Below are positions 1 to 64,000 of a stretch of 64,000 nucleotides of DNA, one piece after another. Each line of letters opens with the position of its first letter. The stretch's first letter is position 1. The notes beneath the pieces were generated by a model. It had not been told where the DNA came from. It searched no databases and was given only the letters and a program-made list of their open reading frames with translations. Origin of the DNA: Halostella salina (lineage in GTDB: Archaea > Halobacteriota > Halobacteria > Halobacteriales > Natronoarchaeaceae). The stretch covers positions 1-64,000 of the forward strand of contig NZ_RCIH01000012.1 in assembly GCF_003675855.1 (NCBI RefSeq). The letters are read 5' to 3'. Made by a program: the position numbers and the translations under genes.

Positions 1-77
1 TCACCCTGAACAACTCGAAGGAGATCGAGATGGCACAGGGGCTGTCCGCGGACATCAAGACCGAAGGAGACGATTGA
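1..77 (+). CDS. C-terminal end of a truncated gene, function unknown
   Basis: An open frame enters from the left edge and stops with TGA at 75-77. The visible residues end in LSADIKTEGDD, an acidic tail typical of haloarchaeal proteins. Too little is present to assign a family. It is followed by over 300 bases without a convincing larger gene, so the transcript probably ends here. Confidence 0.5.
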   Translation, partial: TLNNSKEIEMAQGLSADIKTEGDD

Positions 78-397
78 GCGGGGAGGACCGCCGGTAGGCG
101 TGTCCGAACTGCGATCGCTCCTTCGTAACGAGTGACGACTAAGCGGCGAGGATCGCGGAGCGTATCCGTGCCGTAGTCGCACTGTTTTTCCCCCTAACGA
201 CTGAGCGGGTATTACTACGAAGTGGGCAGGAACAGTGATTGGGTACTACTCGGTGACTGCTGAAAGCACTTGTATCAAGTTTGTGTATGATATTTAGTAT
301 CAATTAATATAGGAATAGAAAGCGCTGTCTTCGTTCTCGAACGGCCCCTTCCATGGTCGGGGCCGGTTATACTCGCATTCAGTACGCAGAAGATGTT
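78..397. other. Intergenic region with an AT-rich promoter-like patch
   Basis: No convincing gene is seen. An AT-rich stretch around 285-320 (TTTAGTATCAATTAATATAG) stands out from the GC-rich surroundings and could carry the promoter of the small zinc-finger gene at 398, although it lies further upstream than a leaderless promoter would. No RNA gene or obvious hairpin was recognised. Confidence 0.35.
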
Positions 398-508
398 ATG
401 ATAGCACTTGACCGAAATTGCCCAGCCTGCGGCGCACCGACGCAGAATGTTGGTGGCGTGGAAAGCTGTACCGAGTGCGTATGGTTGTATCCACAGGGAG
501 CTGATTAA
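398..508 (+). CDS. Very small CPxC zinc-finger protein (36 aa)
   Basis: The frame ATG 398 to TAA 506-508 encodes 36 residues with two cysteine pairs, CPAC near residue 8 and CTEC near residue 24. That spacing fits a single zinc knuckle. Haloarchaea encode many zinc-finger proteins under 70 residues with CPxCG-like motifs, and this looks like one, though no function can be given. The next gene, a small winged-helix protein, starts 6 bases after the stop, so the two may form a bicistron. The short length is the main reason for doubt. Confidence 0.55.
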   Translation: MIALDRNCPACGAPTQNVGGVESCTECVWLYPQGAD

Positions 509-514
509 CTGTCA

Positions 515-724
515 TTGAAACAGATGGAAGCGCGTGTTCTAGATCTCATGTACAGATCAGAGCCGATCGAAATAGAGCAGATTGTAGCCCGGATTGATGC
601 TCATCCATTTGTGGTCGAGAAATGTTGTATGCATTTGTTCAAAACTGGTTTTGTCACTACGAACAGCCCAGGCGTGTACAGGTTGACCTCGAAAGGATAT
701 CGAAGATGTGAGAATACTGTTTGA
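515..724 (+). CDS. Small winged-helix DNA-binding-like protein (69 aa)
   Basis: A frame from TTG 515 (or in-frame ATG 524) encodes 66-69 residues. The pattern is RVLDLMYRSEPIEIEQIVAR, then a recognition-helix-like stretch, then GVYRLTSKGYRR. The final segment resembles the beta-wing plus basic end of MarR/PadR-like winged helices. The protein is a bare HTH with no effector domain. It starts 6 bases after the zinc-finger gene. The TTG start would overlap no upstream gene, whereas ATG 524 gives a tidier N-terminus; I cannot decide between them. DNA binding is inferred from the fold pattern only. Confidence 0.6.
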   Translation: MKQMEARVLDLMYRSEPIEIEQIVARIDAHPFVVEKCCMHLFKTGFVTTNSPGVYRLTSKGYRRCENTV

Positions 725-800
725 TCACAGTAATCATAGTCCGAGGACCCAGTTCGATATATGCGAACCTTTACAATAACATGAGCTAAAGACCGTATTC

Positions 801-1571
801 ATGGGGCCACAGGCAAACCGACCGATCAAAGCCCTCCTGAAGATGGAGGAGATACTGAACGATGTCCATGAACACGACGATGCGACTGTCACTGCCGTGG
901 CTGACCGACTTGATCGCCCAAAAAGTGTAGTTCATGACTATCTCAGTACATTGGAACAGCTGGAGTACATCGTGAATGACGGGGGGAACTACAGCTTAAG
1001 TCTTCGCTGGTTAGATCGGGGATGTAAAGTTCGAAATCGGGTCTCCATCTACGATCTTATTCGGCCGGAACTCAGACGGTTAGCACAGGAATTGAGTAAC
1101 GAGATGGTCAGCTTTGCTGTCGAAGAAGAGGGCACTGTCGTCGCTCTAGAGGTCATTCAAAGCCGAGAAGATATCGAATACGAGACAAATCCAGGAATGC
1201 GGTTTCCGATTCATTGTTCGGGCTCGGGAAAGGCTATTTTGGCCCATCAACCCGAGGAGCGGGTCGATGCAATCATCGAACGACACGGCCTCCAGAAATT
1301 CACCGAGAAAACCATCACGTCGCGTGCGGAACTTTTGAACGAGCTTGAGCAGATTCGGAATCGTGGTGTGAGCTACGAGTATGGCGAATATCATCCGGGA
1401 ATGGCGACGATATCGGCACCGATACTTTCCCCAGATGATACCCCACTCGGGGGGATCAGTATAACCGGCCCAGAACAACATATGACGGACTCTGATGTCA
1501 AATCATCTCTTAGTAACAAACTCTTATCAAAAGTAAATATCATGGAGTTGAACTACAGCGGGAGGAACTGA
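801..1571 (+). CDS. IclR-family transcriptional regulator
   Basis: The 256-residue protein has the family layout: an N-terminal winged helix (residues ~8-70, with ATVTAVADRLDRPKSVVHDYLSTLEQLEYI) and a C-terminal ligand-binding IclR domain (~80-245). The effector domain includes the typical FPIHCSGSGKAILAH and YGEYHPGMATISAPI segments. A TATA-like TTTACAATAA lies about 30 bases before the ATG, consistent with a leaderless transcript. IclR proteins usually control nearby catabolic genes. Here the neighbours are an oxidoreductase, amidohydrolase/Rieske genes, a CocE hydrolase and a peptide-type ABC importer, which are plausible targets by inference. Confidence 0.92.
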   Translation: MGPQANRPIKALLKMEEILNDVHEHDDATVTAVADRLDRPKSVVHDYLSTLEQLEYIVNDGGNYSLSLRWLDRGCKVRNRVSIYDLIRPELRRLAQELSNEMVSFAVEEEGTVVALEVIQSREDIEYETNPGMRFPIHCSGSGKAILAHQPEERVDAIIERHGLQKFTEKTITSRAELLNELEQIRNRGVSYEYGEYHPGMATISAPILSPDDTPLGGISITGPEQHMTDSDVKSSLSNKLLSKVNIMELNYSGRN

Positions 1572-1575
1572 TTCG

Positions 1576-2820
1576 TTATTGCTCCCCCGCTGGTATTGCT
1601 CCGGCTGGTAGCGTTTCAGGACGTAGTTCGAAACCCCGTGATTCCATCGCTTCGAAGTACCGATTCGGATCAAGTCCGCTCGTCTCCGTGACAAAAACGC
1701 CATCGGAACCGACTTCGTCGTCGGCCATCAGTTGGAGAGTTACCGATAGGGGTACGCCGACGTAACAACCGTACTCCCGCATCAACGTGATATCGTTCCC
1801 GTCGAAGAATGGGAACGGTTGCTCGAAATGATACACTGCCTTGTCTTCCGCCCCATCGACCGTCCCGGTTACCTCAACCGAGAGGATCGTCTGTGGGGTC
1901 CACTGAGTTTCCGGTGATAGCTGTTCTGGCGGTCGCCACTCCGTCTCCCTCCCCTCTGTTTTGATCTGTTGTTGGAACACCTCGAGTGGATCCACTTCGA
2001 CTCCCTTGATCTCGATCGGATCCGCATCGAAAGCGTTCATTGCATGCAACGTCTCTTCGTACTGCCGCCATTCAGGATGCCAAACGCCACGAGTCACCAC
2101 GCGGTTGACGTCCGTTTCGCGGGCGACCGGCGCTTTGGGAAACGTGACGGGTTCAGTGTGGGTGATAAGATACGTCTCCTGTTCCCCCATCGGTTCAGGG
2201 AACTCGAAGTCACGAGGTTCGCCAAATGGTGGGAAATCTTTGATGATTTCACCATCCTCGTAGACGATTCGTTCGTCGACGTTCGGATCATGTTCATACG
2301 TAACGGTATCAGTGAGTCCAGGCGTCGTCTGTGTGAGTAAACGCCACATCCCCCAGTAGAAGTTGACAGTGTCAACATTGTCGAAGTGATCACAGGCGAG
2401 CATACCAAGGGCGATTGTACTTACGAGACCCCCGTTTGCGAACCAGAGTGAGTTCCCGGTGTCAGCGAGCGTCTCCGACTGCCCAAGTACCTGGTCGAAG
2501 TCGAATGCGTTCAGATCAACCCCGGTAATACCACCGACCGATTCGATAGCAGTGAGAACATTCTTCTCGAATTGATATGGGAGTCCGTTCACCAGATAGT
2601 CGGCATCAGCAAGGATACGTTCGATGTCCTCTGCATCGGTTGCGTCGACTGGTTCGAACGAGAACCGATCATCGTCGATGAGTTCTAATAACCGCTTGGC
2701 GTTCGTGTCATCAGCATCGGCCACGACTATTTCCTCGAATTCGCTGTGCTTGTGCAGATCGTAAACGCAGGACGAGGTCATCGCTCCCGATCCGCCTAGC
2801 ACGACGGTCTTGTCAGCCAT
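1576..2820 (-). CDS. Saccharopine dehydrogenase-like NAD(P)-binding oxidoreductase
   Basis: The 414-residue protein starts with a Rossmann dinucleotide-binding strand and glycine loop (TVVLGGSGAMTSSCVYDL), followed by acidic VVADADDTNAKRL. It then has the saccharopine-dehydrogenase/lysine-6-dehydrogenase-like catalytic half (YLVNGLPYQFEKNVLTAIE, GVDLNAFDFD). The length fits the family. It ends 4 bases from the convergent IclR gene. The substrate is unknown; an amino-acid-derived imine or keto acid would suit the neighbouring hydrolase and uptake genes. TTATACT just upstream of the ATG may be a promoter element. Confidence 0.82.
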   Translation of the reverse strand: MADKTVVLGGSGAMTSSCVYDLHKHSEFEEIVVADADDTNAKRLLELIDDDRFSFEPVDATDAEDIERILADADYLVNGLPYQFEKNVLTAIESVGGITGVDLNAFDFDQVLGQSETLADTGNSLWFANGGLVSTIALGMLACDHFDNVDTVNFYWGMWRLLTQTTPGLTDTVTYEHDPNVDERIVYEDGEIIKDFPPFGEPRDFEFPEPMGEQETYLITHTEPVTFPKAPVARETDVNRVVTRGVWHPEWRQYEETLHAMNAFDADPIEIKGVEVDPLEVFQQQIKTEGRETEWRPPEQLSPETQWTPQTILSVEVTGTVDGAEDKAVYHFEQPFPFFDGNDITLMREYGCYVGVPLSVTLQLMADDEVGSDGVFVTETSGLDPNRYFEAMESRGFELRPETLPAGAIPAGEQ

Positions 2821-2946
2821 AAGGCAGTATAACAGTACTCATGGAGTCAATTGAGTATTGCGGTTAAATATGGTCAAGAGTTACGTATGGATGACATCTA
2901 TGTTCGAAGCCAATTTTAAATCAGCGCACTTCATAGGTGTAGATCG

Positions 2947-3357
2947 ATGGGTAACTACCTCGTGTACGCAGTTTCGGCAATGGCACTCTACGCAGGTTGG
3001 GCGTTCTTCGCGAAGCTCGCTACGGACGTGATCCCGCCAGAACAGAGTGTTATATTCACTTACGTGAGCAGTATACTGATTGTGTCTGGGTACTTCTTCG
3101 CAAGCAACACGCCAATGGAGGTAGAACCGCGTGGAATCGGGTTCTCGTTACTCGCCGGTGTCCTGATCGGAGCCGGCACGCTAGCCTATTATATAGCTCT
3201 TGACACCGGATCCGCGACAGTCGTCACAAGCATCAGCGGCATGTACATCGTTGGAACAGCGATCCTCGGGATGATCTTTCTGGGAGATACACTCAGTGGG
3301 ACCAATTTCGTCGGAATCGCCTTCGCGGTTGGTGCAGTCGTCCTCCTCGCGCAGTAG
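2947..3357 (+). CDS. Half-size EamA/DMT-family membrane transporter
   Basis: The 136-residue hydrophobic protein has four to five predicted membrane segments and one EamA domain. The first helix region contains AGWAFFAKLA and a later segment has YYIALDTGSATVVTSISGMY, both typical of the drug/metabolite transporter superfamily. It is half the size of the common ten-helix members, so it would act as a dimer like small DMT proteins. TTTTAAATC lies about 33 bases before the ATG. The cargo is unknown, although the location inside a catabolic cluster suggests a metabolite. Confidence 0.8.
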   Translation: MGNYLVYAVSAMALYAGWAFFAKLATDVIPPEQSVIFTYVSSILIVSGYFFASNTPMEVEPRGIGFSLLAGVLIGAGTLAYYIALDTGSATVVTSISGMYIVGTAILGMIFLGDTLSGTNFVGIAFAVGAVVLLAQ

Positions 3358-3363
3358 CACCCG

Positions 3364-3849
3364 TTACAGGTAGACGACGACAGTGTCGTGTTCGACTTCG
3401 ACATCGTAGGTGTCTACTGGAGGTTCACCATCGACTTCGCTGGTCTCACAGCTGGAACACGGGGGGGAGCCACCAGCGGCCTCTGCAGAGCTACCGCCAC
3501 GAGCCTCGCCAGTGGATTCCACCGTTGTCTGGAACGTTTTTGCTTTCACCGAATGTGGGTTGAACACCGACTCACCCGTCGTAACATCGAACTCCCATCC
3601 GTGCCAGGGACACTGCACGATTTGGCCGTCGGCTGTCCACTCGTACTGGCCGGGCGCAGTTGATTCGGTTGTCCCTGTCAGTTTCCCCTCACAGAGAGGT
3701 GCACGCTGATGGGGGCAGTCGTTTTTTAGGGCGTGGTACTCTCCGTCGATATTGAACACCCCTATTGAGATTCCATCGAGTGTCGTGATGACACGGTCTC
3801 CCGGGGGGAGTTCGGAAGTCGGACAGATCTCGAATCGCTTCTCAGTCAT
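3364..3849 (-). CDS. Rieske [2Fe-2S] ferredoxin-like protein
   Basis: The 161-residue protein carries both halves of the Rieske cluster site: C45-P-H47 in NDCPHQRAPLCEGKL and C80-P-W-H83 in CPWHGWEFD. It lacks a catalytic oxygenase domain, so it is a soluble electron-transfer component or small Rieske domain protein. A low-complexity Ala/Gly/Ser stretch with CSSC lies near residues 115-135. The start overlaps the stop of the upstream amidohydrolase as ATGA (3846-3849), so the two are translationally coupled. Such pairs suggest an oxidative or hydrolytic degradation step, but the partner oxygenase is not in this window. Confidence 0.9.
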   Translation of the reverse strand: MTEKRFEICPTSELPPGDRVITTLDGISIGVFNIDGEYHALKNDCPHQRAPLCEGKLTGTTESTAPGQYEWTADGQIVQCPWHGWEFDVTTGESVFNPHSVKAKTFQTTVESTGEARGGSSAEAAGGSPPCSSCETSEVDGEPPVDTYDVEVEHDTVVVYL

Positions 3850-4946
3850 TGGTTGCGTGGTAGGTCCCAGAGTTCCATCGCGTTTTCATATCGAACAGCA
3901 CGTTCGACCGAATCTTCCATCGGTGGTAGCCCCCAGGTGGGATCATCTCCGTCCCAGTGAGGGTAATCGCTGGCGAAAACGAGCATCTCGTCGGCGTGCA
4001 TCATATCCAGAATCTGGTTGTGCTGTTCCGGCGTTTCGGGTTCCTCAATCGGTTGGCTCGCGAACCAAACGTTATCGCGGATGTACTGACTGGGACGCTG
4101 CTCAAGCCAGGGTGCTTGGGAACGAAGCCCTTTCCAGTTTTTGTCAAGTCGCCACATGAAGTGCGGAAGCCATCCGTAGCCCCCTTCGATGAACGCCCAG
4201 CGGAGATCCGGGTACTCAACGAAGACGCCTTCAGTTACGATACTCGCTAGCTGACCCATATAGTATGCGCCGAGAAGAGTATGCCACTCGATGTAGGAGT
4301 TCGGATGTCCTGCGCCAGTGGGAGCGTTACTGGTCCCATGTCCTTCTGAAAACGGATGTACCGCTATCGCGAGATTCATTTCTTCGGCAGCTTCGTACAT
4401 AGGCCAGTACTGAGGCCGACCATAAGGGACCTCAGCTCCACCCGGAATCATCACTTGACGGATCTGCGGATTGTCACCGTACTCCCGAATGAGTTCCGCG
4501 GATTCCTCCGGTGCTTTCGGTGCCACGTATAGCGAGCCAAGGAACCGATCGTCGACCGGGAGGCAGTCGTTGACAAGCCATTCATTGTACGCACGTGCGA
4601 GTTCGACGGCGTAGTCCCGGTTCGGAAGTGCGGCTAAATTGAACCATGAATTCCCCGTCAGCATTCCGTAATCGATGTTGTTCTCGTCGAGATGCGTGCT
4701 TGCTAACTTCTCTAGATCTGTACCGGGTTTCGTTCCGTCGTCCGCAACGTCCTCTTGCCGAAAGAAACCGCCAGGGTTCCGATACAGGAGCGTTGGGGCA
4801 ACGATCCCGTCGTCCTTGTACCGCGGTGGTAGATATTGAGTTATCTCCTCGTCATCTGCCCAGCGCTGGTGGATGTCTGCATCCACAAGCGAGATCTCGT
4901 TGCTACTGGCTGAAGATTCCGCTGGTATCGTAGTGGTGTCTGTCAT
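3846..4946 (-). CDS. Amidohydrolase-superfamily metal-dependent hydrolase (ACMSD-like)
   Basis: The protein has the amidohydrolase_2 signatures: DADIHQ near the N-terminus (metal-binding D-x-H), AIAVHPFSEGH mid-protein, and FASDYPHWDGDDP near the C-terminus with the metal-binding Asp. Members hydrolyse or decarboxylate cyclic and aromatic-derived acids (aminocarboxymuconate-semialdehyde decarboxylase group). I chose the ATG at 4944-4946 (366 aa) over an upstream ATG at 5012. CGTTTATACT lies about 30 bases before it, giving a near-leaderless transcript, and the extra N-terminal 22 residues look non-coding. It is coupled to the Rieske gene by an ATGA overlap. Confidence 0.87.
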   Translation of the reverse strand: MTDTTTIPAESSASSNEISLVDADIHQRWADDEEITQYLPPRYKDDGIVAPTLLYRNPGGFFRQEDVADDGTKPGTDLEKLASTHLDENNIDYGMLTGNSWFNLAALPNRDYAVELARAYNEWLVNDCLPVDDRFLGSLYVAPKAPEESAELIREYGDNPQIRQVMIPGGAEVPYGRPQYWPMYEAAEEMNLAIAVHPFSEGHGTSNAPTGAGHPNSYIEWHTLLGAYYMGQLASIVTEGVFVEYPDLRWAFIEGGYGWLPHFMWRLDKNWKGLRSQAPWLEQRPSQYIRDNVWFASQPIEEPETPEQHNQILDMMHADEMLVFASDYPHWDGDDPTWGLPPMEDSVERAVRYENAMELWDLPRNQ

Positions 4947-4973
4947 GTTCGCAATGCTGGCTATTTTTCCTGT

Positions 4974-4984
4974 TAGTATAAACG
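4974..4984 (-). promoter_or_regulatory. TATA-like box of the amidohydrolase-Rieske operon
   Basis: On the minus strand the sequence reads CGTTTATACTAAC, with the TATA core about 30 bases upstream of ATG 4946. This distance matches the usual -27 position of a haloarchaeal leaderless or short-leader transcript, and it is what decides the start chosen for the amidohydrolase. Confidence 0.45.
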
Positions 4985-5565
4985 TTTCCACTAAACTGAT
5001 GATCGCACCCAAATTCCGTCGGTATAGTCGTGAGTGCAGCCATTCTGGGTCACAGATTAGAATTGTCGCAGGATGACCCGAATACGATATTCGATATTTG
5101 GGAACACTGAGTTCTTGATCTCAAGCTTCCGCTTCACTGTTACTTTGACCATGGAACCAGGTCGGTGAATAGCCCAGAGATATCCTCCCAGAATACGTCG
5201 AATATCCGAAGGAGTACCTTGTTCAACCACTTTGACCGGTAGCTGGGATCGCCTAACTGTTCTCATTTCCCGAACGGGGAGATCAGATGTAGGTCTCTGG
5301 TGGTGTTTTACAGTGATATGGTTGTAATGCAGTCTCGAAATCTCCTGTATAGTTATTATATTTACTATATATTATATGTATTTATACCCCACAAGATAAT
5401 CTGGAGATCGTTTTAGCGGTATTTGTACGGATATATCGAACACGAACATTGCGGTAGTAGTGGAGTATCTTGTGCTGAAAATCCGGCCGACAAATAGTTT
5501 TAAATAGACGTATTCGAAACATCCGCTCGTAACGCGAAAGCGTATAGAAGGGTTCGATCTTCAGC
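4985..5565. other. Divergent intergenic region, AT-rich, promoters for both sides
   Basis: This stretch lies between the divergent amidohydrolase and CocE hydrolase genes. A very AT-rich patch at about 5345-5395 and GTTTTAAATAG near 5495-5510 are the best promoter candidates for the rightward gene. Short frames on the minus strand (for example 5057-5266) have unusual basic composition and no recognisable domain. The length and AT content suggest a regulatory region, perhaps where the IclR protein binds. Confidence 0.4.
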
Positions 5566-7554
5566 ATGACAAATACTAATGTACGCTCCGAGGTCCGCCG
5601 ACATACGGATCTCAAAATTCCAGTTGGCTCTGAGCAGGTAACTGCGACGCGGTACGAACCAGTTGACACCGACGGGCCGTCACCGGCCTTGTTGATGTAC
5701 GTACCGTATCACAAGGATGATTGGATTACCTATGGTTCATACGACCCGATAAACCAGTACCTTGCCAGCCGTGGATACGAGGTTATCGTAGCCGATATGG
5801 TCGGTACAGGAGGTGCAACCGGTGATATTGACGAGATGTTCGTCGCGGCAAGAGAGGGGGATGAGGCGGCCGATATAATCCGGTGGTTGGCTGACCAGAG
5901 CTGGACAACCGGGTCGGTCGGCATGTACGGGAAATCATATGGCGGAATAACCAGTCTTGCAGCGGCTGCACGACAACCGGATGCTCTCGAGGCGATCGTC
6001 CCGATCGAGACTCCGTACATGGGCTATCGAAATAGCTACACGTACGGCGGGCTCCACGAACTCTTGACGATCGGGATGGATTGGCTGGCGTTGATGCAAA
6101 TTCTGGACGTGAAACCACCGAGTAGACGAGACGCAAACGGTGACTGGGCAGATACGTGGGGTAAACGACTCGAACACGTCCGAACGCGGAAGCCGTGGCT
6201 GTTCCAGTTTTTCGACCACGAGCGAAAGAACGAGGAGTACTGGGGGGATAAGGATATCTCGGTCGATAAAATCGACGTACCGACGTTCGCTGTCGGTGGA
6301 TTCCGGGATCCCTACGCGATGGATACCGTGGACTACTTCGAGCAGATCGATGCACCGAAGCGACTGCTCTTTGGTCCGTGGCGTCACACGATGCCACACC
6401 GGGGCGTCGAGGAGGCGATCAATTTCCGAGAGCAGGTGGCGGACTGGTTTGACTACTTCCTGAAAGAGGAAGGAGCGGATCCTCTGGATCAACCGACTGT
6501 CCAGACGTGGACGGAACTCGATGGAACCGGATCAAACGGCGAGTGGGAAGCGTTGGAAGAGTGGCCTACGCAATCCAGCATGCCAGATGGCTACCGCATG
6601 CAACAGTTCGATCTGACTGCTGATGGGGTGGAGCCGACTGCCAACCACGAAGGCGAGGCGCTCGTAACGGAGTACGAGTTTGACCAGACAGTCGGCCTCG
6701 AATCCACGATTCCGTATCGGTCGCCCGTTTCGACGCAGGACACGAGTGCCGACGATGCCAGATCGCTCTGCTTCGAAACGGAGCCACTGGAGAATGCAAT
6801 CAAACTGACGGGGTCAGGGTTGGCGACAGTTCGATTGCAGTCGACATCTGCGGATCCGACAGTGACGGTCCGTCTCGTCGACGTTGCCCCGGACGGAACT
6901 GCCCATACCGTTACGGTCGGAGCGCTTCGTGCTAAACGGAGGAACGGCCTCGACGCCGAAGACCCGCTCGAGGAGGGGAGAGAATATGAAATCGAGGTGC
7001 CGTTGAATCCGAAGTCACACGTCTTCGATGCCGGTCACAAACTCCGGGTGGCGATCTCCGCGTCGTATTTCCCCTTCACGAAACCGACTGGAGAACATGG
7101 CTCGTTCGTCATTCGGTCATCACCCGATAACCCATCACATGTCCAGCTACCAGTTGGGGCTCAAAGGGACACAGATCGGATCGAAATGGCCGACCCTGTC
7201 ACGTCACCAGCACCAACGCCGCAAACGGACGGTCACTCGGATGTCTCTTGGGAAACCGCCCGGGAGCGGACGACCAATACTGGGAAAGTGACCAAGGACT
7301 TCGAGAACACGTTGAACCTTCCGCACGTGCGCATCCATGAGTCCGGCACGTACGAGGCGTCAGTCGAGAGCGACGATCCATCGAGCTGGAACGCGGTCAA
7401 CGAGCTGACGATGACGATGGAATACGACGAGGAAGTTATGGAGATACACGCTGAGAACCGACTGTCGGAGACGATTCTGGAGATGCAAACAACGATCACA
7501 CGGGACGACACGGAGCTATTCGACGAGACGTGGACGCGGATAGGGGGTGAGTAA
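5566..7554 (+). CDS. CocE/NonD-family alpha/beta hydrolase (X-Pro dipeptidyl-peptidase-like)
   Basis: The 662-residue protein has an N-terminal alpha/beta hydrolase core with the nucleophile elbow YGKSYGG (G-x-S-x-G, near residue 125). The acid and histidine follow in GGFRDPYAMDTVDY and GPWRHTMPHRG. A C-terminal jelly-roll/galactose-binding-like PepX_C region follows (~residues 390-600), ending in a beta-rich tail. The family hydrolyses acyl or amide bonds of esters, beta-lactams or X-Pro peptides. There is no signal peptide, so it is cytoplasmic. It sits just upstream of a peptide-type ABC importer, so the imported substrate is probably an amide, ester or peptide that this enzyme splits. Confidence 0.9.
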   Translation: MTNTNVRSEVRRHTDLKIPVGSEQVTATRYEPVDTDGPSPALLMYVPYHKDDWITYGSYDPINQYLASRGYEVIVADMVGTGGATGDIDEMFVAAREGDEAADIIRWLADQSWTTGSVGMYGKSYGGITSLAAAARQPDALEAIVPIETPYMGYRNSYTYGGLHELLTIGMDWLALMQILDVKPPSRRDANGDWADTWGKRLEHVRTRKPWLFQFFDHERKNEEYWGDKDISVDKIDVPTFAVGGFRDPYAMDTVDYFEQIDAPKRLLFGPWRHTMPHRGVEEAINFREQVADWFDYFLKEEGADPLDQPTVQTWTELDGTGSNGEWEALEEWPTQSSMPDGYRMQQFDLTADGVEPTANHEGEALVTEYEFDQTVGLESTIPYRSPVSTQDTSADDARSLCFETEPLENAIKLTGSGLATVRLQSTSADPTVTVRLVDVAPDGTAHTVTVGALRAKRRNGLDAEDPLEEGREYEIEVPLNPKSHVFDAGHKLRVAISASYFPFTKPTGEHGSFVIRSSPDNPSHVQLPVGAQRDTDRIEMADPVTSPAPTPQTDGHSDVSWETARERTTNTGKVTKDFENTLNLPHVRIHESGTYEASVESDDPSSWNAVNELTMTMEYDEEVMEIHAENRLSETILEMQTTITRDDTELFDETWTRIGGE

Positions 7555-7721
7555 ACGGCCCGACTTCTGTCGCTGTCCGGTGAGGACCCAACCCAAGTTT
7601 TGGTGTGGTTAAATTTTCAGTTCGAGAGCTACGGTGGTCCAGGGGATTCTGAGTCACATTGGTATGGAAGAAAGTACTGGATTTAGAAAATACTAAATAG
7701 GATCAGTATTCTTGTTATGCT

Positions 7722-9428
7722 ATGCCATCTACTGGCAAGGGTGAGGCTTTGCAACGGCGATCGTTCCTGAAAGTTACTGGTGGAGCGGTAACCGCTGGAG
7801 CGGGATCCGTTTTAGCAGGCTGTACCACCTCGAGTAACTCAGGTAACACGAGCGAAGATACGGAAACTGCGACGAAGTCAGCCCCCTCCCAGCAGCAACG
7901 AGGCGGTGAGCTCGTCGTGGCGATGACGACCGACATCGAAACTCTCCATCCCCACAAGGTCGCCAAAACGACCGACATCACGATGGTCGAAAACCTTGGG
8001 AACTCCCTCTACAAGGTAGACAGCAACGGGGAGATCCAACCCGACATCGCGGCGGAGATGCCGGAAATCTCTGATGACGGGATGACCTACACGGTTCCGC
8101 TCCGTGAGGGTGTCATGTTTCAGGACCCGTACGACCGCGAACTCACTGCCGAAGACGTAGTTGAAAACTACCACCGTATCCTGGATGAGGAGTACGGCGC
8201 GTACGGACGCGGGAACTACGTGGGTATACTGGTCGGTGAGGATATCGATCCACAGAACACGGTGCAGGCGACCGGAGAGTACGAAGTAACGTTTGAACTC
8301 GCGGAACCGTACGCTCCGTTCCTGGTCAAGCAGGCGTCGATGTCGGCGTTTGGCTGGTTCACCATCGTGCCGATGGAAGCTGTCGATGAACACGGGCGAG
8401 ATTTCGGTGCGCTCTCGAACGGCGTTTGGTCAACTGGCCCGTTCAAATACAATCCCGATGAGTCTGTATCGGGGTCCGAATACGTCTTTGACAGAAACCC
8501 GAACTATTTCAAGACGGACGAGGAGGGGAACCAGCTTCCATACGTCGACAGGCTTGTCTACAAGCCGATTCCTGAGGCCAGCGTTCGAAACACTCAGATC
8601 AAGTCCGGCGACGTACACGTGAGTGAGTCCGTTCCGGCAACGCAGATCAGCTCGGTTCAGAACTCGGATGTCGAGGTCCGTGAAAAGGCAAGCACGGCCC
8701 GGATGAGCCAGTGGCTCAATATCGTGAACTACGAGCCCACCTCACAGAAGTCGGTTCGGAAGGCGATGATGCACGCGATGAACCGTGAGGCCATCGTCGA
8801 GACGAAGTTCGACGGACACGCCACGGTTTCGGATGGTCTCTTCCCATCTTGGCATTGGGCATACGACGATGAATCTGCCGTTACGTACGATTCCGACGTT
8901 GGCAAAGCCGAAAGCCTTCTCTCCGATGCTGGATATGGAGACGGGTTCGAACTGAAGTGTGAACCGGAGAACCAGCCGAAGTACGTCGACGTGGCAACCA
9001 TTCTCCAGCAGCAGTTCCAGCAGGTTGGTATCGATATGTCAGTCGAGCCTGTTTCGAAGACAGCAGCTTGGGAACCAATTAACAGTGGGCCGGCAAACTC
9101 GGATTGGCACTCCCTCATTGGTGATTACACTTGGGGCTTCTCGGCGGACGATTACGCGTACAGCACGTTCCACTCCGACGCGGCGTTCAATTACACCCAC
9201 TACGCAAATGAGGAGGTGGACGAACTCGTCGAAGAAGCGAGAACGGTAACCGGCCGGGATGAACGGAAAGAGCTATACAGCGAAGTTCAAAACATCGTGA
9301 CAGATGATATGCCCAAGCTGTTCCAGCTCTGGACGAACGTCATTCAGGGACATCGATCGAACGTTCGGAACTACCGGGTGTGGCCGTCAGCGTATCTCGG
9401 ACTTGAGGAAGTCTGGGTCGATGGCTGA
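7722..9428 (+). CDS. ABC transporter substrate-binding lipoprotein, family 5 (peptide/nickel type)
   Basis: The 568-residue protein begins with a Tat signal (QRRSFLKVTGG, residues 11-21) and a lipobox LAGC with Cys34, so it is exported folded and lipid-anchored. A Ser/Thr/Glu-rich linker follows, then the SBP_bac_5 domain (VVAMTTDIETLHPHKVAK onwards, and YTVPLREGVMFQDPYDRELTAEDVV). TTAGAAAATACTAAATAGG just upstream probably holds the promoter of the whole importer operon. Family 5 proteins bind di/oligopeptides, opines, nickel chelates or sugars. The nearby CocE hydrolase favours a peptide- or amide-like ligand, which is inference. Confidence 0.93.
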   Translation: MPSTGKGEALQRRSFLKVTGGAVTAGAGSVLAGCTTSSNSGNTSEDTETATKSAPSQQQRGGELVVAMTTDIETLHPHKVAKTTDITMVENLGNSLYKVDSNGEIQPDIAAEMPEISDDGMTYTVPLREGVMFQDPYDRELTAEDVVENYHRILDEEYGAYGRGNYVGILVGEDIDPQNTVQATGEYEVTFELAEPYAPFLVKQASMSAFGWFTIVPMEAVDEHGRDFGALSNGVWSTGPFKYNPDESVSGSEYVFDRNPNYFKTDEEGNQLPYVDRLVYKPIPEASVRNTQIKSGDVHVSESVPATQISSVQNSDVEVREKASTARMSQWLNIVNYEPTSQKSVRKAMMHAMNREAIVETKFDGHATVSDGLFPSWHWAYDDESAVTYDSDVGKAESLLSDAGYGDGFELKCEPENQPKYVDVATILQQQFQQVGIDMSVEPVSKTAAWEPINSGPANSDWHSLIGDYTWGFSADDYAYSTFHSDAAFNYTHYANEEVDELVEEARTVTGRDERKELYSEVQNIVTDDMPKLFQLWTNVIQGHRSNVRNYRVWPSAYLGLEEVWVDG

Positions 9429-9473
9429 ATGGACTGCGTGGTAAACGAATAGAAACCAACGGCTCAACCACCA

Positions 9474-10457
9474 ATGTCTGGTAACAACCAATTTGTAAAC
9501 TATCTCATCAAGCGGGTCCTCTTGGGGATTCCAGTTTTACTGGGCGTTTCGATCGGGGTGTTTCTCCTGATCAAGCTGACGCCGGGAGACCCAGTTAACG
9601 CGATCCTTCCCACGCAGGCCCGCACTCCGGCGAACGTTGCACAGGTGCGAGCACGGCTTGGGCTAGGTGAACCGCTTCACGTCCAGTACTGGTCGTGGCT
9701 CACGAACGCTATCCAAGGTGACCTCGGGTACTCGTACAATTTGGGTCAACCGGTAACCGATCTGATCCTGTCCCGAATCTGGCCAACAGCCCAGTTAGCG
9801 CTGATCGCCTTCCTCGTGGCGTTGTTCATCGCAGTCCCATCCGGTGTCGTGAGTGCGGTGTACAAGAATACGTACGTGGATCACATCAGCCGGATCTTCG
9901 CGTTCATCGGGATCAGTGTTCCGGCGTTCTGGCTCGGGATCATGATCATCCTGGTGTTTGCGTTATTCTGGCAACAGCTGTTCGGATTCGGATTGATACC
10001 AGCAGGTGGTTACGTGGCACCCGGCGACAGTCTCGTCGAATGGATCCAGTACGCCGCTGCACCCGGAATTACGCTGGGAGTTGGGTACGCTGCCTTGACC
10101 GCCCGGATGACGCGTTCGACGATGGTTGACGTGTTGAACGAGGAGTACGTCAAGACAGCACGCGCCAAAGGAGTCAAAGAGACGGTTGTCGTATCGGTAC
10201 ACGCGTTCAGAAATGCACTGATTCCGATCGTGACCGTTCTGGGAATCCAGATCGGATTCCTCTTCAACGGGTCAGTCGTCGTTGAACAGGTGTTCCAGTG
10301 GCCGGGTCTAGGCCGCCTCCTTTATCAGGCAGTTGTCGCGAAGGACCTGCCGTTGATCCAGGGAATCATCCTGTTCATCGCGACGATCTTCGTCATAGCG
10401 AATCTCATCGTGGACCTCCTGTACGCGTACCTCGACCCACGAATAAAGTACGATTAA
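9474..10457 (+). CDS. ABC transporter permease, DppB/OppB type
   Basis: The 327-residue membrane protein has six predicted helices. The N-terminal pattern LIKRVLLGIPVLLGVSIGVFLLIKLTPGDP is characteristic of DppB-type permeases. The cytoplasmic EAA-like loop is EEYVKTARAKGVKETVVVSVHAFRNALIP, which contacts the ATPases. It lies 45 bases after the binding-protein gene and one base before the second permease gene, as in dpp/opp operons. Confidence 0.94.
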   Translation: MSGNNQFVNYLIKRVLLGIPVLLGVSIGVFLLIKLTPGDPVNAILPTQARTPANVAQVRARLGLGEPLHVQYWSWLTNAIQGDLGYSYNLGQPVTDLILSRIWPTAQLALIAFLVALFIAVPSGVVSAVYKNTYVDHISRIFAFIGISVPAFWLGIMIILVFALFWQQLFGFGLIPAGGYVAPGDSLVEWIQYAAAPGITLGVGYAALTARMTRSTMVDVLNEEYVKTARAKGVKETVVVSVHAFRNALIPIVTVLGIQIGFLFNGSVVVEQVFQWPGLGRLLYQAVVAKDLPLIQGIILFIATIFVIANLIVDLLYAYLDPRIKYD

Positions 10458-10458
10458 C

Positions 10459-11364
10459 ATGTCCAGCACTACTATCGATAGAACGACGATATCCGAACCG
10501 ATTCGGGAGCGTTACAGCCAGTTCAGACAGACGTATTACCAGTTGGACACCAGCGCGAGAATTTCGTTCTGGATAGTGTTTGCAATCGTCAACACCGCAA
10601 TCTTCGCGCCGATACTGGCACCCTACGACCCCGCGGCACTCCACTATGACGCATCACTTCAGGGGCCGTCAGTCGCACATCCACTCGGAGCGGACCTGCT
10701 GGGCCGGGACATTCTCTCCCGACTCATCTTCGGAACACGAGCCTCGCTCGCAGTGGGAGTCATCGCCGTTGGGATGGCGATCCTCATCGGTGTCCCGCTC
10801 GGGAGCATCGCGGGTTACGTTGGGGGCTGGACTGACGAAGTTATCATGCGATTCATGGACGTCATCATCTCGATCCCGGCATTAGTGTTGGGGCTGGCGA
10901 TTGTCGGAGCGATCGGGGCCGGTATCGTCAACGTAATTGCGGTCGTCGCAATCGTGTACTCGCCGCAGTACGCCCGTATCATTCGCGGAAGTGTACTCTC
11001 GGTGAAGGAGGAGGAGTACGTCGAGGCGGCGAAAAACACGGGGCTCGGAAAGGTCTCGATCCTGGTCAAACATGTCCTGCCGAACTCCTTCACCCCTGTT
11101 ATTGTCCAGGGGACGTATCACGTGGCAACGGCGATCATCCTGGAAGCATCGCTGTCGTTCCTCGGGCTTGGGGTTCAGCCCCCCCGACCCACCTGGGGAA
11201 TGATGATCGCAAGCGGAAGACAGTATTTACCCGGTGAATGGTGGATATCAGTGTTCCCGGGTATCGCAATCATGATAACGGTACTTGCATTCAACATACT
11301 CGGTGATGGCCTACAGGACGAATTCGATCCGCGGTCGGAGACCGAAACTGGAGGTGGTGCCTGA
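10459..11364 (+). CDS. ABC transporter permease, DppC/OppC type
   Basis: The 301-residue permease has the N-terminal DppC feature HPLGADLLGRDILSRLIFGTRASLAVG and the coupling loop EEEYVEAAKNTGLGKVSILVKHVLPNS. Five to six membrane spans are predicted. Its TGA overlaps the ATG of the first ATPase at 11364, so the genes are translationally coupled. Confidence 0.94.
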   Translation: MSSTTIDRTTISEPIRERYSQFRQTYYQLDTSARISFWIVFAIVNTAIFAPILAPYDPAALHYDASLQGPSVAHPLGADLLGRDILSRLIFGTRASLAVGVIAVGMAILIGVPLGSIAGYVGGWTDEVIMRFMDVIISIPALVLGLAIVGAIGAGIVNVIAVVAIVYSPQYARIIRGSVLSVKEEEYVEAAKNTGLGKVSILVKHVLPNSFTPVIVQGTYHVATAIILEASLSFLGLGVQPPRPTWGMMIASGRQYLPGEWWISVFPGIAIMITVLAFNILGDGLQDEFDPRSETETGGGA

Positions 11365-12389
11365 TGGCGTCAACGGGAGATAACACGACTCAGTCCGAGG
11401 CCGACCGCGTCACGCAAAACGAAGACGCGTTGCTGTCGGTCCGTGGCCTCGAAGCTAGGTTCGATACGGACGAGGGGCCGGTTCGGGCAGTTGACGGCGT
11501 CTCACTCGAGATCGAGGAGGGCGAAATCCTCGGCATTGTCGGGGAAAGCGGGTGTGGAAAGAGTGCCACTTCCCTCTCGATAATGCAACTCCTCGAATCG
11601 CCGGGATACGTTCACGGAGGTGAGGTCAAATTCAACGGAATGGATCTCGTGAGCGCATCGACGGAAGAGCTCCGGAATATCCGGGGCAACAATATCTCGA
11701 TGATATTCCAGGAACCGATGTCGGCTCTTAATCCGGTCTTCGACATCGGGTGGCAGGTCGGAGAACCACTTCGCGTTCACGAGGACATGAGTGAGGCCGC
11801 CTCCCGGGAGCGCGCGCTGGAACTGATGAAGAAAGTCGGAATTCCGAGCGCAGAGGACAGGGTTGATTCGTATCCCCATCAGTTCAGCGGTGGAATGGCC
11901 CAGCGAGCGATGATCGCGATGGCACTCGCCTGTGAACCGGATCTACTCATCGCGGACGAGCCGACGACGTCACTTGACGTCACGATCGAGTCACAGACCC
12001 TCGATCTCATCGAAGAACTCAACGAGCAACGGGACATGGGTGTCCTCCTTGTTACGCACAATCTCGGTGTGGTCGCACAGGTGTGTGACCGGGTCGCCGT
12101 CATGTATGCTGGTCGGATCGTCGAATATGGAGATGTCGAAGACATCTTCCACGACCCGCGACACCCCTATACGCAAGGACTTCTCGACTGCGTTCCCGAC
12201 CCGCGGGAGACGGACGTGTCGCCAACGTCGATCGAAGGAGACGTACCCGATCTCTCCGATCCGCCAGCAGGCTGTAATTTCGCGCCACGGTGTCAGTATG
12301 CAACTGAGGAGTGTACACAAACCGATCCACGTATGCAAGAGGTCGGGGATGACCATTACAGCGCCTGTATTTGGGAGGACCCACAATGA
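11364..12389 (+). CDS. ABC transporter ATP-binding protein, DppD/OppD type
   Basis: The 341-residue ATPase has Walker [10 protein letters not shown], signature [12 protein letters not shown] and Walker [10 protein letters not shown]. The C-terminal oligopeptide/dipeptide transporter region contains the cysteine cluster [20 protein letters not shown]...AC, which in this subfamily can bind an iron-sulfur cluster. The gene overlaps the next ATPase as ATGA (12386-12389). Confidence 0.94.
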
Positions 12390-13729
12390 CTGATGCTCCT
12401 CTACTCCGACTCGATGGGCTACAGAAATATTTCTACGAGAATGACGGGCTTTTGACCCGCTTGAGGCCTGATCAAGAGGTAAAGACCGTGCAAGCAGTCG
12501 ACGGTATCGACTTAGCAGTCAAAGAGGGAGAAACACTCGGGTTGGTCGGCGAGAGCGGCTGTGGTAAGAGTACGCTTGCCCGAGCCCTGTTGCGGCTCAT
12601 TGAGCCTACGGCCGGCAGTGTCTACTACAGGGGTGACGACATCACGGAATTCAGCGACCGAAGGCTTCGCTCGTTCAGGAGCGATGTACAGATGGTGTTT
12701 CAGGACCCCTTCTCGTCGCTCAACCCACGGTACACTGTTCGAGAGACTGTCGTCGAACCGATGCAGGTGCACGACATCGGCGACTCGAGCGAGGACCGTG
12801 AACAGCGTGCAAAAGAACTCATCGAGCGGGTCGGTCTCGATAGCGACCATCTCGACCGGTATCCACACGAGTTCAGCGGCGGACAACGGCAGCGCATTTC
12901 GATCGCACGGTCGCTCGCGGTAGAGCCACAGCTCATTGTGGCCGACGAACCGGTATCGGCCCTTGACGTAAGTGTCCAGATGCAGATCCTGAATCTTCTC
13001 AAGGAACTGCAGGATGAAATGGGGCTCACGATGCTGTTCATCTCACACAACCTCTCTATTATCCGTCAGATCTGCGACCGTGTTGCAGTCATGTACTTGG
13101 GTGAGATCGTTGAACGAGCGGAGACGAAGGACCTGTTTGAGGATCCAATGCATCCTTATTCAGAGGTTCTCGTCTCGAGTATCCCGATTCCGGATCCCTC
13201 CGTGGACCGCGAAAACATCACGCTTGAGGGGGAAGTCCCGACACCGATAAACCCACCCTCCGGGTGTCAGTTCCATCCCCGGTGCCCGAAAGTGATACCC
13301 CCAGACGAATGGTCGCACAGCCAGGAGCTCTGGCGACGGGTACTCCGACTCAAATCCGCGCTAGATAACGGCGATGTTCGTCTCCAAGCGTTCAAATCGG
13401 GTACAGGAGACGGCGCTGGGACTACCTCAGAAGACGAAGTGAAGGACGCCATTCTCGAAGAGTACGTGCTTCGGACAAACGTTGATGGATTCGATCCTAT
13501 TGAGCTCCCGACCGATGTCGAACGGACACTCAACGAAGCACTCGATGGACTGTTCTCCTCTGACGACCCGGCCGAACTCCTGGACCAATCCTACAGTAGT
13601 GTCTGTGAAGATTCGGTCCCGGTGGAGTTCGATGACGGTGAGAGTCGGACCGTCAGCTGTCATCTTCATGACGAAGGGCTGAAGCACGGTCAGCAACTGA
13701 CTACGACTGTGACTGCTGATGAGTACTGA
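12386..13729 (+). CDS. ABC transporter ATP-binding protein, DppF/OppF type, with long C-terminal extension
   Basis: I chose the ATG at 12386 because it forms an ATGA overlap with the preceding stop; an ATG 15 bases earlier is less likely. The protein has Walker [10 protein letters not shown], signature FSGGQRQRISIARS, Walker B LIVADEPVSALD and the family C-terminal PPSGCQFHPRCPKVIPPDEW. Beyond that point about 120 extra acidic residues continue (with VCEDSVPVEF and TVSCHLHDEG), which is longer than usual for the family but seen in haloarchaeal homologues. It would power import together with the first ATPase. Confidence 0.93.
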   Translation: MTDAPLLRLDGLQKYFYENDGLLTRLRPDQEVKTVQAVDGIDLAVKEGETLGLVGESGCGKSTLARALLRLIEPTAGSVYYRGDDITEFSDRRLRSFRSDVQMVFQDPFSSLNPRYTVRETVVEPMQVHDIGDSSEDREQRAKELIERVGLDSDHLDRYPHEFSGGQRQRISIARSLAVEPQLIVADEPVSALDVSVQMQILNLLKELQDEMGLTMLFISHNLSIIRQICDRVAVMYLGEIVERAETKDLFEDPMHPYSEVLVSSIPIPDPSVDRENITLEGEVPTPINPPSGCQFHPRCPKVIPPDEWSHSQELWRRVLRLKSALDNGDVRLQAFKSGTGDGAGTTSEDEVKDAILEEYVLRTNVDGFDPIELPTDVERTLNEALDGLFSSDDPAELLDQSYSSVCEDSVPVEFDDGESRTVSCHLHDEGLKHGQQLTTTVTADEY

Positions 13730-14705
13730 ATACACCTACAACGATTCAGTGGGGTCTATTCTCGTTAATGCAGTAGCCGATATAGCGCTAGATCAGAATG
13801 CGCTCCTCTCGGACGACACCTCGCGGACCGTCATCTCGGAGGCCTATGAGACAGCACTTAGGCCTGACCAACGTGACCAATTCAAGACGGCACTCCGAGA
13901 GGTACAGGCGGACCAACAACAGGCGGAGGTAGACGATATAGTTGATACTAGTATCGCTGAAGTCTCGCAAGCGCTGATCCAAAACGATGTGAAGCTAACC
14001 GTGGAACATACGGTTACGATCGAATTCGATCAGCGTGAAGCATGGCTTTATCGCGTTATCCAGAGCGGTGACCCAGTGGGTATAGAAGCTCTCGAGCTCT
14101 CTCCGGACGTTCGTCGGGAGATCAAACAAGGCGTCGATTCGTTGAATGCAGCCGATCCAGAGTCCGCTGCTGAACGGTTCACAACTGCTATCGGGAAGGG
14201 CACGACGACTGACGACAAGGTTACGTCACGAGTTCTTGCAGCGTGGGCAAATTATCTCGCTGGGGAACCTGAGCGGGCTCTCGACTTCGCTGAGGAAGCA
14301 CTCCATCTCCATACTGGATCGTTTACAACTCGGCTCGTGATTCTGCTCGCGGACCACAATTCAACCGACCATCAAGAGCAGAACGAGCTCAACTCGAAAC
14401 TGTACATAAGAACTCAAGCAAATGTCGAAACTGAAGGTGGTATTCAGATCGAAGTCTTTGGGTCCGATACTGGTCGGCAGATTACATCGAATACGGGCTA
14501 TATTCCGCTATCATGGATCGAAAGCGAAACACGGATCCGGTTTACGCTCTCCGGCTACGTCGACTCATTCCCGGAACTTCACGCCTATTACCTGGCTCTG
14601 GGACTCGTCGATGAAGATCGAGGAATCCCGCGAAGCGTTGAGAAAGTCTTTGCCGAGGGCCCGGATTCTGCTGTGAGTACCGAAACGGTCCGATTCGAGA
14701 CGTAG
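13719..14705 (+). CDS. Protein of unknown function, coupled to the ABC importer
   Basis: The 328-residue acidic protein is not recognised. Its ATG lies 11 bases inside the end of the ABC ATPase gene, so it is translationally coupled to the importer operon. A middle segment (~residues 145-215: AADPESAAERFTTAIG ... WANYLAGEPERALDFAEEALHLH) has the alternating small/aromatic pattern of tetratricopeptide helices. The C-terminal third looks beta-rich. No signal peptide or membrane segment is seen. A regulatory or scaffold role for the transporter is possible but unproven. Confidence 0.75.
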   Translation: MSTEYTYNDSVGSILVNAVADIALDQNALLSDDTSRTVISEAYETALRPDQRDQFKTALREVQADQQQAEVDDIVDTSIAEVSQALIQNDVKLTVEHTVTIEFDQREAWLYRVIQSGDPVGIEALELSPDVRREIKQGVDSLNAADPESAAERFTTAIGKGTTTDDKVTSRVLAAWANYLAGEPERALDFAEEALHLHTGSFTTRLVILLADHNSTDHQEQNELNSKLYIRTQANVETEGGIQIEVFGSDTGRQITSNTGYIPLSWIESETRIRFTLSGYVDSFPELHAYYLALGLVDEDRGIPRSVEKVFAEGPDSAVSTETVRFET

Positions 14706-14761
14706 CGATCCTTAGCGGGTCAGGCGGAACCTCTCTCTGGAAATTCAGTACCTTCACACTA

Positions 14762-15466
14762 TCAGGGATCCATTATTTTTGACTCAGCTTTTCGAAGATG
14801 CTCTAGAAAAGTCGTCTTCGACACAGAAAACTCCGAACACATATCTCGGACCGTCGTCTCACGCGGCCATTCGTAATATCCGGCTTGCCGTGCAAAGCTG
14901 ACTACTTCCTGTTGTTTCGGAGAAAGATTATACTGGATCGGTAAAGGGCCGTGGCTCAACTGTTGGTTACCGGAAATGATCTGGTTGACGGTGATCTCAG
15001 CATCAACCTGGTCACGGATCCTATCCAACCGGGCTTCGATTTCGTCTCTGGATTCTTCAATAAATACTGGCCATCGTTCGCCGGTTCCCTGTACGTGAAC
15101 AGGACTATGATTGATGAATCCCTCTGATATCAACGCGTCTCCGACGCTGTGGCCTGTGTCGTAATCAACGATGATATCCGTCGAAGGGATCCCAAACAGC
15201 GACTCGTATTCCAGTTGCTGGCTCGGTAGAATATTCACTGATTGAGTGTACGGTGACTGTTCGACGGAATCTATGAACGACTCAATTTCGTCCGTTTTCT
15301 TGTCGAATACCGTAAAGTGCCCTTTTGCAGTACCGTCGGAGATCCGGTGAACACGGTGCATGAGCATTTCTGCGGCTGTTTTGTCGGCAGCATCGATGCC
15401 CCAGCAATCCTCATGCCAGACCTGAAGCAAAGCACGGTTACATGACTCTACTGATGCACGGCTCAT
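14762..15466 (-). CDS. HTH_10 (bacterio-opsin-activator family) transcriptional regulator
   Basis: The C-terminus holds the HTH_10 domain typical of haloarchaea: LSPKQQEVVSFARQAGYYEWPRETTVRDMCSEFSVSKTTFLEHLRKAESKI. The N-terminal ~150 residues form the usual diverged sensor-like beta-rich half. I start at ATG 15464-15466 (234 aa); an in-frame upstream ATG at 15613 would overlap the IS6 transposase gene. A TATA-like CTTATATC lies about 30 bases before the chosen ATG. The IS6 element ends only about 45 bases upstream, so its insertion probably altered the upstream control region. The target genes are unknown. Confidence 0.85.
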   Translation of the reverse strand: MSRASVESCNRALLQVWHEDCWGIDAADKTAAEMLMHRVHRISDGTAKGHFTVFDKKTDEIESFIDSVEQSPYTQSVNILPSQQLEYESLFGIPSTDIIVDYDTGHSVGDALISEGFINHSPVHVQGTGERWPVFIEESRDEIEARLDRIRDQVDAEITVNQIISGNQQLSHGPLPIQYNLSPKQQEVVSFARQAGYYEWPRETTVRDMCSEFSVSKTTFLEHLRKAESKIMDP

Positions 15467-15512
15467 GATGACAATTAACGAGTCTATCACGATATAAGTA
15501 TACTGGTCCACC

Positions 15513-16217
15513 TGACGGCGGTGTTCAGATAAGGCTGAAGGATGAGGCAGTGCGTTTTCTGAGTGCTCTATGCCCGAAAACGACCGCCTCAACGGGTGTT
15601 TAGACGATATCAACTTAGAGTTTGTTGAACGAGAAGCGACACCACGACTGCTAATGAAGCTCAGTATTCAGCTGCATCTCGCTGGCTTATCCCTTTCGAA
15701 TACTGTTTCTGTTCTTGATATATTTGATGTCGAACGGGCACGTTCAACCGTTCACGACTGGGTTCACAAAGCCGATCTACAGCCCGAAGATGGACACAGC
15801 CCGGATCACGTCGCAGTTGACGAGACCGTGATCCGACTTAATGACGAGCAATACTGGCTGTACGCCGCAGTCGATCCCAAAACCAACGAATTACTCCATA
15901 CAACGCTTGAGCCAACCACAAACAAAATGATCGCTCACTCGTTCTTCAGGAAGCTACGCGAGAAACACGACGTTGACGACGCCGTGTTTCTCATCGATGG
16001 CTCACTCTCGCTGAAAGACGCCTGTTCACGACACGGCCTCGATTTCCGATACGAAAAACATGGAAATCGGAACAGTGTCGAACGTGTCTTTCGGGAAGTA
16101 AAACGACGAACCTCTTCGTTTTCAAACTGTTTTAGCAATGCCGACGCAGACACAGCTGACGACTGGCTCAAATCGTTCAGCTTCGCATGGAATCAGCTAA
16201 TCTGAACACTACCGTGA
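15513..16217 (+). mobile_element. IS6-family insertion sequence
   Basis: An inverted repeat bounds the single transposase gene: 15513-15530 and the complement of 16200-16217 match at 15 of 18 positions, including a perfect GTGTTCAGAT. The total length of about 705 bases fits compact haloarchaeal IS6 elements. I do not see an 8-bp target duplication in the flanks, which may mean the boundary is off by a few bases or a cointegrate/recombination event occurred. Confidence 0.8.
15570..16205 (+). CDS. IS6-family DDE transposase
   Basis: The 211-residue transposase has the DDE triad in family context: D84 in VAVDETVI, D143 in VFLIDGSLS and E171 in NSVERVFREVKRRT. The N-terminal helix-turn-helix with STVHDWVHKA is typical. 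Its length matches haloarchaeal IS6 transposases, and all catalytic residues are present, so it could be active. The stop overlaps the right terminal inverted repeat. Confidence 0.93.
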   Translation: MPENDRLNGCLDDINLEFVEREATPRLLMKLSIQLHLAGLSLSNTVSVLDIFDVERARSTVHDWVHKADLQPEDGHSPDHVAVDETVIRLNDEQYWLYAAVDPKTNELLHTTLEPTTNKMIAHSFFRKLREKHDVDDAVFLIDGSLSLKDACSRHGLDFRYEKHGNRNSVERVFREVKRRTSSFSNCFSNADADTADDWLKSFSFAWNQLI

Positions 16218-16453
16218 TTCAGGGGGCATCGCTTTTCAACATACACGAAATTAGTTTCTTAAAGATGTTGTTACAGTGTCAACACAGCCTGATCGAAAAG
16301 TGCGCCCATCTATCTAACAGAGGATTCAACGAAGGATAGCTGGAACGTGTCGGAGACTCCGTCGTTTTCCGACAGTGGTCGATACAGGGAAAGCACCTAT
16401 CGCTCAGCATAAGCAGAGAGACTATCCATTCGTGCCCTGAACGGCCAACACGA

Positions 16454-16684
16454 ATGACCTCAGACGAACCGTCTGTTCACACTGCTCGCAGTTTCGGACC
16501 GATACGGATTGTGCCGGCATCAGTCGGTTTGCAACTACTCGGGGTCATACTGGTGTTCATCGGATTTGGTGTTTCATTCCCTGCCGTTTACAGTATCTCA
16601 AGTACTGCGATGATTCTCTATGTTGCTCTCGGCAGCATCTTTGTCCTCAGCGGCTTGTACCTCAGTGGAGTTCGCCTTCGATAA
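16454..16684 (+). CDS. Small two-helix membrane protein
   Basis: The 76-residue protein has a hydrophilic N-terminus and two hydrophobic helices (VGLQLLGVILVFIGFGVSF and AMILYVALGSIFVLSGLYL) separated by a short loop. No family is recognised. It is a single gene between the IS6 element and the Orc1 gene. Confidence 0.6.
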   Translation: MTSDEPSVHTARSFGPIRIVPASVGLQLLGVILVFIGFGVSFPAVYSISSTAMILYVALGSIFVLSGLYLSGVRLR

Positions 16685-16808
16685 GGCCTTTTTATTTCTC
16701 AAACCAGCAGAACGATAGCACCAGACGCCGGCGACGGTACTTGCTAGTTGATGCTGCTGCAGTATGTCTCGAGCTGCTTGTTCTGCGATACTTCCTCTGA
16801 TGCTGAAC

Positions 16809-17831
16809 TCACCTGTCCGAGTCCAGCGACGCCGTTAGATACCGCTTCGTCTGACTCGCGCCCCGTTCAGCCAGAATATCGTACTGCACAAGCTTCCCCA
16901 GATGCGTTCGCACCGTGCGGTCCGTCTTCGGATTCTCCGCACGCTCGCAGTATTCCTCATACAGGTCCCGGGGTGGGATGGGTTCGTTCGCCTTGACGAT
17001 TTCGTACAGCGTCCACTGGAAGTCGGTCAGCCGGTCCATGTGTTCCGACCGGAGCGCGTTGTGTGCTTCGCCGAGAGCCGCCTCGATCATGTCGTCGGTG
17101 ATCTCAACCGGGCCGTTCTCGGCGCGTGCGTTCTCAACTACGATCCGGAGCATGGAGATAGCGATTCGGGCATCACCATCCGCAACCCTTCCCACGCGTT
17201 CGAGCTGGCGTTCGGACACTGCATGGCCCAGCTGCAGCTGGTCGATGCGCTTCCGCAGAATCGACGCCAGCTGGGTCACGCTGTAGCTGTCGAGCTCGAT
17301 ACGGTGGCCGATGCCCACGCGTGACCGCGTTCTCGAATCCATTCCCGCGAACAGCCCTTCGGCCTGATTCGCGATACAGACGAGCGACACCGCAGGCAAC
17401 TCCTGAAGATCGTAGAGGACGCGCTTGTCCTCCAGCTGGTCGACTTCGTCGAGGATGACGAGACACGGGTGGTCCACCTTCTCGCGAACGGTTGTCAGCC
17501 ACTCGCTCCGGGGCGTTGACTGGCGGTGGATCGCGGCTCCGTGGAGCAGTTGGGTGGCGACACTGTACTGGAGCCCCGTACGTTCGTACGTTTCCCAGCA
17601 GTTGACGTACGCGTCACCGATGTCAGCTTCCTGCTTGAGTTCCCTGACTGCGATGCGTGCGGCCATTGTCTTGCCGACCCCACTCGGGCCGAACAGGAAC
17701 AGGTTCGGTGGCGTTCGCCCATCGAGAGCGGGTGCGAGCGCGTTGGTAATCTGCGTGAGTTCGTCCGCCCGGTGAACGACAAGATCACGCTCGGGGACCA
17801 TCTCGTGCGACAGGACATCATGTCGGAGCAT
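16809..17831 (-). CDS. Orc1/Cdc6-family replication initiator
   Basis: The 340-residue protein has the AAA+ core with Walker A GPSGVGKT (residues 48-55), Walker B LVILDEVD (~125-132) and sensor-1-like VCIANQ. A C-terminal winged helix (YEIVKANEPIPPRDLYEEYC ... RTHLGKLVQYDILAERG) would bind origin DNA. It is somewhat short, as in many accessory haloarchaeal copies, which often sit on plasmids or in integrated elements. The nested inverted repeat at 17928-17996, just upstream, could be its binding site. Confidence 0.92.
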   Translation of the reverse strand: MLRHDVLSHEMVPERDLVVHRADELTQITNALAPALDGRTPPNLFLFGPSGVGKTMAARIAVRELKQEADIGDAYVNCWETYERTGLQYSVATQLLHGAAIHRQSTPRSEWLTTVREKVDHPCLVILDEVDQLEDKRVLYDLQELPAVSLVCIANQAEGLFAGMDSRTRSRVGIGHRIELDSYSVTQLASILRKRIDQLQLGHAVSERQLERVGRVADGDARIAISMLRIVVENARAENGPVEITDDMIEAALGEAHNALRSEHMDRLTDFQWTLYEIVKANEPIPPRDLYEEYCERAENPKTDRTVRTHLGKLVQYDILAERGASQTKRYLTASLDSDR

Positions 17832-17927
17832 GGGTGATCCTCTCCGATGGTGTTCAAAAAGCGAACTGGGGCCGTTTCCCGGTTTCCGGTCTCACCAATC
17901 GAACTCATGATAGAGATACGAGCGCAT

Positions 17928-17996
17928 ACCCCCGCCTTTCCGTGAGTGACGAGGTTCCGACACTCTATCGGAACCGAGGAGCGAACAGGCGGGGGT
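17928..17996. repeat. Nested inverted repeat beside the Orc1/Cdc6 gene, candidate origin element
   Basis: Outer arms ACCCCCGCCT (17928-17937) and AGGCGGGGGT (17987-17996) enclose inner arms GGTTCCGA (17953-17960) and TCGGAACC (17968-17975) with a 7-base loop. Both orientations read TTCCGA...TCGGAACC followed by a G-run. That layout resembles haloarchaeal origin recognition boxes, which carry a dyad plus a G-string. Its place directly upstream of an initiator gene supports this. It could also be part of the neighbouring TnpB element or a transcription terminator. Confidence 0.4.
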
Positions 17997-18120
17997 CGAG
18001 CGGACAACATAGTGTGACAATCCACTATTCTATTGCAGTGGGGATTTCCCACAGTTTAACTTCCACTCTGGATGGCTGAGGTATATGCCTCTCACAACTA
18101 AAACGTGGAATACGGCGACG

Positions 18121-19377
18121 ATGGGAGTGGTCACAAAAACCCTCGAGCTGAAGCTTGTGGACCCGAACGTCCACAAGCGACAGAAACTTCGTGAAACGCG
18201 GGACGCATATCACCAGGCGCTTCGGGCCGCCTTCAACGCTGGCTGTGAGACACAGTCAGCGGCCAACGACGTGGTTATTGAGTATGACCTGAGCGGCTAC
18301 GCCAAAAACGCCCTCAAGAAGTACGTTCCACAACTTCACAACAGCTACGACGCTGACGAACTTCACGACGACCACCCGGTGCGGTTCACCAACGAGGGAC
18401 TGCAACTTGACCACCAGCCACAGAACGCTATCGAGTGGTACATCAAAATCCCACACCACGAGGATTACCACCTCTGGATACCGGCACGCGCTAATCCCGA
18501 ACAGCGGGAGTGGCTCGAAGCGGTGTACGTAGACGACGCCGAAATGGGTGAAAGTCGGCTGTTCGAGCGAGACGAAACGTGGTATCTCCACGTCACCGCT
18601 ACCCGCAACGTGGAGGACGAATCTGAAGCATCCTCCGACGAGCGGACGCCGATAGGCGTGGACATTGGAGAAGCGAGTCTCGTTACGGTGTGTCACCGCG
18701 ACGAGCACGGTTCTCCGGTTCGCCCCCAACTATGGGCCGACGACGGCAAGGCCGTTCGTCGGCTCCGTAAAACCTACTCCACCGCCAAGAGACGCCTTCA
18801 GCAGCGTGGCAGTGAGCGAATCGCAGAGTCCTACGGTGAATCGCTGTGGGACCAGATTGACGACGTGTTTCACCGTGTGACCCGTGAGGTCGTGGAGTAC
18901 GCCGGGTCTGTCGAGAACCCAGTGCTGGTGCTGGAAGACCTGACGTACATCCGTGAGAACATGGACTGCGGCGCGTACATGAACCGACGGTTGCACGGGT
19001 GGGGCTTTGCGAAACTCCACGCACAGATTCGCTACAAAGCCGCCGAGAAGGGGATTCCCGTCGAGACGGTGAATCCCCGGAACACATCGAAAGCGTGCCA
19101 CACCTGCGGTGAACACGGCTCCCGACCACGACAGGCGACGTTCAGATGCTCGAACGACGGTTGTTGGGTCGGTGAGTATCAGGCCGACGTGAACGGGGCG
19201 ATAAACATTGCAGACCGCTACCGTAGTGGAGAGAGTCACCACCAAAGCGACCGGGCTTCCCGGCAGAAGGCCGGTGACGATGACTCGGCTACGGATGGGG
19301 CCTCTTTGACCGGGCCACAAGACAGCCACGCCGATGCTGAAACCCAGCAGACGACGCGTGGAACGTATGCGTCTTGA
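18121..19377 (+). CDS. tnpB: RNA-guided endonuclease TnpB (element 1)
   Basis: The TnpB core runs from TKTLELKLVDP onward. The RuvC acidic triad is complete: D in IGVDIGEASLVT, E in VLVLEDLTYIRE and D in YQADVNGAINIA. The zinc ribbon is CHTCGEHG...CSNDGC. I place the start at ATG 18121 (MGVVTKTLEL, 418 aa) rather than 18085, because related proteins begin at this motif. The C-terminal ~60 residues are disordered and overlap the probable guide-RNA region. The protein should be a programmable nuclease that promotes element retention. Confidence 0.9.
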   Translation: MGVVTKTLELKLVDPNVHKRQKLRETRDAYHQALRAAFNAGCETQSAANDVVIEYDLSGYAKNALKKYVPQLHNSYDADELHDDHPVRFTNEGLQLDHQPQNAIEWYIKIPHHEDYHLWIPARANPEQREWLEAVYVDDAEMGESRLFERDETWYLHVTATRNVEDESEASSDERTPIGVDIGEASLVTVCHRDEHGSPVRPQLWADDGKAVRRLRKTYSTAKRRLQQRGSERIAESYGESLWDQIDDVFHRVTREVVEYAGSVENPVLVLEDLTYIRENMDCGAYMNRRLHGWGFAKLHAQIRYKAAEKGIPVETVNPRNTSKACHTCGEHGSRPRQATFRCSNDGCWVGEYQADVNGAINIADRYRSGESHHQSDRASRQKAGDDDSATDGASLTGPQDSHADAETQQTTRGTYAS

Positions 19378-19422
19378 AACCAACAGGCCGCTACACCCGG
19401 CCTGAAATCCCGTGGCGAGATT

Positions 19423-19442
19423 CCTCCGCGTTCACGCGGAGG
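19423..19442 (+). other. Right-end hairpin of TnpB element 1
   Basis: A perfect 8-bp stem with a TTCA loop lies 46 bases after the tnpB stop. IS200/IS605-type ends carry such subterminal hairpins, and in TnpB systems the guide RNA ends nearby, with the guide taken from DNA beyond the border. Here that flanking DNA is the HEPN gene. Confidence 0.6.
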
Positions 19443-19448
19443 AGGAGG

Positions 19449-19703
19449 TCAATCCGCAACCCCTGAGTCGACTACATAGAACTGAATGGTTCGTTCGATT
19501 GCTGCAAACGAGCCTTCGACCACGAGTGTGTAGTGACGGTCGATATCCCGGAGTGCGCGGATACCGTCTAGGATTCGGCAGGCTTTCCGGAGCTGGAGAA
19601 GTGCACCTTCCTCGACGTCCAGTCCCGGTTCGATATCGCCGCGACGATTGAACTGGTGGATTACCTTGCTCAACTGCTCGCTGCATGGGTCGTCGTCATT
19701 CAT
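19449..19703 (-). pseudogene. HEPN-domain protein, C-terminus lost at a TnpB element
   Basis: The 84-residue frame has the helical start of a HEPN protein (LRKACRILDGIRALRDIDRHYTLVVEGSFAAIERTIQFYVVDSG). HEPN toxins normally continue for another 40-60 residues that carry the R-x4-6-H RNase motif; that part is absent. The stop codon falls in bases belonging to the right end of TnpB element 1, so the element probably inserted here. It overlaps the upstream nucleotidyltransferase gene by 8 bases, the usual type VII MNT-HEPN arrangement. As it stands the RNase function should be lost. Confidence 0.7.
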
Positions 19704-20421
19704 CAGTAACGTCCTCCTTGCCCTGCAGGACTACGTCCTTAACCTCCTGCAAGCGTTCCGAATCAACGATCACGATGCCCTCGGTCAGTATTTCGGAGAC
19801 GTCCTCAGCGTAGCTTCCCGCCGTGTCAACAGCTTCAACGAGTACCTCGAAATTGTATCGCTCTTCGCGGGGCTGGGGTTCAGTTGCTCGCTGTACGGGA
19901 AACCGTTCTTCCTCCAGCTCGCTTCCGATTCCCGTTGCAGTTCGCCGTGCCTGGAGGAGTTGGTCACTGTCCTCGACGAGGATCCAGATATCGATGTCGG
20001 ACCGACGATCCGCCTCGCCCCGAGCGACACTTCCGAATACAAGCAACGCGGAGAAGCCTGGAACTTCGTCCCGTGCCCGTTCGACGAACGTCCGGATCGG
20101 GGTTCGAAACTCGTCCTGCGGTATGGAGAAGTACGGGTCCTCGGGAATTGTAACCTGCTCCCGGTTTAAACTGACATCCTTGCTGCGGCCGCCAGTATCC
20201 ACCCGAACGAGACTGAGTTGCGCGAGTAATTCCACGGCCCGCGTTGTTGTCTTCGTTCCGTTGTCGGTCAGTTCTCGGAGTTGTCGGACGGTGAGCTCCC
20301 TGAATGGATTTCGAATCAGCAACACGAGAATGTCCTCCATTGCCCGGTAGCGGAATACTTGCTCTTCCCCGAAGGGGAATGGCACGTTGAGTATAGTTTG
20401 TTGGTCACTCTTGGTGTTCAT
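19696..20421 (-). CDS. Winged-helix plus minimal nucleotidyltransferase (MNT) antitoxin-like protein
   Basis: Residues ~25-80 form a winged helix (MEDILVLLIRNPFRELTVRQLRELT ... TTRAVELLAQLSLV). Residues ~115-160 hold the nucleotidyltransferase signature GSVARGEADRRSDIDIWILV (G-S...D-x-D). In MNT-HEPN pairs the nucleotidyltransferase modifies and neutralises the HEPN RNase; here it is fused to a DNA-binding domain that could also autoregulate. I use ATG 20421 instead of GTG 20427 because a perfect palindrome sits directly upstream. The partner gene is truncated. Confidence 0.85.
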   Translation of the reverse strand: MNTKSDQQTILNVPFPFGEEQVFRYRAMEDILVLLIRNPFRELTVRQLRELTDNGTKTTTRAVELLAQLSLVRVDTGGRSKDVSLNREQVTIPEDPYFSIPQDEFRTPIRTFVERARDEVPGFSALLVFGSVARGEADRRSDIDIWILVEDSDQLLQARRTATGIGSELEEERFPVQRATEPQPREERYNFEVLVEAVDTAGSYAEDVSEILTEGIVIVDSERLQEVKDVVLQGKEDVTDE

Positions 20422-20438
20422 GGACACTCATGGTGTCC
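20422..20438 (-). promoter_or_regulatory. Palindromic operator at the start of the MNT gene
   Basis: GGACAC-TCATG-GTGTCC is a perfect 6-bp inverted repeat placed between a TATA-like AATACTTTT and the ATG. Repressor binding here would block a near-leaderless transcript. The winged helix of the MNT protein itself is the obvious candidate binder. Confidence 0.5.
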
Positions 20439-20748
20439 AATAGTGCAAAAGTATTACGCTGGGTCACAGCGGCCATCGTCATCGGACGACTCAGCTATCG
20501 GTGAAATCGAGACGTTCTCCAAATCAAATTAGTAACAGTTCGATTCTACTGAAGATAGGCGTGATATCACGCACCCGTTTTGGCAGTGGTTGAAGGGTTC
20601 AGACAGCCCCTCCAGTGGCAGTCTTAACCAACAGAAGCCGGGATTGGTGGACTGTGTTGGTTAACGTGAACCAGAACAGTGGTTGAGTGAGTTCATGGGC
20701 CACCACAACATATCACGATATACCCGGCCGACAGGCGATCACACCATT
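20439..20748. other. Intergenic region between the MNT gene and CRISPR array 1
   Basis: No gene is seen. A perfect 10-bp inverted repeat, TTAACCAACA (20624-20633) and TGTTGGTTAA (20655-20664), could be a terminator for the leftward array transcript or an old element end. No further repeat copy is recognisable left of 20749. Confidence 0.4.
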
Positions 20749-23700
20749 TTTCAATGCCGTCTGGGCTTTTCTGGCTGCTGCGACACACCGCCGAAAACAG
20801 CGCCCACGCAGGATCCCAGTTTCGATGCCTATTGGGCTTTGCTGCCTTCTGTGACCACGAGCGGGATGCCTTCGGGAATCTCGCGTGTGCTGTTTCAATG
20901 CCTTTTGGGCTTTGCTGGCTTCTAAGACGGGGACATCGGACTGGCAGCTCCTCGATCTCGACATGTTTCAATGCCGTAGTGGCTTTGCTGAGTCCTGAGA
21001 CCGCTGGCGGCGACGGCCGGAGCGACTACAGCCAACTGTTTCAATGCCGTAGTGGCTTTGCTGGCTTCTGCGATATCATACCCCGGGCACCGGAGTGTCA
21101 TCTCCGTCTCGTTTCAATGCCTTTTGGGCTTTGCTGGCTTCTGCGGCGCGCTAACATCCGACCCTGATACCCGGGGTTCTTGTTTCAATTCCTAATGGGC
21201 TTTACTGGCTTCTGCGACCGCGGGTTCGAACCAGTCGGGCGACCCGCACTTGGGAGTTTCAATGCCTTTTGGGCTTTGCTGGCTTCTGCGACATTCTCAG
21301 GCTGTGCATCCCGGTTGAAGATTTCGTTTCAATGCCGTCTGGGCTTTGCTGGCTTCTGCGACAGCGGCCAGAAGAACCAGCCGGCCGTGCCGAGGATCGG
21401 TTTCAATGCCGTTTGGGCTTTGCTGGCTTCTGCGACGCGAGGGGGCTGAAGGTCTTGCCTTTGCAGGCCATGTTGTTTCAATGCCGTTTGGGCTTTGCTG
21501 GCTTCTGCGACTTGCCGCAACGATGTTTAGACGGTTCAGAGCCGCCGTGTTTCAATGCCGTCTCGGCTTTTCTGGCTTCTGCGACCTATCACGAAAGCAG
21601 TACGTGCCGGCGGTTGCATAAGTTTCAATGCCGTCTCGGCTTTTCTGGCTTCTGCGACATGATCTGGGCGGCCATCAAAGGCGGGGCGTCGTGGCAGTTT
21701 CAATGCCGTCTCGGCTTTTCTGGCTTCTGCGACGCTGGGACAGCGCAGACTGCGGTATATACGCAGCATGTTTCAATGCCGTCTCGGCTTTTCTGGCTTC
21801 TGCGACCTACACCGACGTGTTCGACGAGGCGATCCCCGACGAGTTTCAATGCCGTCTCGGCTTTTCTGGCTTCTGCGACCGCGCTCGGGAGAAACTCCCC
21901 GGGCTGGTGCGCCAAGTTTCAATGCCGTCTCGGCTTTTCTGGCTTCTGCGACCACTCCCCGTCGTGGGGGTGGTGGGTGTCGCAAGTCGTTTCAATGCCG
22001 TCTCGGCTTTTCTGGCTTCTGCGACTCGTCGAGATCGAGGCCGTGGACAGCCCCGAGCCGGGGTTTCAATGCCGTCTCGGCTTTTCTGGCTTCTGCGACC
22101 CGCGGGCGTGCCGGCCGTCGCCATATGCACGCCGCGTTTCAATGCCGTCTCGGCTTTTCTGGCTTCTGCGACGTAGGCGCGCCGGAGGTATTTTTCGGCA
22201 TACGAGTTTCAATGCCGTCTCGGCTTTTCTGGCTTCTGCGACGTCGGACCTGAATACGGACCCGTGGCAAATGTACGAGTTTCAATGCCGTCTCGGCTTT
22301 TCTGGCTTCTGCGACCCGCCAGCCATGCGGGGATGATGTCGATGGTGGAGTTTCAATGCCGTCTCGGCTTTTTTGGCTTCTGCGACACGTACACGTCGGT
22401 GCCGTCGCCCCGCGGGAAGATGAAGTTTCAATGCCGTCTCGGCTTTTCTGGCTTCTGCGACCGTCCTCCGGCCACGCGTCCACGTTCCAGTCGACATAGT
22501 TTCAATGCCGTCTCGGCTTTTCTGGCTTCTGCGACATGGCTCGTCGAGACCAACGCCGACGGCGCGACCGTGTTTCAATGCCGTCTCGGCTTTTCTGGCT
22601 TCTGCGACTTGGCGCTGTCGGGGTCGCCGATCGCGCCGTCGCCGTCGTTTCAATGCCGTCTCGGCTTTTCTGGCTTCTGCGACCGGGCGTCATCTGGGCT
22701 TTCTGGGCGTGGTTCTTGTTTCAATGCCGTCTCGGCTTTTCTGGCTTCTGCGACCCTGTACGACGGCAGCGACGGGTGGTATATGGAACAGTTTCAATGC
22801 CGTCTCGGCTTTTCTGGCTTCTGCGACTGAACGCCCCGGCAGGGAGCCGGGACGGTTCGAGCGGTTTCAATGCCGTCTCGGCTTTTCTGGCTTCTGCGAC
22901 AACATCCGCCAGCTGGTTAACGCTCGGGCAATCGAGTTTCAATGCCGTCTCGGCTTTTCTGGCTTCTGCGACGCGCCGCGACGCTCGCCCGGAGCGCGCC
23001 CGATGCGGTGTTTCAATGCCGTCTCGGCTTTTCTGGCTTCTGCGACCGCCGCCACCGCCGCCGTACAGTCCACCACCACCGCCGGTTTCAATGCCGTCTC
23101 GGCTTTTCTGGCTTCTGCGACCGTGCTATCTCGGCCGGATCCCCGCCGCCGTTGTCCGTTTCAATGCCGTCTCGGCTTTTCTGGCTTCTGCGACATTGGC
23201 ATGGACGAGTCAGTGGACATGCCGCAGCTGGGTTTCAATGCCGTCTCGGCTTTTCTGGCTTCTGCGACCAGCGACCCCAGAGACAATCAGGAGAACGGAA
23301 CCGTTTCAATGCCGTCTCGGCTTTTCTGGCTTCTGCGACGATTGCGAACTCATAGTGCTCTCACTCTCTCGGGAGGTTTCAATGCCGTCTCGGCTTTTCT
23401 GGCTTCTGCGACTCAGTTCTTCTTCGTCAGTCATGGGCTTGATTGATTGTTTCAATGCCGTCTCGGCTTTTCTGGCTTCTGCGACCTGGACCTCTCCGAC
23501 ATCGAAGACTGACGACTCCGGCTGTTTCAATGCCGTCTCGGCTTTTCTGGCTTCTGCGACGTGGCGTTACGTGTCCGCGTGGGACGATCGTTCATACAGT
23601 TTCAATGCCGTCTCGGCTTTTCTGGCTTCTGCGACGTCCCAGACCATGCACGCCCCGCTTTTCACCGCCGTTTCAATGCCGTCTCGGCTTTTCTGGCTTC

Positions 23701-24657
23701 TGCGACCATTTCGGTCGGTCCGTCGTAGCTCTGACTCATGTTTGTTTCAATGCCGTCTCGGCTTTTCTGGCTTCTGCGACGGATACCTCGTCGGTCGGTT
23801 GGCCGCCGTCCGTCATGTTTCAATGCCGTCTCGGCTTTTCTGGCTTCTGCGACCTCTGGGTCCACCTGTTCCCGCAGTACAGCGACGGGTTTCAATGCCG
23901 TCTCGGCTTTTCTGGCTTCTGCGACGAGCCTGCGTGCGCCATCCAGAGCGACGCCAACCTGTTTCAATGCCGTCTCGGCTTTTCTGGCTTCTGCGACGCG
24001 TCAGTATTCGCACTGTGGATATTCGCCACACGAACCGTTTCAATGCCGTCTCGGCTTTTCTGGCTTCTGCGACCTGGAAGACCTCCCGATCGGCCTCAAT
24101 GCCGAACTGTGTTTCAATGCCGTCTCGGCTTTTCTGGCTTCTGCGACTGGACGGTCCGCTTGAGGTCCCCGGATTCGATCGTCTGTTTCAATGCCGTCTC
24201 GGCTTTTCTGGCTTCTGCGACTCACGCTCCCGTCGCGTCCCCGCACCTCAAGCGTGTCGTTTCAATGCCGTCTCGGCTTTTCTGGCTTCTGCGACGCGCG
24301 AGATACACACACGCGCCGCGTCGCGTGGTTTCAATGCCGTCTCGGCTTTTCTGGCTTCTGCGACGGTTGACGTGTCCGATCCCGCCGAAGATGGTGACTT
24401 GTTTCAATGCCGTCTCGGCTTTTCTGGCTTCTGCGACGTAATACGTCGTGGGACGGCTTCGACGACGTGGTACAGTTTCAATGCCGTCTCGGCTTTTCTG
24501 GCTTCTGCGACCTGCCGTTTTGTCGACGAGCCGATGCCGGACTGTTTGTTTCAATGCCGTCTCGGCTTTTCTGGCTTCTGCGACGCTGCAGGACTACCCG
24601 GAGCTGGCGCACAAAAGCGTGTTTCAATGCCGTCTCGGCTTTTCTGGCTTCTGCGAC
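20749..24657 (-). CRISPR. CRISPR array 1, 54 repeats of 37 bases, transcribed leftward
   Basis: I count 54 repeat units and 53 spacers of about 33-39 bases. On the plus strand the main repeat begins GTTTCAATGCCGTCTCGGC and ends GGCTTCTGCGAC. The crRNA strand is minus, because the complement ends in ATTGAAAC, the usual 8-base archaeal handle left by Cas6. Units from 21549 to 24621 are nearly identical (one T-for-C change at 22350). The first eleven units (20749, 20820, 20892, 20965, 21038, 21111, 21182, 21256, 21326, 21400, 21475) are diverged, as expected at the leader-distal end. The leader lies at 24658-24785. Confidence 0.98.
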
Positions 24658-24785
24658 AGGGGGTGAAAATCACGGGATAGAGGCAATAAAGCTTGTTACT
24701 GGCTTGGCTCAGTACCCACGTTTCGTCGACCGGGGCTGTACAGAGATACTAAAAAGGTCCACGAAGACTGGCCGGGCTGGGACGA
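24658..24785 (-). promoter_or_regulatory. Leader of CRISPR array 1
   Basis: Read on the minus strand, this segment contains CCTTTTTAGTATCTCTGTAC, then CCCCGGTCGACGAA, then GTAACAAGCTTTATTGCC and GTGATTTTCACCCCC directly before the first repeat. The same blocks in the same order occur before array 2. The leader separates csa3 from the array, and its T-rich block is a plausible TATA region. It marks the spacer-acquisition end. Confidence 0.85.
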
Positions 24786-25433
24786 TTATTCCACTTGCTG
24801 TAGCAATAGCTCACCGGTGAGCGTCAGCTCTACGAGCTTGGTCTTCCCGGTATGTTCGGTGTCGACGGCATCAACCACGGCCAACTGGTCGACGTGTCGC
24901 CCAACAGTGCTCTTGGCCACTGAACTCTCATCTGCCAACTCGGAAATCGAAACAGGCTGGTCAACAGTTGCGAGAAGGCGCAACGTTTCCAGCGATTTCT
25001 CCGGTGGACTTGCCGTGATATTCGGTAGCGACCACTCCTCGAACGAGCGATCCAGGTCGCTGAAAAAGAGGACTGTATCGACACAGTCCCGGTGAACCAG
25101 CGTTGCGATGGTCAACGGAAGGAGCACATCGCGGGCTCCGCCACCAAGATTGACGATAACGGTACCTTCGGCAGCCTGAATGAGATCACAGCAGGCCAGA
25201 ATACTATTCTCGATACTACTCACTGGAACGTCTTCCTGCAGAAACGAGACGGAAGGTTCGATCGTATTGACGAACTGTTCGACGCCAGTGAGTGCTTCCG
25301 ACGCACGCTCATTGTCCGTGCTCTCTGCTGGCCGAACCACGATGACCTCGTCTCCTTCGTCGATCCCGTGTTTCAGGATCGGTCGTGTCACCCGGGCTTC
25401 GTCGAAGCCAAGCGTTGAGAGGTACGTCCGCAT
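24786..25433 (-). CDS. csa3: Csa3-type CRISPR transcriptional regulator (CARF + winged helix)
   Basis: From ATG 25433 the protein (215 aa) begins MRTYLSTLGFDEARVTRPILKHGIDEGDEVIVVRP, the CARF-type start of Csa3 proteins. It continues with the ligand-fold segment IVNLGGGARDVLLPL. The C-terminal winged helix is VSISELADESSVAKSTVGRHVDQL. An upstream in-frame ATG at 25487 is less likely, because a TATA-like GGTATTATTC lies about 33 bases before 25433. Csa3 regulators sense cyclic oligoadenylate-like ligands or remain unliganded and control adaptation or interference genes. It points leftward, straight into the array 1 leader, and is divergent from the cas operon. Confidence 0.88.
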   Translation of the reverse strand: MRTYLSTLGFDEARVTRPILKHGIDEGDEVIVVRPAESTDNERASEALTGVEQFVNTIEPSVSFLQEDVPVSSIENSILACCDLIQAAEGTVIVNLGGGARDVLLPLTIATLVHRDCVDTVLFFSDLDRSFEEWSLPNITASPPEKSLETLRLLATVDQPVSISELADESSVAKSTVGRHVDQLAVVDAVDTEHTGKTKLVELTLTGELLLQQVE

Positions 25434-25614
25434 TGCTGATCTGTGCCGTCCCCACAGGAATAATACCACCGTTGCATCTGACTGCAACTACTGCGCCCGA
25501 ATGCGACTATTGTCGTATCATGTCAATCAGTCATTTGATTTATTATCCCATCCGCTCAAGCAATCCGATAGGGCCAGCATCACCGCATGATCACCACCAG
25601 CAAACTCAATTGAG
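25434..25614. promoter_or_regulatory. Divergent csa3/cas6 promoter region with a short palindrome
   Basis: The region holds CGAC-TATT-GTCG (25504-25515), an inverted repeat between the two divergent genes and a candidate Csa3 operator. GATTTATTATCCC (~25537-25550) is the best TATA candidate for the rightward cas operon, which would leave a leader of about 40-50 bases. Evidence is by pattern and position only. Confidence 0.4.
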
Positions 25615-26448
25615 ATGCGCCATATCACAGTCACCGTCCGCCCGACTACACGGTTTCCGGTACCGATCTCGGATGGATACAGTGTCTACAGTTCACTCCT
25701 CTCGGCACTGGACGCAGTCGACGAATCCGTCAGCGAACACATTCACGACTCACCGCTCGGAAGCCTGCACTGCAGCGGTCTGCTGGGTGTGTTCGGGGAC
25801 AGTGACCGGTCCTATCACAAATCGGTCCGACCGAACCAGAGTTACGAGCTAACTCTTGGGGTCGTGGACCCACAGGATCAGGAGATATTCCAGACGCTCG
25901 TGCAAGCGCTCGTGCTGGAGGGCGACGAACTCGAATTGACGAACGGAACGCTTCACGTCGAAAGCTTCGAGAGTGAGAACACAACTCGGCAGGAAATTCT
26001 GAAGGAGGCTAACGGGTACGACGACCCAGCCATCGAGATCAACTTCCGGACTGCAACCTGCATTGAGGAGGCAGGTGAGGTAACAACCATGTTCCCCTAC
26101 CGGGTTGCAGTGTTCAACAGCCTCCTTGGAAAATGGAATCAGAGTGCTTCCGAGGAAGTGGAACTCGATATCGGGCGTGAATCTCTCGCTGCTGGCGTTA
26201 TCGAGAAGCCCGATGAACGCTCGTACGATACTCATAGTGTCCTGGTGAATCGCGTAAAGAACGAGAAGGGAGAAAATCGGAATCGGTTCAAACAGGGTTT
26301 TTCCGGCCGTTGTGCGTATGAATTCAAGGATGCTAGTGACTCAGTGGAAAACGCGGTAACTGCTCTAGCGATGTTTGGGGAGTATTCGGGAGTAGGGAGT
26401 GCCGTTGCACGAGGCTGTGGAAACATCATTGTGGAGGTGACATCATAA
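25615..26448 (+). CDS. cas6: Cas6 CRISPR RNA endonuclease
   Basis: The 277-residue protein begins RHITVTVRPTTRFPVPISDGYSVYSSLLSAL, the first RRM strand of Cas6. It ends with the glycine-rich loop GEYSGVGSAVARGCGNI near the C-terminus that contacts the repeat RNA. It would cut each repeat to leave the ATTGAAAC handle seen in both arrays. Its TAA overlaps the next ATG by one base (TAATG), starting a fully coupled cas operon. Confidence 0.93.
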   Translation: MRHITVTVRPTTRFPVPISDGYSVYSSLLSALDAVDESVSEHIHDSPLGSLHCSGLLGVFGDSDRSYHKSVRPNQSYELTLGVVDPQDQEIFQTLVQALVLEGDELELTNGTLHVESFESENTTRQEILKEANGYDDPAIEINFRTATCIEEAGEVTTMFPYRVAVFNSLLGKWNQSASEEVELDIGRESLAAGVIEKPDERSYDTHSVLVNRVKNEKGENRNRFKQGFSGRCAYEFKDASDSVENAVTALAMFGEYSGVGSAVARGCGNIIVEVTS

Positions 26449-28865
26449 TGAACCCAAAAGCTGCTCAAATGGCACACAGCTGGCTCGTAGAGCAAGAGGA
26501 TTTGTACACTAACGTAATCGATCACGCTGGTGCGTACGATGCGAAGGTTGATTCCTCAGCCAACTCATCGCTGGCGGCCCATATCCTTAATGCGGTAACG
26601 GTTGGTGTCAATACGTTCGTCTATAACGCTGTTCGGTCCGATGAAGACGTTACAGAGTATGAGGAGGAGATTCGGGTTCTTGCGGCCGCTCTCGCGCTAC
26701 ACGATACGAACAAGTACGTTCGAGAAGCCTACGGGTTTGACGCCGACGGAAACACTGCAGATGCCTTCGACTACTATTTCGACCCCGAAGATGGTGAGGG
26801 CGATGATTTCGGGATTGAGGAATTCCTAGGTGATGGATATCGTGATGATCTTCATTATCTTGTTCAGCGGACCGAAGTCCGTGAAGACACGCGAGAGACA
26901 CGGGCGACTGATACAGAGTTCCGTGGATTAGAGCGATACTGTCGGATCGGCGACCAGATCGCTTCGGTTGCATTGCGAGGTGGAATTACCGAGGTGGCTG
27001 AGAAGCTTGCTACCTATTTCGGTGATGAGGTTCACTATATCGAATTCACGGAGTTAGAACAGCCGGTGTTGAACGACTTGCTCATCAGTACGGTGAAAGA
27101 GGTTATAGCTGGAGAGGGTAACTTTGAGACGAAGGGTGTTATAATAGGGAGTACACCGGATGGTGTACTTTATCTTGGTAACTCAATTGAGCGGGAAAAA
27201 CTCCAGAAGCTGACTTTAAATCGCCTTCCAGAAAGAATCCAAGATGAGTTCACATTTTCCTGTAAGCTTGGATGGAACAAATTCGACTACGATATATTAG
27301 CTGAGATAGAGATCCCGATTGGTAGGAAAAAGGATAGGATTCGGGAACAGGCAACTGAACTAATCAAATCGGATGCTGGTGGAACTGAGCCTTTTGAGTT
27401 AATCCCAAATGAATTTACTGAATATCTACCGGTACTAATAAAAGCGATATATGAAGATAACCGGAAGGAATATCCTACGGAGGACTTGACAGAAGCCTAT
27501 GAATCTGTTTACCATTCCATCGAGGGTGGAAAAAGCACGAAGGGTCAAAAAGTAAAGATAAAACTACTAAAATACCTATGTAAAAATTTTGACGAATATA
27601 GAGATGATCTTCGGTCTCTACAGGCAGAAATTGGAGAGGAACTTGATGGAGATCTGACGCCAGAGACAGATGCAACAGGCGATATCATAGAGCGGTTTTT
27701 CTCTATTACAACGAAATTAAGTCTTGCACCGAAAGATAGAATGTGTTTCCTATGTGGAGCAGAAGCTGATACAAAGTACCAGAAAGGATATGGTATATAC
27801 CAGACACAAGGGTATTCTCGGCGTGTCTCTCCACATTCCAAATATAAAACAATTTGTGGTGTATGTAACTTAGAATATGCCCTATTTTCACATGTTTGTG
27901 GAGAACATGACATTAATACGAGTGAATCTTTAGAGACGGCATATTTCTATTTCAGCGACTTCCTTGGGGATGTTCGAGTTAGAAGACGCCGAATTGGAAA
28001 TGTTGTCCATGGTGATGCCAACGAACTTGATGACACAAAGGTAACTACGGGCCTCGTTAGTTCACAGTATTTTATTCAACCAATATTCATAAGGGGGGAG
28101 AACCACCGGATGGCAGTCATCCGGCAGGTGATGCAGGCTGCCCAGGATGCCGGGATGAAGGTGGTCGTGGGACGACCGTTCACGCGCTTCGAGAGCGCGG
28201 ATGCGGTCTTCACGGACGAGGAGGCCACCCGACCGCAAGAACTCCTCGGGCTGGATGAAGCGGAACGCTTCGGGCCGCTCCCCGACTTCGTTTCGGAGGA
28301 TCGGACCGATTCCCATCTCCGCCGCTCGCTCCAGCTGTTCAAAATCATGAGTATGGTTGGACAGGAGGCCAACATGTCCAATCCATACATCCAACTCGAC
28401 AGGGACACGTTCCACAGTATCGCCGACTTCGCAGTCGTCAATCACGAACACGCAACCCGACTCTCGGACCTCCGGGAGTACTTCGAAACGTACCATCAAG
28501 ATGCACTTATGGAAATGAGAACCATTGCCGAACGAGGGATCGACCTGTTCGGCAAGCAGTTCGACAGCAAGTACAAGAAAACGAAAGTCTTCCGCGAGGC
28601 TATCGACGCGTTCCTCAGCGGAAAGAATCAGCGGATGGAGGATGACGAACTCATCGAGTACGTTGAGAGTCAGGTGTATGCCGTTGCTGAACGTGAGGAT
28701 TACGCCGGCTACGTCGAAACTGGTGAAGCAGAGGCGTTCGTCGAAGCGATACACACCTATCTGGTGGAGAACGACCTTGACGACCTCAAGAAACTCTCGG
28801 ACTGGGAAGACGCACTGGTGAACTCGTACTACTACGCCTACGACCAAGCACTTCAGGACCAATAA
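26448..28865 (+). CDS. cas10d: Cas10d (Csc3), large subunit of type I-D Cascade with HD nuclease domain
   Basis: The 805-residue protein starts with an HD-nuclease-like domain: H45 in AAHILNA and H85-D86 in ALALHDTNKY. A zinc finger follows mid-protein (C433xxC436 ... C470xxC473). The HD domain on the large subunit, together with a Cas3 that lacks one, is the hallmark of type I-D. A strong Shine-Dalgarno GGAGGTGA (26433-26440) precedes the start. Roughly 27100-28090 is conspicuously AT-rich with different codon use, and composition snaps back to GC-rich near 28095, so the gene looks mosaic. Csh1/Cas8b was considered, but the neighbours are Csc2 and Csc1. Confidence 0.87.
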   Translation: MNPKAAQMAHSWLVEQEDLYTNVIDHAGAYDAKVDSSANSSLAAHILNAVTVGVNTFVYNAVRSDEDVTEYEEEIRVLAAALALHDTNKYVREAYGFDADGNTADAFDYYFDPEDGEGDDFGIEEFLGDGYRDDLHYLVQRTEVREDTRETRATDTEFRGLERYCRIGDQIASVALRGGITEVAEKLATYFGDEVHYIEFTELEQPVLNDLLISTVKEVIAGEGNFETKGVIIGSTPDGVLYLGNSIEREKLQKLTLNRLPERIQDEFTFSCKLGWNKFDYDILAEIEIPIGRKKDRIREQATELIKSDAGGTEPFELIPNEFTEYLPVLIKAIYEDNRKEYPTEDLTEAYESVYHSIEGGKSTKGQKVKIKLLKYLCKNFDEYRDDLRSLQAEIGEELDGDLTPETDATGDIIERFFSITTKLSLAPKDRMCFLCGAEADTKYQKGYGIYQTQGYSRRVSPHSKYKTICGVCNLEYALFSHVCGEHDINTSESLETAYFYFSDFLGDVRVRRRRIGNVVHGDANELDDTKVTTGLVSSQYFIQPIFIRGENHRMAVIRQVMQAAQDAGMKVVVGRPFTRFESADAVFTDEEATRPQELLGLDEAERFGPLPDFVSEDRTDSHLRRSLQLFKIMSMVGQEANMSNPYIQLDRDTFHSIADFAVVNHEHATRLSDLREYFETYHQDALMEMRTIAERGIDLFGKQFDSKYKKTKVFREAIDAFLSGKNQRMEDDELIEYVESQVYAVAEREDYAGYVETGEAEAFVEAIHTYLVENDLDDLKKLSDWEDALVNSYYYAYDQALQDQ

Positions 28866-29815
28866 TGACACTCGAATACCCCGACAAAGGCCTCGTCGAA
28901 TCGCACAGCATCTACAGGAAACGAAAGCCGACGGTGACGTTGATCGTCAAGCGGGACGTGACTGAACCGACGCTGTTCCGGAACTCCAACCACGACCGCG
29001 CCGAAACGCAGGAGTTCGGTGACAAACTCCACGCTCAGGTCAACGGTGAGAAATTCACCAGCAAAGAGCGCCTCACTGGACTCGACTTGCTTCGGCGGCT
29101 GGACGACGATGGAACGCTCATTGATGACGAATATACGTACAACGAACCAGATGACTTGGCGGATTCCCTGAACGTTGGGACGCTCACCTACGGTCTCGCG
29201 GGGACCGGGGACCAGGATTTCGCCATCAAATCCCGGGTCGTGGAGGGCTACACCTATACGACCGACGAATACGACCTGATGAACAAGGAAACCCGGAACG
29301 CTGTGTATGAAACCGGGACCATGCAAGATAACGAAGGCGAACAGTCACAGGCACTGTTCGACTTTGTGAAGGTCCAGCCAGGAAACGACCTCGTGCATTT
29401 CATCACGCTGGAGGCAGCCACAGGGCCAATGTTGCTCTACACGCTCCACAATATCCTGAATACCGGAAAGTATGGGGCACGAGAGACCCGAACGGGTCGG
29501 AATGTCCGCAACGATGTCCTTGGTGTCATTCTCGGGGATCACGATACGTCCCTTTCGACCGGCGAACTGCTAATGGAGTATCACAGTGACGACGATGATT
29601 TGGTCGAAAGCCTCAGTGAGTACATTCAGGGGGTTCGCCGTGAGGACTGGGACGTGTACGGGGAGTTCGAGGGTGCCGAAGCTGCCCCGAACTGGCTTGA
29701 TGACCTGCTGAGCGTGGCTGCCCGTGAAGCCGATGACGCAGATGAGATCATGAAAGAAGAGTTCGGTCGCCTAATGACGGAGGCTCGGGAGAACTTCGAA
29801 CTGACCGATGAATGA
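28865..29815 (+). CDS. csc2: Csc2 (Cas7 of type I-D), crRNA backbone subunit
   Basis: The 316-residue protein carries the Csc2-like start VESHSIYRKRKPTVTLIVKRDVTEPTLFRN and the motif TLHNILNTGKYGARETRTGRNVRN. The latter resembles the conserved glycine/arginine region of Cas7 proteins that grip the crRNA. Several copies would form the Cascade backbone. It starts in a TAATG overlap with cas10d and overlaps csc1 by 8 bases. Confidence 0.87.
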   Translation: MTLEYPDKGLVESHSIYRKRKPTVTLIVKRDVTEPTLFRNSNHDRAETQEFGDKLHAQVNGEKFTSKERLTGLDLLRRLDDDGTLIDDEYTYNEPDDLADSLNVGTLTYGLAGTGDQDFAIKSRVVEGYTYTTDEYDLMNKETRNAVYETGTMQDNEGEQSQALFDFVKVQPGNDLVHFITLEAATGPMLLYTLHNILNTGKYGARETRTGRNVRNDVLGVILGDHDTSLSTGELLMEYHSDDDDLVESLSEYIQGVRREDWDVYGEFEGAEAAPNWLDDLLSVAAREADDADEIMKEEFGRLMTEARENFELTDE

Positions 29816-30509
29816 ACAGACGTTCGAGGCGACGCTCTACGCGCCCCTCTTCTACTCTAGCTCAGAGGGGCGGGCAATTCGAACCCAACCAACGCTGTCA
29901 GCGACTGCACTAATGCACGCACTTGGGTACCGCTACTTCGATATGGAAAAGCGGTACGCCGAATTCGGGGAACACGCTACTACACCTGATTATTCACATC
30001 TTCGGGATGCGTCGTTTTTCGTCTCGGACATGCGTCCGGTGGCAGTCGAAACTGATGAGCGAACGTTCCGGAGTACAGACTACCGATCCGAACGGAACTT
30101 CACCACGAACGATACTGATCTGGCCAGACAGATTTCTGGTGACAAATCGATTCCGTCGATACTGGAGGACTCCGGAGCGGCCTATCAGACGATCCGCAAC
30201 TACCTCGGTGTCTCACCGGGATCTACGTTTGAATTCACTATCTGGAGTGAGCAACCCATCCCCGACCGGCCCTTCTTCAGGATGGGTATCAAACAGACCG
30301 GTGAATTCCGAGCAGAGGAATCATCACAAAACTCCATTATCCTGAACAAGTACCTGCTCTCGGAGGTGTATGATGTCAGTGAGGAACTGCTCACGGAGCT
30401 GATGGAACACTGTGATTCGTTCAAGCGGGGCAATGATCCGAGACTGCAACATTTTGTCGGTTCAGATCCGGAGTTCGTTCGCGATCGGATTATCCCGGAG
30501 GTGGTCTGA
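29808..30509 (+). CDS. csc1: Csc1 (Cas5 of type I-D), crRNA 5'-handle subunit
   Basis: The 233-residue protein begins with the beta-strand FEATLYAPLFYSSSEGRAIRTQPTLSATALMHALGYRYF, matching the Csc1 pattern in which the chain enters a RAMP fold and reaches a conserved aliphatic-aromatic helix. It lies between Csc2 and Cas3' as expected. Its TGA overlaps the next ATG (TGATG at 30507-30511). Confidence 0.83.
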   Translation: MNEQTFEATLYAPLFYSSSEGRAIRTQPTLSATALMHALGYRYFDMEKRYAEFGEHATTPDYSHLRDASFFVSDMRPVAVETDERTFRSTDYRSERNFTTNDTDLARQISGDKSIPSILEDSGAAYQTIRNYLGVSPGSTFEFTIWSEQPIPDRPFFRMGIKQTGEFRAEESSQNSIILNKYLLSEVYDVSEELLTELMEHCDSFKRGNDPRLQHFVGSDPEFVRDRIIPEVV

Positions 30510-32398
30510 TGGACCAATTCGCAGTTTCTGGTGCCAGCCTTGCGACGGAAGAGCCCAAATACGGACTGACAGACAGTGACTTCCCTGAGGCACGTGCATT
30601 TCAGAATGATGTCGTAGAGTGGGTGCATGACGGTGATGCTCCGGTTGCTGCACTTCGTGCCCCGACTGGGGCAGGTAAAACTGCTACCTTCCACGAACTC
30701 ATAGAGAACCACGATCCTACCCTTCTGGTCTATCCAACGAATGCGCTACTTCGTCAACAGCGTAATCGGTTCACCGACGCTGGTGTCGATGCAGCAGTGT
30801 TGAACGGGTCAACACTGGAAGGCCATGGTCACATGCGGACCGAAAACCTGCTTGATTACGTCAATACATTTGCCAGCGACAACGAAGTGGTTCTGACCAA
30901 CCCTGACATCCTCCAGGCTACGATTCAGGACATGTACCGTGGAGGCCAGGCCATGCGGTTCTTCAACTGGTTTGATGCGATCGTCTACGATGAATTCCAC
31001 TTCTATGATCCGCTTGCTGCCAGTGGGTTACTCCTACAGATCAAAATCATTTCAGAACGAAGCCCGGACCCACACATTCTACTCGCATCCGCGACTCCGA
31101 ATGAGGATTTCGTGGACTTCGTTCGGACTCAGCTTCAACTGGATGTCGAGGACATCGAAGCCGAATACGTATCGAACGGCGATCAGTTTCGGTATCCAGT
31201 AGACGTTTACCGGCATGAGGAACGACGGATCATGGACGACAGGGAAACCGTTGCTCAACTTCTGCAGGATGAAATTGAAGCTGCGGACCAGTATGAGGAA
31301 CCTCGTGTCGTGCTCACATTCAATAGTGCCAAAGACAGTAACGACTTTCATGAGTTCCTAGCTGACGAGTACGAGTCAGTATACAAACACGCCGAAAAGG
31401 ACAATGGATTCGACACGCACGACGAACGCGTTGACCTTGATGAAACAGATTTCTACATCCTGAATACCACCTCCAAGGGTGAGGTTGGTCTTGATTACGA
31501 TGTGCGGACCCTGATAATGGATACGCCCCATAGCGCGAGTGCGTTCATCCAGCGATTCGGGCGTGCTGGTCGGGCGTCGGAAGCCTCCGTCCACGTCTAT
31601 GGCTTGGGTCAGAATATTTGTGACTCGGATACTGCGTTCCCTGATTTTGTCGACCAAATCTACACTGGGCTACGAGAGGACCGGATGGAGACCCAGGCAC
31701 TTGCAGACTTGGTCGGGTTTCGAGGTGCATACGGGATCAAAACCCGAGAGGAGAATTACGGAGGCCTGAACCCCGAGATATACGAGGATCTTGCATCCAA
31801 TGTCGAAGAGTACGGCCGCTGGCGGCGGTTCATTGAGGACATTGAAACTGAACTTGACGCCCTGCGTGGACTCGGTGGGAAGGTACCGAATGGAGAGCGA
31901 GAATCGCTCTTGGAATTCACAAAGGAGTGTTTCAAAACCTTTAGAGGGCTTCGCGGTCGGTCGCTAAAAGCCCAGATCGAATACCCTCGCGGAGATCGGA
32001 TCGGACTGACAACGTATGACCTCTCCCGAACGCTTCGTGGATACGAGATTGAGGCTGTTCGTGACGATAGCGTCTTTGCCGTTGAACCTGCTGATGAGAA
32101 CTCTCTCTCCGTCGTAACGGCACGGCTACCGGCCTACGAAACGGAACCGACCAGATACGACGAACCAACGACTGCGATCGAAGACACGCTACAGGAAAAG
32201 ATCCACCGTCGGATCGATCGCACTTGTCAGGACAACGATTGTGAAGTCTCCATGGATCTCATGCATAGGTTCTTCCAGATCGTCCGGATCACGGAGGCGA
32301 TCATCCCTCAGCGGATCACGACGGCGACACACGAGATTGAAGTTGACGACAACGGGGATGGACCACCAGATATCAACGCAAACCGTCGGCAAGTATGA
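30509..32398 (+). CDS. cas3: Cas3' helicase of type I-D (no HD domain)
   Basis: The 629-residue superfamily-2 helicase has Walker A APTGAGKT (residues 51-58), the DExH box YDEFHF, motif III LASATPNE and motif VI FIQRFGRAGRAS. No HD nuclease domain is present at either end, because in type I-D the nuclease resides on Cas10d. A Shine-Dalgarno GGAGGTGG (30497-30504) precedes the ATG. It ends in an ATGA overlap with cas4. Confidence 0.92.
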   Translation: MDQFAVSGASLATEEPKYGLTDSDFPEARAFQNDVVEWVHDGDAPVAALRAPTGAGKTATFHELIENHDPTLLVYPTNALLRQQRNRFTDAGVDAAVLNGSTLEGHGHMRTENLLDYVNTFASDNEVVLTNPDILQATIQDMYRGGQAMRFFNWFDAIVYDEFHFYDPLAASGLLLQIKIISERSPDPHILLASATPNEDFVDFVRTQLQLDVEDIEAEYVSNGDQFRYPVDVYRHEERRIMDDRETVAQLLQDEIEAADQYEEPRVVLTFNSAKDSNDFHEFLADEYESVYKHAEKDNGFDTHDERVDLDETDFYILNTTSKGEVGLDYDVRTLIMDTPHSASAFIQRFGRAGRASEASVHVYGLGQNICDSDTAFPDFVDQIYTGLREDRMETQALADLVGFRGAYGIKTREENYGGLNPEIYEDLASNVEEYGRWRRFIEDIETELDALRGLGGKVPNGERESLLEFTKECFKTFRGLRGRSLKAQIEYPRGDRIGLTTYDLSRTLRGYEIEAVRDDSVFAVEPADENSLSVVTARLPAYETEPTRYDEPTTAIEDTLQEKIHRRIDRTCQDNDCEVSMDLMHRFFQIVRITEAIIPQRITTATHEIEVDDNGDGPPDINANRRQV

Positions 32399-32994
32399 GT
32401 TCCGAGCTAATCAACGTCTCCGACCTCAACCAGTACGCGTACTGTCCGCGACGGTACTGGTATCTTCACTTCTACGATACGCAAGGTCGAAATTACGAAC
32501 GTATCGAGGGGAAGACGACCCACGAAAACAAATCGACGCGTGGAGACTGGGTGAATGAACTCTACTTGGAGTCGGAGCAACTGGGGCTGAAAGGCAAAAT
32601 CGATGTGCTCGATATCGATGACGCACAGCCTGTTCCGGTTGAGCGGAAGCGAGCCGAGAGCGGCGAGTATTACAGGAGCGATGAACTACAGCTTGCTGGC
32701 TACTGTCTTCTACTTGAAGAGCATATTGACGAACCAGTTCGAGAGGGGGCGATCTACCTATACGAGACCGACCAGCGAATGCATGTTCCGATCACCGAAG
32801 ACCATCGTGAGACCGTTCGCCAGCAGGTGAACGCTATCCAGGCGATGTCTATCGATTCGATCCCGTCACTAACCGATAACCCGAAGAAGTGCGAGGCGTG
32901 CTCCACCCGTGAGTACTGTATGCCCGAGGAAACGGTGATGCTCGAACCGGAGCAAGCTGAAGGAACCGGATTTGAGGAGGTGATCTCGGAATGA
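32395..32994 (+). CDS. cas4: Cas4 iron-sulfur exonuclease
   Basis: The 199-residue protein has one cluster cysteine near the N-terminus (AYCPRRYWYL) and three at the C-terminus (CEACSTREYC). Between them are the PD-(D/E)xK nuclease residues (GKIDVLD, VERKR) and a QLAGY-type motif III. Cas4 trims prespacers and selects the PAM-side end during adaptation. The genes cas4-cas1 overlap as ATGA (32991-32994). Confidence 0.95.
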   Translation: MSSELINVSDLNQYAYCPRRYWYLHFYDTQGRNYERIEGKTTHENKSTRGDWVNELYLESEQLGLKGKIDVLDIDDAQPVPVERKRAESGEYYRSDELQLAGYCLLLEEHIDEPVREGAIYLYETDQRMHVPITEDHRETVRQQVNAIQAMSIDSIPSLTDNPKKCEACSTREYCMPEETVMLEPEQAEGTGFEEVISE

Positions 32995-33986
32995 AGGCTG
33001 CTGAAGGAATGTTCGACGAATCGGTTGTATTCGTCACCAAACAGGGGACACAGGTACGGACTGACGGCGGCCGGATCGTCGTATGGGACGTAGATGGGGA
33101 TGACGGTGAACTCGCAAGCTACCCGACCGAAAAACTCGATACGATCAATGTGTTCGGTGGCGTAAATTTCAGTACCCCGTTCGTCGCTGAGGCAAACGAA
33201 CACGGGATCGTTCTCAACTACTTCACACAGAACGGACAGTACCGTGGCAGTTTCGTTCCTGAACGAAACACGATCGCCGAAGTTCGCCGGGCACAGTATG
33301 CGCTCTCGGAGCAAGACGAACTCGAGATAGCTAAAGCAATGATCGCAGGAAAGATCCGGAATGCCCGGACGCTGTTATCCCGAAAAGGTGTACACGGAAC
33401 GGACGTATTGAAAGATCTCGGAGTCCGGGCAGAAAACGCGAGTAGTAAAGATGACCTGCGTGGAACGGAGGGAGAAGCTGCTGAACGATACTTCGATCGT
33501 CTGGACGAGACACTCACGGACGGCTGGACCTTCGAAAAGCGCACGAAGCGACCGCCAGAGGATCACATCAACTCACTACTCTCGCTGACTTACGTGATGG
33601 TCAAGAACGAGGTTCTGAGCGGCTTGCGACAGTACAATCTTGATCCGTTTCTGGGGGTTCTGCATGCCGATCGGCACGGCCGGCCGTCCCTTGCACTTGA
33701 TCTCCAAGAGGAGTTCCGACCGCTATTCTGTGATTCACTCGTAACGAGATTGGTCAACCGCGGTGTGATCACCCACGACGATTTTACAGCGGATAATCAC
33801 CTTGCAGATGACCCATTCAAAACGTACCTTTCGAAGTTCGACGAGTACATGCAGGAAGAGTTCGTGCATCCGCACTTCGACTACTCCGTGTCTCGACGGA
33901 AGGCAATCCGGCAGCAGGTGATCCTACTCCGAAAAGCGATAACAGACGAGATGGATAGCTACCACGCGCTTACTTTCAGCCGATAA
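32991..33986 (+). CDS. cas1: Cas1 integrase
   Basis: The 331-residue protein has the conserved C-terminal helical active site: VKNEV, GLRQYNLDPFLGVLHADRHG and SLALDLQEEFRP, which hold the metal-binding Glu, His and acidic residues. A perfect Shine-Dalgarno GGAGGTGATC at 32976-32985, five bases before ATG 32991, decides this start over the in-frame ATG at 33009. It works with Cas2 and Cas4 and presumably serves both arrays, whose leaders are homologous. Confidence 0.96.
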   Translation: MKAAEGMFDESVVFVTKQGTQVRTDGGRIVVWDVDGDDGELASYPTEKLDTINVFGGVNFSTPFVAEANEHGIVLNYFTQNGQYRGSFVPERNTIAEVRRAQYALSEQDELEIAKAMIAGKIRNARTLLSRKGVHGTDVLKDLGVRAENASSKDDLRGTEGEAAERYFDRLDETLTDGWTFEKRTKRPPEDHINSLLSLTYVMVKNEVLSGLRQYNLDPFLGVLHADRHGRPSLALDLQEEFRPLFCDSLVTRLVNRGVITHDDFTADNHLADDPFKTYLSKFDEYMQEEFVHPHFDYSVSRRKAIRQQVILLRKAITDEMDSYHALTFSR

Positions 33987-33987
33987 C

Positions 33988-34260
33988 ATGCGTCTCGCCA
34001 TTGCCTACGACATCAGTGACGATTCGAATCGACGACGAGTGTATCGAACTCTTCAGCGATACGGTGCCTGGAAACAGTATAGTGTTTTCGAGCTAGATGT
34101 CTCCAAAACTGACCGTGTAGAGCTAGAGGACGAACTCAAGAGTCACATCGACCCAACCGACGGAGATAGAATCCGAATCTACCGTCTCTGTGAGTCCTGT
34201 GTAGACGACACTACGGACATTGGTGCCTCTCAACCAGATGAACAGTCGAACGTGATCTGA
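33988..34260 (+). CDS. cas2: Cas2
   Basis: The 90-residue protein has the ferredoxin-like start MRLAIAYDISDDSNRRRVYRTLQRYGAWKQYSVFEL with the conserved Asp after strand 1 and the typical RIYRLCESC ending. It starts one base after the cas1 stop and closes the cas operon, immediately before the leader of array 2. Confidence 0.96.
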   Translation: MRLAIAYDISDDSNRRRVYRTLQRYGAWKQYSVFELDVSKTDRVELEDELKSHIDPTDGDRIRIYRLCESCVDDTTDIGASQPDEQSNVI

Positions 34261-34376
34261 AGACCTCCTTCGTCGACCTTTTTAGTATCTCTGTACGGCC
34301 CCGGTCGACGAAGAGTTACCCTTGAGCGAGTCACGTAACAAGCTTTATTGCCTCTATGGCGTGATTTTCACCCCCT
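34261..34376 (+). promoter_or_regulatory. Leader of CRISPR array 2
   Basis: Between cas2 and the first repeat lie ACCTTTTTAGTATCTCTGTAC, CCCCGGTCGACGAA, GTAACAAGCTTTATTGCCTC and GTGATTTTCACCCCC. They occur in the same order as in the array 1 leader read on the opposite strand. The distal repeats are at the other end, so new spacers enter here. GAAGACCTCCTTCGTCGACC just after cas2 is a weak extra block. Confidence 0.85.
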
Positions 34377-36221
34377 GTCGCAGGAGTCAGCAAAGCCACT
34401 ACGGCATTGAAACTCGTCGGCGGTCTCACTCATCGCTACCACCCAGCGTCGCAGGAGTCAGCAAAGCCACTACGGCATTGAAACAGCATCGCCTCGGGCA
34501 TCCCCCCAGTCCACCGGTTGGTCGCAGGAGTCAGCAAAGCCACTACGGCATTGAAACACAGCGACACCGGGCTACGAGGCGTTTGAGAGCGTCGCAGGAG
34601 TCAGCAAAGCCACTACGGCATTGAAACCGGGCGGCGGCCCCGTCCCACGGCATCAGCGGCCCCGTCGCAGGAGTCAGCAAAGCCACTACGGCATTGAAAC
34701 GAGGACCTCGTCGTCGCGAGCGTCGCCGGGCTCGAGGTCGCAGGAGTCAGCAAAGCCACTACGGCATTGAAACTCCATCGGACCCGCGAAAGTCGGTCGG
34801 ATACCGTTTGTCGCAGGAGTCAGCAAAGCCACTACGGCATTGAAACTATTAACATGGGAGTGCTCGACTGGCCCGAGAAGGTCGCAGGAGTCAGCAAAGC
34901 CACTACGGCATTGAAACAACCCGGCGGGCGACTACAACTTTCGCGGTGCGGCGTCGCAGGAGTCAGCAAAGCCACTACGGCATTGAAACGGAACTGTCGA
35001 TCCGCGGCAGCGACAGCGCCACCCGTCGCAGGAGTCAGCAAAGCCACTACGGCATTGAAACGGTTGCATATCGCCAGCATTCGGTCGTTGCCGTCCGGTC
35101 GCAGGAGTCAGCAAAGCCACTACGGCATTGAAACTCGTAAGCCCGGGGAGAGCAACCCCGTAAACACGGTAGTCGCAGGAGTCAGCAAAGCCACTACGGC
35201 ATTGAAACCGCCATGGATCACCCTCAATCGCGGTACGGGAGTGGTCGCAGGAGTCAGCAAAGCCACTACGGCATTGAAACCCCGCTCGATGACTGCGAGA
35301 AGCATTCGGATTCGAGTCGCAGGAGTCAGCAAAGCCACTACGGCATTGAAACTGGGTCGGACGCGAGACGGACGACGGCCGTTCGCGTCGCAGGAGTCAG
35401 CAAAGCCACTACGGCATTGAAACAGGTAGTCGTAGCAGACCTTCACGGCGTGCTGACGGCGTCGCAGGAGTCAGCAAAGCCACTACGGCATTGAAACCGG
35501 GCAACACCTCGGGCCGGCCTTCCACGTCTTCTTGTCGCAGGAGTCAGCAAAGCCACTACGGCATTGAAACTCTAGGAGTTGATCCTCGTCTAGAAACACT
35601 CATCCGTCGCAGGAGTCAGCAAAGCCACTACGGCATTGAAACTAGTCGTGGGGCCGGTTCTGGTTGACCGGCGGGACGTCGCAGGAGTCAGCAAAGCCAC
35701 TACGGCATTGAAACGATTCGATTCGTGCGCCAGTCGAAGATTGTGGCGTTGTCGCAGGAGTCAGCAAAGCCACTACGGCATTGAAACACGGACACGGCGG
35801 TCGTCAGCGTTGACGGCGCGGCGTGTCGCAGGAGTCAGCAAAGCCACTACGGCATTGAAACTAGGTTGTCTTAGGCATCGTTCTGAAGTTGCTGGTAGTG
35901 TCGCAGGAGTCAGCAAAGCCACTACGGCATTGAAACTTTCGAGTTTTGTCGCTGTTATCAACTGAGTGGTTTGTCGCAGGAGTCAGCAAAGCCACTACGG
36001 CATTGAAACTCGAAACGCCTCGTATCCCCGACCCGGAGGCCCGTCGCAGGAGTCAGCAAAGCCACTACGGCATTGAAACATTGTCGTCTCGCCGGGCATG
36101 ACCGTCTCCTGCTGTCGCAGGAGTCAGCAAAGCCACTACGGCATTGAAACCGGAGTATATCGCCCCCCAGCAAGGCGGAAAGACGTCGCAGGAGTCAGCA
36201 AAGCCACTACGGCATTGAAAA
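34377..36221 (+). CRISPR. CRISPR array 2, 26 repeats of 37 bases, transcribed rightward
   Basis: I count 26 repeats with 25 spacers of about 34-37 bases. The repeat begins GTCGCAGGAGTCAGCAAAGC and ends CTACGGCATTGAAAC. It differs from the array 1 repeat (same strand sense) at 6 of 37 positions. All units look identical except the last (36185-36221), which ends GAAAA. A partial unit-like GTCGCAGGCTGCAG at about 36244 may be a decayed remnant. The leader is at 34261-34376. Both arrays thus point away from the cas genes. Confidence 0.98.
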
Positions 36222-36444
36222 CCTCCAGCAGACAGTCACTTGCTGTCGCAGGCTGCAGCACCGGGAGATGGTAGTGATAGTCGATAAGCTTGTCTTGGAC
36301 TAGTTGACCCTTTGTTCTCACATTCGCACCTGGTTAGTGGCTGGGATCGTTCCGGATTACCGGAGATATGTGAACTCAACAATGAGACAATTCCGCTATC
36401 TTCAGAATGAGATAGAATAGATATTTTCTGGTTGGGGATGTCTC

Positions 36445-36736
36445 AGTACCACTTGCTGGGAATTCGCCTGGAACTGGGAGAGTGTACCTTCTCGCTGTTC
36501 ACTAGCATTCTCCAAACCCACAAAGGTACGCTGGAACGTTTTCCTGTAACCACTCACGCTTTCCATCAGCAGTGCTTCAAACGCTCAAAGGTTCGTCTGG
36601 AACCGTTCAGATGGCGGCGATAATCCTCGTCACGCACCTCGTTTCAAACCCACATGGGTGCATCTGGAAATTGTGGGGGGAGTTCCCGCCGACGATGGAG
36701 TTCAAGTTTCAAACCCACATGGGTGCATCTGGAAAC
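36445..36736 (-). CRISPR. Relict mini-array with a different haloarchaeal CRISPR repeat
   Basis: Five degenerate units recur every 63-67 bases. Their shared CTGGAA cores start near 36468, 36531, 36597, 36664 and 36729. The two best units (from 36641 and 36706) share GTTTCAAACCCACATGGGTG followed by CATCTGGAAA. A third, GCTTCAAACGCTCAAAGGTT followed by CGTCTGGAAC, resembles the complement of the widespread ~30-base haloarchaeal repeat that ends in GGGTTTGAAGC/GAAAC. Sense is therefore probably minus. Unit divergence and lack of nearby matching cas genes indicate a dead array. Confidence 0.75.
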
Positions 36737-37048
36737 CGGCCGAATATGGCCGGGTAAGCCACGCTACTGGCCACTCACACTAAGTCATTTTCATCGACCC
36801 GCTATCCCCCCAGACACCCGGGAGGTCGATGGAATATTCGCTTCCGGACAGATATCAACAGGTAGTGAGCACTACGTAGTCGTCTCTGCTACCCCCGATA
36901 GTTTTTAACCGCCGGATCCGGTCGCTGAGAGTACACGCACTCCAGCGTTAGCATCGTCGCCGTGGACAACTCCTGCCCGGGAGTACCCCCACGTGACGGG
37001 TAGCCGTGAGGCGACCTTCAGCGACGTATTTCTCCAGTGATCCAATCC
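36737..37048. other. Intergenic region after the relict array
   Basis: No gene is seen. ATAGTTTTTAACC at 36897-36909 is a possible promoter element for the frameshifted gene that follows, though it lies about 140 bases from its start. No element end is recognised. Confidence 0.3.
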
Positions 37049-38042
37049 ATGAGTATTCAAGCCAGCCGATCGGAGCAGCAGCACCGTTCCAGTAGACAAC
37101 AGTACGAGCACGCCCCAGAGGAAGTGTTCGAGGAGGCGATCTTGACGGAGAGCACCGTCTGCTCGAACTGCTTCCGTCGGCGACTCAAGCCCGTTGTAGT
37201 ACTGGTCCCGGTCGAACACGCAGAGAACGACATGACTGCCTTGTCGGCCGATGTAGATCCTGAAACAGCAGATGGGGCTGTCAAATGTACCACGTTCGAA
37301 CCCACACACGATGCAGGCAGCTGCCACCCGCCGACGGTCGCTGATCAGGCCGACGAACTCGACGTTCCACAGTCCTGGAAACGGGCAACCCCGCCGAAAA
37401 AAAGTTTGCAAGTGCGGAGCAGTCGACGATGCGCCACCCGAAGGCCGGCTCTCGAAGGAGGCGGCGCTACGCCACGCACACCGGCTGTCGGACCGGTTCG
37501 AGGAACAGGGCGTCGTCCACGACCCGCACACGCTCAAGCGACGCGTGGTGATGTACAAGAAAGTCCCCTGGCTCACGAACTGCACTGACGCGATTTTCCG
37601 CCACGCGACCGAGGTCGCTGTCGCCGACGCCCGCGACGTGGAACCGCGGGAGATTCAGAAAGGCGAGAACGGCGACGTGCTGTACGACGAGGAGGGCGAC
37701 ATCGTCTACGCCCATCACGGGGTTGAGGATCTGCTGCAGGTCGACCCGGTGACCCAGCGAACACTCCGGGAGCAGACGTGGCTCAAGCCCATCCTCGTCG
37801 ACCCGCGACTAAACGCTGCCACGGCACTCTCGAACATCGAACGCGCCCTCCGCGTCGCCGAGAAGGAGTACAAGCGCGGCAACGAGGTTCGACAGACCCG
37901 AATGCAGGTCGAGGAACTGATCGAGGACCTCACGAGTGCGTGTGGGTACGACAGCCAGCCGTCGTCGGTCCCGACCGGCGATTCGCTCGGGACCGGGTCG
38001 GGAACCGGCACGGGCGTCGGTTCGGCGAGTGGGGGTGACTGA
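37049..38042 (+). pseudogene. Cysteine-rich protein of unknown function, split by a +1 frameshift
   Basis: The first frame runs from ATG 37049 (MSIQASRSEQQ, with TVCSNCFRRR and later Cys/His) to the A7 run at 37397-37403. The natural continuation, VCKCGAVDDAPPEGRLSKEA onward to the stop at 38042, is in another frame. Removing one A joins them smoothly as ATPPKK-VCKCGAV, giving about 330 residues. The cysteine pairs suggest zinc binding. The C-terminus is a Gly/Ser/Thr-rich tail. No family is recognised. The following gene starts three bases later, so the two form a unit. This could be a real pseudogene or a homopolymer sequencing error. Confidence 0.6.
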
Positions 38043-38349
38043 CCGTGTCGCTTGACCGCTACGGTGACGACGAAACGCAGGCCCATGTCGCGGAACAAAC
38101 CGACTCCTCGCTGGTCGTGCGCTTCTTCCAGCGGCTCTCGCCCGATCCGCGGAAGGCCCCCAGTCGGATCGCCAAGATCCTGCTGGGCGTGTTCATCTTC
38201 CTCGTGACAGTCGGTATCTGGGGGGCGTTCTACCTGAACGTCGACAGCGGCGGCTCATCGTACTGGATCCTCCGGACGCTCATCGGGGCGTTGCAGCATC
38301 CCATCGTGCCGCCGGTCGCGAGCATCGTGGTCTACTACCGTTATAGAAA

Positions 38350-39731
<1,382 letters not shown>

Positions 39732-40033
39732 CCGAGTAGTTTTAGGACAACATCGTCGACGAGGTGCTCAACTGAGGAAGAAACTCGAAACCGAGAACGC
39801 TGTCCAGCGGGCTCTGCGGAACCGCGACAGCGTCTTCGAGGTCTGAGATCGCTACCAGACGCTGTAGGTGCCAACTAGCAACTGCCCTGCCTCGCCGGCT
39901 TCCCCACTTCCGGGAGACGTCGTCCTCGAGAGCGGATTCCGTGGCGCTCTCGTATATATATCTGTCGGCCAGTTCGCGACCGGCGAACCGTCCGTCGGGG
40001 GCTATTCAAACGGCTCCCGAAGGATGAGCTGCA
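39732..40033. other. Region after TnpB element 2 with a possible gene remnant
   Basis: One frame from about 39743 to TGA 39846 reads QLRKKLETENAVQRALRNRD and ends DSVFEV. It is protein-like, with a coiled-coil-like charge pattern, and lacks a start. It may be the surviving 3' end of the gene interrupted at 38348, or of another lost gene. The rest, up to the CPBP gene, shows nothing clear apart from TATATATCTG near 39953-39963, a possible promoter. Confidence 0.35.
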
Positions 40034-40935
40034 ATGGACCACTCAACCTCTCGCTCCGACCGGACGCCCCGACTCGGCGTCCTCGGCGAACTGGCGACTC
40101 GACACTCGACCGTCGCGTTCTTCGCGCTCGCGTTTGCGGCCTCGTGGGCACTGTGGGTGCCGGCGGCGACCGGACTCGTGGCGGACTCGCCTGCTCTTGT
40201 GAATGGTCTGTTCCTTCTCGGCGCGTTCGGCCCGCCGGTCGCGGCCCTCGCCGTGACGTGGCTGGCCGGCCGCCGCGTGCGGACGTTCCTCGTCGAGGCG
40301 CTCGCCCCCCGCGTCTCGCCACGGTGGTACCTCCTCGCGATCGCGCTCCCGGTGGCGTACTTCGCGGTCCCGAACGCCACCGTCTACGCGGCGCTCGGTC
40401 GGTCGTTCGACCCGTCTATGCTGCCCGGACGCATCGTCCGTTTTTCGTCGGCGTCGCGGTCGTCACGTTGGTCGGCGGCGGGCAGGAGGAACTCGGCTGG
40501 CGCGGGTTCGCCCTCCCGCGGTTGCAAGCCGACTACGGGCCGGTCACAGCGACCGTCGCCGTTGGGGTCGCGTGGGCGTGCTGGCATCTGCCGTTGTTCA
40601 TGACGACCTGGCGGGCCACGAACGTCCCCTTCGTGGCCTATCTCCCGATGGTCGTCGGGATGGCGTTTTTCTTCACCTGGCTGTACAACGTGTCCGGAAG
40701 CGTACTCGTCGTGATGGTCCTCCACGGCGCCCAAAACGCCGCGAATGGTCTCCTCCCGCTCCCCGGGAGCGAGGCGCTGACGGCGCCCTTCCCACTGCCG
40801 GTGATAGTCGCCCAGGTGATTGGCGTCTGGATCCCGGTCGCGGTCCTGCTGTGGGTCGTCGGTCCATCGCTCGGATACGACGGTCCGGACCCCGACGGCG
40901 AAACCACCGGGGCCGACGAGACAGCGACCGCGTGA
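40034..40935 (+). pseudogene. CPBP-family intramembrane protease, split by a one-base frameshift
   Basis: The first half (from ATG 40034, MDHSTSRSDRTPRLGVLGEL through three membrane helices to LPGRIVRF) and the second half (FFVGVAVVTLVGGGQEELGWRGFALPRLQ to the stop at 40935) are in different frames. They meet at the T5 run 40441-40445; adding one T restores one frame. The second half holds the CPBP motifs EExxxR (EELGWR), a His in WACWHLPLF and a His in MVLHGAQN. Such proteases cleave membrane or prenylated substrates and often serve in bacteriocin immunity-like roles. Function is lost unless the indel is a sequencing error. Confidence 0.7.
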
Positions 40936-40975
40936 CCCTCCACACTTACGGGACGGGCGGCCGGAGGGTGACCCG

Positions 40976-41371
40976 ATGAGCGATGAGGACGGGAGTGGCG
41001 CCGCGGCGGGCCCGCCCGAGGTCACGGCGGATGTGGCGGACGCCGAGATCGTCTCGCTGCTCGACGACGAGTATGCCCGGGCGTTGTTGGTCGTGGCCTA
41101 CGACGAGGCCCGCCCGGCCGACGAACTCGCCGAGACGCTCGGCACCGCCCGCTCGACGGTCTACGACCGGCTGTCGCGCCTTAGCGAACACGACCTCGTC
41201 GTCGAACACCAAGAGATCGACCCTGACGGCCACCATTACAAAACCTATCGCACCCGGCTTGACCGAGTCGTCATCGAAGTCGCCCCCGACGGCGTCGAGG
41301 TGGCCGTCGACCGTGAACCAACTGACCCAGCAGACCGTCTCTCGGCGGCATTCGACACCCTCAGATCATGA
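40976..41371 (+). CDS. Winged-helix transcriptional regulator
   Basis: The 131-residue protein starts at ATG 40976 (MSDEDGSGAAAG). It has the ArsR/TrmB-like fold VSLLDDEYARALLVVAYDEARPADELAETLGTARSTVYDRLSRL, with a recognition helix and wing, then HHYKTYRTRLDRVVIEV. It has no separate sensor domain. It overlaps the next small membrane protein as ATGA (41368-41371). Haloarchaea commonly have such a regulator followed by small membrane proteins, possibly a membrane-stress switch. Confidence 0.8.
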   Translation: MSDEDGSGAAAGPPEVTADVADAEIVSLLDDEYARALLVVAYDEARPADELAETLGTARSTVYDRLSRLSEHDLVVEHQEIDPDGHHYKTYRTRLDRVVIEVAPDGVEVAVDREPTDPADRLSAAFDTLRS

Positions 41372-41661
41372 TACTCAACTCACTCTCGGCGACGGCCGCC
41401 GTGCTCGTCATCGGTCTGACCCTCTCGGTGCTGTTGCCGCTTGCGGTGGTCGTCGTGACCGTCCGCGGGTACCGACGCGGCGACGGGAGCAGGCGAGCGC
41501 TCCGACTCGCCGCCGGGATCGTCCTCGTCACCGCGGTGCCGACGCTGCTGCGGCTCGCGTTCGGGTCGGTCCTGCCCGGCGGGACCTGGTCTGCGCTCGT
41601 CATCCGGCTGACGGAACTCGTTGGCCTGCTGGTCGTCATCGGGGTGATGCACGGTGAGTGA
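41368..41661 (+). CDS. Small membrane protein, coupled to the winged-helix regulator
   Basis: The 97-residue protein has three hydrophobic helices: ATAAVLVIGLTLSVLLPLAVVVVTV, an Ala/Leu helix after a GYRRGDGSRRAL loop, and LTELVGLLVVIGVM. The basic cytosolic loop after helix 1 (RGYRRGDGSRR) parallels the next protein's GYRRNDNRAV, so the two are probably paralogues. It may sense membrane state for the upstream regulator; this is inference from coupling. Confidence 0.65.
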   Translation: MILNSLSATAAVLVIGLTLSVLLPLAVVVVTVRGYRRGDGSRRALRLAAGIVLVTAVPTLLRLAFGSVLPGGTWSALVIRLTELVGLLVVIGVMHGE

Positions 41662-41995
41662 GCATACGTCGACCTCCGCCGGAGCGGACTCCCTCGCCGA
41701 ACTGGTTGGGCAACTGGGCGGGCCCGTCGAGTATGCGACGGTCGTTGTGACGGCCGCGGTACTGGTCCTGGGTGCGTACGTCGGCTATCAGGCCTACCGG
41801 GGGTACCGGCGCAACGACAACCGTGCGGTGCTCTTCCTCGGTGCGGGACTGTTCCTCGCGACCACCGGCCGCCAGCTCGCCTCGATCGGTGCCCTCCTGG
41901 CCGTCGGCGAGGTGCCGCTCGTTCTCCTCAGCGTCTTCTTCGGCGTCTCGATTGCCGGACTGGCCTCGGTCCTCTATGCCTTCCTAGGGGCGTGA
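41654..41995 (+). CDS. Small membrane protein, paralogue of the preceding gene
   Basis: From GTG 41654 the 113-residue protein has three helices and the loop YRGYRRNDNRAVLFLGAGLFLATTGRQLASIGALL, closely matching the pattern of the preceding protein. The start overlaps the preceding gene by 8 bases. Together, regulator plus two paralogous membrane proteins form a coupled three-gene operon. Confidence 0.65.
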   Translation: MSEHTSTSAGADSLAELVGQLGGPVEYATVVVTAAVLVLGAYVGYQAYRGYRRNDNRAVLFLGAGLFLATTGRQLASIGALLAVGEVPLVLLSVFFGVSIAGLASVLYAFLGA

Positions 41996-42212
41996 TTCCT
42001 TTCCCCAAAACAGAATCCTTTCTCCTGGCGGGCGGTGGCTCCTGTACAGTCACACCTGCCGAAGTGTGCGACGTGTCGTATACGTGCTCTCTACTTACCG
42101 ATCCCCCTTCATCAGAATTTATTATCCGACGAGGATTTTAATAGAGCCGTCTCGGTATACTTTCCAATAATTCAGACGTTGCAGCTGAGCTGACTGACGG
42201 ACACCAAGCCAG

Positions 42213-43115
42213 TTATTCAACGACAGCAGAACAGATTTCGAGTTCGTCGGTAACAGTAATTTTAGCGACGACGTCGTCATACGTGATGCTGATCGTGGCG
42301 GAGAACGGATCGTCGGAGCTGACCCAACCGATTACGTCAGGGAGCACCTGCTCTGTCGCTCGCATGCTACTTGCCTCACTGAGCGGAACATCGAGTTCGA
42401 TCAGCGCCTTCGTCACCTGCGGTTCGAACTGTAGTGCACTGACGATATCGACAGTGATGAACCACGAGCATGTCTCACAGGTCAGCTCCGCAGTCGGTGT
42501 CGAGTCCTCATCAAGCCGCTCCCGCGGCACAGTGACGCTGGTAATGCCAGCACACGACGGGCATTGTCCCGTGCGAGCCAGTCCGACGTGGTGCATCATT
42601 CGGTCGTAGAGTGCTTTGTAGATCCCCTCTCCTTCGCGGACAGCGAGCCCGTTTTTCGGAAATCGGTACGTAGCTCCCCAGAACAGGTCACAAGCGGGGC
42701 ATTCGACGGTGAGAAACTCCTGTTCGTACTTCCCTCGGAGCCCGGACCCGCAGTTCGGACAGGACTCCTCAATATCGAAGTCGGTCGGTATCGACTCTGT
42801 TGGTCGGTTCGCAATGACTGCCTCGTAGAGTGCGATAGCGCTCGCCGTAGGAACATACCCCTCCGCGATCTCTTCGATGTAGACACCGCGGAGCTTTTCC
42901 AGGTGGTAGTTGAACTTCCCGCTGTCTTCCATCTCTGTTGCTGCCATCAGTTCTGCGTACGAGAGCGTGCGCTGCTCCCGTACGTCCGACCGTGAATCCG
43001 GATCCACTGGCGAGTATCGCTCGAAAAAAGCGCGCAGAATGTCGAGTCTGATTTCGTGGCCGAGCAGCGCGAACGCCTCCTCCGACGCCACTCCCCCGTG
43101 ATCACTGTTCGTCAT
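42213..43115 (-). CDS. ArsR-type winged-helix regulator with zinc-ribbon domain
   Basis: The 300-residue protein has an N-terminal winged helix (EEAFALLGHEIRLDILRAFFER ... GKFNYHLEKLRG) followed by a cysteine-rich region: SCPNCGSG ... VECPACDLFW and QCPSCAG ... LTCETCSW. This is consistent with two zinc ribbons. This fused layout is typical of haloarchaeal regulators. The C-terminal ~60 residues are beta-rich. It is divergent from the M23 peptidase gene, a plausible target. Confidence 0.85.
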   Translation of the reverse strand: MTNSDHGGVASEEAFALLGHEIRLDILRAFFERYSPVDPDSRSDVREQRTLSYAELMAATEMEDSGKFNYHLEKLRGVYIEEIAEGYVPTASAIALYEAVIANRPTESIPTDFDIEESCPNCGSGLRGKYEQEFLTVECPACDLFWGATYRFPKNGLAVREGEGIYKALYDRMMHHVGLARTGQCPSCAGITSVTVPRERLDEDSTPTAELTCETCSWFITVDIVSALQFEPQVTKALIELDVPLSEASSMRATEQVLPDVIGWVSSDDPFSATISITYDDVVAKITVTDELEICSAVVE

Positions 43116-43241
43116 ACAGACTCGTTGAACGGTGGGGTCATTGAGTGCTCCCCTCCGCGATGTGTGTGAGTTGTTCTTGTGAATTTGGGCTCACAGAATA
43201 CTTACACACCTGAATACTCATTTCTTACGCAGTACCTACGG

Positions 43242-44735
43242 ATGTCGAATCAAGCTACATCACCGTCTCTGGGATCGCGTCTCCGCAAGCGAATCCAGTC
43301 TATCAGCCCGTTCTCCCTGACGCTGCTAGGGTTAATCGGGGTCCTTGGGAATTTATTCCCCGAGCTTGAGATACTCAAGTTGTTCCACCTGTTCTGGTTT
43401 TTCGCACTCTGGCCGTTCTTGTCGATGCTACTCAGCAGCACCAAGCACTCTCTCGGATTCAGCACTGACGACGAGGGGCCGCGAGACTGGCTCGAAATGG
43501 ACTCCGGATGGCGAGGCCACTTCGCCTTTCTGATCGGTATCCCACTGTCGTTTTTGAATCCACTCCTGTTTCGACAGGACGCGATGCAACTGCTGGGGAG
43601 TCTCGTCGCTATCGGGAGACACCGGGGTTCGCTCCCCAATCCAGAAACGCACGACCAGGCCACGAGCTATCGACTGCCCGTTGAGGGGACGTGGACAGTC
43701 GTGAACGGGAGTCCGATCAAAGAGTACTCACACTCGTGGTTTCCCGCGACCCAGCGCTACGCCTACGACTTCGTGATCACCGACGAGGAGGGACGGAGCC
43801 GTCCAGCAGGCACGGATACGAGCATCGAGAACTACTACTGCTACGACCAACCGGTCCTCGCACCGGCCGACGGCGTCGTCGTCAATGTGCGTGACGATGA
43901 TCCGGAACTCGGGCGAGCCGGTGGATTTTCTCATCCGCTCAAACGGAGTGTGACCGGGAACGCCGTCACGATCCGCCACGCCGAAAACGAGTACGGCAGT
44001 CTCATTCACCTCGTCCCGGGCAGCATCGAGGTCGAACCCGGAGATCGAGTGACGCGCGGCGAGCAGGTCGGCCGGTGTGGGCATTCGGGGAACTCCGCAG
44101 AGCCACATCTCCACTTCCAGCTCCAGGATCACCCGACGTTCGAGATCTCGGCGGGATTACCGATCCGGTTCGACGACGTTGACGTGGACACGCCGGGGGT
44201 AGATGTTGTTGAAGCGACTGGCTGGACGGAACCGGATGGGTCTGGCCGCTACATTCACGTCGGCCAGCGGGTGTCACATACTACTGACGGTGCGCCGCAT
44301 CGATCCGAGGACACAGCTGGTCCGTCCGAGGTGACTGCTTCCTCGGGGCTCAGCCGCGTCCGGACGCTTGGCCGGGTCGCTACGGGTGTCTCCATCGGCG
44401 GCTTCGTCACCGTGCTCGCGGGGTTTGTCGTGCCGTCGTTACAGACGATTGCACTCGCGCTCGCGGGACTGGCCGGTCTCGGACTCGTGTATCAGGTCGG
44501 GCGGGGGCTCGTGAACGGTGATCGAGTCTGTCTCAGGTCTCTCGGAACAGTTTGTGGTGTCGGCGTGGCGGCGGCGTTGACCGGTGGCTTTGCCGCCCTG
44601 GATATACTTCCGGCACTTGACTCATCTGGGATCGGAACGGGGATGTTCGTGACTGGGTTCCTGTTGTACATCGCTGTCTGGGAATACGGGCGGCAAGACC
44701 TGTTCCGACTGATTGGCGGGGTAACTGACAAATGA
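43242..44735 (+). CDS. Membrane-bound M23-family metallopeptidase
   Basis: I start at ATG 43242 (MSNQATSPS, 497 aa); the in-frame ATG at 43179 adds an unlikely stretch. Two to three N-terminal helices (residues ~20-60) precede the LytM/M23 domain: APADGVVVNVRDD, GNAVTIRHAENEYGSLIHLVPGSIEVEPGDRVTRGEQVGRCGHSG and the metal motif EPHLHFQL. Three or more helices follow at the C-terminus. Archaea lack murein, so the target is not peptidoglycan; a role in surface protein or pseudo-substrate binding is possible. It sits next to an ABC export pair. Confidence 0.82.
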   Translation: MSNQATSPSLGSRLRKRIQSISPFSLTLLGLIGVLGNLFPELEILKLFHLFWFFALWPFLSMLLSSTKHSLGFSTDDEGPRDWLEMDSGWRGHFAFLIGIPLSFLNPLLFRQDAMQLLGSLVAIGRHRGSLPNPETHDQATSYRLPVEGTWTVVNGSPIKEYSHSWFPATQRYAYDFVITDEEGRSRPAGTDTSIENYYCYDQPVLAPADGVVVNVRDDDPELGRAGGFSHPLKRSVTGNAVTIRHAENEYGSLIHLVPGSIEVEPGDRVTRGEQVGRCGHSGNSAEPHLHFQLQDHPTFEISAGLPIRFDDVDVDTPGVDVVEATGWTEPDGSGRYIHVGQRVSHTTDGAPHRSEDTAGPSEVTASSGLSRVRTLGRVATGVSIGGFVTVLAGFVVPSLQTIALALAGLAGLGLVYQVGRGLVNGDRVCLRSLGTVCGVGVAAALTGGFAALDILPALDSSGIGTGMFVTGFLLYIAVWEYGRQDLFRLIGGVTDK

Positions 44736-44898
44736 CCGCATCGCCAATACCGGGCTGTACGTCTACGCGACCGAACGCACTGCGCCGGAATTTTTCGATG
44801 ACATGGACTTCAGTGCGCTTGGCAGTGACAACTCAGCGTCTACCCGCGGTTTGGAGACCGATTCGGCGGTCCGTGGAACGGGCGAATCTAGCGACTGA
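44725..44898 (+). pseudogene. C-terminal remnant of a membrane-protein gene
   Basis: A start-less frame of 57 residues runs to TGA 44896-44898. It contains NTGLYVYATERTAPEFFDDMDFSAL followed by an acidic tail. The LYVYAT...FDDMDF pattern looks like the cytoplasmic C-terminus of a family of haloarchaeal multi-pass membrane proteins. The upstream part is gone and the frame overlaps the end of the M23 gene, so it marks an old deletion joint. Confidence 0.5.
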
Positions 44899-44927
44899 TT
44901 CCGATGAACTGCGGGCTTAGAGACACG

Positions 44928-46577
44928 ATGATCCGACCAACTCACATACCCACGTATGTCCGGCAGGGAATGAAAATCGCGCGGGCGGAGTGGATACGCC
45001 ATCATCGTGAATTCGGAACTCCACTGACTGGTCGTCCGGTCATACTCGTCATCTTGGTCGGAATCGCCAGCGCTCTCGGGTGGCTCGGGTACTCACTGGG
45101 ACGCGACCTCATCGCCGGACAGCCGCTTCCAGAGGGCGTGGTAAGTCTCTTTGTCAGTGCTGCGTTCATCTGGATGGTTTGGCGAAGTTCGAAGTACACG
45201 CACATTCGGTTCGAGCGCCTGGACCCGAATTTCCTGTTGACGACTGTCCCCGTCAGAACCGCTGCTCTGGGTCTACTGGGGTTCGTCTACGCGCGACTGC
45301 TCACTACGCTTGTCGTGCCGACGCTCGGAATCGCAATCGGCACCGCAATCGGACTCCGGTCGCCAACGGTCGTACTCACGATCACTCTCGCAAGTGCGTG
45401 CATTGCTTTGCTCGCCGCTGTACTCGGAGCCACCAGTAGACTCGCCGCCCGACTCGTCGCGCTTCGACTCGTGCGAGCACGGTACTATCGAGATCTCCTC
45501 ATCGTGTTCGGCTGGATTCCGCTCATCTTCGCTGCGATGCTGCTGCAAGAGCTGTCATTCTCGCTTGCCCCGTTGGACGGACTCCTCGGTGCGTTACCGC
45601 TGGCATGGTTCGTGGACCTCGCGCTAATCGGCACTCCGAATGACACAGTCAGCTCACCTCGTTACACGCTACGTGTGGTTGCGTTCCTCGGTACCACAGT
45701 CCCGATTTTCACGGCCGGGACGACGCTCCTCGCTCGCCAGGTCTGGGAACACGATTCTACCAGTTCGACAGGGATTCGCGGTTCACACTCACTTCTCAAA
45801 ACAGGGGTGGTCGAGCGATTTGTCGGTGAACGCATCCCGCGAGCGATGTACACCGTCGCTCGGGAGCGATGGCTGATGGAACGCCGAGTTCCACAGGGAC
45901 TTCTGTCCACGGGCTATGCCCTCCTATTCATGGGCGTGGTTGGATTCCCGGTGGTCGCACTTGCCGGTGGTACAACCAGCCTGCTGGTGTTATTCGCAGT
46001 TACGCTCGGCCTCGTTACTGGCGTCGCGTTCAGTTCGGATCCAATCGGCACCGAATATCATGCCTTGCCGATGCTGTTCACGTCGGTCACGGGCCGGCAA
46101 TTCGTTGGTGGGTCACTCCTCGCTGCGACCGTAGTCGGTATCCCGCTCATCGCCCTTATCATCGTTCCACTTGGCATCGTCGGTCCCGTTGGGTTTGGAC
46201 AAACGTTCTTGATTGCCCTCCTCGGCGGTGCCGTCTGCACGTGTACCGCGGCGGTCGCCACTATGGTCGGACTGGGCGTCGAGCGGTTCAAATACGCTCC
46301 AGTTCCGTTTTTCTTCACCGACGTACCGATTTACGCGGAACTGGGCGCGGCCGCATTCCTTCGTCACGGACTGATTCTTACCATCGGGGTGTTCGTCAGT
46401 ATACCAGCCTTCCTGGGAACCGCTCCGCCGATCTACGAGGCCATCGCAGCCCAGGGGGTGCCGACCGCCGTCGTCCAAATCGGTGCGCTTCTCCTCACAC
46501 TGTTGCTTGCCGCTATCCTCACGAGAACCGCATTCAGGGCTGCAGTACACCGGTTCCGAGACTATCAACTCGGGTGA
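44928..46577 (+). CDS. ABC-2-like membrane permease
   Basis: The protein (549 aa from ATG 44928; 557 from 44904) is highly hydrophobic, with about twelve helices arranged in two halves (ILVGIASALGWLGYSLG ... and ALLFMGVVGFPVVALAGGTT ...). Cytosolic ends such as RARYYRDLLIVFGW and RFRDYQL are basic. It precedes an ABC ATPase by 10 bases, so it is the permease of a two-component exporter. The cargo is unknown; the neighbouring membrane peptidase suggests an envelope or peptide role. Confidence 0.78.
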   Translation: MIRPTHIPTYVRQGMKIARAEWIRHHREFGTPLTGRPVILVILVGIASALGWLGYSLGRDLIAGQPLPEGVVSLFVSAAFIWMVWRSSKYTHIRFERLDPNFLLTTVPVRTAALGLLGFVYARLLTTLVVPTLGIAIGTAIGLRSPTVVLTITLASACIALLAAVLGATSRLAARLVALRLVRARYYRDLLIVFGWIPLIFAAMLLQELSFSLAPLDGLLGALPLAWFVDLALIGTPNDTVSSPRYTLRVVAFLGTTVPIFTAGTTLLARQVWEHDSTSSTGIRGSHSLLKTGVVERFVGERIPRAMYTVARERWLMERRVPQGLLSTGYALLFMGVVGFPVVALAGGTTSLLVLFAVTLGLVTGVAFSSDPIGTEYHALPMLFTSVTGRQFVGGSLLAATVVGIPLIALIIVPLGIVGPVGFGQTFLIALLGGAVCTCTAAVATMVGLGVERFKYAPVPFFFTDVPIYAELGAAAFLRHGLILTIGVFVSIPAFLGTAPPIYEAIAAQGVPTAVVQIGALLLTLLLAAILTRTAFRAAVHRFRDYQLG

Positions 46578-46587
46578 CCTCCAGACG

Positions 46588-47415
46588 ATGACCAACAGAA
46601 CAAACGACATGGCGAGTGCGGATGACCGAGACCCTCGCACCGGAATGGATACGCAACCAGCAATCAGCACGGACGATCTGACGAAGACGTACAGCGACAC
46701 GACAGCCGTCGATAGCCTCAATCTCACGGTCGAACGGGGAGCAGTGTACGGGTTTCTCGGTCCGAACGGGGCAGGAAAAACGACGACGATCCGAATGCTG
46801 ACGGCATTGCTGCCATCGACCAGTGGCTCCGGACGCGTCGCGGGGACATCAATCACTAACCGCGAGGCGCTCATCGAACACATCGGCTACCTGCCCGAGT
46901 CACCACCGATCCACGGGGAGTTCACCGCCCGCGAGCAACTCGAATACCACGGCGGACTACGCAATATGACTCCAGCCGCCATCGGCGACCGGATCGAAAC
47001 ACTCCTCGCCCGATTCGAGTTGACCGACGCTGCCGACCAGCGAATCGCCACGTACTCGAAAGGGATGCGACAGAAGACCGGGCTAATCCAGGCGATTATG
47101 CACGAACCGGAGGTAGTCTTTCTCGACGAACCGACGTCCGGGCTTGATCCGCGTGCCGCCCGAACAGTACGGGAGACGATTACGAACCTCGCTGCCGAGG
47201 ACACCACCGTGTTCCTATCCACGCACATTCTCCCCGTCGTCGAGGACATTGCGACCAACGTCGGCATCCTCTACGATGGCGACCTCGTCGCGGAGGGGCA
47301 CCCCAGAGAGCTCACAAGTCGCAAAGCAATCGATGAAGAACAAACGCTCGAAGACGTGTTCCTCGAAGTCACAACCGAAGACGAATACCGAACGGATGAA
47401 TCCGCCTTGGACTGA
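46588..47415 (+). CDS. ABC transporter ATP-binding protein (exporter type)
   Basis: From ATG 46588 (MTNRTNDMASADD) the 275-residue ATPase has Walker A GPNGAGKT, signature YSKGMRQKTGL and Walker B VVFLDEPTSGLDPRA, then the H-loop STHIL. A farther in-frame ATG at 46483 lies inside the permease gene and is rejected. It pairs with the upstream permease as a CcmA/NatA-like exporter. The stop lies beside the right end of the IS200/IS605 element. Confidence 0.92.
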   Translation: MTNRTNDMASADDRDPRTGMDTQPAISTDDLTKTYSDTTAVDSLNLTVERGAVYGFLGPNGAGKTTTIRMLTALLPSTSGSGRVAGTSITNREALIEHIGYLPESPPIHGEFTAREQLEYHGGLRNMTPAAIGDRIETLLARFELTDAADQRIATYSKGMRQKTGLIQAIMHEPEVVFLDEPTSGLDPRAARTVRETITNLAAEDTTVFLSTHILPVVEDIATNVGILYDGDLVAEGHPRELTSRKAIDEEQTLEDVFLEVTTEDEYRTDESALD

Positions 47416-47428
47416 CATCCTCCCACGG

Positions 47429-48583
47429 CTAAAGCCGTGGGGTTCCCCCACTGGGGGTTGAACCCACGGATATGGAGGGGTTCGCAGGTTCGTCGTCACG
47501 TTGGACGATGACCTGCGTTTCGGGCCGTGCCAGTACGGCCCCCGCCTCGGACAGCGGTTTCGAGAACTTGCCCAAGGCTCGTTTGCCAATATTCAGCGCG
47601 CCATTCTTGTCCGCGTTATCGTCCAGTCCACACTCAGGACACTCGAAGCGTCCCTGCGTCTCACGGACACCCTCGCAGGCACAGCGGTTGCACGTTTTCG
47701 ACGTGTCGTATTCCTCGACCAACTGCACGTCGATGCCCGCATCGTGGGCCTTGTACTCGATGTAGTTGAGCAGGCGGGCAAACGGCATCTTGTGGGTCTT
47801 GTCGTTGACGTACCGCCCCTTGTCGTTGTTTTTGCGAATCCCACCGAGGTCGCCCACAACGATGACCGCGTTCCGTTCTTCGGCGTCCTCCACGATTTGG
47901 CGAGCAATCTTGTGGAGGCGGTCGTCCACCTTCCGCGCTTCCGCGTCACCGATACGCTCGACCACCTGCTGTCCCTGTCGGGATTTGGATTTGCCGATGG
48001 ACTTCCGCAGTTGCTTGTAGTGTTCGCGGATACGGCGCACTTCCTCGCCATAGAACGTGGTCTTGCGGTCGGAGAGGAACGCACAAGTAGCGACCCACCG
48101 TGCGCCCATGTCGATAGCCAGTACGTCGTCGTACTCGTCTTGGACGGCCACAGACCGCTTGACGACGAGATGGATGTACCAGTCACCGTCACGGCGCACT
48201 AGTTCGCTGTCCCGAATATCGCCCTTGCGGACGAGTTGTTCGTCCTTATGCGGGACGTGGGCAGGACACCATATCGAGTTCCCCTGTCCACATTCAGGGT
48301 CGTAGACGGGGACGTTCACCCACCACGACGAGAGAACTGTGTCCTCGTCATGGGCCACGTCGAACACGTCGTTGCGAAGGATGACAGGTTGTTCGGTGTC
48401 GGGGTTCGGGTCTTTCTGTTGTTGGACTTTCGACGCCTGTTGTTTGGTCGCGGAGTAGAGGTTGGCGTCTCCGCCGTGAACCTCGGTCTGGAACGCCTCG
48501 TACTCACGGGTGAGCAGGTCGGCTTTCCTGTTGGTCAGCGAGTGGAGTTTGACCCGCACCGTGGTTGAGACGTTCCGTTGCAT
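47429..48583 (-). CDS. tnpB: TnpB (element 3), canonical RuvC Glu replaced
   Basis: The 384-residue protein has D in VLAIDMGARWV and D in DDNADKNGALNIG, and the zinc ribbon CNRCACEG...CPECGLD. The middle motif, normally E-D-L, reads VIVVGDLGGIRKN, so the second canonical acidic residue is Gly. A TnpB subgroup with this GDL motif is widespread in archaea and may use a relocated Glu; whether this one cuts DNA cannot be judged. The C-terminus holds the guide-RNA region. It starts 2 bases after the tnpA stop. Confidence 0.9.
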   Translation of the reverse strand: MQRNVSTTVRVKLHSLTNRKADLLTREYEAFQTEVHGGDANLYSATKQQASKVQQQKDPNPDTEQPVILRNDVFDVAHDEDTVLSSWWVNVPVYDPECGQGNSIWCPAHVPHKDEQLVRKGDIRDSELVRRDGDWYIHLVVKRSVAVQDEYDDVLAIDMGARWVATCAFLSDRKTTFYGEEVRRIREHYKQLRKSIGKSKSRQGQQVVERIGDAEARKVDDRLHKIARQIVEDAEERNAVIVVGDLGGIRKNNDKGRYVNDKTHKMPFARLLNYIEYKAHDAGIDVQLVEEYDTSKTCNRCACEGVRETQGRFECPECGLDDNADKNGALNIGKRALGKFSKPLSEAGAVLARPETQVIVQRDDEPANPSISVGSTPSGGTPRL

Positions 48584-48585
48584 GA

Positions 48586-48999
48586 CTACTCACCTGCTTG
48601 GGCGTCGATGTACTCCTCGATAACCTCGCTGGATACGTCGTCTGCACTGGAAACGAAGTACGAGCGCGTCCACAGCGACGGCAAGCCGAAGTCGAACTCG
48701 TCGCGGAGGTGGCGCGAGGAGTAGCCCTTGACCTGTTGCATGATCTTGTTCGGGGCGAGTGTCGGGTCGCCCGTGATGAACAAGTGGACGTGGTCGGGGC
48801 GAATCGCCAACTCCAGTATCTTTAGCCCGAGTTCGTCGGCTTTCTCCTCGATGAGTTCTTCGAGCCGGTCGCGTACCTCGCCCTCAAGCACCGATTTGCG
48901 GTACTTCGGACACCAGATGAAGTGGTACTGGAGTTTGTGGACGGTGGTACGCTCCCTGTCGAACCCACGAGGCATCGTCAGTATATAGAAATCACTCAC
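48586..48999 (-). CDS. tnpA: TnpA, HUH-family Y1 transposase of IS200/IS605
   Basis: The 137-residue protein has the HUH motif H70-V-H72 in RPDHVHLFITGD and the catalytic Tyr129 in VIEEYIDAQ. The start MSDFYILTMPRGFDRERTTVHKLQYHFIWCPKYRK is typical for archaeal TnpA. All catalytic residues are present, so the element is probably able to move by single-strand peel-and-paste. It is upstream of tnpB, in the same direction. Confidence 0.95.
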   Translation of the reverse strand: MSDFYILTMPRGFDRERTTVHKLQYHFIWCPKYRKSVLEGEVRDRLEELIEEKADELGLKILELAIRPDHVHLFITGDPTLAPNKIMQQVKGYSSRHLRDEFDFGLPSLWTRSYFVSSADDVSSEVIEEYIDAQAGE

Positions 49000-49108
49000 C
49001 TAAAGATGTTATGCAAACATCCAACCCCAACCATGGCTATGAGCGTGGAGAGATTCCCAGTTGTCGGCTTCATCCCACCCCTGAAGGGGTGGGCTTTCGC
49101 CTCGCTAC

Positions 49109-49564
49109 CGCTGTAATTATATTCAGCAACCTCCTTCTGACAGATACTGGGCAAATCACGTCTTGGACTCCCGCAGCACACTTCTATACTGACCGATTCA
49201 CCCGGTCCAGCGTGGGAACTTTTTTAGAATCCTGTCTCACGTCAGTCGTTTTGATCGGCCTCTCAGACTGTGGTTGACGAGGTCCAGACTGCGCTTGAGG
49301 GAGAGCCGCCGATGCTCTGAGAGGTTCAGCACGACGGCTTGGCCCTCGACGCGGAAGCTAACGTACTCGACTGTGTCTCGGTGGGACTATGTGGGCGGTG
49401 CGACTGGGACCGATTCCGAACTGGCTGCAGCTACATTCCCGTTCATTCGTTGCTCCTGGGGGGTTCGGTGACCTCCACACCCCTCTCAGGGGTTAAACAA
49501 ACAGGACGCCGTAGCGTTCGGCAACGTATTTGGTAGTTGCAACGTATTGACCACATAATTCAGA
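49109..49564. other. Intergenic region with short gene remnants
   Basis: A short start-less frame near 49259-49319 ends QTALEGEPPML and a stop. Another from about 49320 reads VQHDGLALDAEANVLDC. Both are protein-like fragments without start codons. TATTTGGTAG near 49529 lies about 36 bases before the Mrr-type gene and is a weak promoter candidate. The DNA looks like decayed coding sequence next to the IS element. Confidence 0.35.
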
Positions 49565-50926
49565 ATGGCGGTACTGGACGATCTCTCGGGGTTCGAGTTC
49601 GAGGACGTGATGGAGGACGTGTTCCGGAACCTCGGCTACGAGAACGTCCGCCAGGCCGAGCGGACGGCCGACGAGGGCCGGGACATTATCATGGAGGAAG
49701 TCGTCGACGGCACTCGGCGGGGGATTGTCGTCGAATGCAAGCATACGGATACCGTCGGGCGACCAGTCGTCCAGAAGCTCCACTCGGCGATCGCGACGTT
49801 CGAGTTCAACGGTCCAAAGCGGGGGATGGTCGTTACCACCGGTCGGTTCACGGGTCCGGCTGAGGAGTACGCGGAGCGCCTCCAGCAGAACGACGACCCC
49901 TATCCGATCGAGCTGATCGATGGTGAAGACCTCCGGGAGATCGCAGACGAGGTCGGTCTCGACCTGTACAACGGCCGCATCGAGATCCTCTGTGACGAAA
50001 CCCTCCGGCCGTACGATCCGGCGACCGATGTCGATGCACCCGTCACGGAGGCGTTCCGCGACATTGAGAACATCGAGGCCGCCGACCTTCCAGAACCGCA
50101 TTCGGCGGTGACGTTCCGCCCGGTGGTCGCGGTCACCGCGGACACGAACGCCGTCTTCGAGACGTCGGTGGGCGTTATCCACCGGATCAACGACCGGACC
50201 CGATTCGTTGCCCACGCCGAACGCGGGCAGCCACAGGTCGTCGACGAGGACGTCGCGACGCTGGTCACCGAGAACCTCCACGCGACGGTCGATCTCGACG
50301 CCGAGCAGTTCGGAGAGGTGTTCGACGACGTTGAAGAGCGCCGGTTCGGCCAGACGCAAACGGAGTACAAGGACTGGGCCGTCGAGCGCCTCCAGCAACA
50401 CCATACGACGACGGTCACCTACACCGGCGACAACAACGTCACGTACAACAAGACCTGCGAGCCGAACCGCTCGGACATCTCCGTGCAGTCGATCGAACCA
50501 GTGTACCTCCCCGAAGTTCGGCAGACCACCGACATCCAGGAGTACACCTACCCCTACGAGTACTACGTGGCAGGCCCGTCACGAGTGACCGCCGAAGACG
50601 GAATCCACCGCTGCGTCCACTGTGACACGAGCGGCGACGAGACGTACACCTACTGTCCGAACTGCGGGGCCATCGCCTGCTCCAGCCACATCAAAACGGA
50701 GCGGCTGGAAGGCGAACCGGTCTGTACGGGCTGTGCGGTGACGGAACGGTTCGCGCTGAAGACGAACTACTTCTACGACGAGGAGAATCTCGAGGCGTTC
50801 CGCGAGGAGTACGCCGATATGCCGCTTCACGAGAAGGCGATGGAGAACAAGTGGCTGGCCGGGGGAAGCGTTGTCGCGACGGTGCTGCTCATCGTCGGAC
50901 TACTCGTCATCGGCGGCATCATCTGA
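49565..50926 (+). CDS. Mrr-type restriction endonuclease with zinc ribbon and C-terminal membrane anchor
   Basis: Residues 1-120 are an Mrr-like PD-(D/E)xK domain: GFEFEDVMEDVFRNLGYE, D40 in DEGRDIIM, E57-C-K59 in VVECKHT, then PVVQKLHSAI. A middle region of ~200 residues is unassigned and beta-rich. Residues ~350-395 form a treble zinc ribbon (CVHCD...CPNCG...CTGC). The last ~25 residues are a transmembrane helix (WLAGGSVVATVLLIVGLLVIGGII). Mrr cleaves methylated or foreign DNA. A membrane-tethered version could act on incoming DNA or sense envelope events. No modification gene is adjacent. Confidence 0.85.
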   Translation: MAVLDDLSGFEFEDVMEDVFRNLGYENVRQAERTADEGRDIIMEEVVDGTRRGIVVECKHTDTVGRPVVQKLHSAIATFEFNGPKRGMVVTTGRFTGPAEEYAERLQQNDDPYPIELIDGEDLREIADEVGLDLYNGRIEILCDETLRPYDPATDVDAPVTEAFRDIENIEAADLPEPHSAVTFRPVVAVTADTNAVFETSVGVIHRINDRTRFVAHAERGQPQVVDEDVATLVTENLHATVDLDAEQFGEVFDDVEERRFGQTQTEYKDWAVERLQQHHTTTVTYTGDNNVTYNKTCEPNRSDISVQSIEPVYLPEVRQTTDIQEYTYPYEYYVAGPSRVTAEDGIHRCVHCDTSGDETYTYCPNCGAIACSSHIKTERLEGEPVCTGCAVTERFALKTNYFYDEENLEAFREEYADMPLHEKAMENKWLAGGSVVATVLLIVGLLVIGGII

Positions 50927-51017
50927 GCGGGCTACGCGTTCACGCCGGCTCAGCGACCATCTCCTCGAGCGCGTGCTCAAGCGGGCCGTGGAACTGCCAG
51001 CTAGCCCGCTCGAAGGC

Positions 51018-51515
51018 TTACTCGGTCGGGCCATCCCAGCGCGGGAAGGCGGAGTGACCACTCACCTTGACGGTCCACTCGGAGGGGTCGTCGAACGGGT
51101 TTCGGGTCGGAAGTTCGACGACGTAGAGGTACTCTTCGTCGCCGTGGATGCCGTCGTCCGGATTCTCGACGCCGTGTCCGAGCAGAAACATCGGCTGGTC
51201 GAGGTGCTCCATATTGTCCGGGTCGAGGAGGTCTGCTGGCTGTGCTGCGTCGACCGTTCGGTCTGGGTCACCATCCAGATACAGGTCGACCGTCGAGAGC
51301 TTGTCGAGGAACATGAACGTCGCCGCCGTGTAGCCCGGTCCGCGTTCGGCACGAGTCGCATCGAGAAGCTCTTTCAGCTGTGCGAGATCCCGGAGGACGC
51401 TCCCTGGGTAGCCATCCGAATGTCGGTACACCTGCGCGACGCGATCGGTGCTGTCATCTGTCTCATCGGGCTGTTCGACTCGTTGGACGAATCGGAGTTG
51501 ACTCCGTGTCGACAT
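51018..51515 (-). CDS. Conserved-looking haloarchaeal protein of unknown function
   Basis: From ATG 51515 (MSTRSQLRFVQRVEQPDETD, 165 aa) the protein contains AQVYRHSDGYPGSVLRDLAQLKELLDAT and an acidic DPDRTVDAAQPADLLDPDNMEHL segment. There is no signal peptide or membrane segment. The VYRHSDGYP motif recurs in hypothetical proteins of haloarchaeal accessory DNA as I recall them, without known function. An upstream in-frame ATG at 51572 is less likely. Confidence 0.65.
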   Translation of the reverse strand: MSTRSQLRFVQRVEQPDETDDSTDRVAQVYRHSDGYPGSVLRDLAQLKELLDATRAERGPGYTAATFMFLDKLSTVDLYLDGDPDRTVDAAQPADLLDPDNMEHLDQPMFLLGHGVENPDDGIHGDEEYLYVVELPTRNPFDDPSEWTVKVSGHSAFPRWDGPTE

Positions 51516-51697
51516 CGGTATTCGCCGGCGCGTGTGCGCCGGCACCCATCGCCGGCGCAGGAACAACACCACGCGATCAGTGACTTCTTGTGATCTGCTG
51601 TGGTGCCCAGTGATGATCTACCGCTAAACTGGGTGGAGTATTTAAACACATTTTTAGTATAACATTGGACGCAAGCTGATCTCTGCCCTCGTTTCTG

Positions 51698-52636
51698 ATG
51701 ATGTCAGTTGACGACCCAGCTGAACTGGAAGAACAGGTTGAGAGCGTCCAATTCCCGAGCAAGGGCCTGACGCTTGCCGGGCACCTCTACACACCGGATA
51801 ATTCATCTTCGACGCCGTCCCCGGCCATCGTGATTGGGCACCAAACGACCGCAGTGAAAGAGCAGGGACCGGCCGAGTATGCCCAGCGGTTGGTCGAACA
51901 AGGGTACATTGTGCTCACATTCGACGCGGCCTACCAAGGAGAGAGCGAGGGCGAGCCCCACGGTCTAGAAGATCCGTTCCAGCGCGCAGAGGACTTCCGC
52001 AACGCCGTGTCTTACCTAACGACCCGCGAAGAGGCCGATTCCGAACGGATCGGCGTGCTCGGAATCTGCGGATCGGGCGGCTACGTCCCGTTCGCCGCAC
52101 AGACCGACCACCGGATGAAGGCTGTGGCCACCGTCAGCGCAGTGGACCTTGCGCGATACTTCCGAGAGCCTGATCCCGAAGCATTCCAGGAGATGGTCAA
52201 ACAGGCAGGCGCGTTGCGTAGCGAGGAGGCCGTCGGTTTCCCCGCTAAGCTGGTCAGTGCGCTGCCTGAACCGGAGGAAGTCGATGACTCGACTCCGCAG
52301 ACCGTCCGTGAGTTTGTCGACTACTACAAGACGCCCCGCGGCCAGCACCCCCGGTCGACCAACAAGTGGGTGGCCCGCAGCGCCGACCTGCTCGATCAGT
52401 TCGACGCGTTCGCCGACATCGACAAGATCGCTCCACGACCCCTGCTGATGATCGCCGGTACTGAAGCATCCACGCTACCCCACAGTGAAGACGCGATCGA
52501 TCAGGCCGGCGAGAACGCCGAACTCGTCATGCTCGAGGGTGCGACGTACGTTGACCTCTACGACAAGGACGAGTACGTCTCTCCGGCCGTGGAGAAGCTG
52601 ACCGAATTCTTCGATCAGCATCTGACCAACGCCTAA
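51698..52636 (+). CDS. Alpha/beta hydrolase (YcjY-like) with Tyr in place of the catalytic His
   Basis: The 312-residue protein has the oxyanion region VIGHQTTAVKEQ and the nucleophile elbow LGICGSGGY, where Cys124 takes the nucleophile place as in YcjY/dienelactone-hydrolase-like enzymes. The C-terminal motif is GATYVDLYDKDEYV. Related proteins have GATHVDLYDK, in which His completes the triad; here it is Tyr284, a single-base change. It may be inactive or altered. No partner gene is adjacent. Confidence 0.82.
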   Translation: MMSVDDPAELEEQVESVQFPSKGLTLAGHLYTPDNSSSTPSPAIVIGHQTTAVKEQGPAEYAQRLVEQGYIVLTFDAAYQGESEGEPHGLEDPFQRAEDFRNAVSYLTTREEADSERIGVLGICGSGGYVPFAAQTDHRMKAVATVSAVDLARYFREPDPEAFQEMVKQAGALRSEEAVGFPAKLVSALPEPEEVDDSTPQTVREFVDYYKTPRGQHPRSTNKWVARSADLLDQFDAFADIDKIAPRPLLMIAGTEASTLPHSEDAIDQAGENAELVMLEGATYVDLYDKDEYVSPAVEKLTEFFDQHLTNA

Positions 52637-53047
52637 CACGCAGGTGTAACAGTACTGATTCCGGTCAGATTCCTGGGACACTACTCCGATTTCGGGTCGT
52701 TATCGCTGCCCCCATCACTGACCCCTACTGGAGTGTGTAGCGGTCTCGCCTACTCTAAGAACGATCCTCTAATCCTTCTCTCCAGAATTTAAGCGCCCGT
52801 AGACCGTAGGAGAATACAATGAACATCGTTACTGAATTCGTCATCAGCTCGCCGTCGCTGAACTGGGGACTGGACAGCGACAGCTCGCCCTGCTGTTCGA
52901 GGTGCCGTTGGGAATCGTCGAGAGCATAGCTCTCCATCAGAATCGGGTGAGCGACCACCCATTTTTTGATTTGTGGTGAGGATAGAAGGTGATCCGTCGC
53001 CCTACTACGGGTGCCCACGGTTGGGGGAGTGAAGGATCCGTTCAGCG
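52637..53047. other. Intergenic region without a clear gene
   Basis: A minus-strand frame at 52755-53018 (87 aa) contains PILMESYALDDSQRHLEQQGELSLSS but no recognisable domain and has a mixed composition, so I do not call it. A possible promoter TTAGAGTAGGCG lies near 52755. Nothing else stands out. Confidence 0.3.
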
Positions 53048-53353
53048 TTACAGTTCCAGTTCGGTTGCGGAGTCGACTTCGAACTGGATGATTTCGGGCT
53101 CACCGTCGAGCAGGTCGGTGAGCGCGGCCTCGAACTCTTGGAAGTGGTCGGTCCGAGTGTGTGCCTCGAAGGCGGCCTCGTCCTCGTACTGCTCGAAGAA
53201 TCGCACCACGTTCGGGTCGTTGACGTCGGTCGTTGCCCGGTAGTCGATCATCCCCTCTTCGGCTTGGGACCGTTCGACGAGATCCTCGATCAGGTCGAGT
53301 GCTTCCTCGCGCTTTTCGGGCGCAATCGGGAACGAAGCATGAAGTACGATCAT
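53048..53353 (-). CDS. Antibiotic-biosynthesis-monooxygenase-fold protein (putative quinol monooxygenase)
   Basis: From ATG 53353 (MIVLHASFPIAPEKREEALDLIEDLVERSQAEEGMIDYRATTD) the 101-residue protein is a single ABM ferredoxin-like domain. It has the family features VRFFEQYEDEAAFEAHTRTDHFQEF. These dimeric proteins oxidise quinols or aromatic polyketides without cofactors, or act in stress defence. The start is favoured by a TTTTTTAG box about 27-33 bases upstream; a longer frame from 53449 is rejected. Confidence 0.85.
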   Translation of the reverse strand: MIVLHASFPIAPEKREEALDLIEDLVERSQAEEGMIDYRATTDVNDPNVVRFFEQYEDEAAFEAHTRTDHFQEFEAALTDLLDGEPEIIQFEVDSATELEL

Positions 53354-53477
53354 CGCACGCTCATCCACAGACGCGCCGCTAAAAAACCTCAGGCATCGGT
53401 TGCAGTCGGTTAGCTCCGATAGACAGCGTTCGACCGAATCGAAATCCACACAAAGGGTCCGAGCGGTGAGCTAACCT

Positions 53478-54074
53478 ATGTTGGAGGTGGCGCGGACGTA
53501 CTCGGAGATGTTCGCCCCCGAACTTTTTGTGCTTCTCTGTAGTCTGCTCGTCGTCGGCTACGAGTGGCGCACGTCGTCGGAGGGTTCTCTCGGGGGGCTC
53601 AGTAAGCGTGTCATTGTTGTCGCGTGTGGATGGGGCATCGCATTTGCTATTTATCAGGGGGTTCCACGAGTCGTTGGGACACTTCCGGAGTGGGGAACTA
53701 ACGCAACGGGAAGTGCAGGATTAGCTATCGGTATACTGGTAATTTGGTTTGGGTGGCGAATATGGGACTGGGGAAGCACTGTGCCCGAATTCGCTCTCCT
53801 TCTGGTGGGAGTGACCGTTCCTCACCTCCTCATCACGCCCTTCTGGGACATTTCGAGCCACGTCCTGTATGCGATGACACCAGCTGGCTATCTGTCGCTC
53901 GTCGATCGGCGGTTCGTTCCCCTCATAGTCGTGGCGCTCGGGATGGTCGTTGCTCGGCCACTTGCCGAAGCACACACGTGGTTGCAGTCGATCGGCGGTC
54001 TCGTCCTCGCACTGGCATTTTTGCTTGCTCTCTCCCGAGTCAGCTCTCGGACGGTCCGACCCTCAGACCATTAG
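53478..54074 (+). CDS. Multi-pass membrane protein of unknown function
   Basis: The 198-residue protein has about six hydrophobic helices (FVLLCSLLVVGYEW, VIVVACGWGIAFAIYQGV, GLAIGILVIWFGWRIWDWG, ALLLVGVTVPHLLITPFW, and two more). The loop FWDISSHVLYAMTPAGYLSL carries a conserved-looking His. The family is not recognised. It is divergent from the monooxygenase-fold gene (gap 124 bases). Confidence 0.65.
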   Translation: MLEVARTYSEMFAPELFVLLCSLLVVGYEWRTSSEGSLGGLSKRVIVVACGWGIAFAIYQGVPRVVGTLPEWGTNATGSAGLAIGILVIWFGWRIWDWGSTVPEFALLLVGVTVPHLLITPFWDISSHVLYAMTPAGYLSLVDRRFVPLIVVALGMVVARPLAEAHTWLQSIGGLVLALAFLLALSRVSSRTVRPSDH

Positions 54075-54150
54075 GAGGTGGGGCACCGAAGACGGGCGGC
54101 GTCCGGTTCGGGACACGTCTCGGAGAAGAGTAGGATGGCCGGCGCCGACC

Positions 54151-55752
54151 TTAGCCGGAGTGCCACTCGTCCAGCAGCCGGTCGACGACCTTCCGCTGGG
54201 CCGTACGCAGGTGCTGGGTGAACGTCTGTCGCGCAATACCGAGCCGCTCGGCGATCTCGGTCCCGTTCGCGCCCCGCGGCCGATCGAAGTACCCCTCGTG
54301 GAAGGCGTGGCGGAGGTATTCGCGTTGCTTGTCGGTGAGGTCGTCGAACGGGTGGGTCGTGACCAGGTCGCTGTCGTCGTCGGTCCAAATCGTCTGCACG
54401 GAGACGCCCTCGAACTCGCGTTCGAGGGCCGATCGGAAACCGGAGACCGGCTGCTCCTCGCCGACGCGCCCCCGCACCGTCGCCGTGCCGTCTTCGACGA
54501 TGGTCCGCTCGAAGCGCACTCCCTGGGAGCCGAGCACCTCCTCGGGCGTTGGTGGCTCGGCAACCACCGCACAGCGGACCGATCCGTCCGACACGTCGAC
54601 ATCATCGACGGTCACGGTGGAAACGTCGGTAGCGGCTGTGGCAACCGCCTCGGGTGAGTGCCCATCGAAGTGACAGAGGTACACCGTCGAGCCGTCGGTC
54701 CGGCCGACGACGGACGGACACTCGATCCGGGGAGTACCGGGCAGGGTCCCGGCGAGTGCGAGTAGCGGGACACCCGGATCCGAAACGGTGACCTCCACCC
54801 GGACACTCTGGTCGGCTAACAGGGAGCGCTTGCGGTCTAGTGACCGGAGCGCGTAGCCGACGGTCTCGGCGTACTCCTCGACCACACGCGCTTCGTCGGG
54901 ATCGGGCGGGGTTGAGGAGAGGTACACGCCGAGGGCGCCGCTTTGCACGCCCTCGTACTGAATCGGCGTAGCGATGACGCTCTCGAACCCACAGTTTCGT
55001 GCGACTCTTGCCCACTCTGCGGACGCCGCCTTGCCGTCGAGGTCCGAGACGACGACCGTCTCGTTTTCCAAGTTGACTCGCCGGACGGGTTCGCCCTCCT
55101 GGAGCCCGTCGGTCGTCGTCACGGCATCCAGATAATCGTCGTGACCGGCGCTCGTTCGGGGACGGATAGTTCCGTCAGGCTCGGCGGTCCCGATCCAGGC
55201 CATCGCGTACGCGTCGTCCTCGACGAGACGGCGGCAGAACTGCCGGCAGAGGGCCGCCTCGCTCGCGGTGTCCCGGAGGACGTCGAGGACGGCCGTCTTG
55301 GTCCGGCGCTGGCGTTGTAGTGCGCGGTCGGTGCGATAGGTGTGGACCCCGGTCGCGACCTTGCTCGCGAGCACCTCGCCGGCGTCGTCCTCGCCCTTGC
55401 GGACGTAGTCGGTTACGCCGCGGCCGATGGCCTCGCTGGCGACGCTCTCGTCGCCCCGGCCGGTAACGAGCACGAACGGACGATCGGGATCCGCTTCGTG
55501 AACGGTCGCCAAGAGTTCCAGTCCGTCGCCGTCACCCAGCTGGTAGTCCGAGACGACGCAGTCCGGATCGAGTTCGGCGAACCGCTCCCTGCCCGCCGCG
55601 AGACTGTGTGCGAGTTCGACGTCGAAGTCGCCCTCCCGCTCGAGGAGTTCGCCGGTCGCCCACGCCCAGTGCTCGTCGTCGTCGACCAGTAGCACCGTCA
55701 CCTCCTCCGGTATCACCGCGCTGTCGGTCGACGTGCGAGAGGAGACGGTCAT
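54151..55752 (-). CDS. Response regulator with GAF and bacterio-opsin-activator HTH domains
   Basis: Domains in order: receiver (residues ~18-130; acidic pocket D24-D26, phospho-acceptor D69 in CVVSDYQLGDGDGLELL), GAF (~150-310), Bat-type sensor half (~320-460) and HTH_10 (~470-530, FDDLTDKQREYLRHAFHEGYFDRPRGANGTEIAERLGIARQTFTQHLR). I start at ATG 55752, about 30 bases after CGTTTATCCC; an ATG 21 bases earlier is less likely. It is divergent from a histidine kinase, so phosphotransfer from that kinase to D69 is likely. Light, redox or phage-stress targets are unknown. Confidence 0.9.
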   Translation of the reverse strand: MTVSSRTSTDSAVIPEEVTVLLVDDDEHWAWATGELLEREGDFDVELAHSLAAGRERFAELDPDCVVSDYQLGDGDGLELLATVHEADPDRPFVLVTGRGDESVASEAIGRGVTDYVRKGEDDAGEVLASKVATGVHTYRTDRALQRQRRTKTAVLDVLRDTASEAALCRQFCRRLVEDDAYAMAWIGTAEPDGTIRPRTSAGHDDYLDAVTTTDGLQEGEPVRRVNLENETVVVSDLDGKAASAEWARVARNCGFESVIATPIQYEGVQSGALGVYLSSTPPDPDEARVVEEYAETVGYALRSLDRKRSLLADQSVRVEVTVSDPGVPLLALAGTLPGTPRIECPSVVGRTDGSTVYLCHFDGHSPEAVATAATDVSTVTVDDVDVSDGSVRCAVVAEPPTPEEVLGSQGVRFERTIVEDGTATVRGRVGEEQPVSGFRSALEREFEGVSVQTIWTDDDSDLVTTHPFDDLTDKQREYLRHAFHEGYFDRPRGANGTEIAERLGIARQTFTQHLRTAQRKVVDRLLDEWHSG

Positions 55753-55889
55753 TGTCGGGGGATGGTTCGGCATCGGGATAAACGTGGTACCTGCATAGGG
55801 TACCGAGGGCGGTGTCCAGCCGCTCCGGTTCTCGAGCCCCGATAATTATACGGTTTCTCGGTTGAACGATATGATAGAGGACCGAACGG

Positions 55890-57683
55890 ATGACTACGGA
55901 CGGCCTCGATGCCGATCTCTTCAAGCGGGTCCCCGACGGCGCACTCGCCTCGGATCCCGAAACGGGCGAGATCTTGGCGGTCAACGAGAAGCTCTGTGAA
56001 CTGCTCGGGGTCGAACAGTCCGCCGTCCGGGGAACGACTCTCTCATCTCACACCGCGACAGGCCACCGGATGTCCGACTCGATAGTCGGCTCCAACCGAC
56101 TCTCCCAGCCCGACGACGGGCCGGTCCAGTGGACTTGGCCGCTGGAAACGGCCAGCGAAGACGTGTTCCTCCTAGCGGCCCACAGCACCGTGGTGACGGT
56201 CGATGACGTCGACGTCGTGTTGACGACGGTCCGGCCGATCAGCGAACGACCGGAGCGAGAAACCGAACTGGCCGAGGCACGAACGCGGTACCGTCGGATA
56301 CTCGACCACTTATCGGATTACGTGGTGATCCTCTCGGAACCGGGCGTCATCGAGTACGCGTCACCGGGCGTCGAAGAGACGCTCGGATACGCGCCCGACG
56401 CGGTCGTCGGTACGGACGCGTTCGAGTACGTGGTACCGGAGGATCGGGAGAGAGTGCGGTCCGCGTTCGTGGACCAACTCGAAACGCCCGGTGCGGAGCA
56501 TCGGGTCGACTACCGCGTCCGAGCGAGTGACGGGTCGATCAAGTGGACCGAGGCCCGCGGCGGCAACTATCTGGACGACCCGTTGATCGACGGGATCATG
56601 GTGACAATCCGTGACGTCACCGAGCGCAAGCAACGCGAGCGGACACTCAGCTACCGCACAGCTCTGTTCGAGGCGGTCACCGAGTCCATCGACGCAGGCG
56701 TACTCGTCGTCGGGACCGACCGCGAAATACTCTGGTACAACGCCCAGTTCCGGGAGATGTGGGACCTTCCGAAAGAGGTCCTCAAGAACACAGTCGACAA
56801 CGAGCGGGCGATCGAGCAGGTGCTCGACACCGTCGTGAATCCGGAGCGCTTCCGGGAGGCAACGGAGGAGCTGTACGAGCCCCCCTACGAGGCGGCACGC
56901 ACGGAAATCGAACTGATCGACGGACGCTGGTTCGACCGGTACACCGCGCCTGTCGTCGACGAGGACGGCACCCGCTACGGCCTGTTGTCACTCACGCGCG
57001 ATGTCACTGATCGCAAGCGCTACGAGACGCGCATCGAGACGCAGAATCGTCGGCTGGAGCGGCTGGCGGACGTAATCGCCCACGACATACAGACGCCACT
57101 GTCGACGGCCACGAAACTCCTGCAGTTGCTCGAGTTGGAACTGGAAGAGCCGGACGAGTCCGTCGCCGAACCCATCGCACGTCTCGGAGCGACGCTGGAC
57201 CGCCTCGAGAGCTTTGCCGACCACCTGCCGCGGTTGGCCAGAGAGAGTACGGACGTCGAGACGGCCGTCGAGTGTTCGCTCGCTGATATCGCCGCCGACG
57301 CGTGGGCGGTGACCGACACCGGCGACCTCGAACTCGAACTGGGCGGGGACCGGACGTTAGCGGGGGATCCGACCCGTCTTCAGCAACTGTTCGAGAACCT
57401 TTTCGGCAACGTTCGCGAGTACGGTGTCGAGCGGGTTCATGGGGAGGCCACCGCGACGACGGTTTGGATCGAACCGACGGAGACGGGCTTTGCCGTCGCC
57501 GATGACGGTCCGGGTGTGCCCGAGTCGGTGCGGGACGATATCTTCGAGTACGGCGTGTCGACGGGAGACGGCGCCGGCATCGGTCTCGCAATCGTCCGGA
57601 CGATCGTCGAGGCCCACGGCTGGTCGATTCGCGTGACCGACGGTCCCAGCGGTGGCGCAAAGTTCGTAGTCGATACGACCTGA
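55890..57683 (+). CDS. PAS-domain sensor histidine kinase
   Basis: The 597-residue protein has three PAS regions (residues ~10-120, ~128-250 with YASPGVEETLGYAPDAVVG, ~255-380 with ILWYNAQFREMWDLP). A HisKA-like dimerisation helix with the phospho-His in LADVIAHDIQTPLST (~397) and a HATPase domain (LFENLFGNVREYG, ADDGPGVPESVRDDIF, GAGIGLAIVRTIVEAHG) follow. No signal peptide or membrane helix is seen, so it is a cytosolic sensor. It is divergent from the HTH_10 response regulator and probably its partner. Confidence 0.92.
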   Translation: MTTDGLDADLFKRVPDGALASDPETGEILAVNEKLCELLGVEQSAVRGTTLSSHTATGHRMSDSIVGSNRLSQPDDGPVQWTWPLETASEDVFLLAAHSTVVTVDDVDVVLTTVRPISERPERETELAEARTRYRRILDHLSDYVVILSEPGVIEYASPGVEETLGYAPDAVVGTDAFEYVVPEDRERVRSAFVDQLETPGAEHRVDYRVRASDGSIKWTEARGGNYLDDPLIDGIMVTIRDVTERKQRERTLSYRTALFEAVTESIDAGVLVVGTDREILWYNAQFREMWDLPKEVLKNTVDNERAIEQVLDTVVNPERFREATEELYEPPYEAARTEIELIDGRWFDRYTAPVVDEDGTRYGLLSLTRDVTDRKRYETRIETQNRRLERLADVIAHDIQTPLSTATKLLQLLELELEEPDESVAEPIARLGATLDRLESFADHLPRLARESTDVETAVECSLADIAADAWAVTDTGDLELELGGDRTLAGDPTRLQQLFENLFGNVREYGVERVHGEATATTVWIEPTETGFAVADDGPGVPESVRDDIFEYGVSTGDGAGIGLAIVRTIVEAHGWSIRVTDGPSGGAKFVVDTT

Positions 57684-58168
57684 GCGGATCACGGTGTGAA
57701 CTGAGCTGTGCCGGTACCTGCCGTGGAGCAGCCGTAGAGCTATTGATCACTTGTAACTAATTCAACGTATGCTGGTACACAGTTTATAGGGAAGCCTCAC
57801 AGGAACCGAGGTATGACTCGGAGCGCTGGAAATCAACGGGTACCCCATCCCGGTGTCGAGTGGTCCGAGAGACCTCGTCTCTTGGTCACACGCAAGACGG
57901 AGTCTTCCGTACGACCCCACGGCAACTGCCCTGCTCAACGTGTACACTCTACGGATGAGACAGTCGGCCCGAAAAGCGAGTCGCTACCAGTAGCAGACGA
58001 CCGTGTCCGACAAATTCGAGTCGCACCTCCAGGAGCACACGGTCTGTCCGACCACGAGGGAGCGCTCGCGGCAGTGGCGGAACGACTCGACATCCTCGAC
58101 ATCCGTCGGGAATCGAGTTCCGGCACGCGGGTATCGACACGACCGAGACCGAACCGGGGGTGGGCGGC
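57684..58168. other. Region before the surface-protein gene, with a TATA-like box
   Basis: TTTATAG near 57783-57789 lies about 27-30 bases before ATG 57813. A 119-residue frame from that ATG ends at 58172 in a GTGA overlap with the start of the surface protein. Its composition is basic (NRGWAA end, VRQIRVAPPGAHG) and unlike haloarchaeal proteins, so I treat it as doubtful. It may instead be the untranslated leader of the surface-protein transcript. No other feature is visible. Confidence 0.35.
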
Positions 58169-61100
58169 GTGAAACTCCGGGCGTTTGCGGTGGCAATGCT
58201 GATCTGTGTCGCAGTGTTGACGCTGGGCGGTGTGATGACGCCCGCAGCAGCACAGGCCGGGAACACTGCAGTCTCTGCCAATGACGACAGCTACACGGTG
58301 ACGGCCGGTGAGATACTGACCGTCAACGGACCCGGCGTCCTCGAAAACGATGAGTCTGCGAGTGATATATCGGTGAACCGGACAGTGAGCGGTCCGAGTA
58401 ACGGCACCCTGACGCTCCACTCCAACGGCTCACTCGAATACACCCCCGATCCCGGGTACACCGGCGAGGACACGTTCACCTACGAGGCCAGCGACGGAAA
58501 CGGCTCGACCGACACCGCGACGGTGACGGTCACGGTTCGGGAGCCGGTCAACTACTCGGATCTGGCGGTGTCGAACACGACGGTCGTCACGAACGAGTCC
58601 GTGGACGTAACGGCGACGGTCACCAACGACGCCTCCAGCTCGCAATCGTACACGGCGGAGTTCGAGCGCAACGGCACGGTCGTCGACACGAAATCCGGAG
58701 TGCTGGCGTCCGGTCCCGGGGTCAACACGACCGTGACGTTCAGGACGAGTTTCTTGGACGCGGGCACTTACAACGTCACTATCAACGACCTCCCCGCGAA
58801 GACGATCACGGTCGAGGACCCGATCACCTACTCGGGTCTGACAGTGTCGACCCCGACCGTCGCCCCAAACGAGTCCGTCGATGTCTCGGCGACGGTCACG
58901 AACGACGCCCCCAACTCACGGTCGTTCACGGCGGAACTCGAGCGTGACGGCACGGTCGTCGACACGGAGACGGGAACGCTCGCCGCCGGCGCCGACACGC
59001 AGGTCACCTTCTCCACGAGTTTCTCCGAAGCGGGAACCTACGACGTGACGATATCGAACCTCACGGCGACGAGCGTCGTCGTCGACGACACGCTCATCCC
59101 CGGCTGCCGGGTCGTCGACGACTCCGGCCACTACACCCTCGACGGCGACATCGCGGAGAACGCGACCGACGGTTGTATCGAGGTGACCGCCAGCGACGTG
59201 GTCATCGACGGACAGGGTCACACCCTCGACGGCGTGGACGAGACAACGGGCATCGGCGTAGCTGTCACCGGCTCCGGGCTCTCCAACGTCACGGTGCGGA
59301 ACCTGACCGTGACCGGCTTCGACTCCGGCGTGAAAGTCGTGGACGCGGCCGGCGTCACGCTGCGGAACGTCACCGCAAACCTCAACGGCAACGACGGAGT
59401 CCACCTCGACGGCGTGGACGACGCGACGATCGTCGACGCTGACCTCTCGAACAACTACAGACAGGGTATCTGGACCGAATCCGTGAGTACGTCCCTCGTC
59501 GTCCGGAGCAGCACCATCTCCTCGAACGGGGAGGGTGGGGGCGGGTACTCCGGGGTGTACGTCGGCTTCAGCAGCGCCGACGTCACTGTCGAGAACAGCA
59601 CCATCGACGCGAACCCGGGCGAGGGCATCGGCGTGTTCGATACCACGGGGGTGGCCATCCGGAACAACACGATTTCGAGCAACGGCGGCCCCGGTGTGGT
59701 GGTGACCGACGGAGCCGCCGACGCCACCGTGGCCGACAACGACCTCACCGCGAACCAGCTGGGAATTCAGGTCGGCAGCGCCATCGGCGGCGGCTTCACC
59801 AGCGCCGACGACGCCACACTCTCGAACAACACCGTCTCCGGCAGTGCGAACGAGGGTATCCAAGTCCTCGGTTCCGACGATATCACGGTCTCGGGCAACG
59901 ACGTGACGAACGTCGGAACCGGGACGTCCGTGCCGCCGCCGTTCGCCATCAACGTCACGGCCTCGAACGGGGCCACCGTGGAAGCCAACACCGTCGAGAA
60001 CAATCCCTTCGGTGGCATCTACCTGCTCGGCTCCGCCGACGGGAACGTCCGCGGCAACGATGTCAGCGACGGGCAGTACGGTCTCATCACCGAGGACGCC
60101 ACCGACGCGACGGTCGAGGACAACACCGTCGCCGAGAACACCTACGACGGCATCGCCGTCATCGGCGGCAGCGACGCCGTCGTCGAGAGCAACACCGCGA
60201 CGGGCAACGAGTGGGGACTGTTTCTCGCAGTAACGGAGAACGTCACGGCGGTCGGAAACGACGTCTCCGGGAACGTCAACGGCACGGCCCTCGACGCGGC
60301 GACGGACGTCACGCTGACCGACACCGAGGCGACGGGCAACACGGACTGGGCGATCTACGCCGAGAACGGTTCGACGGTCGCCGCGGCGACGAACTACACG
60401 ATCGTCGACGGCGGCTCCCTGAACTTCTCGGCGCACGACATCGGGGTCAGTCGGGACGCGTCGCCGCCCGCACTGCCCGCGTGGAAGGCGCAATTCGGCC
60501 CGTATTTGTACGCTGACAACACCGCCGCCGACGGCTGGCTGAACCTCACCGTCGGCTACGACGGCTCGGCGCTGTCCACGGGCCAGAACGAGTCGACGAT
60601 GCGGCTCTGGCGACACGACGGTAGCTGGGCCGACGATGTCGGCGGGACGAACGCAGTTGATGAATTCGACGACACCGTCACCGCCAACGTCACCGACTTC
60701 AGCACGTTCGCCCTGCTGGCCGACGAGGAGCCGGTGATGAACCTCTCGACCGACGAGTACGACTTCGGAGACCAGCACCTCGACGACTCCAACGACACCG
60801 CCAGTGTACCCGTCACCAACGACGGCGCCGCGCCGCTGAACGTCACCGGCGTCGGCATCACGGGCGACAACGCAAGCGAGTTCGCCACACCGGCGATTAT
60901 CGAAAACATCACGATTCAGCCCGGCGACACCGACGAGATCGATGTCGAGTTCGGACCATCCGCGCGCGGCACGAAGAACGCGACCCTCGTGATTGCCCAC
61001 GACGCCAGCGACGAGTTCTCGAACGTCTCGGTGTCCGGCACCGGCGTCGCCCCCGACGTGAACGTGACGTCGACCACGCCGGTCGAGTTCGGAGACATTC

Positions 61101-64000
61101 CCATCGGCGAGCTGTCCGGAACGAGGACGGTCACGATCGAGAACAACGGGACGGCCCCGCTCAACCTCATCGACGCGGAAATCCGGGGACCGGACAGCCC
61201 CTCGTTCGACTTTTCGCCCGGCGAGCCGACGCCGTATCTCCTCCGGCCGGGGCAATCGCGCACAGCCGAGGTCGAGTTCCAGCCGCTGTCGGCAGGCGAC
61301 AAGACCGCCTACCTCGACGTCACCACCAACTCCACCGAGCACCCCCAGGTCAACGTCACGCTGGCCGGGACGGGCGTCGACACGACGCCGCCGACGCTCT
61401 CTGACGTGACTATCGCCGACGACGACGGCGACGGCTACGTCAACGGCACCGATAGCCTGTCGATTCAGGCGGACGCGTCGGACGCCGAAACAGGCATCGC
61501 CGCGGTCGCGGTGAACGCGTCGTCGCTCGGGGCCGGGAACTTCAGCTTCGACGGGGACGAGTTACCAATCGACATCTCCCCTTCGGTCGACTCGGCGGAG
61601 GCAGATGGGGAGGGACCACACGCGGTCACGGTGACCGCGACCGACGAGGCCGGCAACCCGGTCTCCGAGAACGCTACCATCTCCCTCGACACGACGCCCC
61701 CGACGGCGACCATCACGAAACCGACTGAGGGCACGGTGCTGAACGACTCCGATCCGCGCATGGAAGGGACCACGACGGACGAGATCTCCGGCGTGGGTGC
61801 CACGAACCTCGATATTCACTACGGGGACGCCTGGGAGGGCACCGGAATCGTCAACGAGAGCACCGGCCACTGGGAAGCCGTGCCCATCGTCGGCGGCCTC
61901 GCCGACGGTGAGTACACGCTCACAGCGCAGCCAGTCGACAACGCCAGCAACGTCGGTTCGGTCGAGACGGTGAACGTCACCGTCGACACGACGCCGCCGA
62001 CGATCTCGGACGCGATGCTCACCACGGACGCGGGTGGTGCGTATCTCACCGACGGCGACCAGGTGACGGTATCGGCCACTGTCACCGACGCGACGACGAA
62101 CGTCGAGAGCGTGACGGCAAACGCCTCGGCGTTCGGGGCGGGGACAATCGATCTCACCGACGGTGACGGGAACGGCAACTACACGGCGACGTTCACCGTC
62201 GATGGGGCGGCAGCCGAGAGCGAGAGTTACGCCCTGTTCGTGAACGCCACGGACACCGCCGGCAATGAGAACGCCTCGACGACTAACACCCTCGCCCTCG
62301 ACGTGGACGCACCCACTATCGAGGCTGCGACGCTGACCGATGCCACCGACGGCAACGGTGTGGTGAACGCCAGCGACCAGATCACTGTCGAGGCGATCGT
62401 CACCGATCCGGAGAGCGGCGTGGCGAACGTGACGGCGGATGCCTCGGCCTTCGGCGCGGGGACGGTCGAACTGACCGACGGGAACGACGACGACACCTAC
62501 GACGCCACGGTCGCGGTGGACGAGGGTGCGGCCGACCCCGACGGTAACTACTCGGTTTCGGTGACAGCCGTCGACGGTGTGGACCTCTCGAACGAGACGG
62601 CGACGAACGCGCTCGTCCTCGACACGACCGACCCGACGCTCACCGTCACGCATCCGGACGAAGGAGCGGTGCTGAACGACTCCGACCCGCGGATGGAAGG
62701 GGACGTTACGGACGCACTCTCCGGTGCGGTGACCGTCGATGTTTACTATGGATCCGCGTGGGAGCGCGAGGCGGTCATCAACCACAGCACCGGTCACTGG
62801 GAGACTCCACCCATGGTTGGGGGCCTCAACGACGGCGAGTACACGCTTACGGCCCAGCCAACCGACAACGCAGGCAACGTCGGTCGGAACGAGACGATCA
62901 ACGTCACCGTCGACACGACGCAGCCGACGGTTTCGGACGCGACGGTCACGACTGACGCTGGCGGCGCGTACATCACCGGCGGTGACGAGGTCACCGTCTC
63001 CGCGAACGTCACCGACGCGACGACGAACGTCGAGAGCGTGACGACGAACGCTTCGGCCTTCGGCGCAGGGACGGTCGACCTGACCCACTGGAACGGTGAC
63101 AGCTACACGGCGACGTTCACCGTGGACGCCTCGGCCGCCGAAAACGGAACCCATTCGCTCGACGTGACCGCGACCGACGAGGCCGGCAACGGAAACGCCA
63201 GTACGACCAACAGCCTGTCCGTCGACACCAGTGCGCCAACCGTCGAGAACGCCACCCTGACCGACGCCAAGAACGGCGACGGTGCGGTGAACGCCACCGA
63301 CGAAGTGGGTATCGAGGTGACCGTCACCGATGCCGACAGCGGCGTGGAGAACGTGACGGCGGACGTGTCGGCCTTCGGTGCGGGAACGGTCACCCTCACC
63401 GACGGCAACGGTGACGACACGTACGGAGCCACGGTCAGTGTAGACGGAAGCGTGGCGGCCGTGGACGGCAACCACTCCGTGACGGTGACGGCCGAGGACA
63501 AGGTGGACCTCTCGAACGAGACGGCGACGAACGTGCTCGCTCTCGACACGACCGGCCCGACGGTGACTATCACGACCCCGACGGACGGGGCCGTGCTGAA
63601 CACGTCCACGCTCGCACAGCGAGCGACTGCGGACGACGCGACGTCGGGCGTGGCCCTCGTGGAGTTCGACTGGGGCGACGGCTGGACGGATGGCCACCAG
63701 GTTGGGGATCACTGGGAGTATCCGACGCCGGAGACCCCAACTCCGGTGGTTCTGCCGGACGGTTCCCACACCGTCACGGCGCGAGCGACCGACGAGGCCG
63801 GAAACGTCGGTCCGGCCGAGACTGTGAACGTCACCGTCGATACGACCGATCCCGTGGTCGAGGATACTGCGCTCGGCCGCGAGGACGGGCTCTCCCCGGA
63901 CGCGACCGTCGACGTGTCGGTCAACGCTTCCGATCCGACCACCGCAATCGAGGCGGTCACGGTCGACGGTGACGCACTCACCCGGGACGGTACCTGGTGG
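58169..64000 (+). CDS. Giant secreted surface protein (beta-helix, Ig-like repeats), open at window end
   Basis: The frame opens at GTG 58169 and is still open at 64000 (1944 residues visible). A Sec-type signal peptide (LRAFAVAMLICVAVLTLGG...TPAAAQA) is followed by a cadherin-like domain (~38-124), two CARDB-like domains (~128-305), and a right-handed beta-helix with NosD-like repeats (~310-745). Next come a DFSTFALLAD segment and two choice-of-anchor-D-like domains (~858-1070). From ~1071 Ig-like domains recur in units of about 310 residues, for example the motif SAFGAGTV near 62130, 62441, 63055 and 63370. N-x-S/T sequons are very dense, so it is probably heavily glycosylated. The anchor lies beyond the window. 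Long minus-strand frames here are shadows. Confidence 0.9.
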   Translation, partial: MKLRAFAVAMLICVAVLTLGGVMTPAAAQAGNTAVSANDDSYTVTAGEILTVNGPGVLENDESASDISVNRTVSGPSNGTLTLHSNGSLEYTPDPGYTGEDTFTYEASDGNGSTDTATVTVTVREPVNYSDLAVSNTTVVTNESVDVTATVTNDASSSQSYTAEFERNGTVVDTKSGVLASGPGVNTTVTFRTSFLDAGTYNVTINDLPAKTITVEDPITYSGLTVSTPTVAPNESVDVSATVTNDAPNSRSFTAELERDGTVVDTETGTLAAGADTQVTFSTSFSEAGTYDVTISNLTATSVVVDDTLIPGCRVVDDSGHYTLDGDIAENATDGCIEVTASDVVIDGQGHTLDGVDETTGIGVAVTGSGLSNVTVRNLTVTGFDSGVKVVDAAGVTLRNVTANLNGNDGVHLDGVDDATIVDADLSNNYRQGIWTESVSTSLVVRSSTISSNGEGGGGYSGVYVGFSSADVTVENSTIDANPGEGIGVFDTTGVAIRNNTISSNGGPGVVVTDGAADATVADNDLTANQLGIQVGSAIGGGFTSADDATLSNNTVSGSANEGIQVLGSDDITVSGNDVTNVGTGTSVPPPFAINVTASNGATVEANTVENNPFGGIYLLGSADGNVRGNDVSDGQYGLITEDATDATVEDNTVAENTYDGIAVIGGSDAVVESNTATGNEWGLFLAVTENVTAVGNDVSGNVNGTALDAATDVTLTDTEATGNTDWAIYAENGSTVAAATNYTIVDGGSLNFSAHDIGVSRDASPPALPAWKAQFGPYLYADNTAADGWLNLTVGYDGSALSTGQNESTMRLWRHDGSWADDVGGTNAVDEFDDTVTANVTDFSTFALLADEEPVMNLSTDEYDFGDQHLDDSNDTASVPVTNDGAAPLNVTGVGITGDNASEFATPAIIENITIQPGDTDEIDVEFGPSARGTKNATLVIAHDASDEFSNVSVSGTGVAPDVNVTSTTPVEFGDIPIGELSGTRTVTIENNGTAPLNLIDAEIRGPDSPSFDFSPGEPTPYLLRPGQSRTAEVEFQPLSAGDKTAYLDVTTNSTEHPQVNVTLAGTGVDTTPPTLSDVTIADDDGDGYVNGTDSLSIQADASDAETGIAAVAVNASSLGAGNFSFDGDELPIDISPSVDSAEADGEGPHAVTVTATDEAGNPVSENATISLDTTPPTATITKPTEGTVLNDSDPRMEGTTTDEISGVGATNLDIHYGDAWEGTGIVNESTGHWEAVPIVGGLADGEYTLTAQPVDNASNVGSVETVNVTVDTTPPTISDAMLTTDAGGAYLTDGDQVTVSATVTDATTNVESVTANASAFGAGTIDLTDGDGNGNYTATFTVDGAAAESESYALFVNATDTAGNENASTTNTLALDVDAPTIEAATLTDATDGNGVVNASDQITVEAIVTDPESGVANVTADASAFGAGTVELTDGNDDDTYDATVAVDEGAADPDGNYSVSVTAVDGVDLSNETATNALVLDTTDPTLTVTHPDEGAVLNDSDPRMEGDVTDALSGAVTVDVYYGSAWEREAVINHSTGHWETPPMVGGLNDGEYTLTAQPTDNAGNVGRNETINVTVDTTQPTVSDATVTTDAGGAYITGGDEVTVSANVTDATTNVESVTTNASAFGAGTVDLTHWNGDSYTATFTVDASAAENGTHSLDVTATDEAGNGNASTTNSLSVDTSAPTVENATLTDAKNGDGAVNATDEVGIEVTVTDADSGVENVTADVSAFGAGTVTLTDGNGDDTYGATVSVDGSVAAVDGNHSVTVTAEDKVDLSNETATNVLALDTTGPTVTITTPTDGAVLNTSTLAQRATADDATSGVALVEFDWGDGWTDGHQVGDHWEYPTPETPTPVVLPDGSHTVTARATDEAGNVGPAETVNVTVDTTDPVVEDTALGREDGLSPDATVDVSVNASDPTTAIEAVTVDGDALTRDGTWW

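Follow-up and report, generated by a model that had tools for sequence, protein, structure and literature searches.

The 64,000-nucleotide stretch of Halostella salina DNA analysed here (hereafter the window) contains one complete haloarchaeal type I-D CRISPR-Cas locus, in which two divergent arrays are placed around a csa3-cas6...cas2 gene set. The csa3 gene, coding for a CARF-HTH regulator, lies on the minus strand (24786-25487), while the cas operon on the plus strand (25615-34260) comprises cas6, a cas10d-like gene (26448-28865), cas7/csc2, cas5/csc1, cas3', cas4, cas1 (32991-33986) and cas2. All the components by which type I-D is recognized are present, namely Csc2 (Cas7), Csc1 (Cas5), Cas10d/Csc3 and the Cas3' helicase, together with the adaptation genes cas4-cas1-cas2 and cas6. 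In profile searches Csc2 (84.5 bits, cut-off 38) and cas3_cyano (108.7, cut-off 69.1) both pass; Csc1 (25.4) and Csc3 (19.9) score under their cut-offs, yet occupy the correct places in the gene order, and the best profile for cas1 is cas1_CYANO, at 382.3 against a cut-off of 385. Homologues of these genes in other haloarchaea carry I-D annotation. An assignment of the system to type I-B was ruled out, since the profile searches give I-D.

Array 1 (20748-24657) consists of 54 repeats of 37 nt, with the crRNA sense on the minus strand and the leader at 24658-24770 (minus strand), and array 2 (34377-36221, plus strand), with its leader at 34270-34376 (plus strand), has 26. The leaders adjoin the cas genes and the arrays point outward, forming inverted repeats about 10 kb apart. 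The 80 repeats represent 14 distinct sequences, and no further arrays with related repeats were found in the genome. In crRNA sense the modern repeat of array 1 reads GTCGCAGAAGCCAGAAAAGCCGAGACGGCATTGAAAC and that of array 2 GTCGCAGGAGTCAGCAAAGCCACTACGGCATTGAAAC; the two are discriminated by six sites, at positions 8, 11, 15 and 22-24. In array 2, 25 repeats are identical and the terminal one has its last base changed. In array 1, the 43 modern repeats (21549-24657, minus strand), which the first-pass annotation had called uniform, include 42 identical copies and one unit, at 22350, with a single substitution. That annotation was right in setting apart the eleven leader-distal units (20748-21511, minus strand) from the younger 43: the motifs it quoted all occur at the places it gave, and the extent of the old end is as it described, except that the first unit starts at 20748 and not at 20749.

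The background type of this old end is a repeat with a CAAAA loop, common to units 2, 3, 6, 7 and 8, of which units 2 and 7 carry further changes, while unit 3 (20892-20928, minus strand) and unit 6 (21111-21147, minus strand) flank a tract of array-2 type. Unit 9 has a CAGAC loop and units 10-11 have CAAAC; the variants in units 3, 6, 8 and 9-11 are as originally reported, and the units left undescribed at that stage were 1, 2 and 7. Unit 1, the oldest (20748-20784, minus strand), combines a CAGAC loop with A15 and, with three mismatches, is closer to the modern array-1 repeat than units 2-8. The tract between units 3 and 6 consists of two repeats that had already been singled out, one as showing the array-2 pattern and the other as a joint of the two types, and both descriptions hold. 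Unit 4 (20965-21001, minus strand; GTCTCAGGACTCAGCAAAGCCACTACGGCATTGAAAC in crRNA sense) has the array-2 allele at 6/6 discriminating sites and only two other substitutions, which amounts to two mismatches to array 2 versus eight to the modern array-1 repeat. Unit 5 (21038-21074, minus strand) is a chimera, array-1-like in its 5' half and array-2-like in its 3' half (crRNA sense): positions 8 and 11 carry the array-1 allele and positions 15 and 22-24 that of array 2, and the unit has three mismatches to array 2 versus five to array 1. The switch point falls within crRNA positions 11-22, i.e. window 21053-21064.

Leader-distal repeats are known to degenerate, old units gaining unit-specific mutations, and part of the variety seen here is decay after insertion, because the unit-specific alleles within the old block occur in units 1-7 only and the younger units are near-uniform (one change in the 43 younger units of array 1 and one in the 26 of array 2). 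The GCC/GGC stem is kept in ten of the eleven old units and the ATTGAAAC handle in nine, hence most old spacers may still be processed. However, decay does not account for alleles shared with the partner array, nor for a chimeric unit.

We propose instead, with a probability of roughly 0.7, that homologous recombination between the two inverted arrays of this I-D locus turned the old end of array 1 into a mosaic, overlaid by ordinary repeat decay. Read from the leader, the repeat type switches inside unit 5, continues through unit 4 and has reverted to that of old array 1 no later than position 8 of unit 3; this is the pattern that one crossover, or a short conversion tract with its ends in repeats, would give. 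The junction itself is a chimeric repeat, and the donor-type unit beside it lies on the expected side, unit 4 following the array-2-like half of unit 5 in the leader-distal direction. The resemblance of units 4 and 5 to array 2 exceeds chance, because BLAST searches in both directions pair the unit 5-unit 4 segment with array 2: against 392 haloarchaeal genomes, same-genome array-2 unit pairs rank first (best E 3e-25), the next-ranked matches being arrays of Halorussus-group genomes (G068 is Halorussus pelagicus), and in the reverse search from array 2 the segment 20965-21073 ranks among array 2's own units (E 2e-19). What speaks against the exchange is that unit 4 departs from array 2 at its two additional sites. 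A shared spacer or a reciprocal product, which is expected for a recent exchange and can be lost, was not found in the window, and no spacer is common to arrays 1 and 2, either exactly or nearly; both signs are present in a relative (L083, see below). A search for array-1 protospacers in phage and plasmid collections returned matches to other arrays and weak hits attributable to chance, and nothing else.

The event in the window could have taken either of two forms, and both fit. A single crossover in unit 5 would join the leader side of array 1 to an older arm of array 2 and, with the two arrays inverted on a single molecule, would also flip the cas cassette of about 10 kb; alternatively, a gene-conversion tract of about 80-140 bp would copy a "half repeat-spacer-repeat" module from array 2. 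The T at position 4 common to units 3 and 4 slightly favours one continuous arm. Later, spacers would have been added at both leaders, each copying the first repeat of its own array, so burying the exchanged units at the old end, and the matching old end of array 2 would subsequently have been lost. That the latter, the place of the reciprocal product, seems to be lost is suggested by the uniformity of array 2 and by its termination in a changed repeat and a possible truncated one: the putative 5' end of a repeat at 36245-36260 (plus strand), past the last unit, matches array 2 at 13/16 positions and is consistent with loss of older units. None of the 26 repeats of array 2 is of array-1 type, therefore reciprocity cannot be seen in the window. 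Among the sampled loci no relative with the same flanks and the opposite cas orientation was found, the flank matches being unrelated or duplicate only, and a comparison within the genus found no orthologous old end in four other genomes. Just past array 2, at 36509-36735, there are four degenerate 30-nt repeats (36509, 36574, 36641 and 36706; spacing 65-67), which we take to resemble the common haloarchaeal I-B repeat and which are probably the relic of a second CRISPR type.

The leaders provide an independent sign of exchange. Those of the window are 84% identical to each other over 110 nt, as compared with 72% and 76% to their best positional counterparts elsewhere, which points to homogenisation. 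The partner leader is closer than the positional counterparts also in L068, L083, L103, L104 and L094; L087, L093 and L129 are among the loci that keep distinct positional leaders. This comparison rests on pairwise identities, the tree of the 170-nt leaders being shallow.

Similar traces recur among relatives. Cas1 searches and the regions fetched with them yielded 33 non-duplicate two-array I-D loci (30 and three plasmid loci), and in six of these (L070, L080, L083, L087, L105, L131) leader-distal units of one array are identical to the repeat of the partner array. Across 30 loci, the repeat of the partner array is matched exactly by 7 of 81 variant types, versus a mean of 0.14 and a maximum of 3 in 2000 partner permutations, a test that includes no model of relatedness between the two arrays of one locus, so that only the reciprocal loci escape this objection; a variant type equals the repeat of any other locus in 1/81 cases (30 loci). 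L083 and L087 are exactly reciprocal, and L105 is exact on one side with a match of the 5' half on the other. In L083, array 1 has 30 own, 5 partner-type and 1 truncated unit, and array 2 has 41 own and 8 partner-type units; the single spacer shared between its arrays lies in array 2 between the last own-type and the first partner-type unit, and in array 1 one unit inside the partner-type block, a placement that fits an exchange in which the arrays were offset by one unit. When inverted arrays lie on one molecule, a reciprocal crossover between them inverts the intervening segment, here the leaders and cas genes, therefore the reciprocal loci imply that the cassette would have been inverted, unless two separate conversions occurred.

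Exchange may also operate on blocks smaller than a repeat. In 10 of the 26 loci with at least three differences, the differences between the paired repeats are confined either to the 5' third or to the 3' half, versus 3.7 expected (P about 0.001, a value that assumes independent sites and is indicative only), which suggests that repeats are exchanged in blocks; unit 5 of the window directly shows block exchange within a repeat.

The surveyed loci have other features that we record in their own right. In array 2 of L084 the 14 leader-proximal repeats differ from the older ones throughout the 5' third but agree with them in the 3' half, as if half a repeat had been replaced as a block, and in array 2 of L077 a block of about nine spacers occurs twice (positions 1-9 and 26-35), as a large duplication within the array. 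The closest relative, L068 (cas1 92%), uses the ACTAC-loop repeat in array 1 and the one with the GAGA loop in array 2, opposite to the window, as if the arrays had changed sides relative to cas. Whole loci are also found in more than one place: genome G275 has two copies of one I-D locus, L096 and L097, which carry the same arrays and are separated by about 61 kb, and L130 and L131 are full I-D loci on each of two plasmids of one strain, Halarchaeum sp. CBA1220, with identical array-2 and different array-1 repeats. L087 and L110 represent the same locus, and their flanks are 100% identical; both lie on 316-kb plasmids, one from Halostella pelagica (CP040680) and the other from Salinibaculum litoreum (CP046867). 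These hosts belong to different families, and either the plasmid moved recently or one of the records is mixed.

The resemblance between the two arrays could also be due to shared ancestry, if both had descended from one array with an ACTAC loop and C15 and the old end of array 1 had retained the ancestral repeat. Indeed, C15 is common to array 2 and to units 2-6 and 8-11, with A15 in modern array 1 and likewise in the closest relatives L068, L070, L073 and L074; moreover, the ACTAC loop is found in either array position among relatives (array 1 of L068, array 2 of L073 and L074), and the one-sided relatives L070, L080 and L131 can be read in the same way. The earlier suggestion that array 1 was formerly nearer to array 2 finds support at this one site, position 15, and at no other. 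On the other hand, the CAAAA type flanks the ACTAC pair on both sides, so the loop would need to appear and then disappear, and the array-2-specific 8G with 11T and C15 are never found together in the main repeats of the surveyed relatives. Reciprocal types do not follow from shared ancestry alone, because each of the two arrays would then have to predate the other and also postdate it. We therefore regard this explanation as improbable.

It seems very unlikely that units 4-5 were imported through recombination with an I-D locus that had arrived from another, perhaps Halorussus-like, haloarchaeon. In favour of an import, genomes of the Halorussus group hold the closest foreign arrays, I-D loci do sit on plasmids, and only 1 nt separates the modern array-1 repeat from the array-2 repeat of G082, so that some types may pass from one lineage to another. 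However, unit 4 is nearer to its own array 2 (two mismatches) than to any foreign array (at least four). Unit 5, with three mismatches to array 2, is nearer to array 1 of L068 (two), therefore unit 5 alone is not decisive on its origin.

An equally slender chance is left to stepwise mutation, in which mutations accumulated in the repeat next to the array-1 leader, each new state was passed on with the spacers added next, and position in the array reflects the sequence of changes; the first-pass annotation had read the old units as such a series leading to the present repeat. Single steps separate several of the types (CAAAA to CAAAC to CAGAC), and relatives such as L095 and L106 show comparable gradients. 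Nevertheless, with unit-specific mutations set aside, the age-ordered path takes 30 changes, with gains followed by full reversals, versus 15 on a minimum spanning tree of the same repeat types. The excess comes from the array-2 loop, gained and wholly lost between units 3 and 6, from the order of unit 9 versus units 10-11, and from the place of unit 1. Unit 9 is older than units 10-11 yet nearer to the modern repeat than they are, and the oldest unit is nearer to it than units 2-8, therefore the series is not age-ordered; the order of the changes does not agree with distance from the leader, and after unit 11 the modern repeats begin abruptly, with three changes at once. An assembly artefact is scarcely credible, even in a draft genome of 17 contigs, as the spacers are all distinct, the units follow one another at regular intervals (70-75 nt) and comparable patterns are present in complete genomes and plasmids (L087, L105).

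Thus far, the evidence gives good support to recombination between the arrays, which the first-pass annotation had raised as an option and to which the chimeric unit, the homogenised leaders and the independent exchanges in relatives all point; such recombination recurs in the family, and the reading of the old end as a time series is not supported. It is tempting to go further and to consider the paired inverted arrays of haloarchaeal I-D loci as an inverted-repeat switch, in which recurrent crossovers flip the cas cassette of about 10 kb, although we hold this extension only tentatively and rate it below even odds. A crossover in the repeats would swap the old arms or, alternatively, the leaders would be exchanged together with first-repeat modules. 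If true, such a switch would account for old ends that are reciprocal, for leaders that are homogenised and for the frequency with which paired repeats differ in one half only.

CRISPR arrays are commonly read as time-ordered records. If the old ends of paired arrays were regularly swapped, position would not be equivalent to age across such a junction, old spacers would pass between arrays that differ in leader and repeat, and chimeric units would let repeats change in blocks. Junctions between repeat types would constitute a simple and testable marker of exchange events.

The closest published parallel is that of Haloquadratum walsbyi C23, in which crispr-2 and crispr-3 flank one cas set, as the arrays do here, and share one identical spacer and one repeat (PMC3119063). 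In the accessible text of that account, however, the cas set is not assigned to I-D, no mosaic old end is described and no exchange is proposed (PMC3119063). In the openly accessible literature searched we found no reports of reciprocal swapping of old ends between paired inverted arrays. The SpacerPlacer study describes rearrangements as rare and cites earlier work according to which recombination between arrays is rare as well (PMC11472070). Known array recombination resembles the present case in that exchange at repeats alters array content; here, in contrast, the traces lie in repeat types, concern the paired inverted arrays of one locus, are found in six of 33 loci and are in some of them reciprocal. 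In Thermotogales, CRISPR-bounded chromosomal inversions have reportedly been observed, and there, as here, crossover between inverted arrays inverts the intervening DNA. However, the segments involved in Thermotogales are large chromosomal ones, whereas in the haloarchaeal I-D loci it is the cas cassette itself that would invert.

Follow-up and report, generated by a model that had tools for sequence, protein, structure and literature searches.

What is the short series of repeats lying beside a type I-D CRISPR array of Halostella salina, and could it still do anything? A preliminary description of the DNA analysed here (the window: positions 1 to 64,000 of contig NZ_RCIH01000012.1, 64,000 nt) had taken the region 36445-36736 for a decayed mini-array of five degenerate units, left by a second CRISPR system that the I-D locus had displaced or with which it coexisted. 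The mini-array is an orphan type I-B array of which the leader end is left, comprising a leader, four clear repeats, the trace of a fifth repeat, and four spacers. That it is an array with its own leader, that it is an orphan as far as the genome was searched, and that one of its spacers, S2, comes from a cas6 gene form a joint reading to which we assign a probability of about 0.85.

Anatomy of the mini-array

The following parts are given from the leader towards the old end of the array.

36736-36834, minus strand: type I-B CRISPR leader, 99 nt, with matches next to the I-B repeats of 22 or more further genomes of the order
36706-36735, minus strand: repeat unit 5, leader-proximal, TTTCCAGATGCACCCATGTGGGTTTGAAAC, with 3 departures at 22 conserved repeat columns
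36671-36705, minus strand: spacer S1, 35 nt; target search without result
36641-36670, minus strand: repeat unit 4, an exact copy of unit 5 over 30 nt
36604-36640, minus strand: spacer S2, 37 nt; in-frame match to type I-B cas6, EVRDEDYRRHLN
36574-36603, minus strand: repeat unit 3, GTTCCAGACGAACCTTTGAGCGTTTGAAGC, degenerate with its GAAGC end kept; Rfam RF01337, 29.0 bits, below the gathering score
36538-36573, minus strand: spacer S3, 36 nt; target search without result
36510-36537, minus strand: repeat unit 2, degenerate, with a 1-nt deletion; 0/1000 shuffles as good
36475-36509, minus strand: probable spacer S4, about 34-35 nt; target search without result
36463-36474, minus strand: marginal trace of unit 1, limited to its first 12 nt; against unit 3, 7/1000 (slot) and 41/1000 (whole stretch) shuffles as good

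The recurrence of units of about 30 bases at steps of 63-67 is real: units 4 and 5 are exact 30-mers, and the 5' ends of successive units are spaced by 65, 67, 66 and 63 nt. Degeneracy had been ascribed to all five units, which holds for units 3 and 2 (unit 3 and unit 4 are alike at 22/30 positions) and fails for units 4 and 5, while unit 1 is marginal. For unit 2, aligned with its single deletion, none of 1000 dinucleotide shuffles was as good against units 4/5 or unit 3, and one was as good against the consensus of the Rfam family CRISPR-DR24. Unit 1 is called marginal on its shuffle counts against unit 3 (given above) and against DR24 (61/1000 for the slot, 304/1000 for the stretch), and it gives no signal against units 4/5 (725/1000 and 997/1000, respectively). 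The spacers, of 35, 37, 36 and about 34 nt, are each unique and have the length of type I-B spacers (about 34-38 nt). A sub-threshold Rfam match to DUF3800-XI at 36675-36717 overlaps S1 and unit 5 and was taken as chance.

The repeats had also been proposed to be of the haloarchaeal I-B type, read on the minus strand and distinct from the 37-nt I-D repeats; unit 3, a plasmid-borne I-B system and the leader bear this out. CRISPR-DR24 matches unit 3 on the minus strand with 29.0 bits and an E-value of 0.017, so that the 30-nt DR24-family repeat of haloarchaeal I-B arrays is present here with a score under the gathering score of 35. When the DR24 model was run on the organism's own genome, unit 3 was the best place (E 0.004), followed by a runner-up at E 1.6. 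Units 4/5 reach 16.0 bits with this model (E 4.8), which is chance level, and at an E limit of 10 the model also rings in 13/14 control genomes; the DR24 evidence is thus restricted to unit 3. The kinship of units 4/5 follows from their register with unit 3, from the leader, and from their likeness to the repeats of an I-B system on the Halorussus aquaticus plasmid NZ_CP100402.1 (26/30, as compared to 22/30 with the DR24 consensus). That system is annotated with cas2, cas4, cas6, Cas7/Csh2, Cas5b and a TM1802 protein. In a genome of the same genus (G004), a related repeat is matched 46 times in one array, and a Csh1 gene lies on a different contig. The exact 26-base core of units 4/5 was found in 0 stretches of the genome_contigs collection, from which the window's own genome is possibly absent.

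We searched 392 genomes of the order with positions 36704-36880 and obtained matches in 26, the organism's own included. The repeat-plus-leader rows show 68-75% identity, and most of the rows that reach the leader stop near window position 36834. The range first given for the mini-array, which holds all the units, is therefore too short. An alignment was built from 25 arrays of 22 other genomes in which the leader lies beside the repeat; G117 (repeat match alone) and G142 and G305 (not among the rows listed) were left out. The aligned leaders share TTCCATCGACC and GGTCGA.G.AAA, with the repeat at a constant distance, and the first repeat of the mini-array is thus adjoined by a type I-B leader. 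The mean identity of the window leader to the others is 0.64, against 0.55-0.73 for the other 25 arrays, a figure inflated by the fact that these arrays were found through likeness to the window leader. The window leader has 3 departures at 29 conserved leader columns; leader and repeat departures together amount to 6, the highest sum of the 26 rows, a count inflated since the conserved columns were picked without the window row. We read this as a leader that has been kept and in which drift has begun. Since a conserved I-B leader adjoins unit 5, decay is mainly at the old end. The term decayed thus suits units 1-3 but not the leader and the two leader-proximal repeats, which are kept even though they depart from the consensus more than those of other arrays. 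The word fossil is half right for a leader-bearing orphan array that drifts most at its old end.

The repeat ends hold an order of events. Units 4 and 5 both end in GAAAC and the older unit 3 ends in GAAGC; among 25 other I-B leader-proximal repeats, 23 end in GAAGC, one in GAAGG, one in GAAGT and none in GAAAC. As units 4 and 5 are an identical pair, the duplication presumably took place after that repeat had diverged. In the simplest reading, where the order of uptake is itself deduced, the leader-proximal repeat would have changed first and would then have been copied during the uptake of S1 by machinery with the 30-nt I-B ruler. Uptake of the last I-B spacer in trans by the I-D machinery was rejected because the duplicated block is 30 nt and not 37. 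The last seven bases of units 4/5, TTGAAAC, also end the local I-D repeats, which might let the I-D machinery process the leader-proximal repeats. We give this little weight, since one transition explains the shared ending.

Absence of cognate cas genes and the type I-D neighborhood

The search for I-B machinery in the organism's own genome (3.74 Mb, 17 contigs, 99% complete) covered Cas6, Csh1 and Cas7; I-B cas genes could still lie on plasmids that the assembly lacks. Neither TIGR01877 (Cas6) nor TIGR02591 (Csh1) found a match, with a Haloferax volcanii control ringing in both, and I-B Cas7 gave no match in a search that had no positive control. TIGR01877 is silent in this genome on the window's own divergent I-D Cas6, so that equally divergent Cas6 proteins would be missed. 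The earlier remark that no I-B effector genes are present therefore holds for Cas6, Csh1 and Cas7 in the whole genome, window included. The array is an orphan as far as these three proteins were searched, and without I-B cas genes it gives no I-B immunity. Its description as the remnant of a second CRISPR system is supported.

Such orphans do not appear to be a rarity in the order. Csh1 is matched in 20/26 of the leader-matching genomes, and in the six others (G000, G123, G199, G234, G248, G316) Cas6 is matched in 0/6. Loci with an I-B leader and array in genomes that lack both matches are L008/L075 (G316), L027/L073 (G199), L012/L071 (G123), L015/L072 (G248) and L028/L074 (G234), with 4 repeats shown in G316 and 5 in G199.

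The surroundings of the mini-array are of type I-D.

About 20748-24650: I-D array 1, 54 repeats of 37 nt
25615-33986, plus strand: type I-D cas6, cas10d/csc3, csc2, csc1, cas3', cas4 and cas1, several below NCBIfam cut-offs
34377-36221, plus strand: I-D array 2, 26 repeats of 37 nt, its tail facing that of the mini-array

Array 2 is on the plus strand and the mini-array on the minus strand, in agreement with the opposite orientation first noted. The I-D set comprises the only cas genes among the 17 window frames scanned. Its Cas10d (26448-28865, plus strand) scores 19.9 of 60 bits and its Cas6 (25615-26448, plus strand) 25.9 of 58.65 bits, both far below the NCBIfam cut-offs, which makes the haloarchaeal I-D set here a divergent one. 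At the decayed old end of array 2 (36185-36252), the last repeat ends in GAAAA and is followed by TGTCGCAGG, a stub of another 37-nt repeat.

Displacement of the I-B system by the I-D locus is not borne out. The same-genus genome G003 has matches to I-D Csc2 and to Cas6, and also one to Csh1 that scores under the cut-off, from which it appears that I-D and I-B can coexist in the genus. We also considered a link between I-D and orphan I-B arrays and rejected it, as the numbers are too few (Csc2 in 2/6 leader genomes without Csh1 and in 1/20 with Csh1).

Two TnpB-like RNA-guided nuclease genes (Pfam Cas12f1-like_TNB) flank the region, one at 38471-39724 (plus strand), about 1.6 kb beyond the I-B leader, and the other at 18085-19377 (plus strand), about 1.4 kb before I-D array 1. 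Overlapping frames occupy 37037-38467 (plus strand), between the leader and TnpB. One of them, 37272-38042, has part-length relatives annotated as hypothetical on seven haloarchaeal plasmids, and two frames overlap around a run of A at about 37398, where a frameshift may have occurred.

Spacer S2 and type I-B cas6 genes

Searching for the targets of the spacers, as first advised, was informative for S2, which matches I-B cas6, and gave no target for S1, S3 and S4. A distant BLAST against plasmids placed 33 bases in the cas6 gene of Halocatena salina NZ_CP096023.1 with a weak E-value of 0.2; this gene sits inside a full I-B operon. Over its whole length S2 matches the Halocatena salina gene at 29/37 positions, in frame (EVRDEDYRRHLN for the spacer, TVRDDDHRRHLN for the gene), and the translation of S2 is a conserved Cas6 segment. 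When the 27-base core of S2 was searched in the 392 genomes with at most 3 mismatches, two places were found outside the organism's own genome, both in I-B cas6: one in G338, at the coordinates of the Halocatena salina match, and one in G197, in a Cas6 frame near Csh1. The reversed pattern gave 0 places, and the chance expectation is about 0.01 by our own arithmetic rather than by a tool.

Across 22 I-B loci, the best site for S2 is the Cas6 site in 14, of which L044 and L049 cover one stretch, and the Cas6 motif of S2 is found in 18, with 22 to 30 of 37 bases matching. The best cas6 match is 30/37 (G077), which puts S2 first of 82 spacers in plain DNA identity to I-B loci, a modest lead over the best I-D control at 27/35. 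Translated and scored against 160 Cas proteins, S2 reaches 54 and 580 other distinct spacers reach at most 41, counting open frames only. These 580 comprise 577 controls (78 I-D spacers, 469 from arrays of Csh1 genomes and the Halorussus plasmid, 30 from other orphans) and 3 spacers from the mini-array itself. With raw six-frame translations of the loci the runner-up scores 50, through a proline-rich string that is a low-complexity intrusion.

A near-perfect cas6 match was not found among the genes compared, 30/37 being the best, and S2 derives from a type I-B cas6 gene that is not itself among those found. The source was probably foreign. The same-genus cas6 genes match S2 at 23/37 (G004) and 27/37 (G003). 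A degenerate pattern of the Cas6 peptide has two occurrences in genome_contigs, in the cas6 genes of Halorubrum xinjiangense (26/37) and Halobaculum gomorrense (23/37), and 0 in viral_contigs. Relatives of the Halocatena salina Cas6 occur in 28 plasmid records; none was found in the phages collection and none was confirmed in viral_contigs. Haloarchaeal proviruses can carry I-B genes, Cas6 relatives included, according to PMC12596717.

For S1, S3 and S4, distant BLAST against plasmids and phages (E at most 10) returned chance-like matches only, with the repeat matches and the cas6 match from the same spacer stretch set aside, and their Cas-protein scores are not above those of the controls. 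Exact 20-mers from S1 (two), S2 (one) and S3 (one) gave 0 matches in viral_contigs. One spacer of four thus lies inside a cas gene, and that gene is of the array's own subtype. We tested 78 I-D spacers as possible guides against I-B operons and rejected them, as none was convincing. Further, in five more cas-less genomes, seven repeat groups provided 50 spacers, none of which matched a Cas protein (best score 38), and an anti-cas spacer is therefore not the rule for such orphans. Repeat scanning yielded no spacer for a second array in G248 (L034, leader place C4:80315).

Possible roles and known relatives of the array

The array is what remains of an I-B system whose cas genes the genome search did not find. 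If an I-B system entered the cell, its Cas6 and Cascade could in principle use the resident crRNA of S2 against the incoming cas6 gene. For this, the incoming Cas6 would have to cut the mini-array transcript, and a guide with the handle TTTGAAAC would have to be acceptable to Cascade. Haloferax volcanii provides a measure of the demands on the target: TAT is reported as one of six active PAMs, and the first 10 bases must pair, position six excepted (PMC4946936). Just 5' of the S2 site, TAT is present at 7/18 cas6 sites and TAC at 11/18, and the first 10 bases of S2 match at 8/10 at best in the 12 cas6 sites counted. By those demands, S2 is unlikely to act against any of the cas6 genes read; its true source gene may differ. 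As for the repeats, mini-arrays of Haloarcula hispanica are reported to give immunity when their repeats are conserved and little or none with the diverged CreA repeats (PMC9458426). Units 4/5 lie between these two kinds, and the three conserved-column departures of unit 5, including GAAAC for GAAGC, might hinder its use by an incoming I-B system.

We judge it somewhat more probable than the reverse that S2 is an ordinary anti-plasmid or anti-virus spacer which by chance fell in the cas6 gene of a mobile element, and that the array is now idle and drifting. The units at the old end are badly degenerate, and the 6 conserved-column departures exceed those of any of the 25 other arrays, in a count biased against the window by the way its columns were chosen. 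The 28 plasmid records with Cas6 relatives agree with this, as do the lack of anti-cas spacers in the other cas-less arrays tested and the plasmid-borne CRISPR loci by which PMC3285040 explains archaeal anti-cas spacers. Nevertheless, the leader can still be recognised, as can the two newest repeats, which are identical, and an idle array of this kind is compatible with a latent guard effect. Selection would be the keeper of the orphan array if incoming I-B systems were destroyed through their own Cas proteins, a role that we regard as unlikely. The anatomy is that of E. coli I-F orphans, i.e. a cas-less, short residual array with a spacer for a cognate cas gene (as described in PMC2886076, PMC8616872 and PMC5972030), and the TAT found at 7/18 sites is an active PAM in Haloferax volcanii (PMC4946936). 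Against it stand a single anti-cas spacer among four, a seed match imperfect at every cas6 site counted, TAC, which is not a listed PAM, at 11/18 sites, and an altered repeat end; moreover, a relative with the same spacer was not found. The proposal that the leader and newest repeats of an archaeal array persist because S2 turns incoming, often plasmid-borne, I-B systems on themselves is accordingly tentative and rather improbable. If it were true, a genome running on I-D would be protected from incoming I-B systems.

Self-attack offers another route to the orphan state: the array's own system would have acquired a spacer from its cas6 gene, and the damage would have favored cells that had deleted the I-B cas genes. 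The target does lie in the cognate system and that system is gone, yet S1 is on the leader side of S2 and was thus taken up after it, so that the I-B machinery worked after S2 was in place, unless S1 was gained by recombination. Nor is S2 closely matched by the cas6 genes of the same genus, and we hold this account to be quite improbable. A regulatory mini-array of the CreA/CreR type, in which Cascade, guided by degenerate repeats, represses the promoter of a toxin or of cas genes, is hardly credible here. Degenerate repeats are described as typical of such modules (PMC9458426), but an I-B effector was not found in the genome, the array includes a genuine leader along with four normal-length spacers, and S2 matches inside the cas6 coding frame and not at a promoter. 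The cognate effector and promoter target that define CreTA and CreR are thus not seen.

Taken as the leader end of an orphan I-B array, the locus can be placed among known systems. With haloarchaeal I-B arrays (DR24; NZ_CP100402.1) it shares the 30-nt repeat, spacers of 35-37 nt and the conserved leader. It differs from them by G to T at repeat position 1, the GAAAC end, the decayed old end, and I-B cas genes that were not found in the genome. With CreTA and ectopic repeats, as described in PMC9458426, it has in common degenerate I-B-like repeats in a haloarchaeon, whereas it has a leader and several spacers, and neither an I-B Cascade nor a toxin or promoter target was seen. Brodt et al. 2011 (PMC3285040) report that cas genes of other systems are frequent targets of archaeal spacers and link this to plasmid-borne CRISPR loci. 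The mini-array likewise has a protospacer in a cas gene, in contrast being cas-less and aimed at its own subtype; Table S7 of that paper may hold such cases. The open-access titles and abstract openings consulted name no archaeal orphan array with anti-cas spacers, which is a weak indication that the case is new.

An array that looks decayed can thus be ordered in time and traced to a source through its leader, its repeat length and the translation of a spacer. The locus provides a testable case for asking if the CRISPR types that a genome can hold are shaped by its resident CRISPR memories, and it suggests that the anti-cas state of E. coli I-F may arise also in archaea, in type I-B, beside a different resident type. 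In E. coli, residual cas-less arrays have spacers that match cognate cas genes (Touchon and Rocha 2010, PMC2886076), and according to reviews (PMC8616872, PMC5972030) Almendros et al. 2016 demonstrated that such arrays block plasmids with I-F cas genes. As described there, the E. coli arrays and the mini-array are both short and residual, without cognate cas genes and with a spacer in a cognate cas gene. The mini-array differs in being of type I-B and archaeal, in its target (cas6 as opposed to cas1, cas3 or csy2), in the coexisting I-D locus, and in being known from sequence alone. Whereas most or all spacers match cas genes in E. coli CRISPR3, 1/4 does so here. The mini-array is thus a new archaeal I-B case of the anti-cas spacer in a cas-less array already known from E. 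coli I-F.
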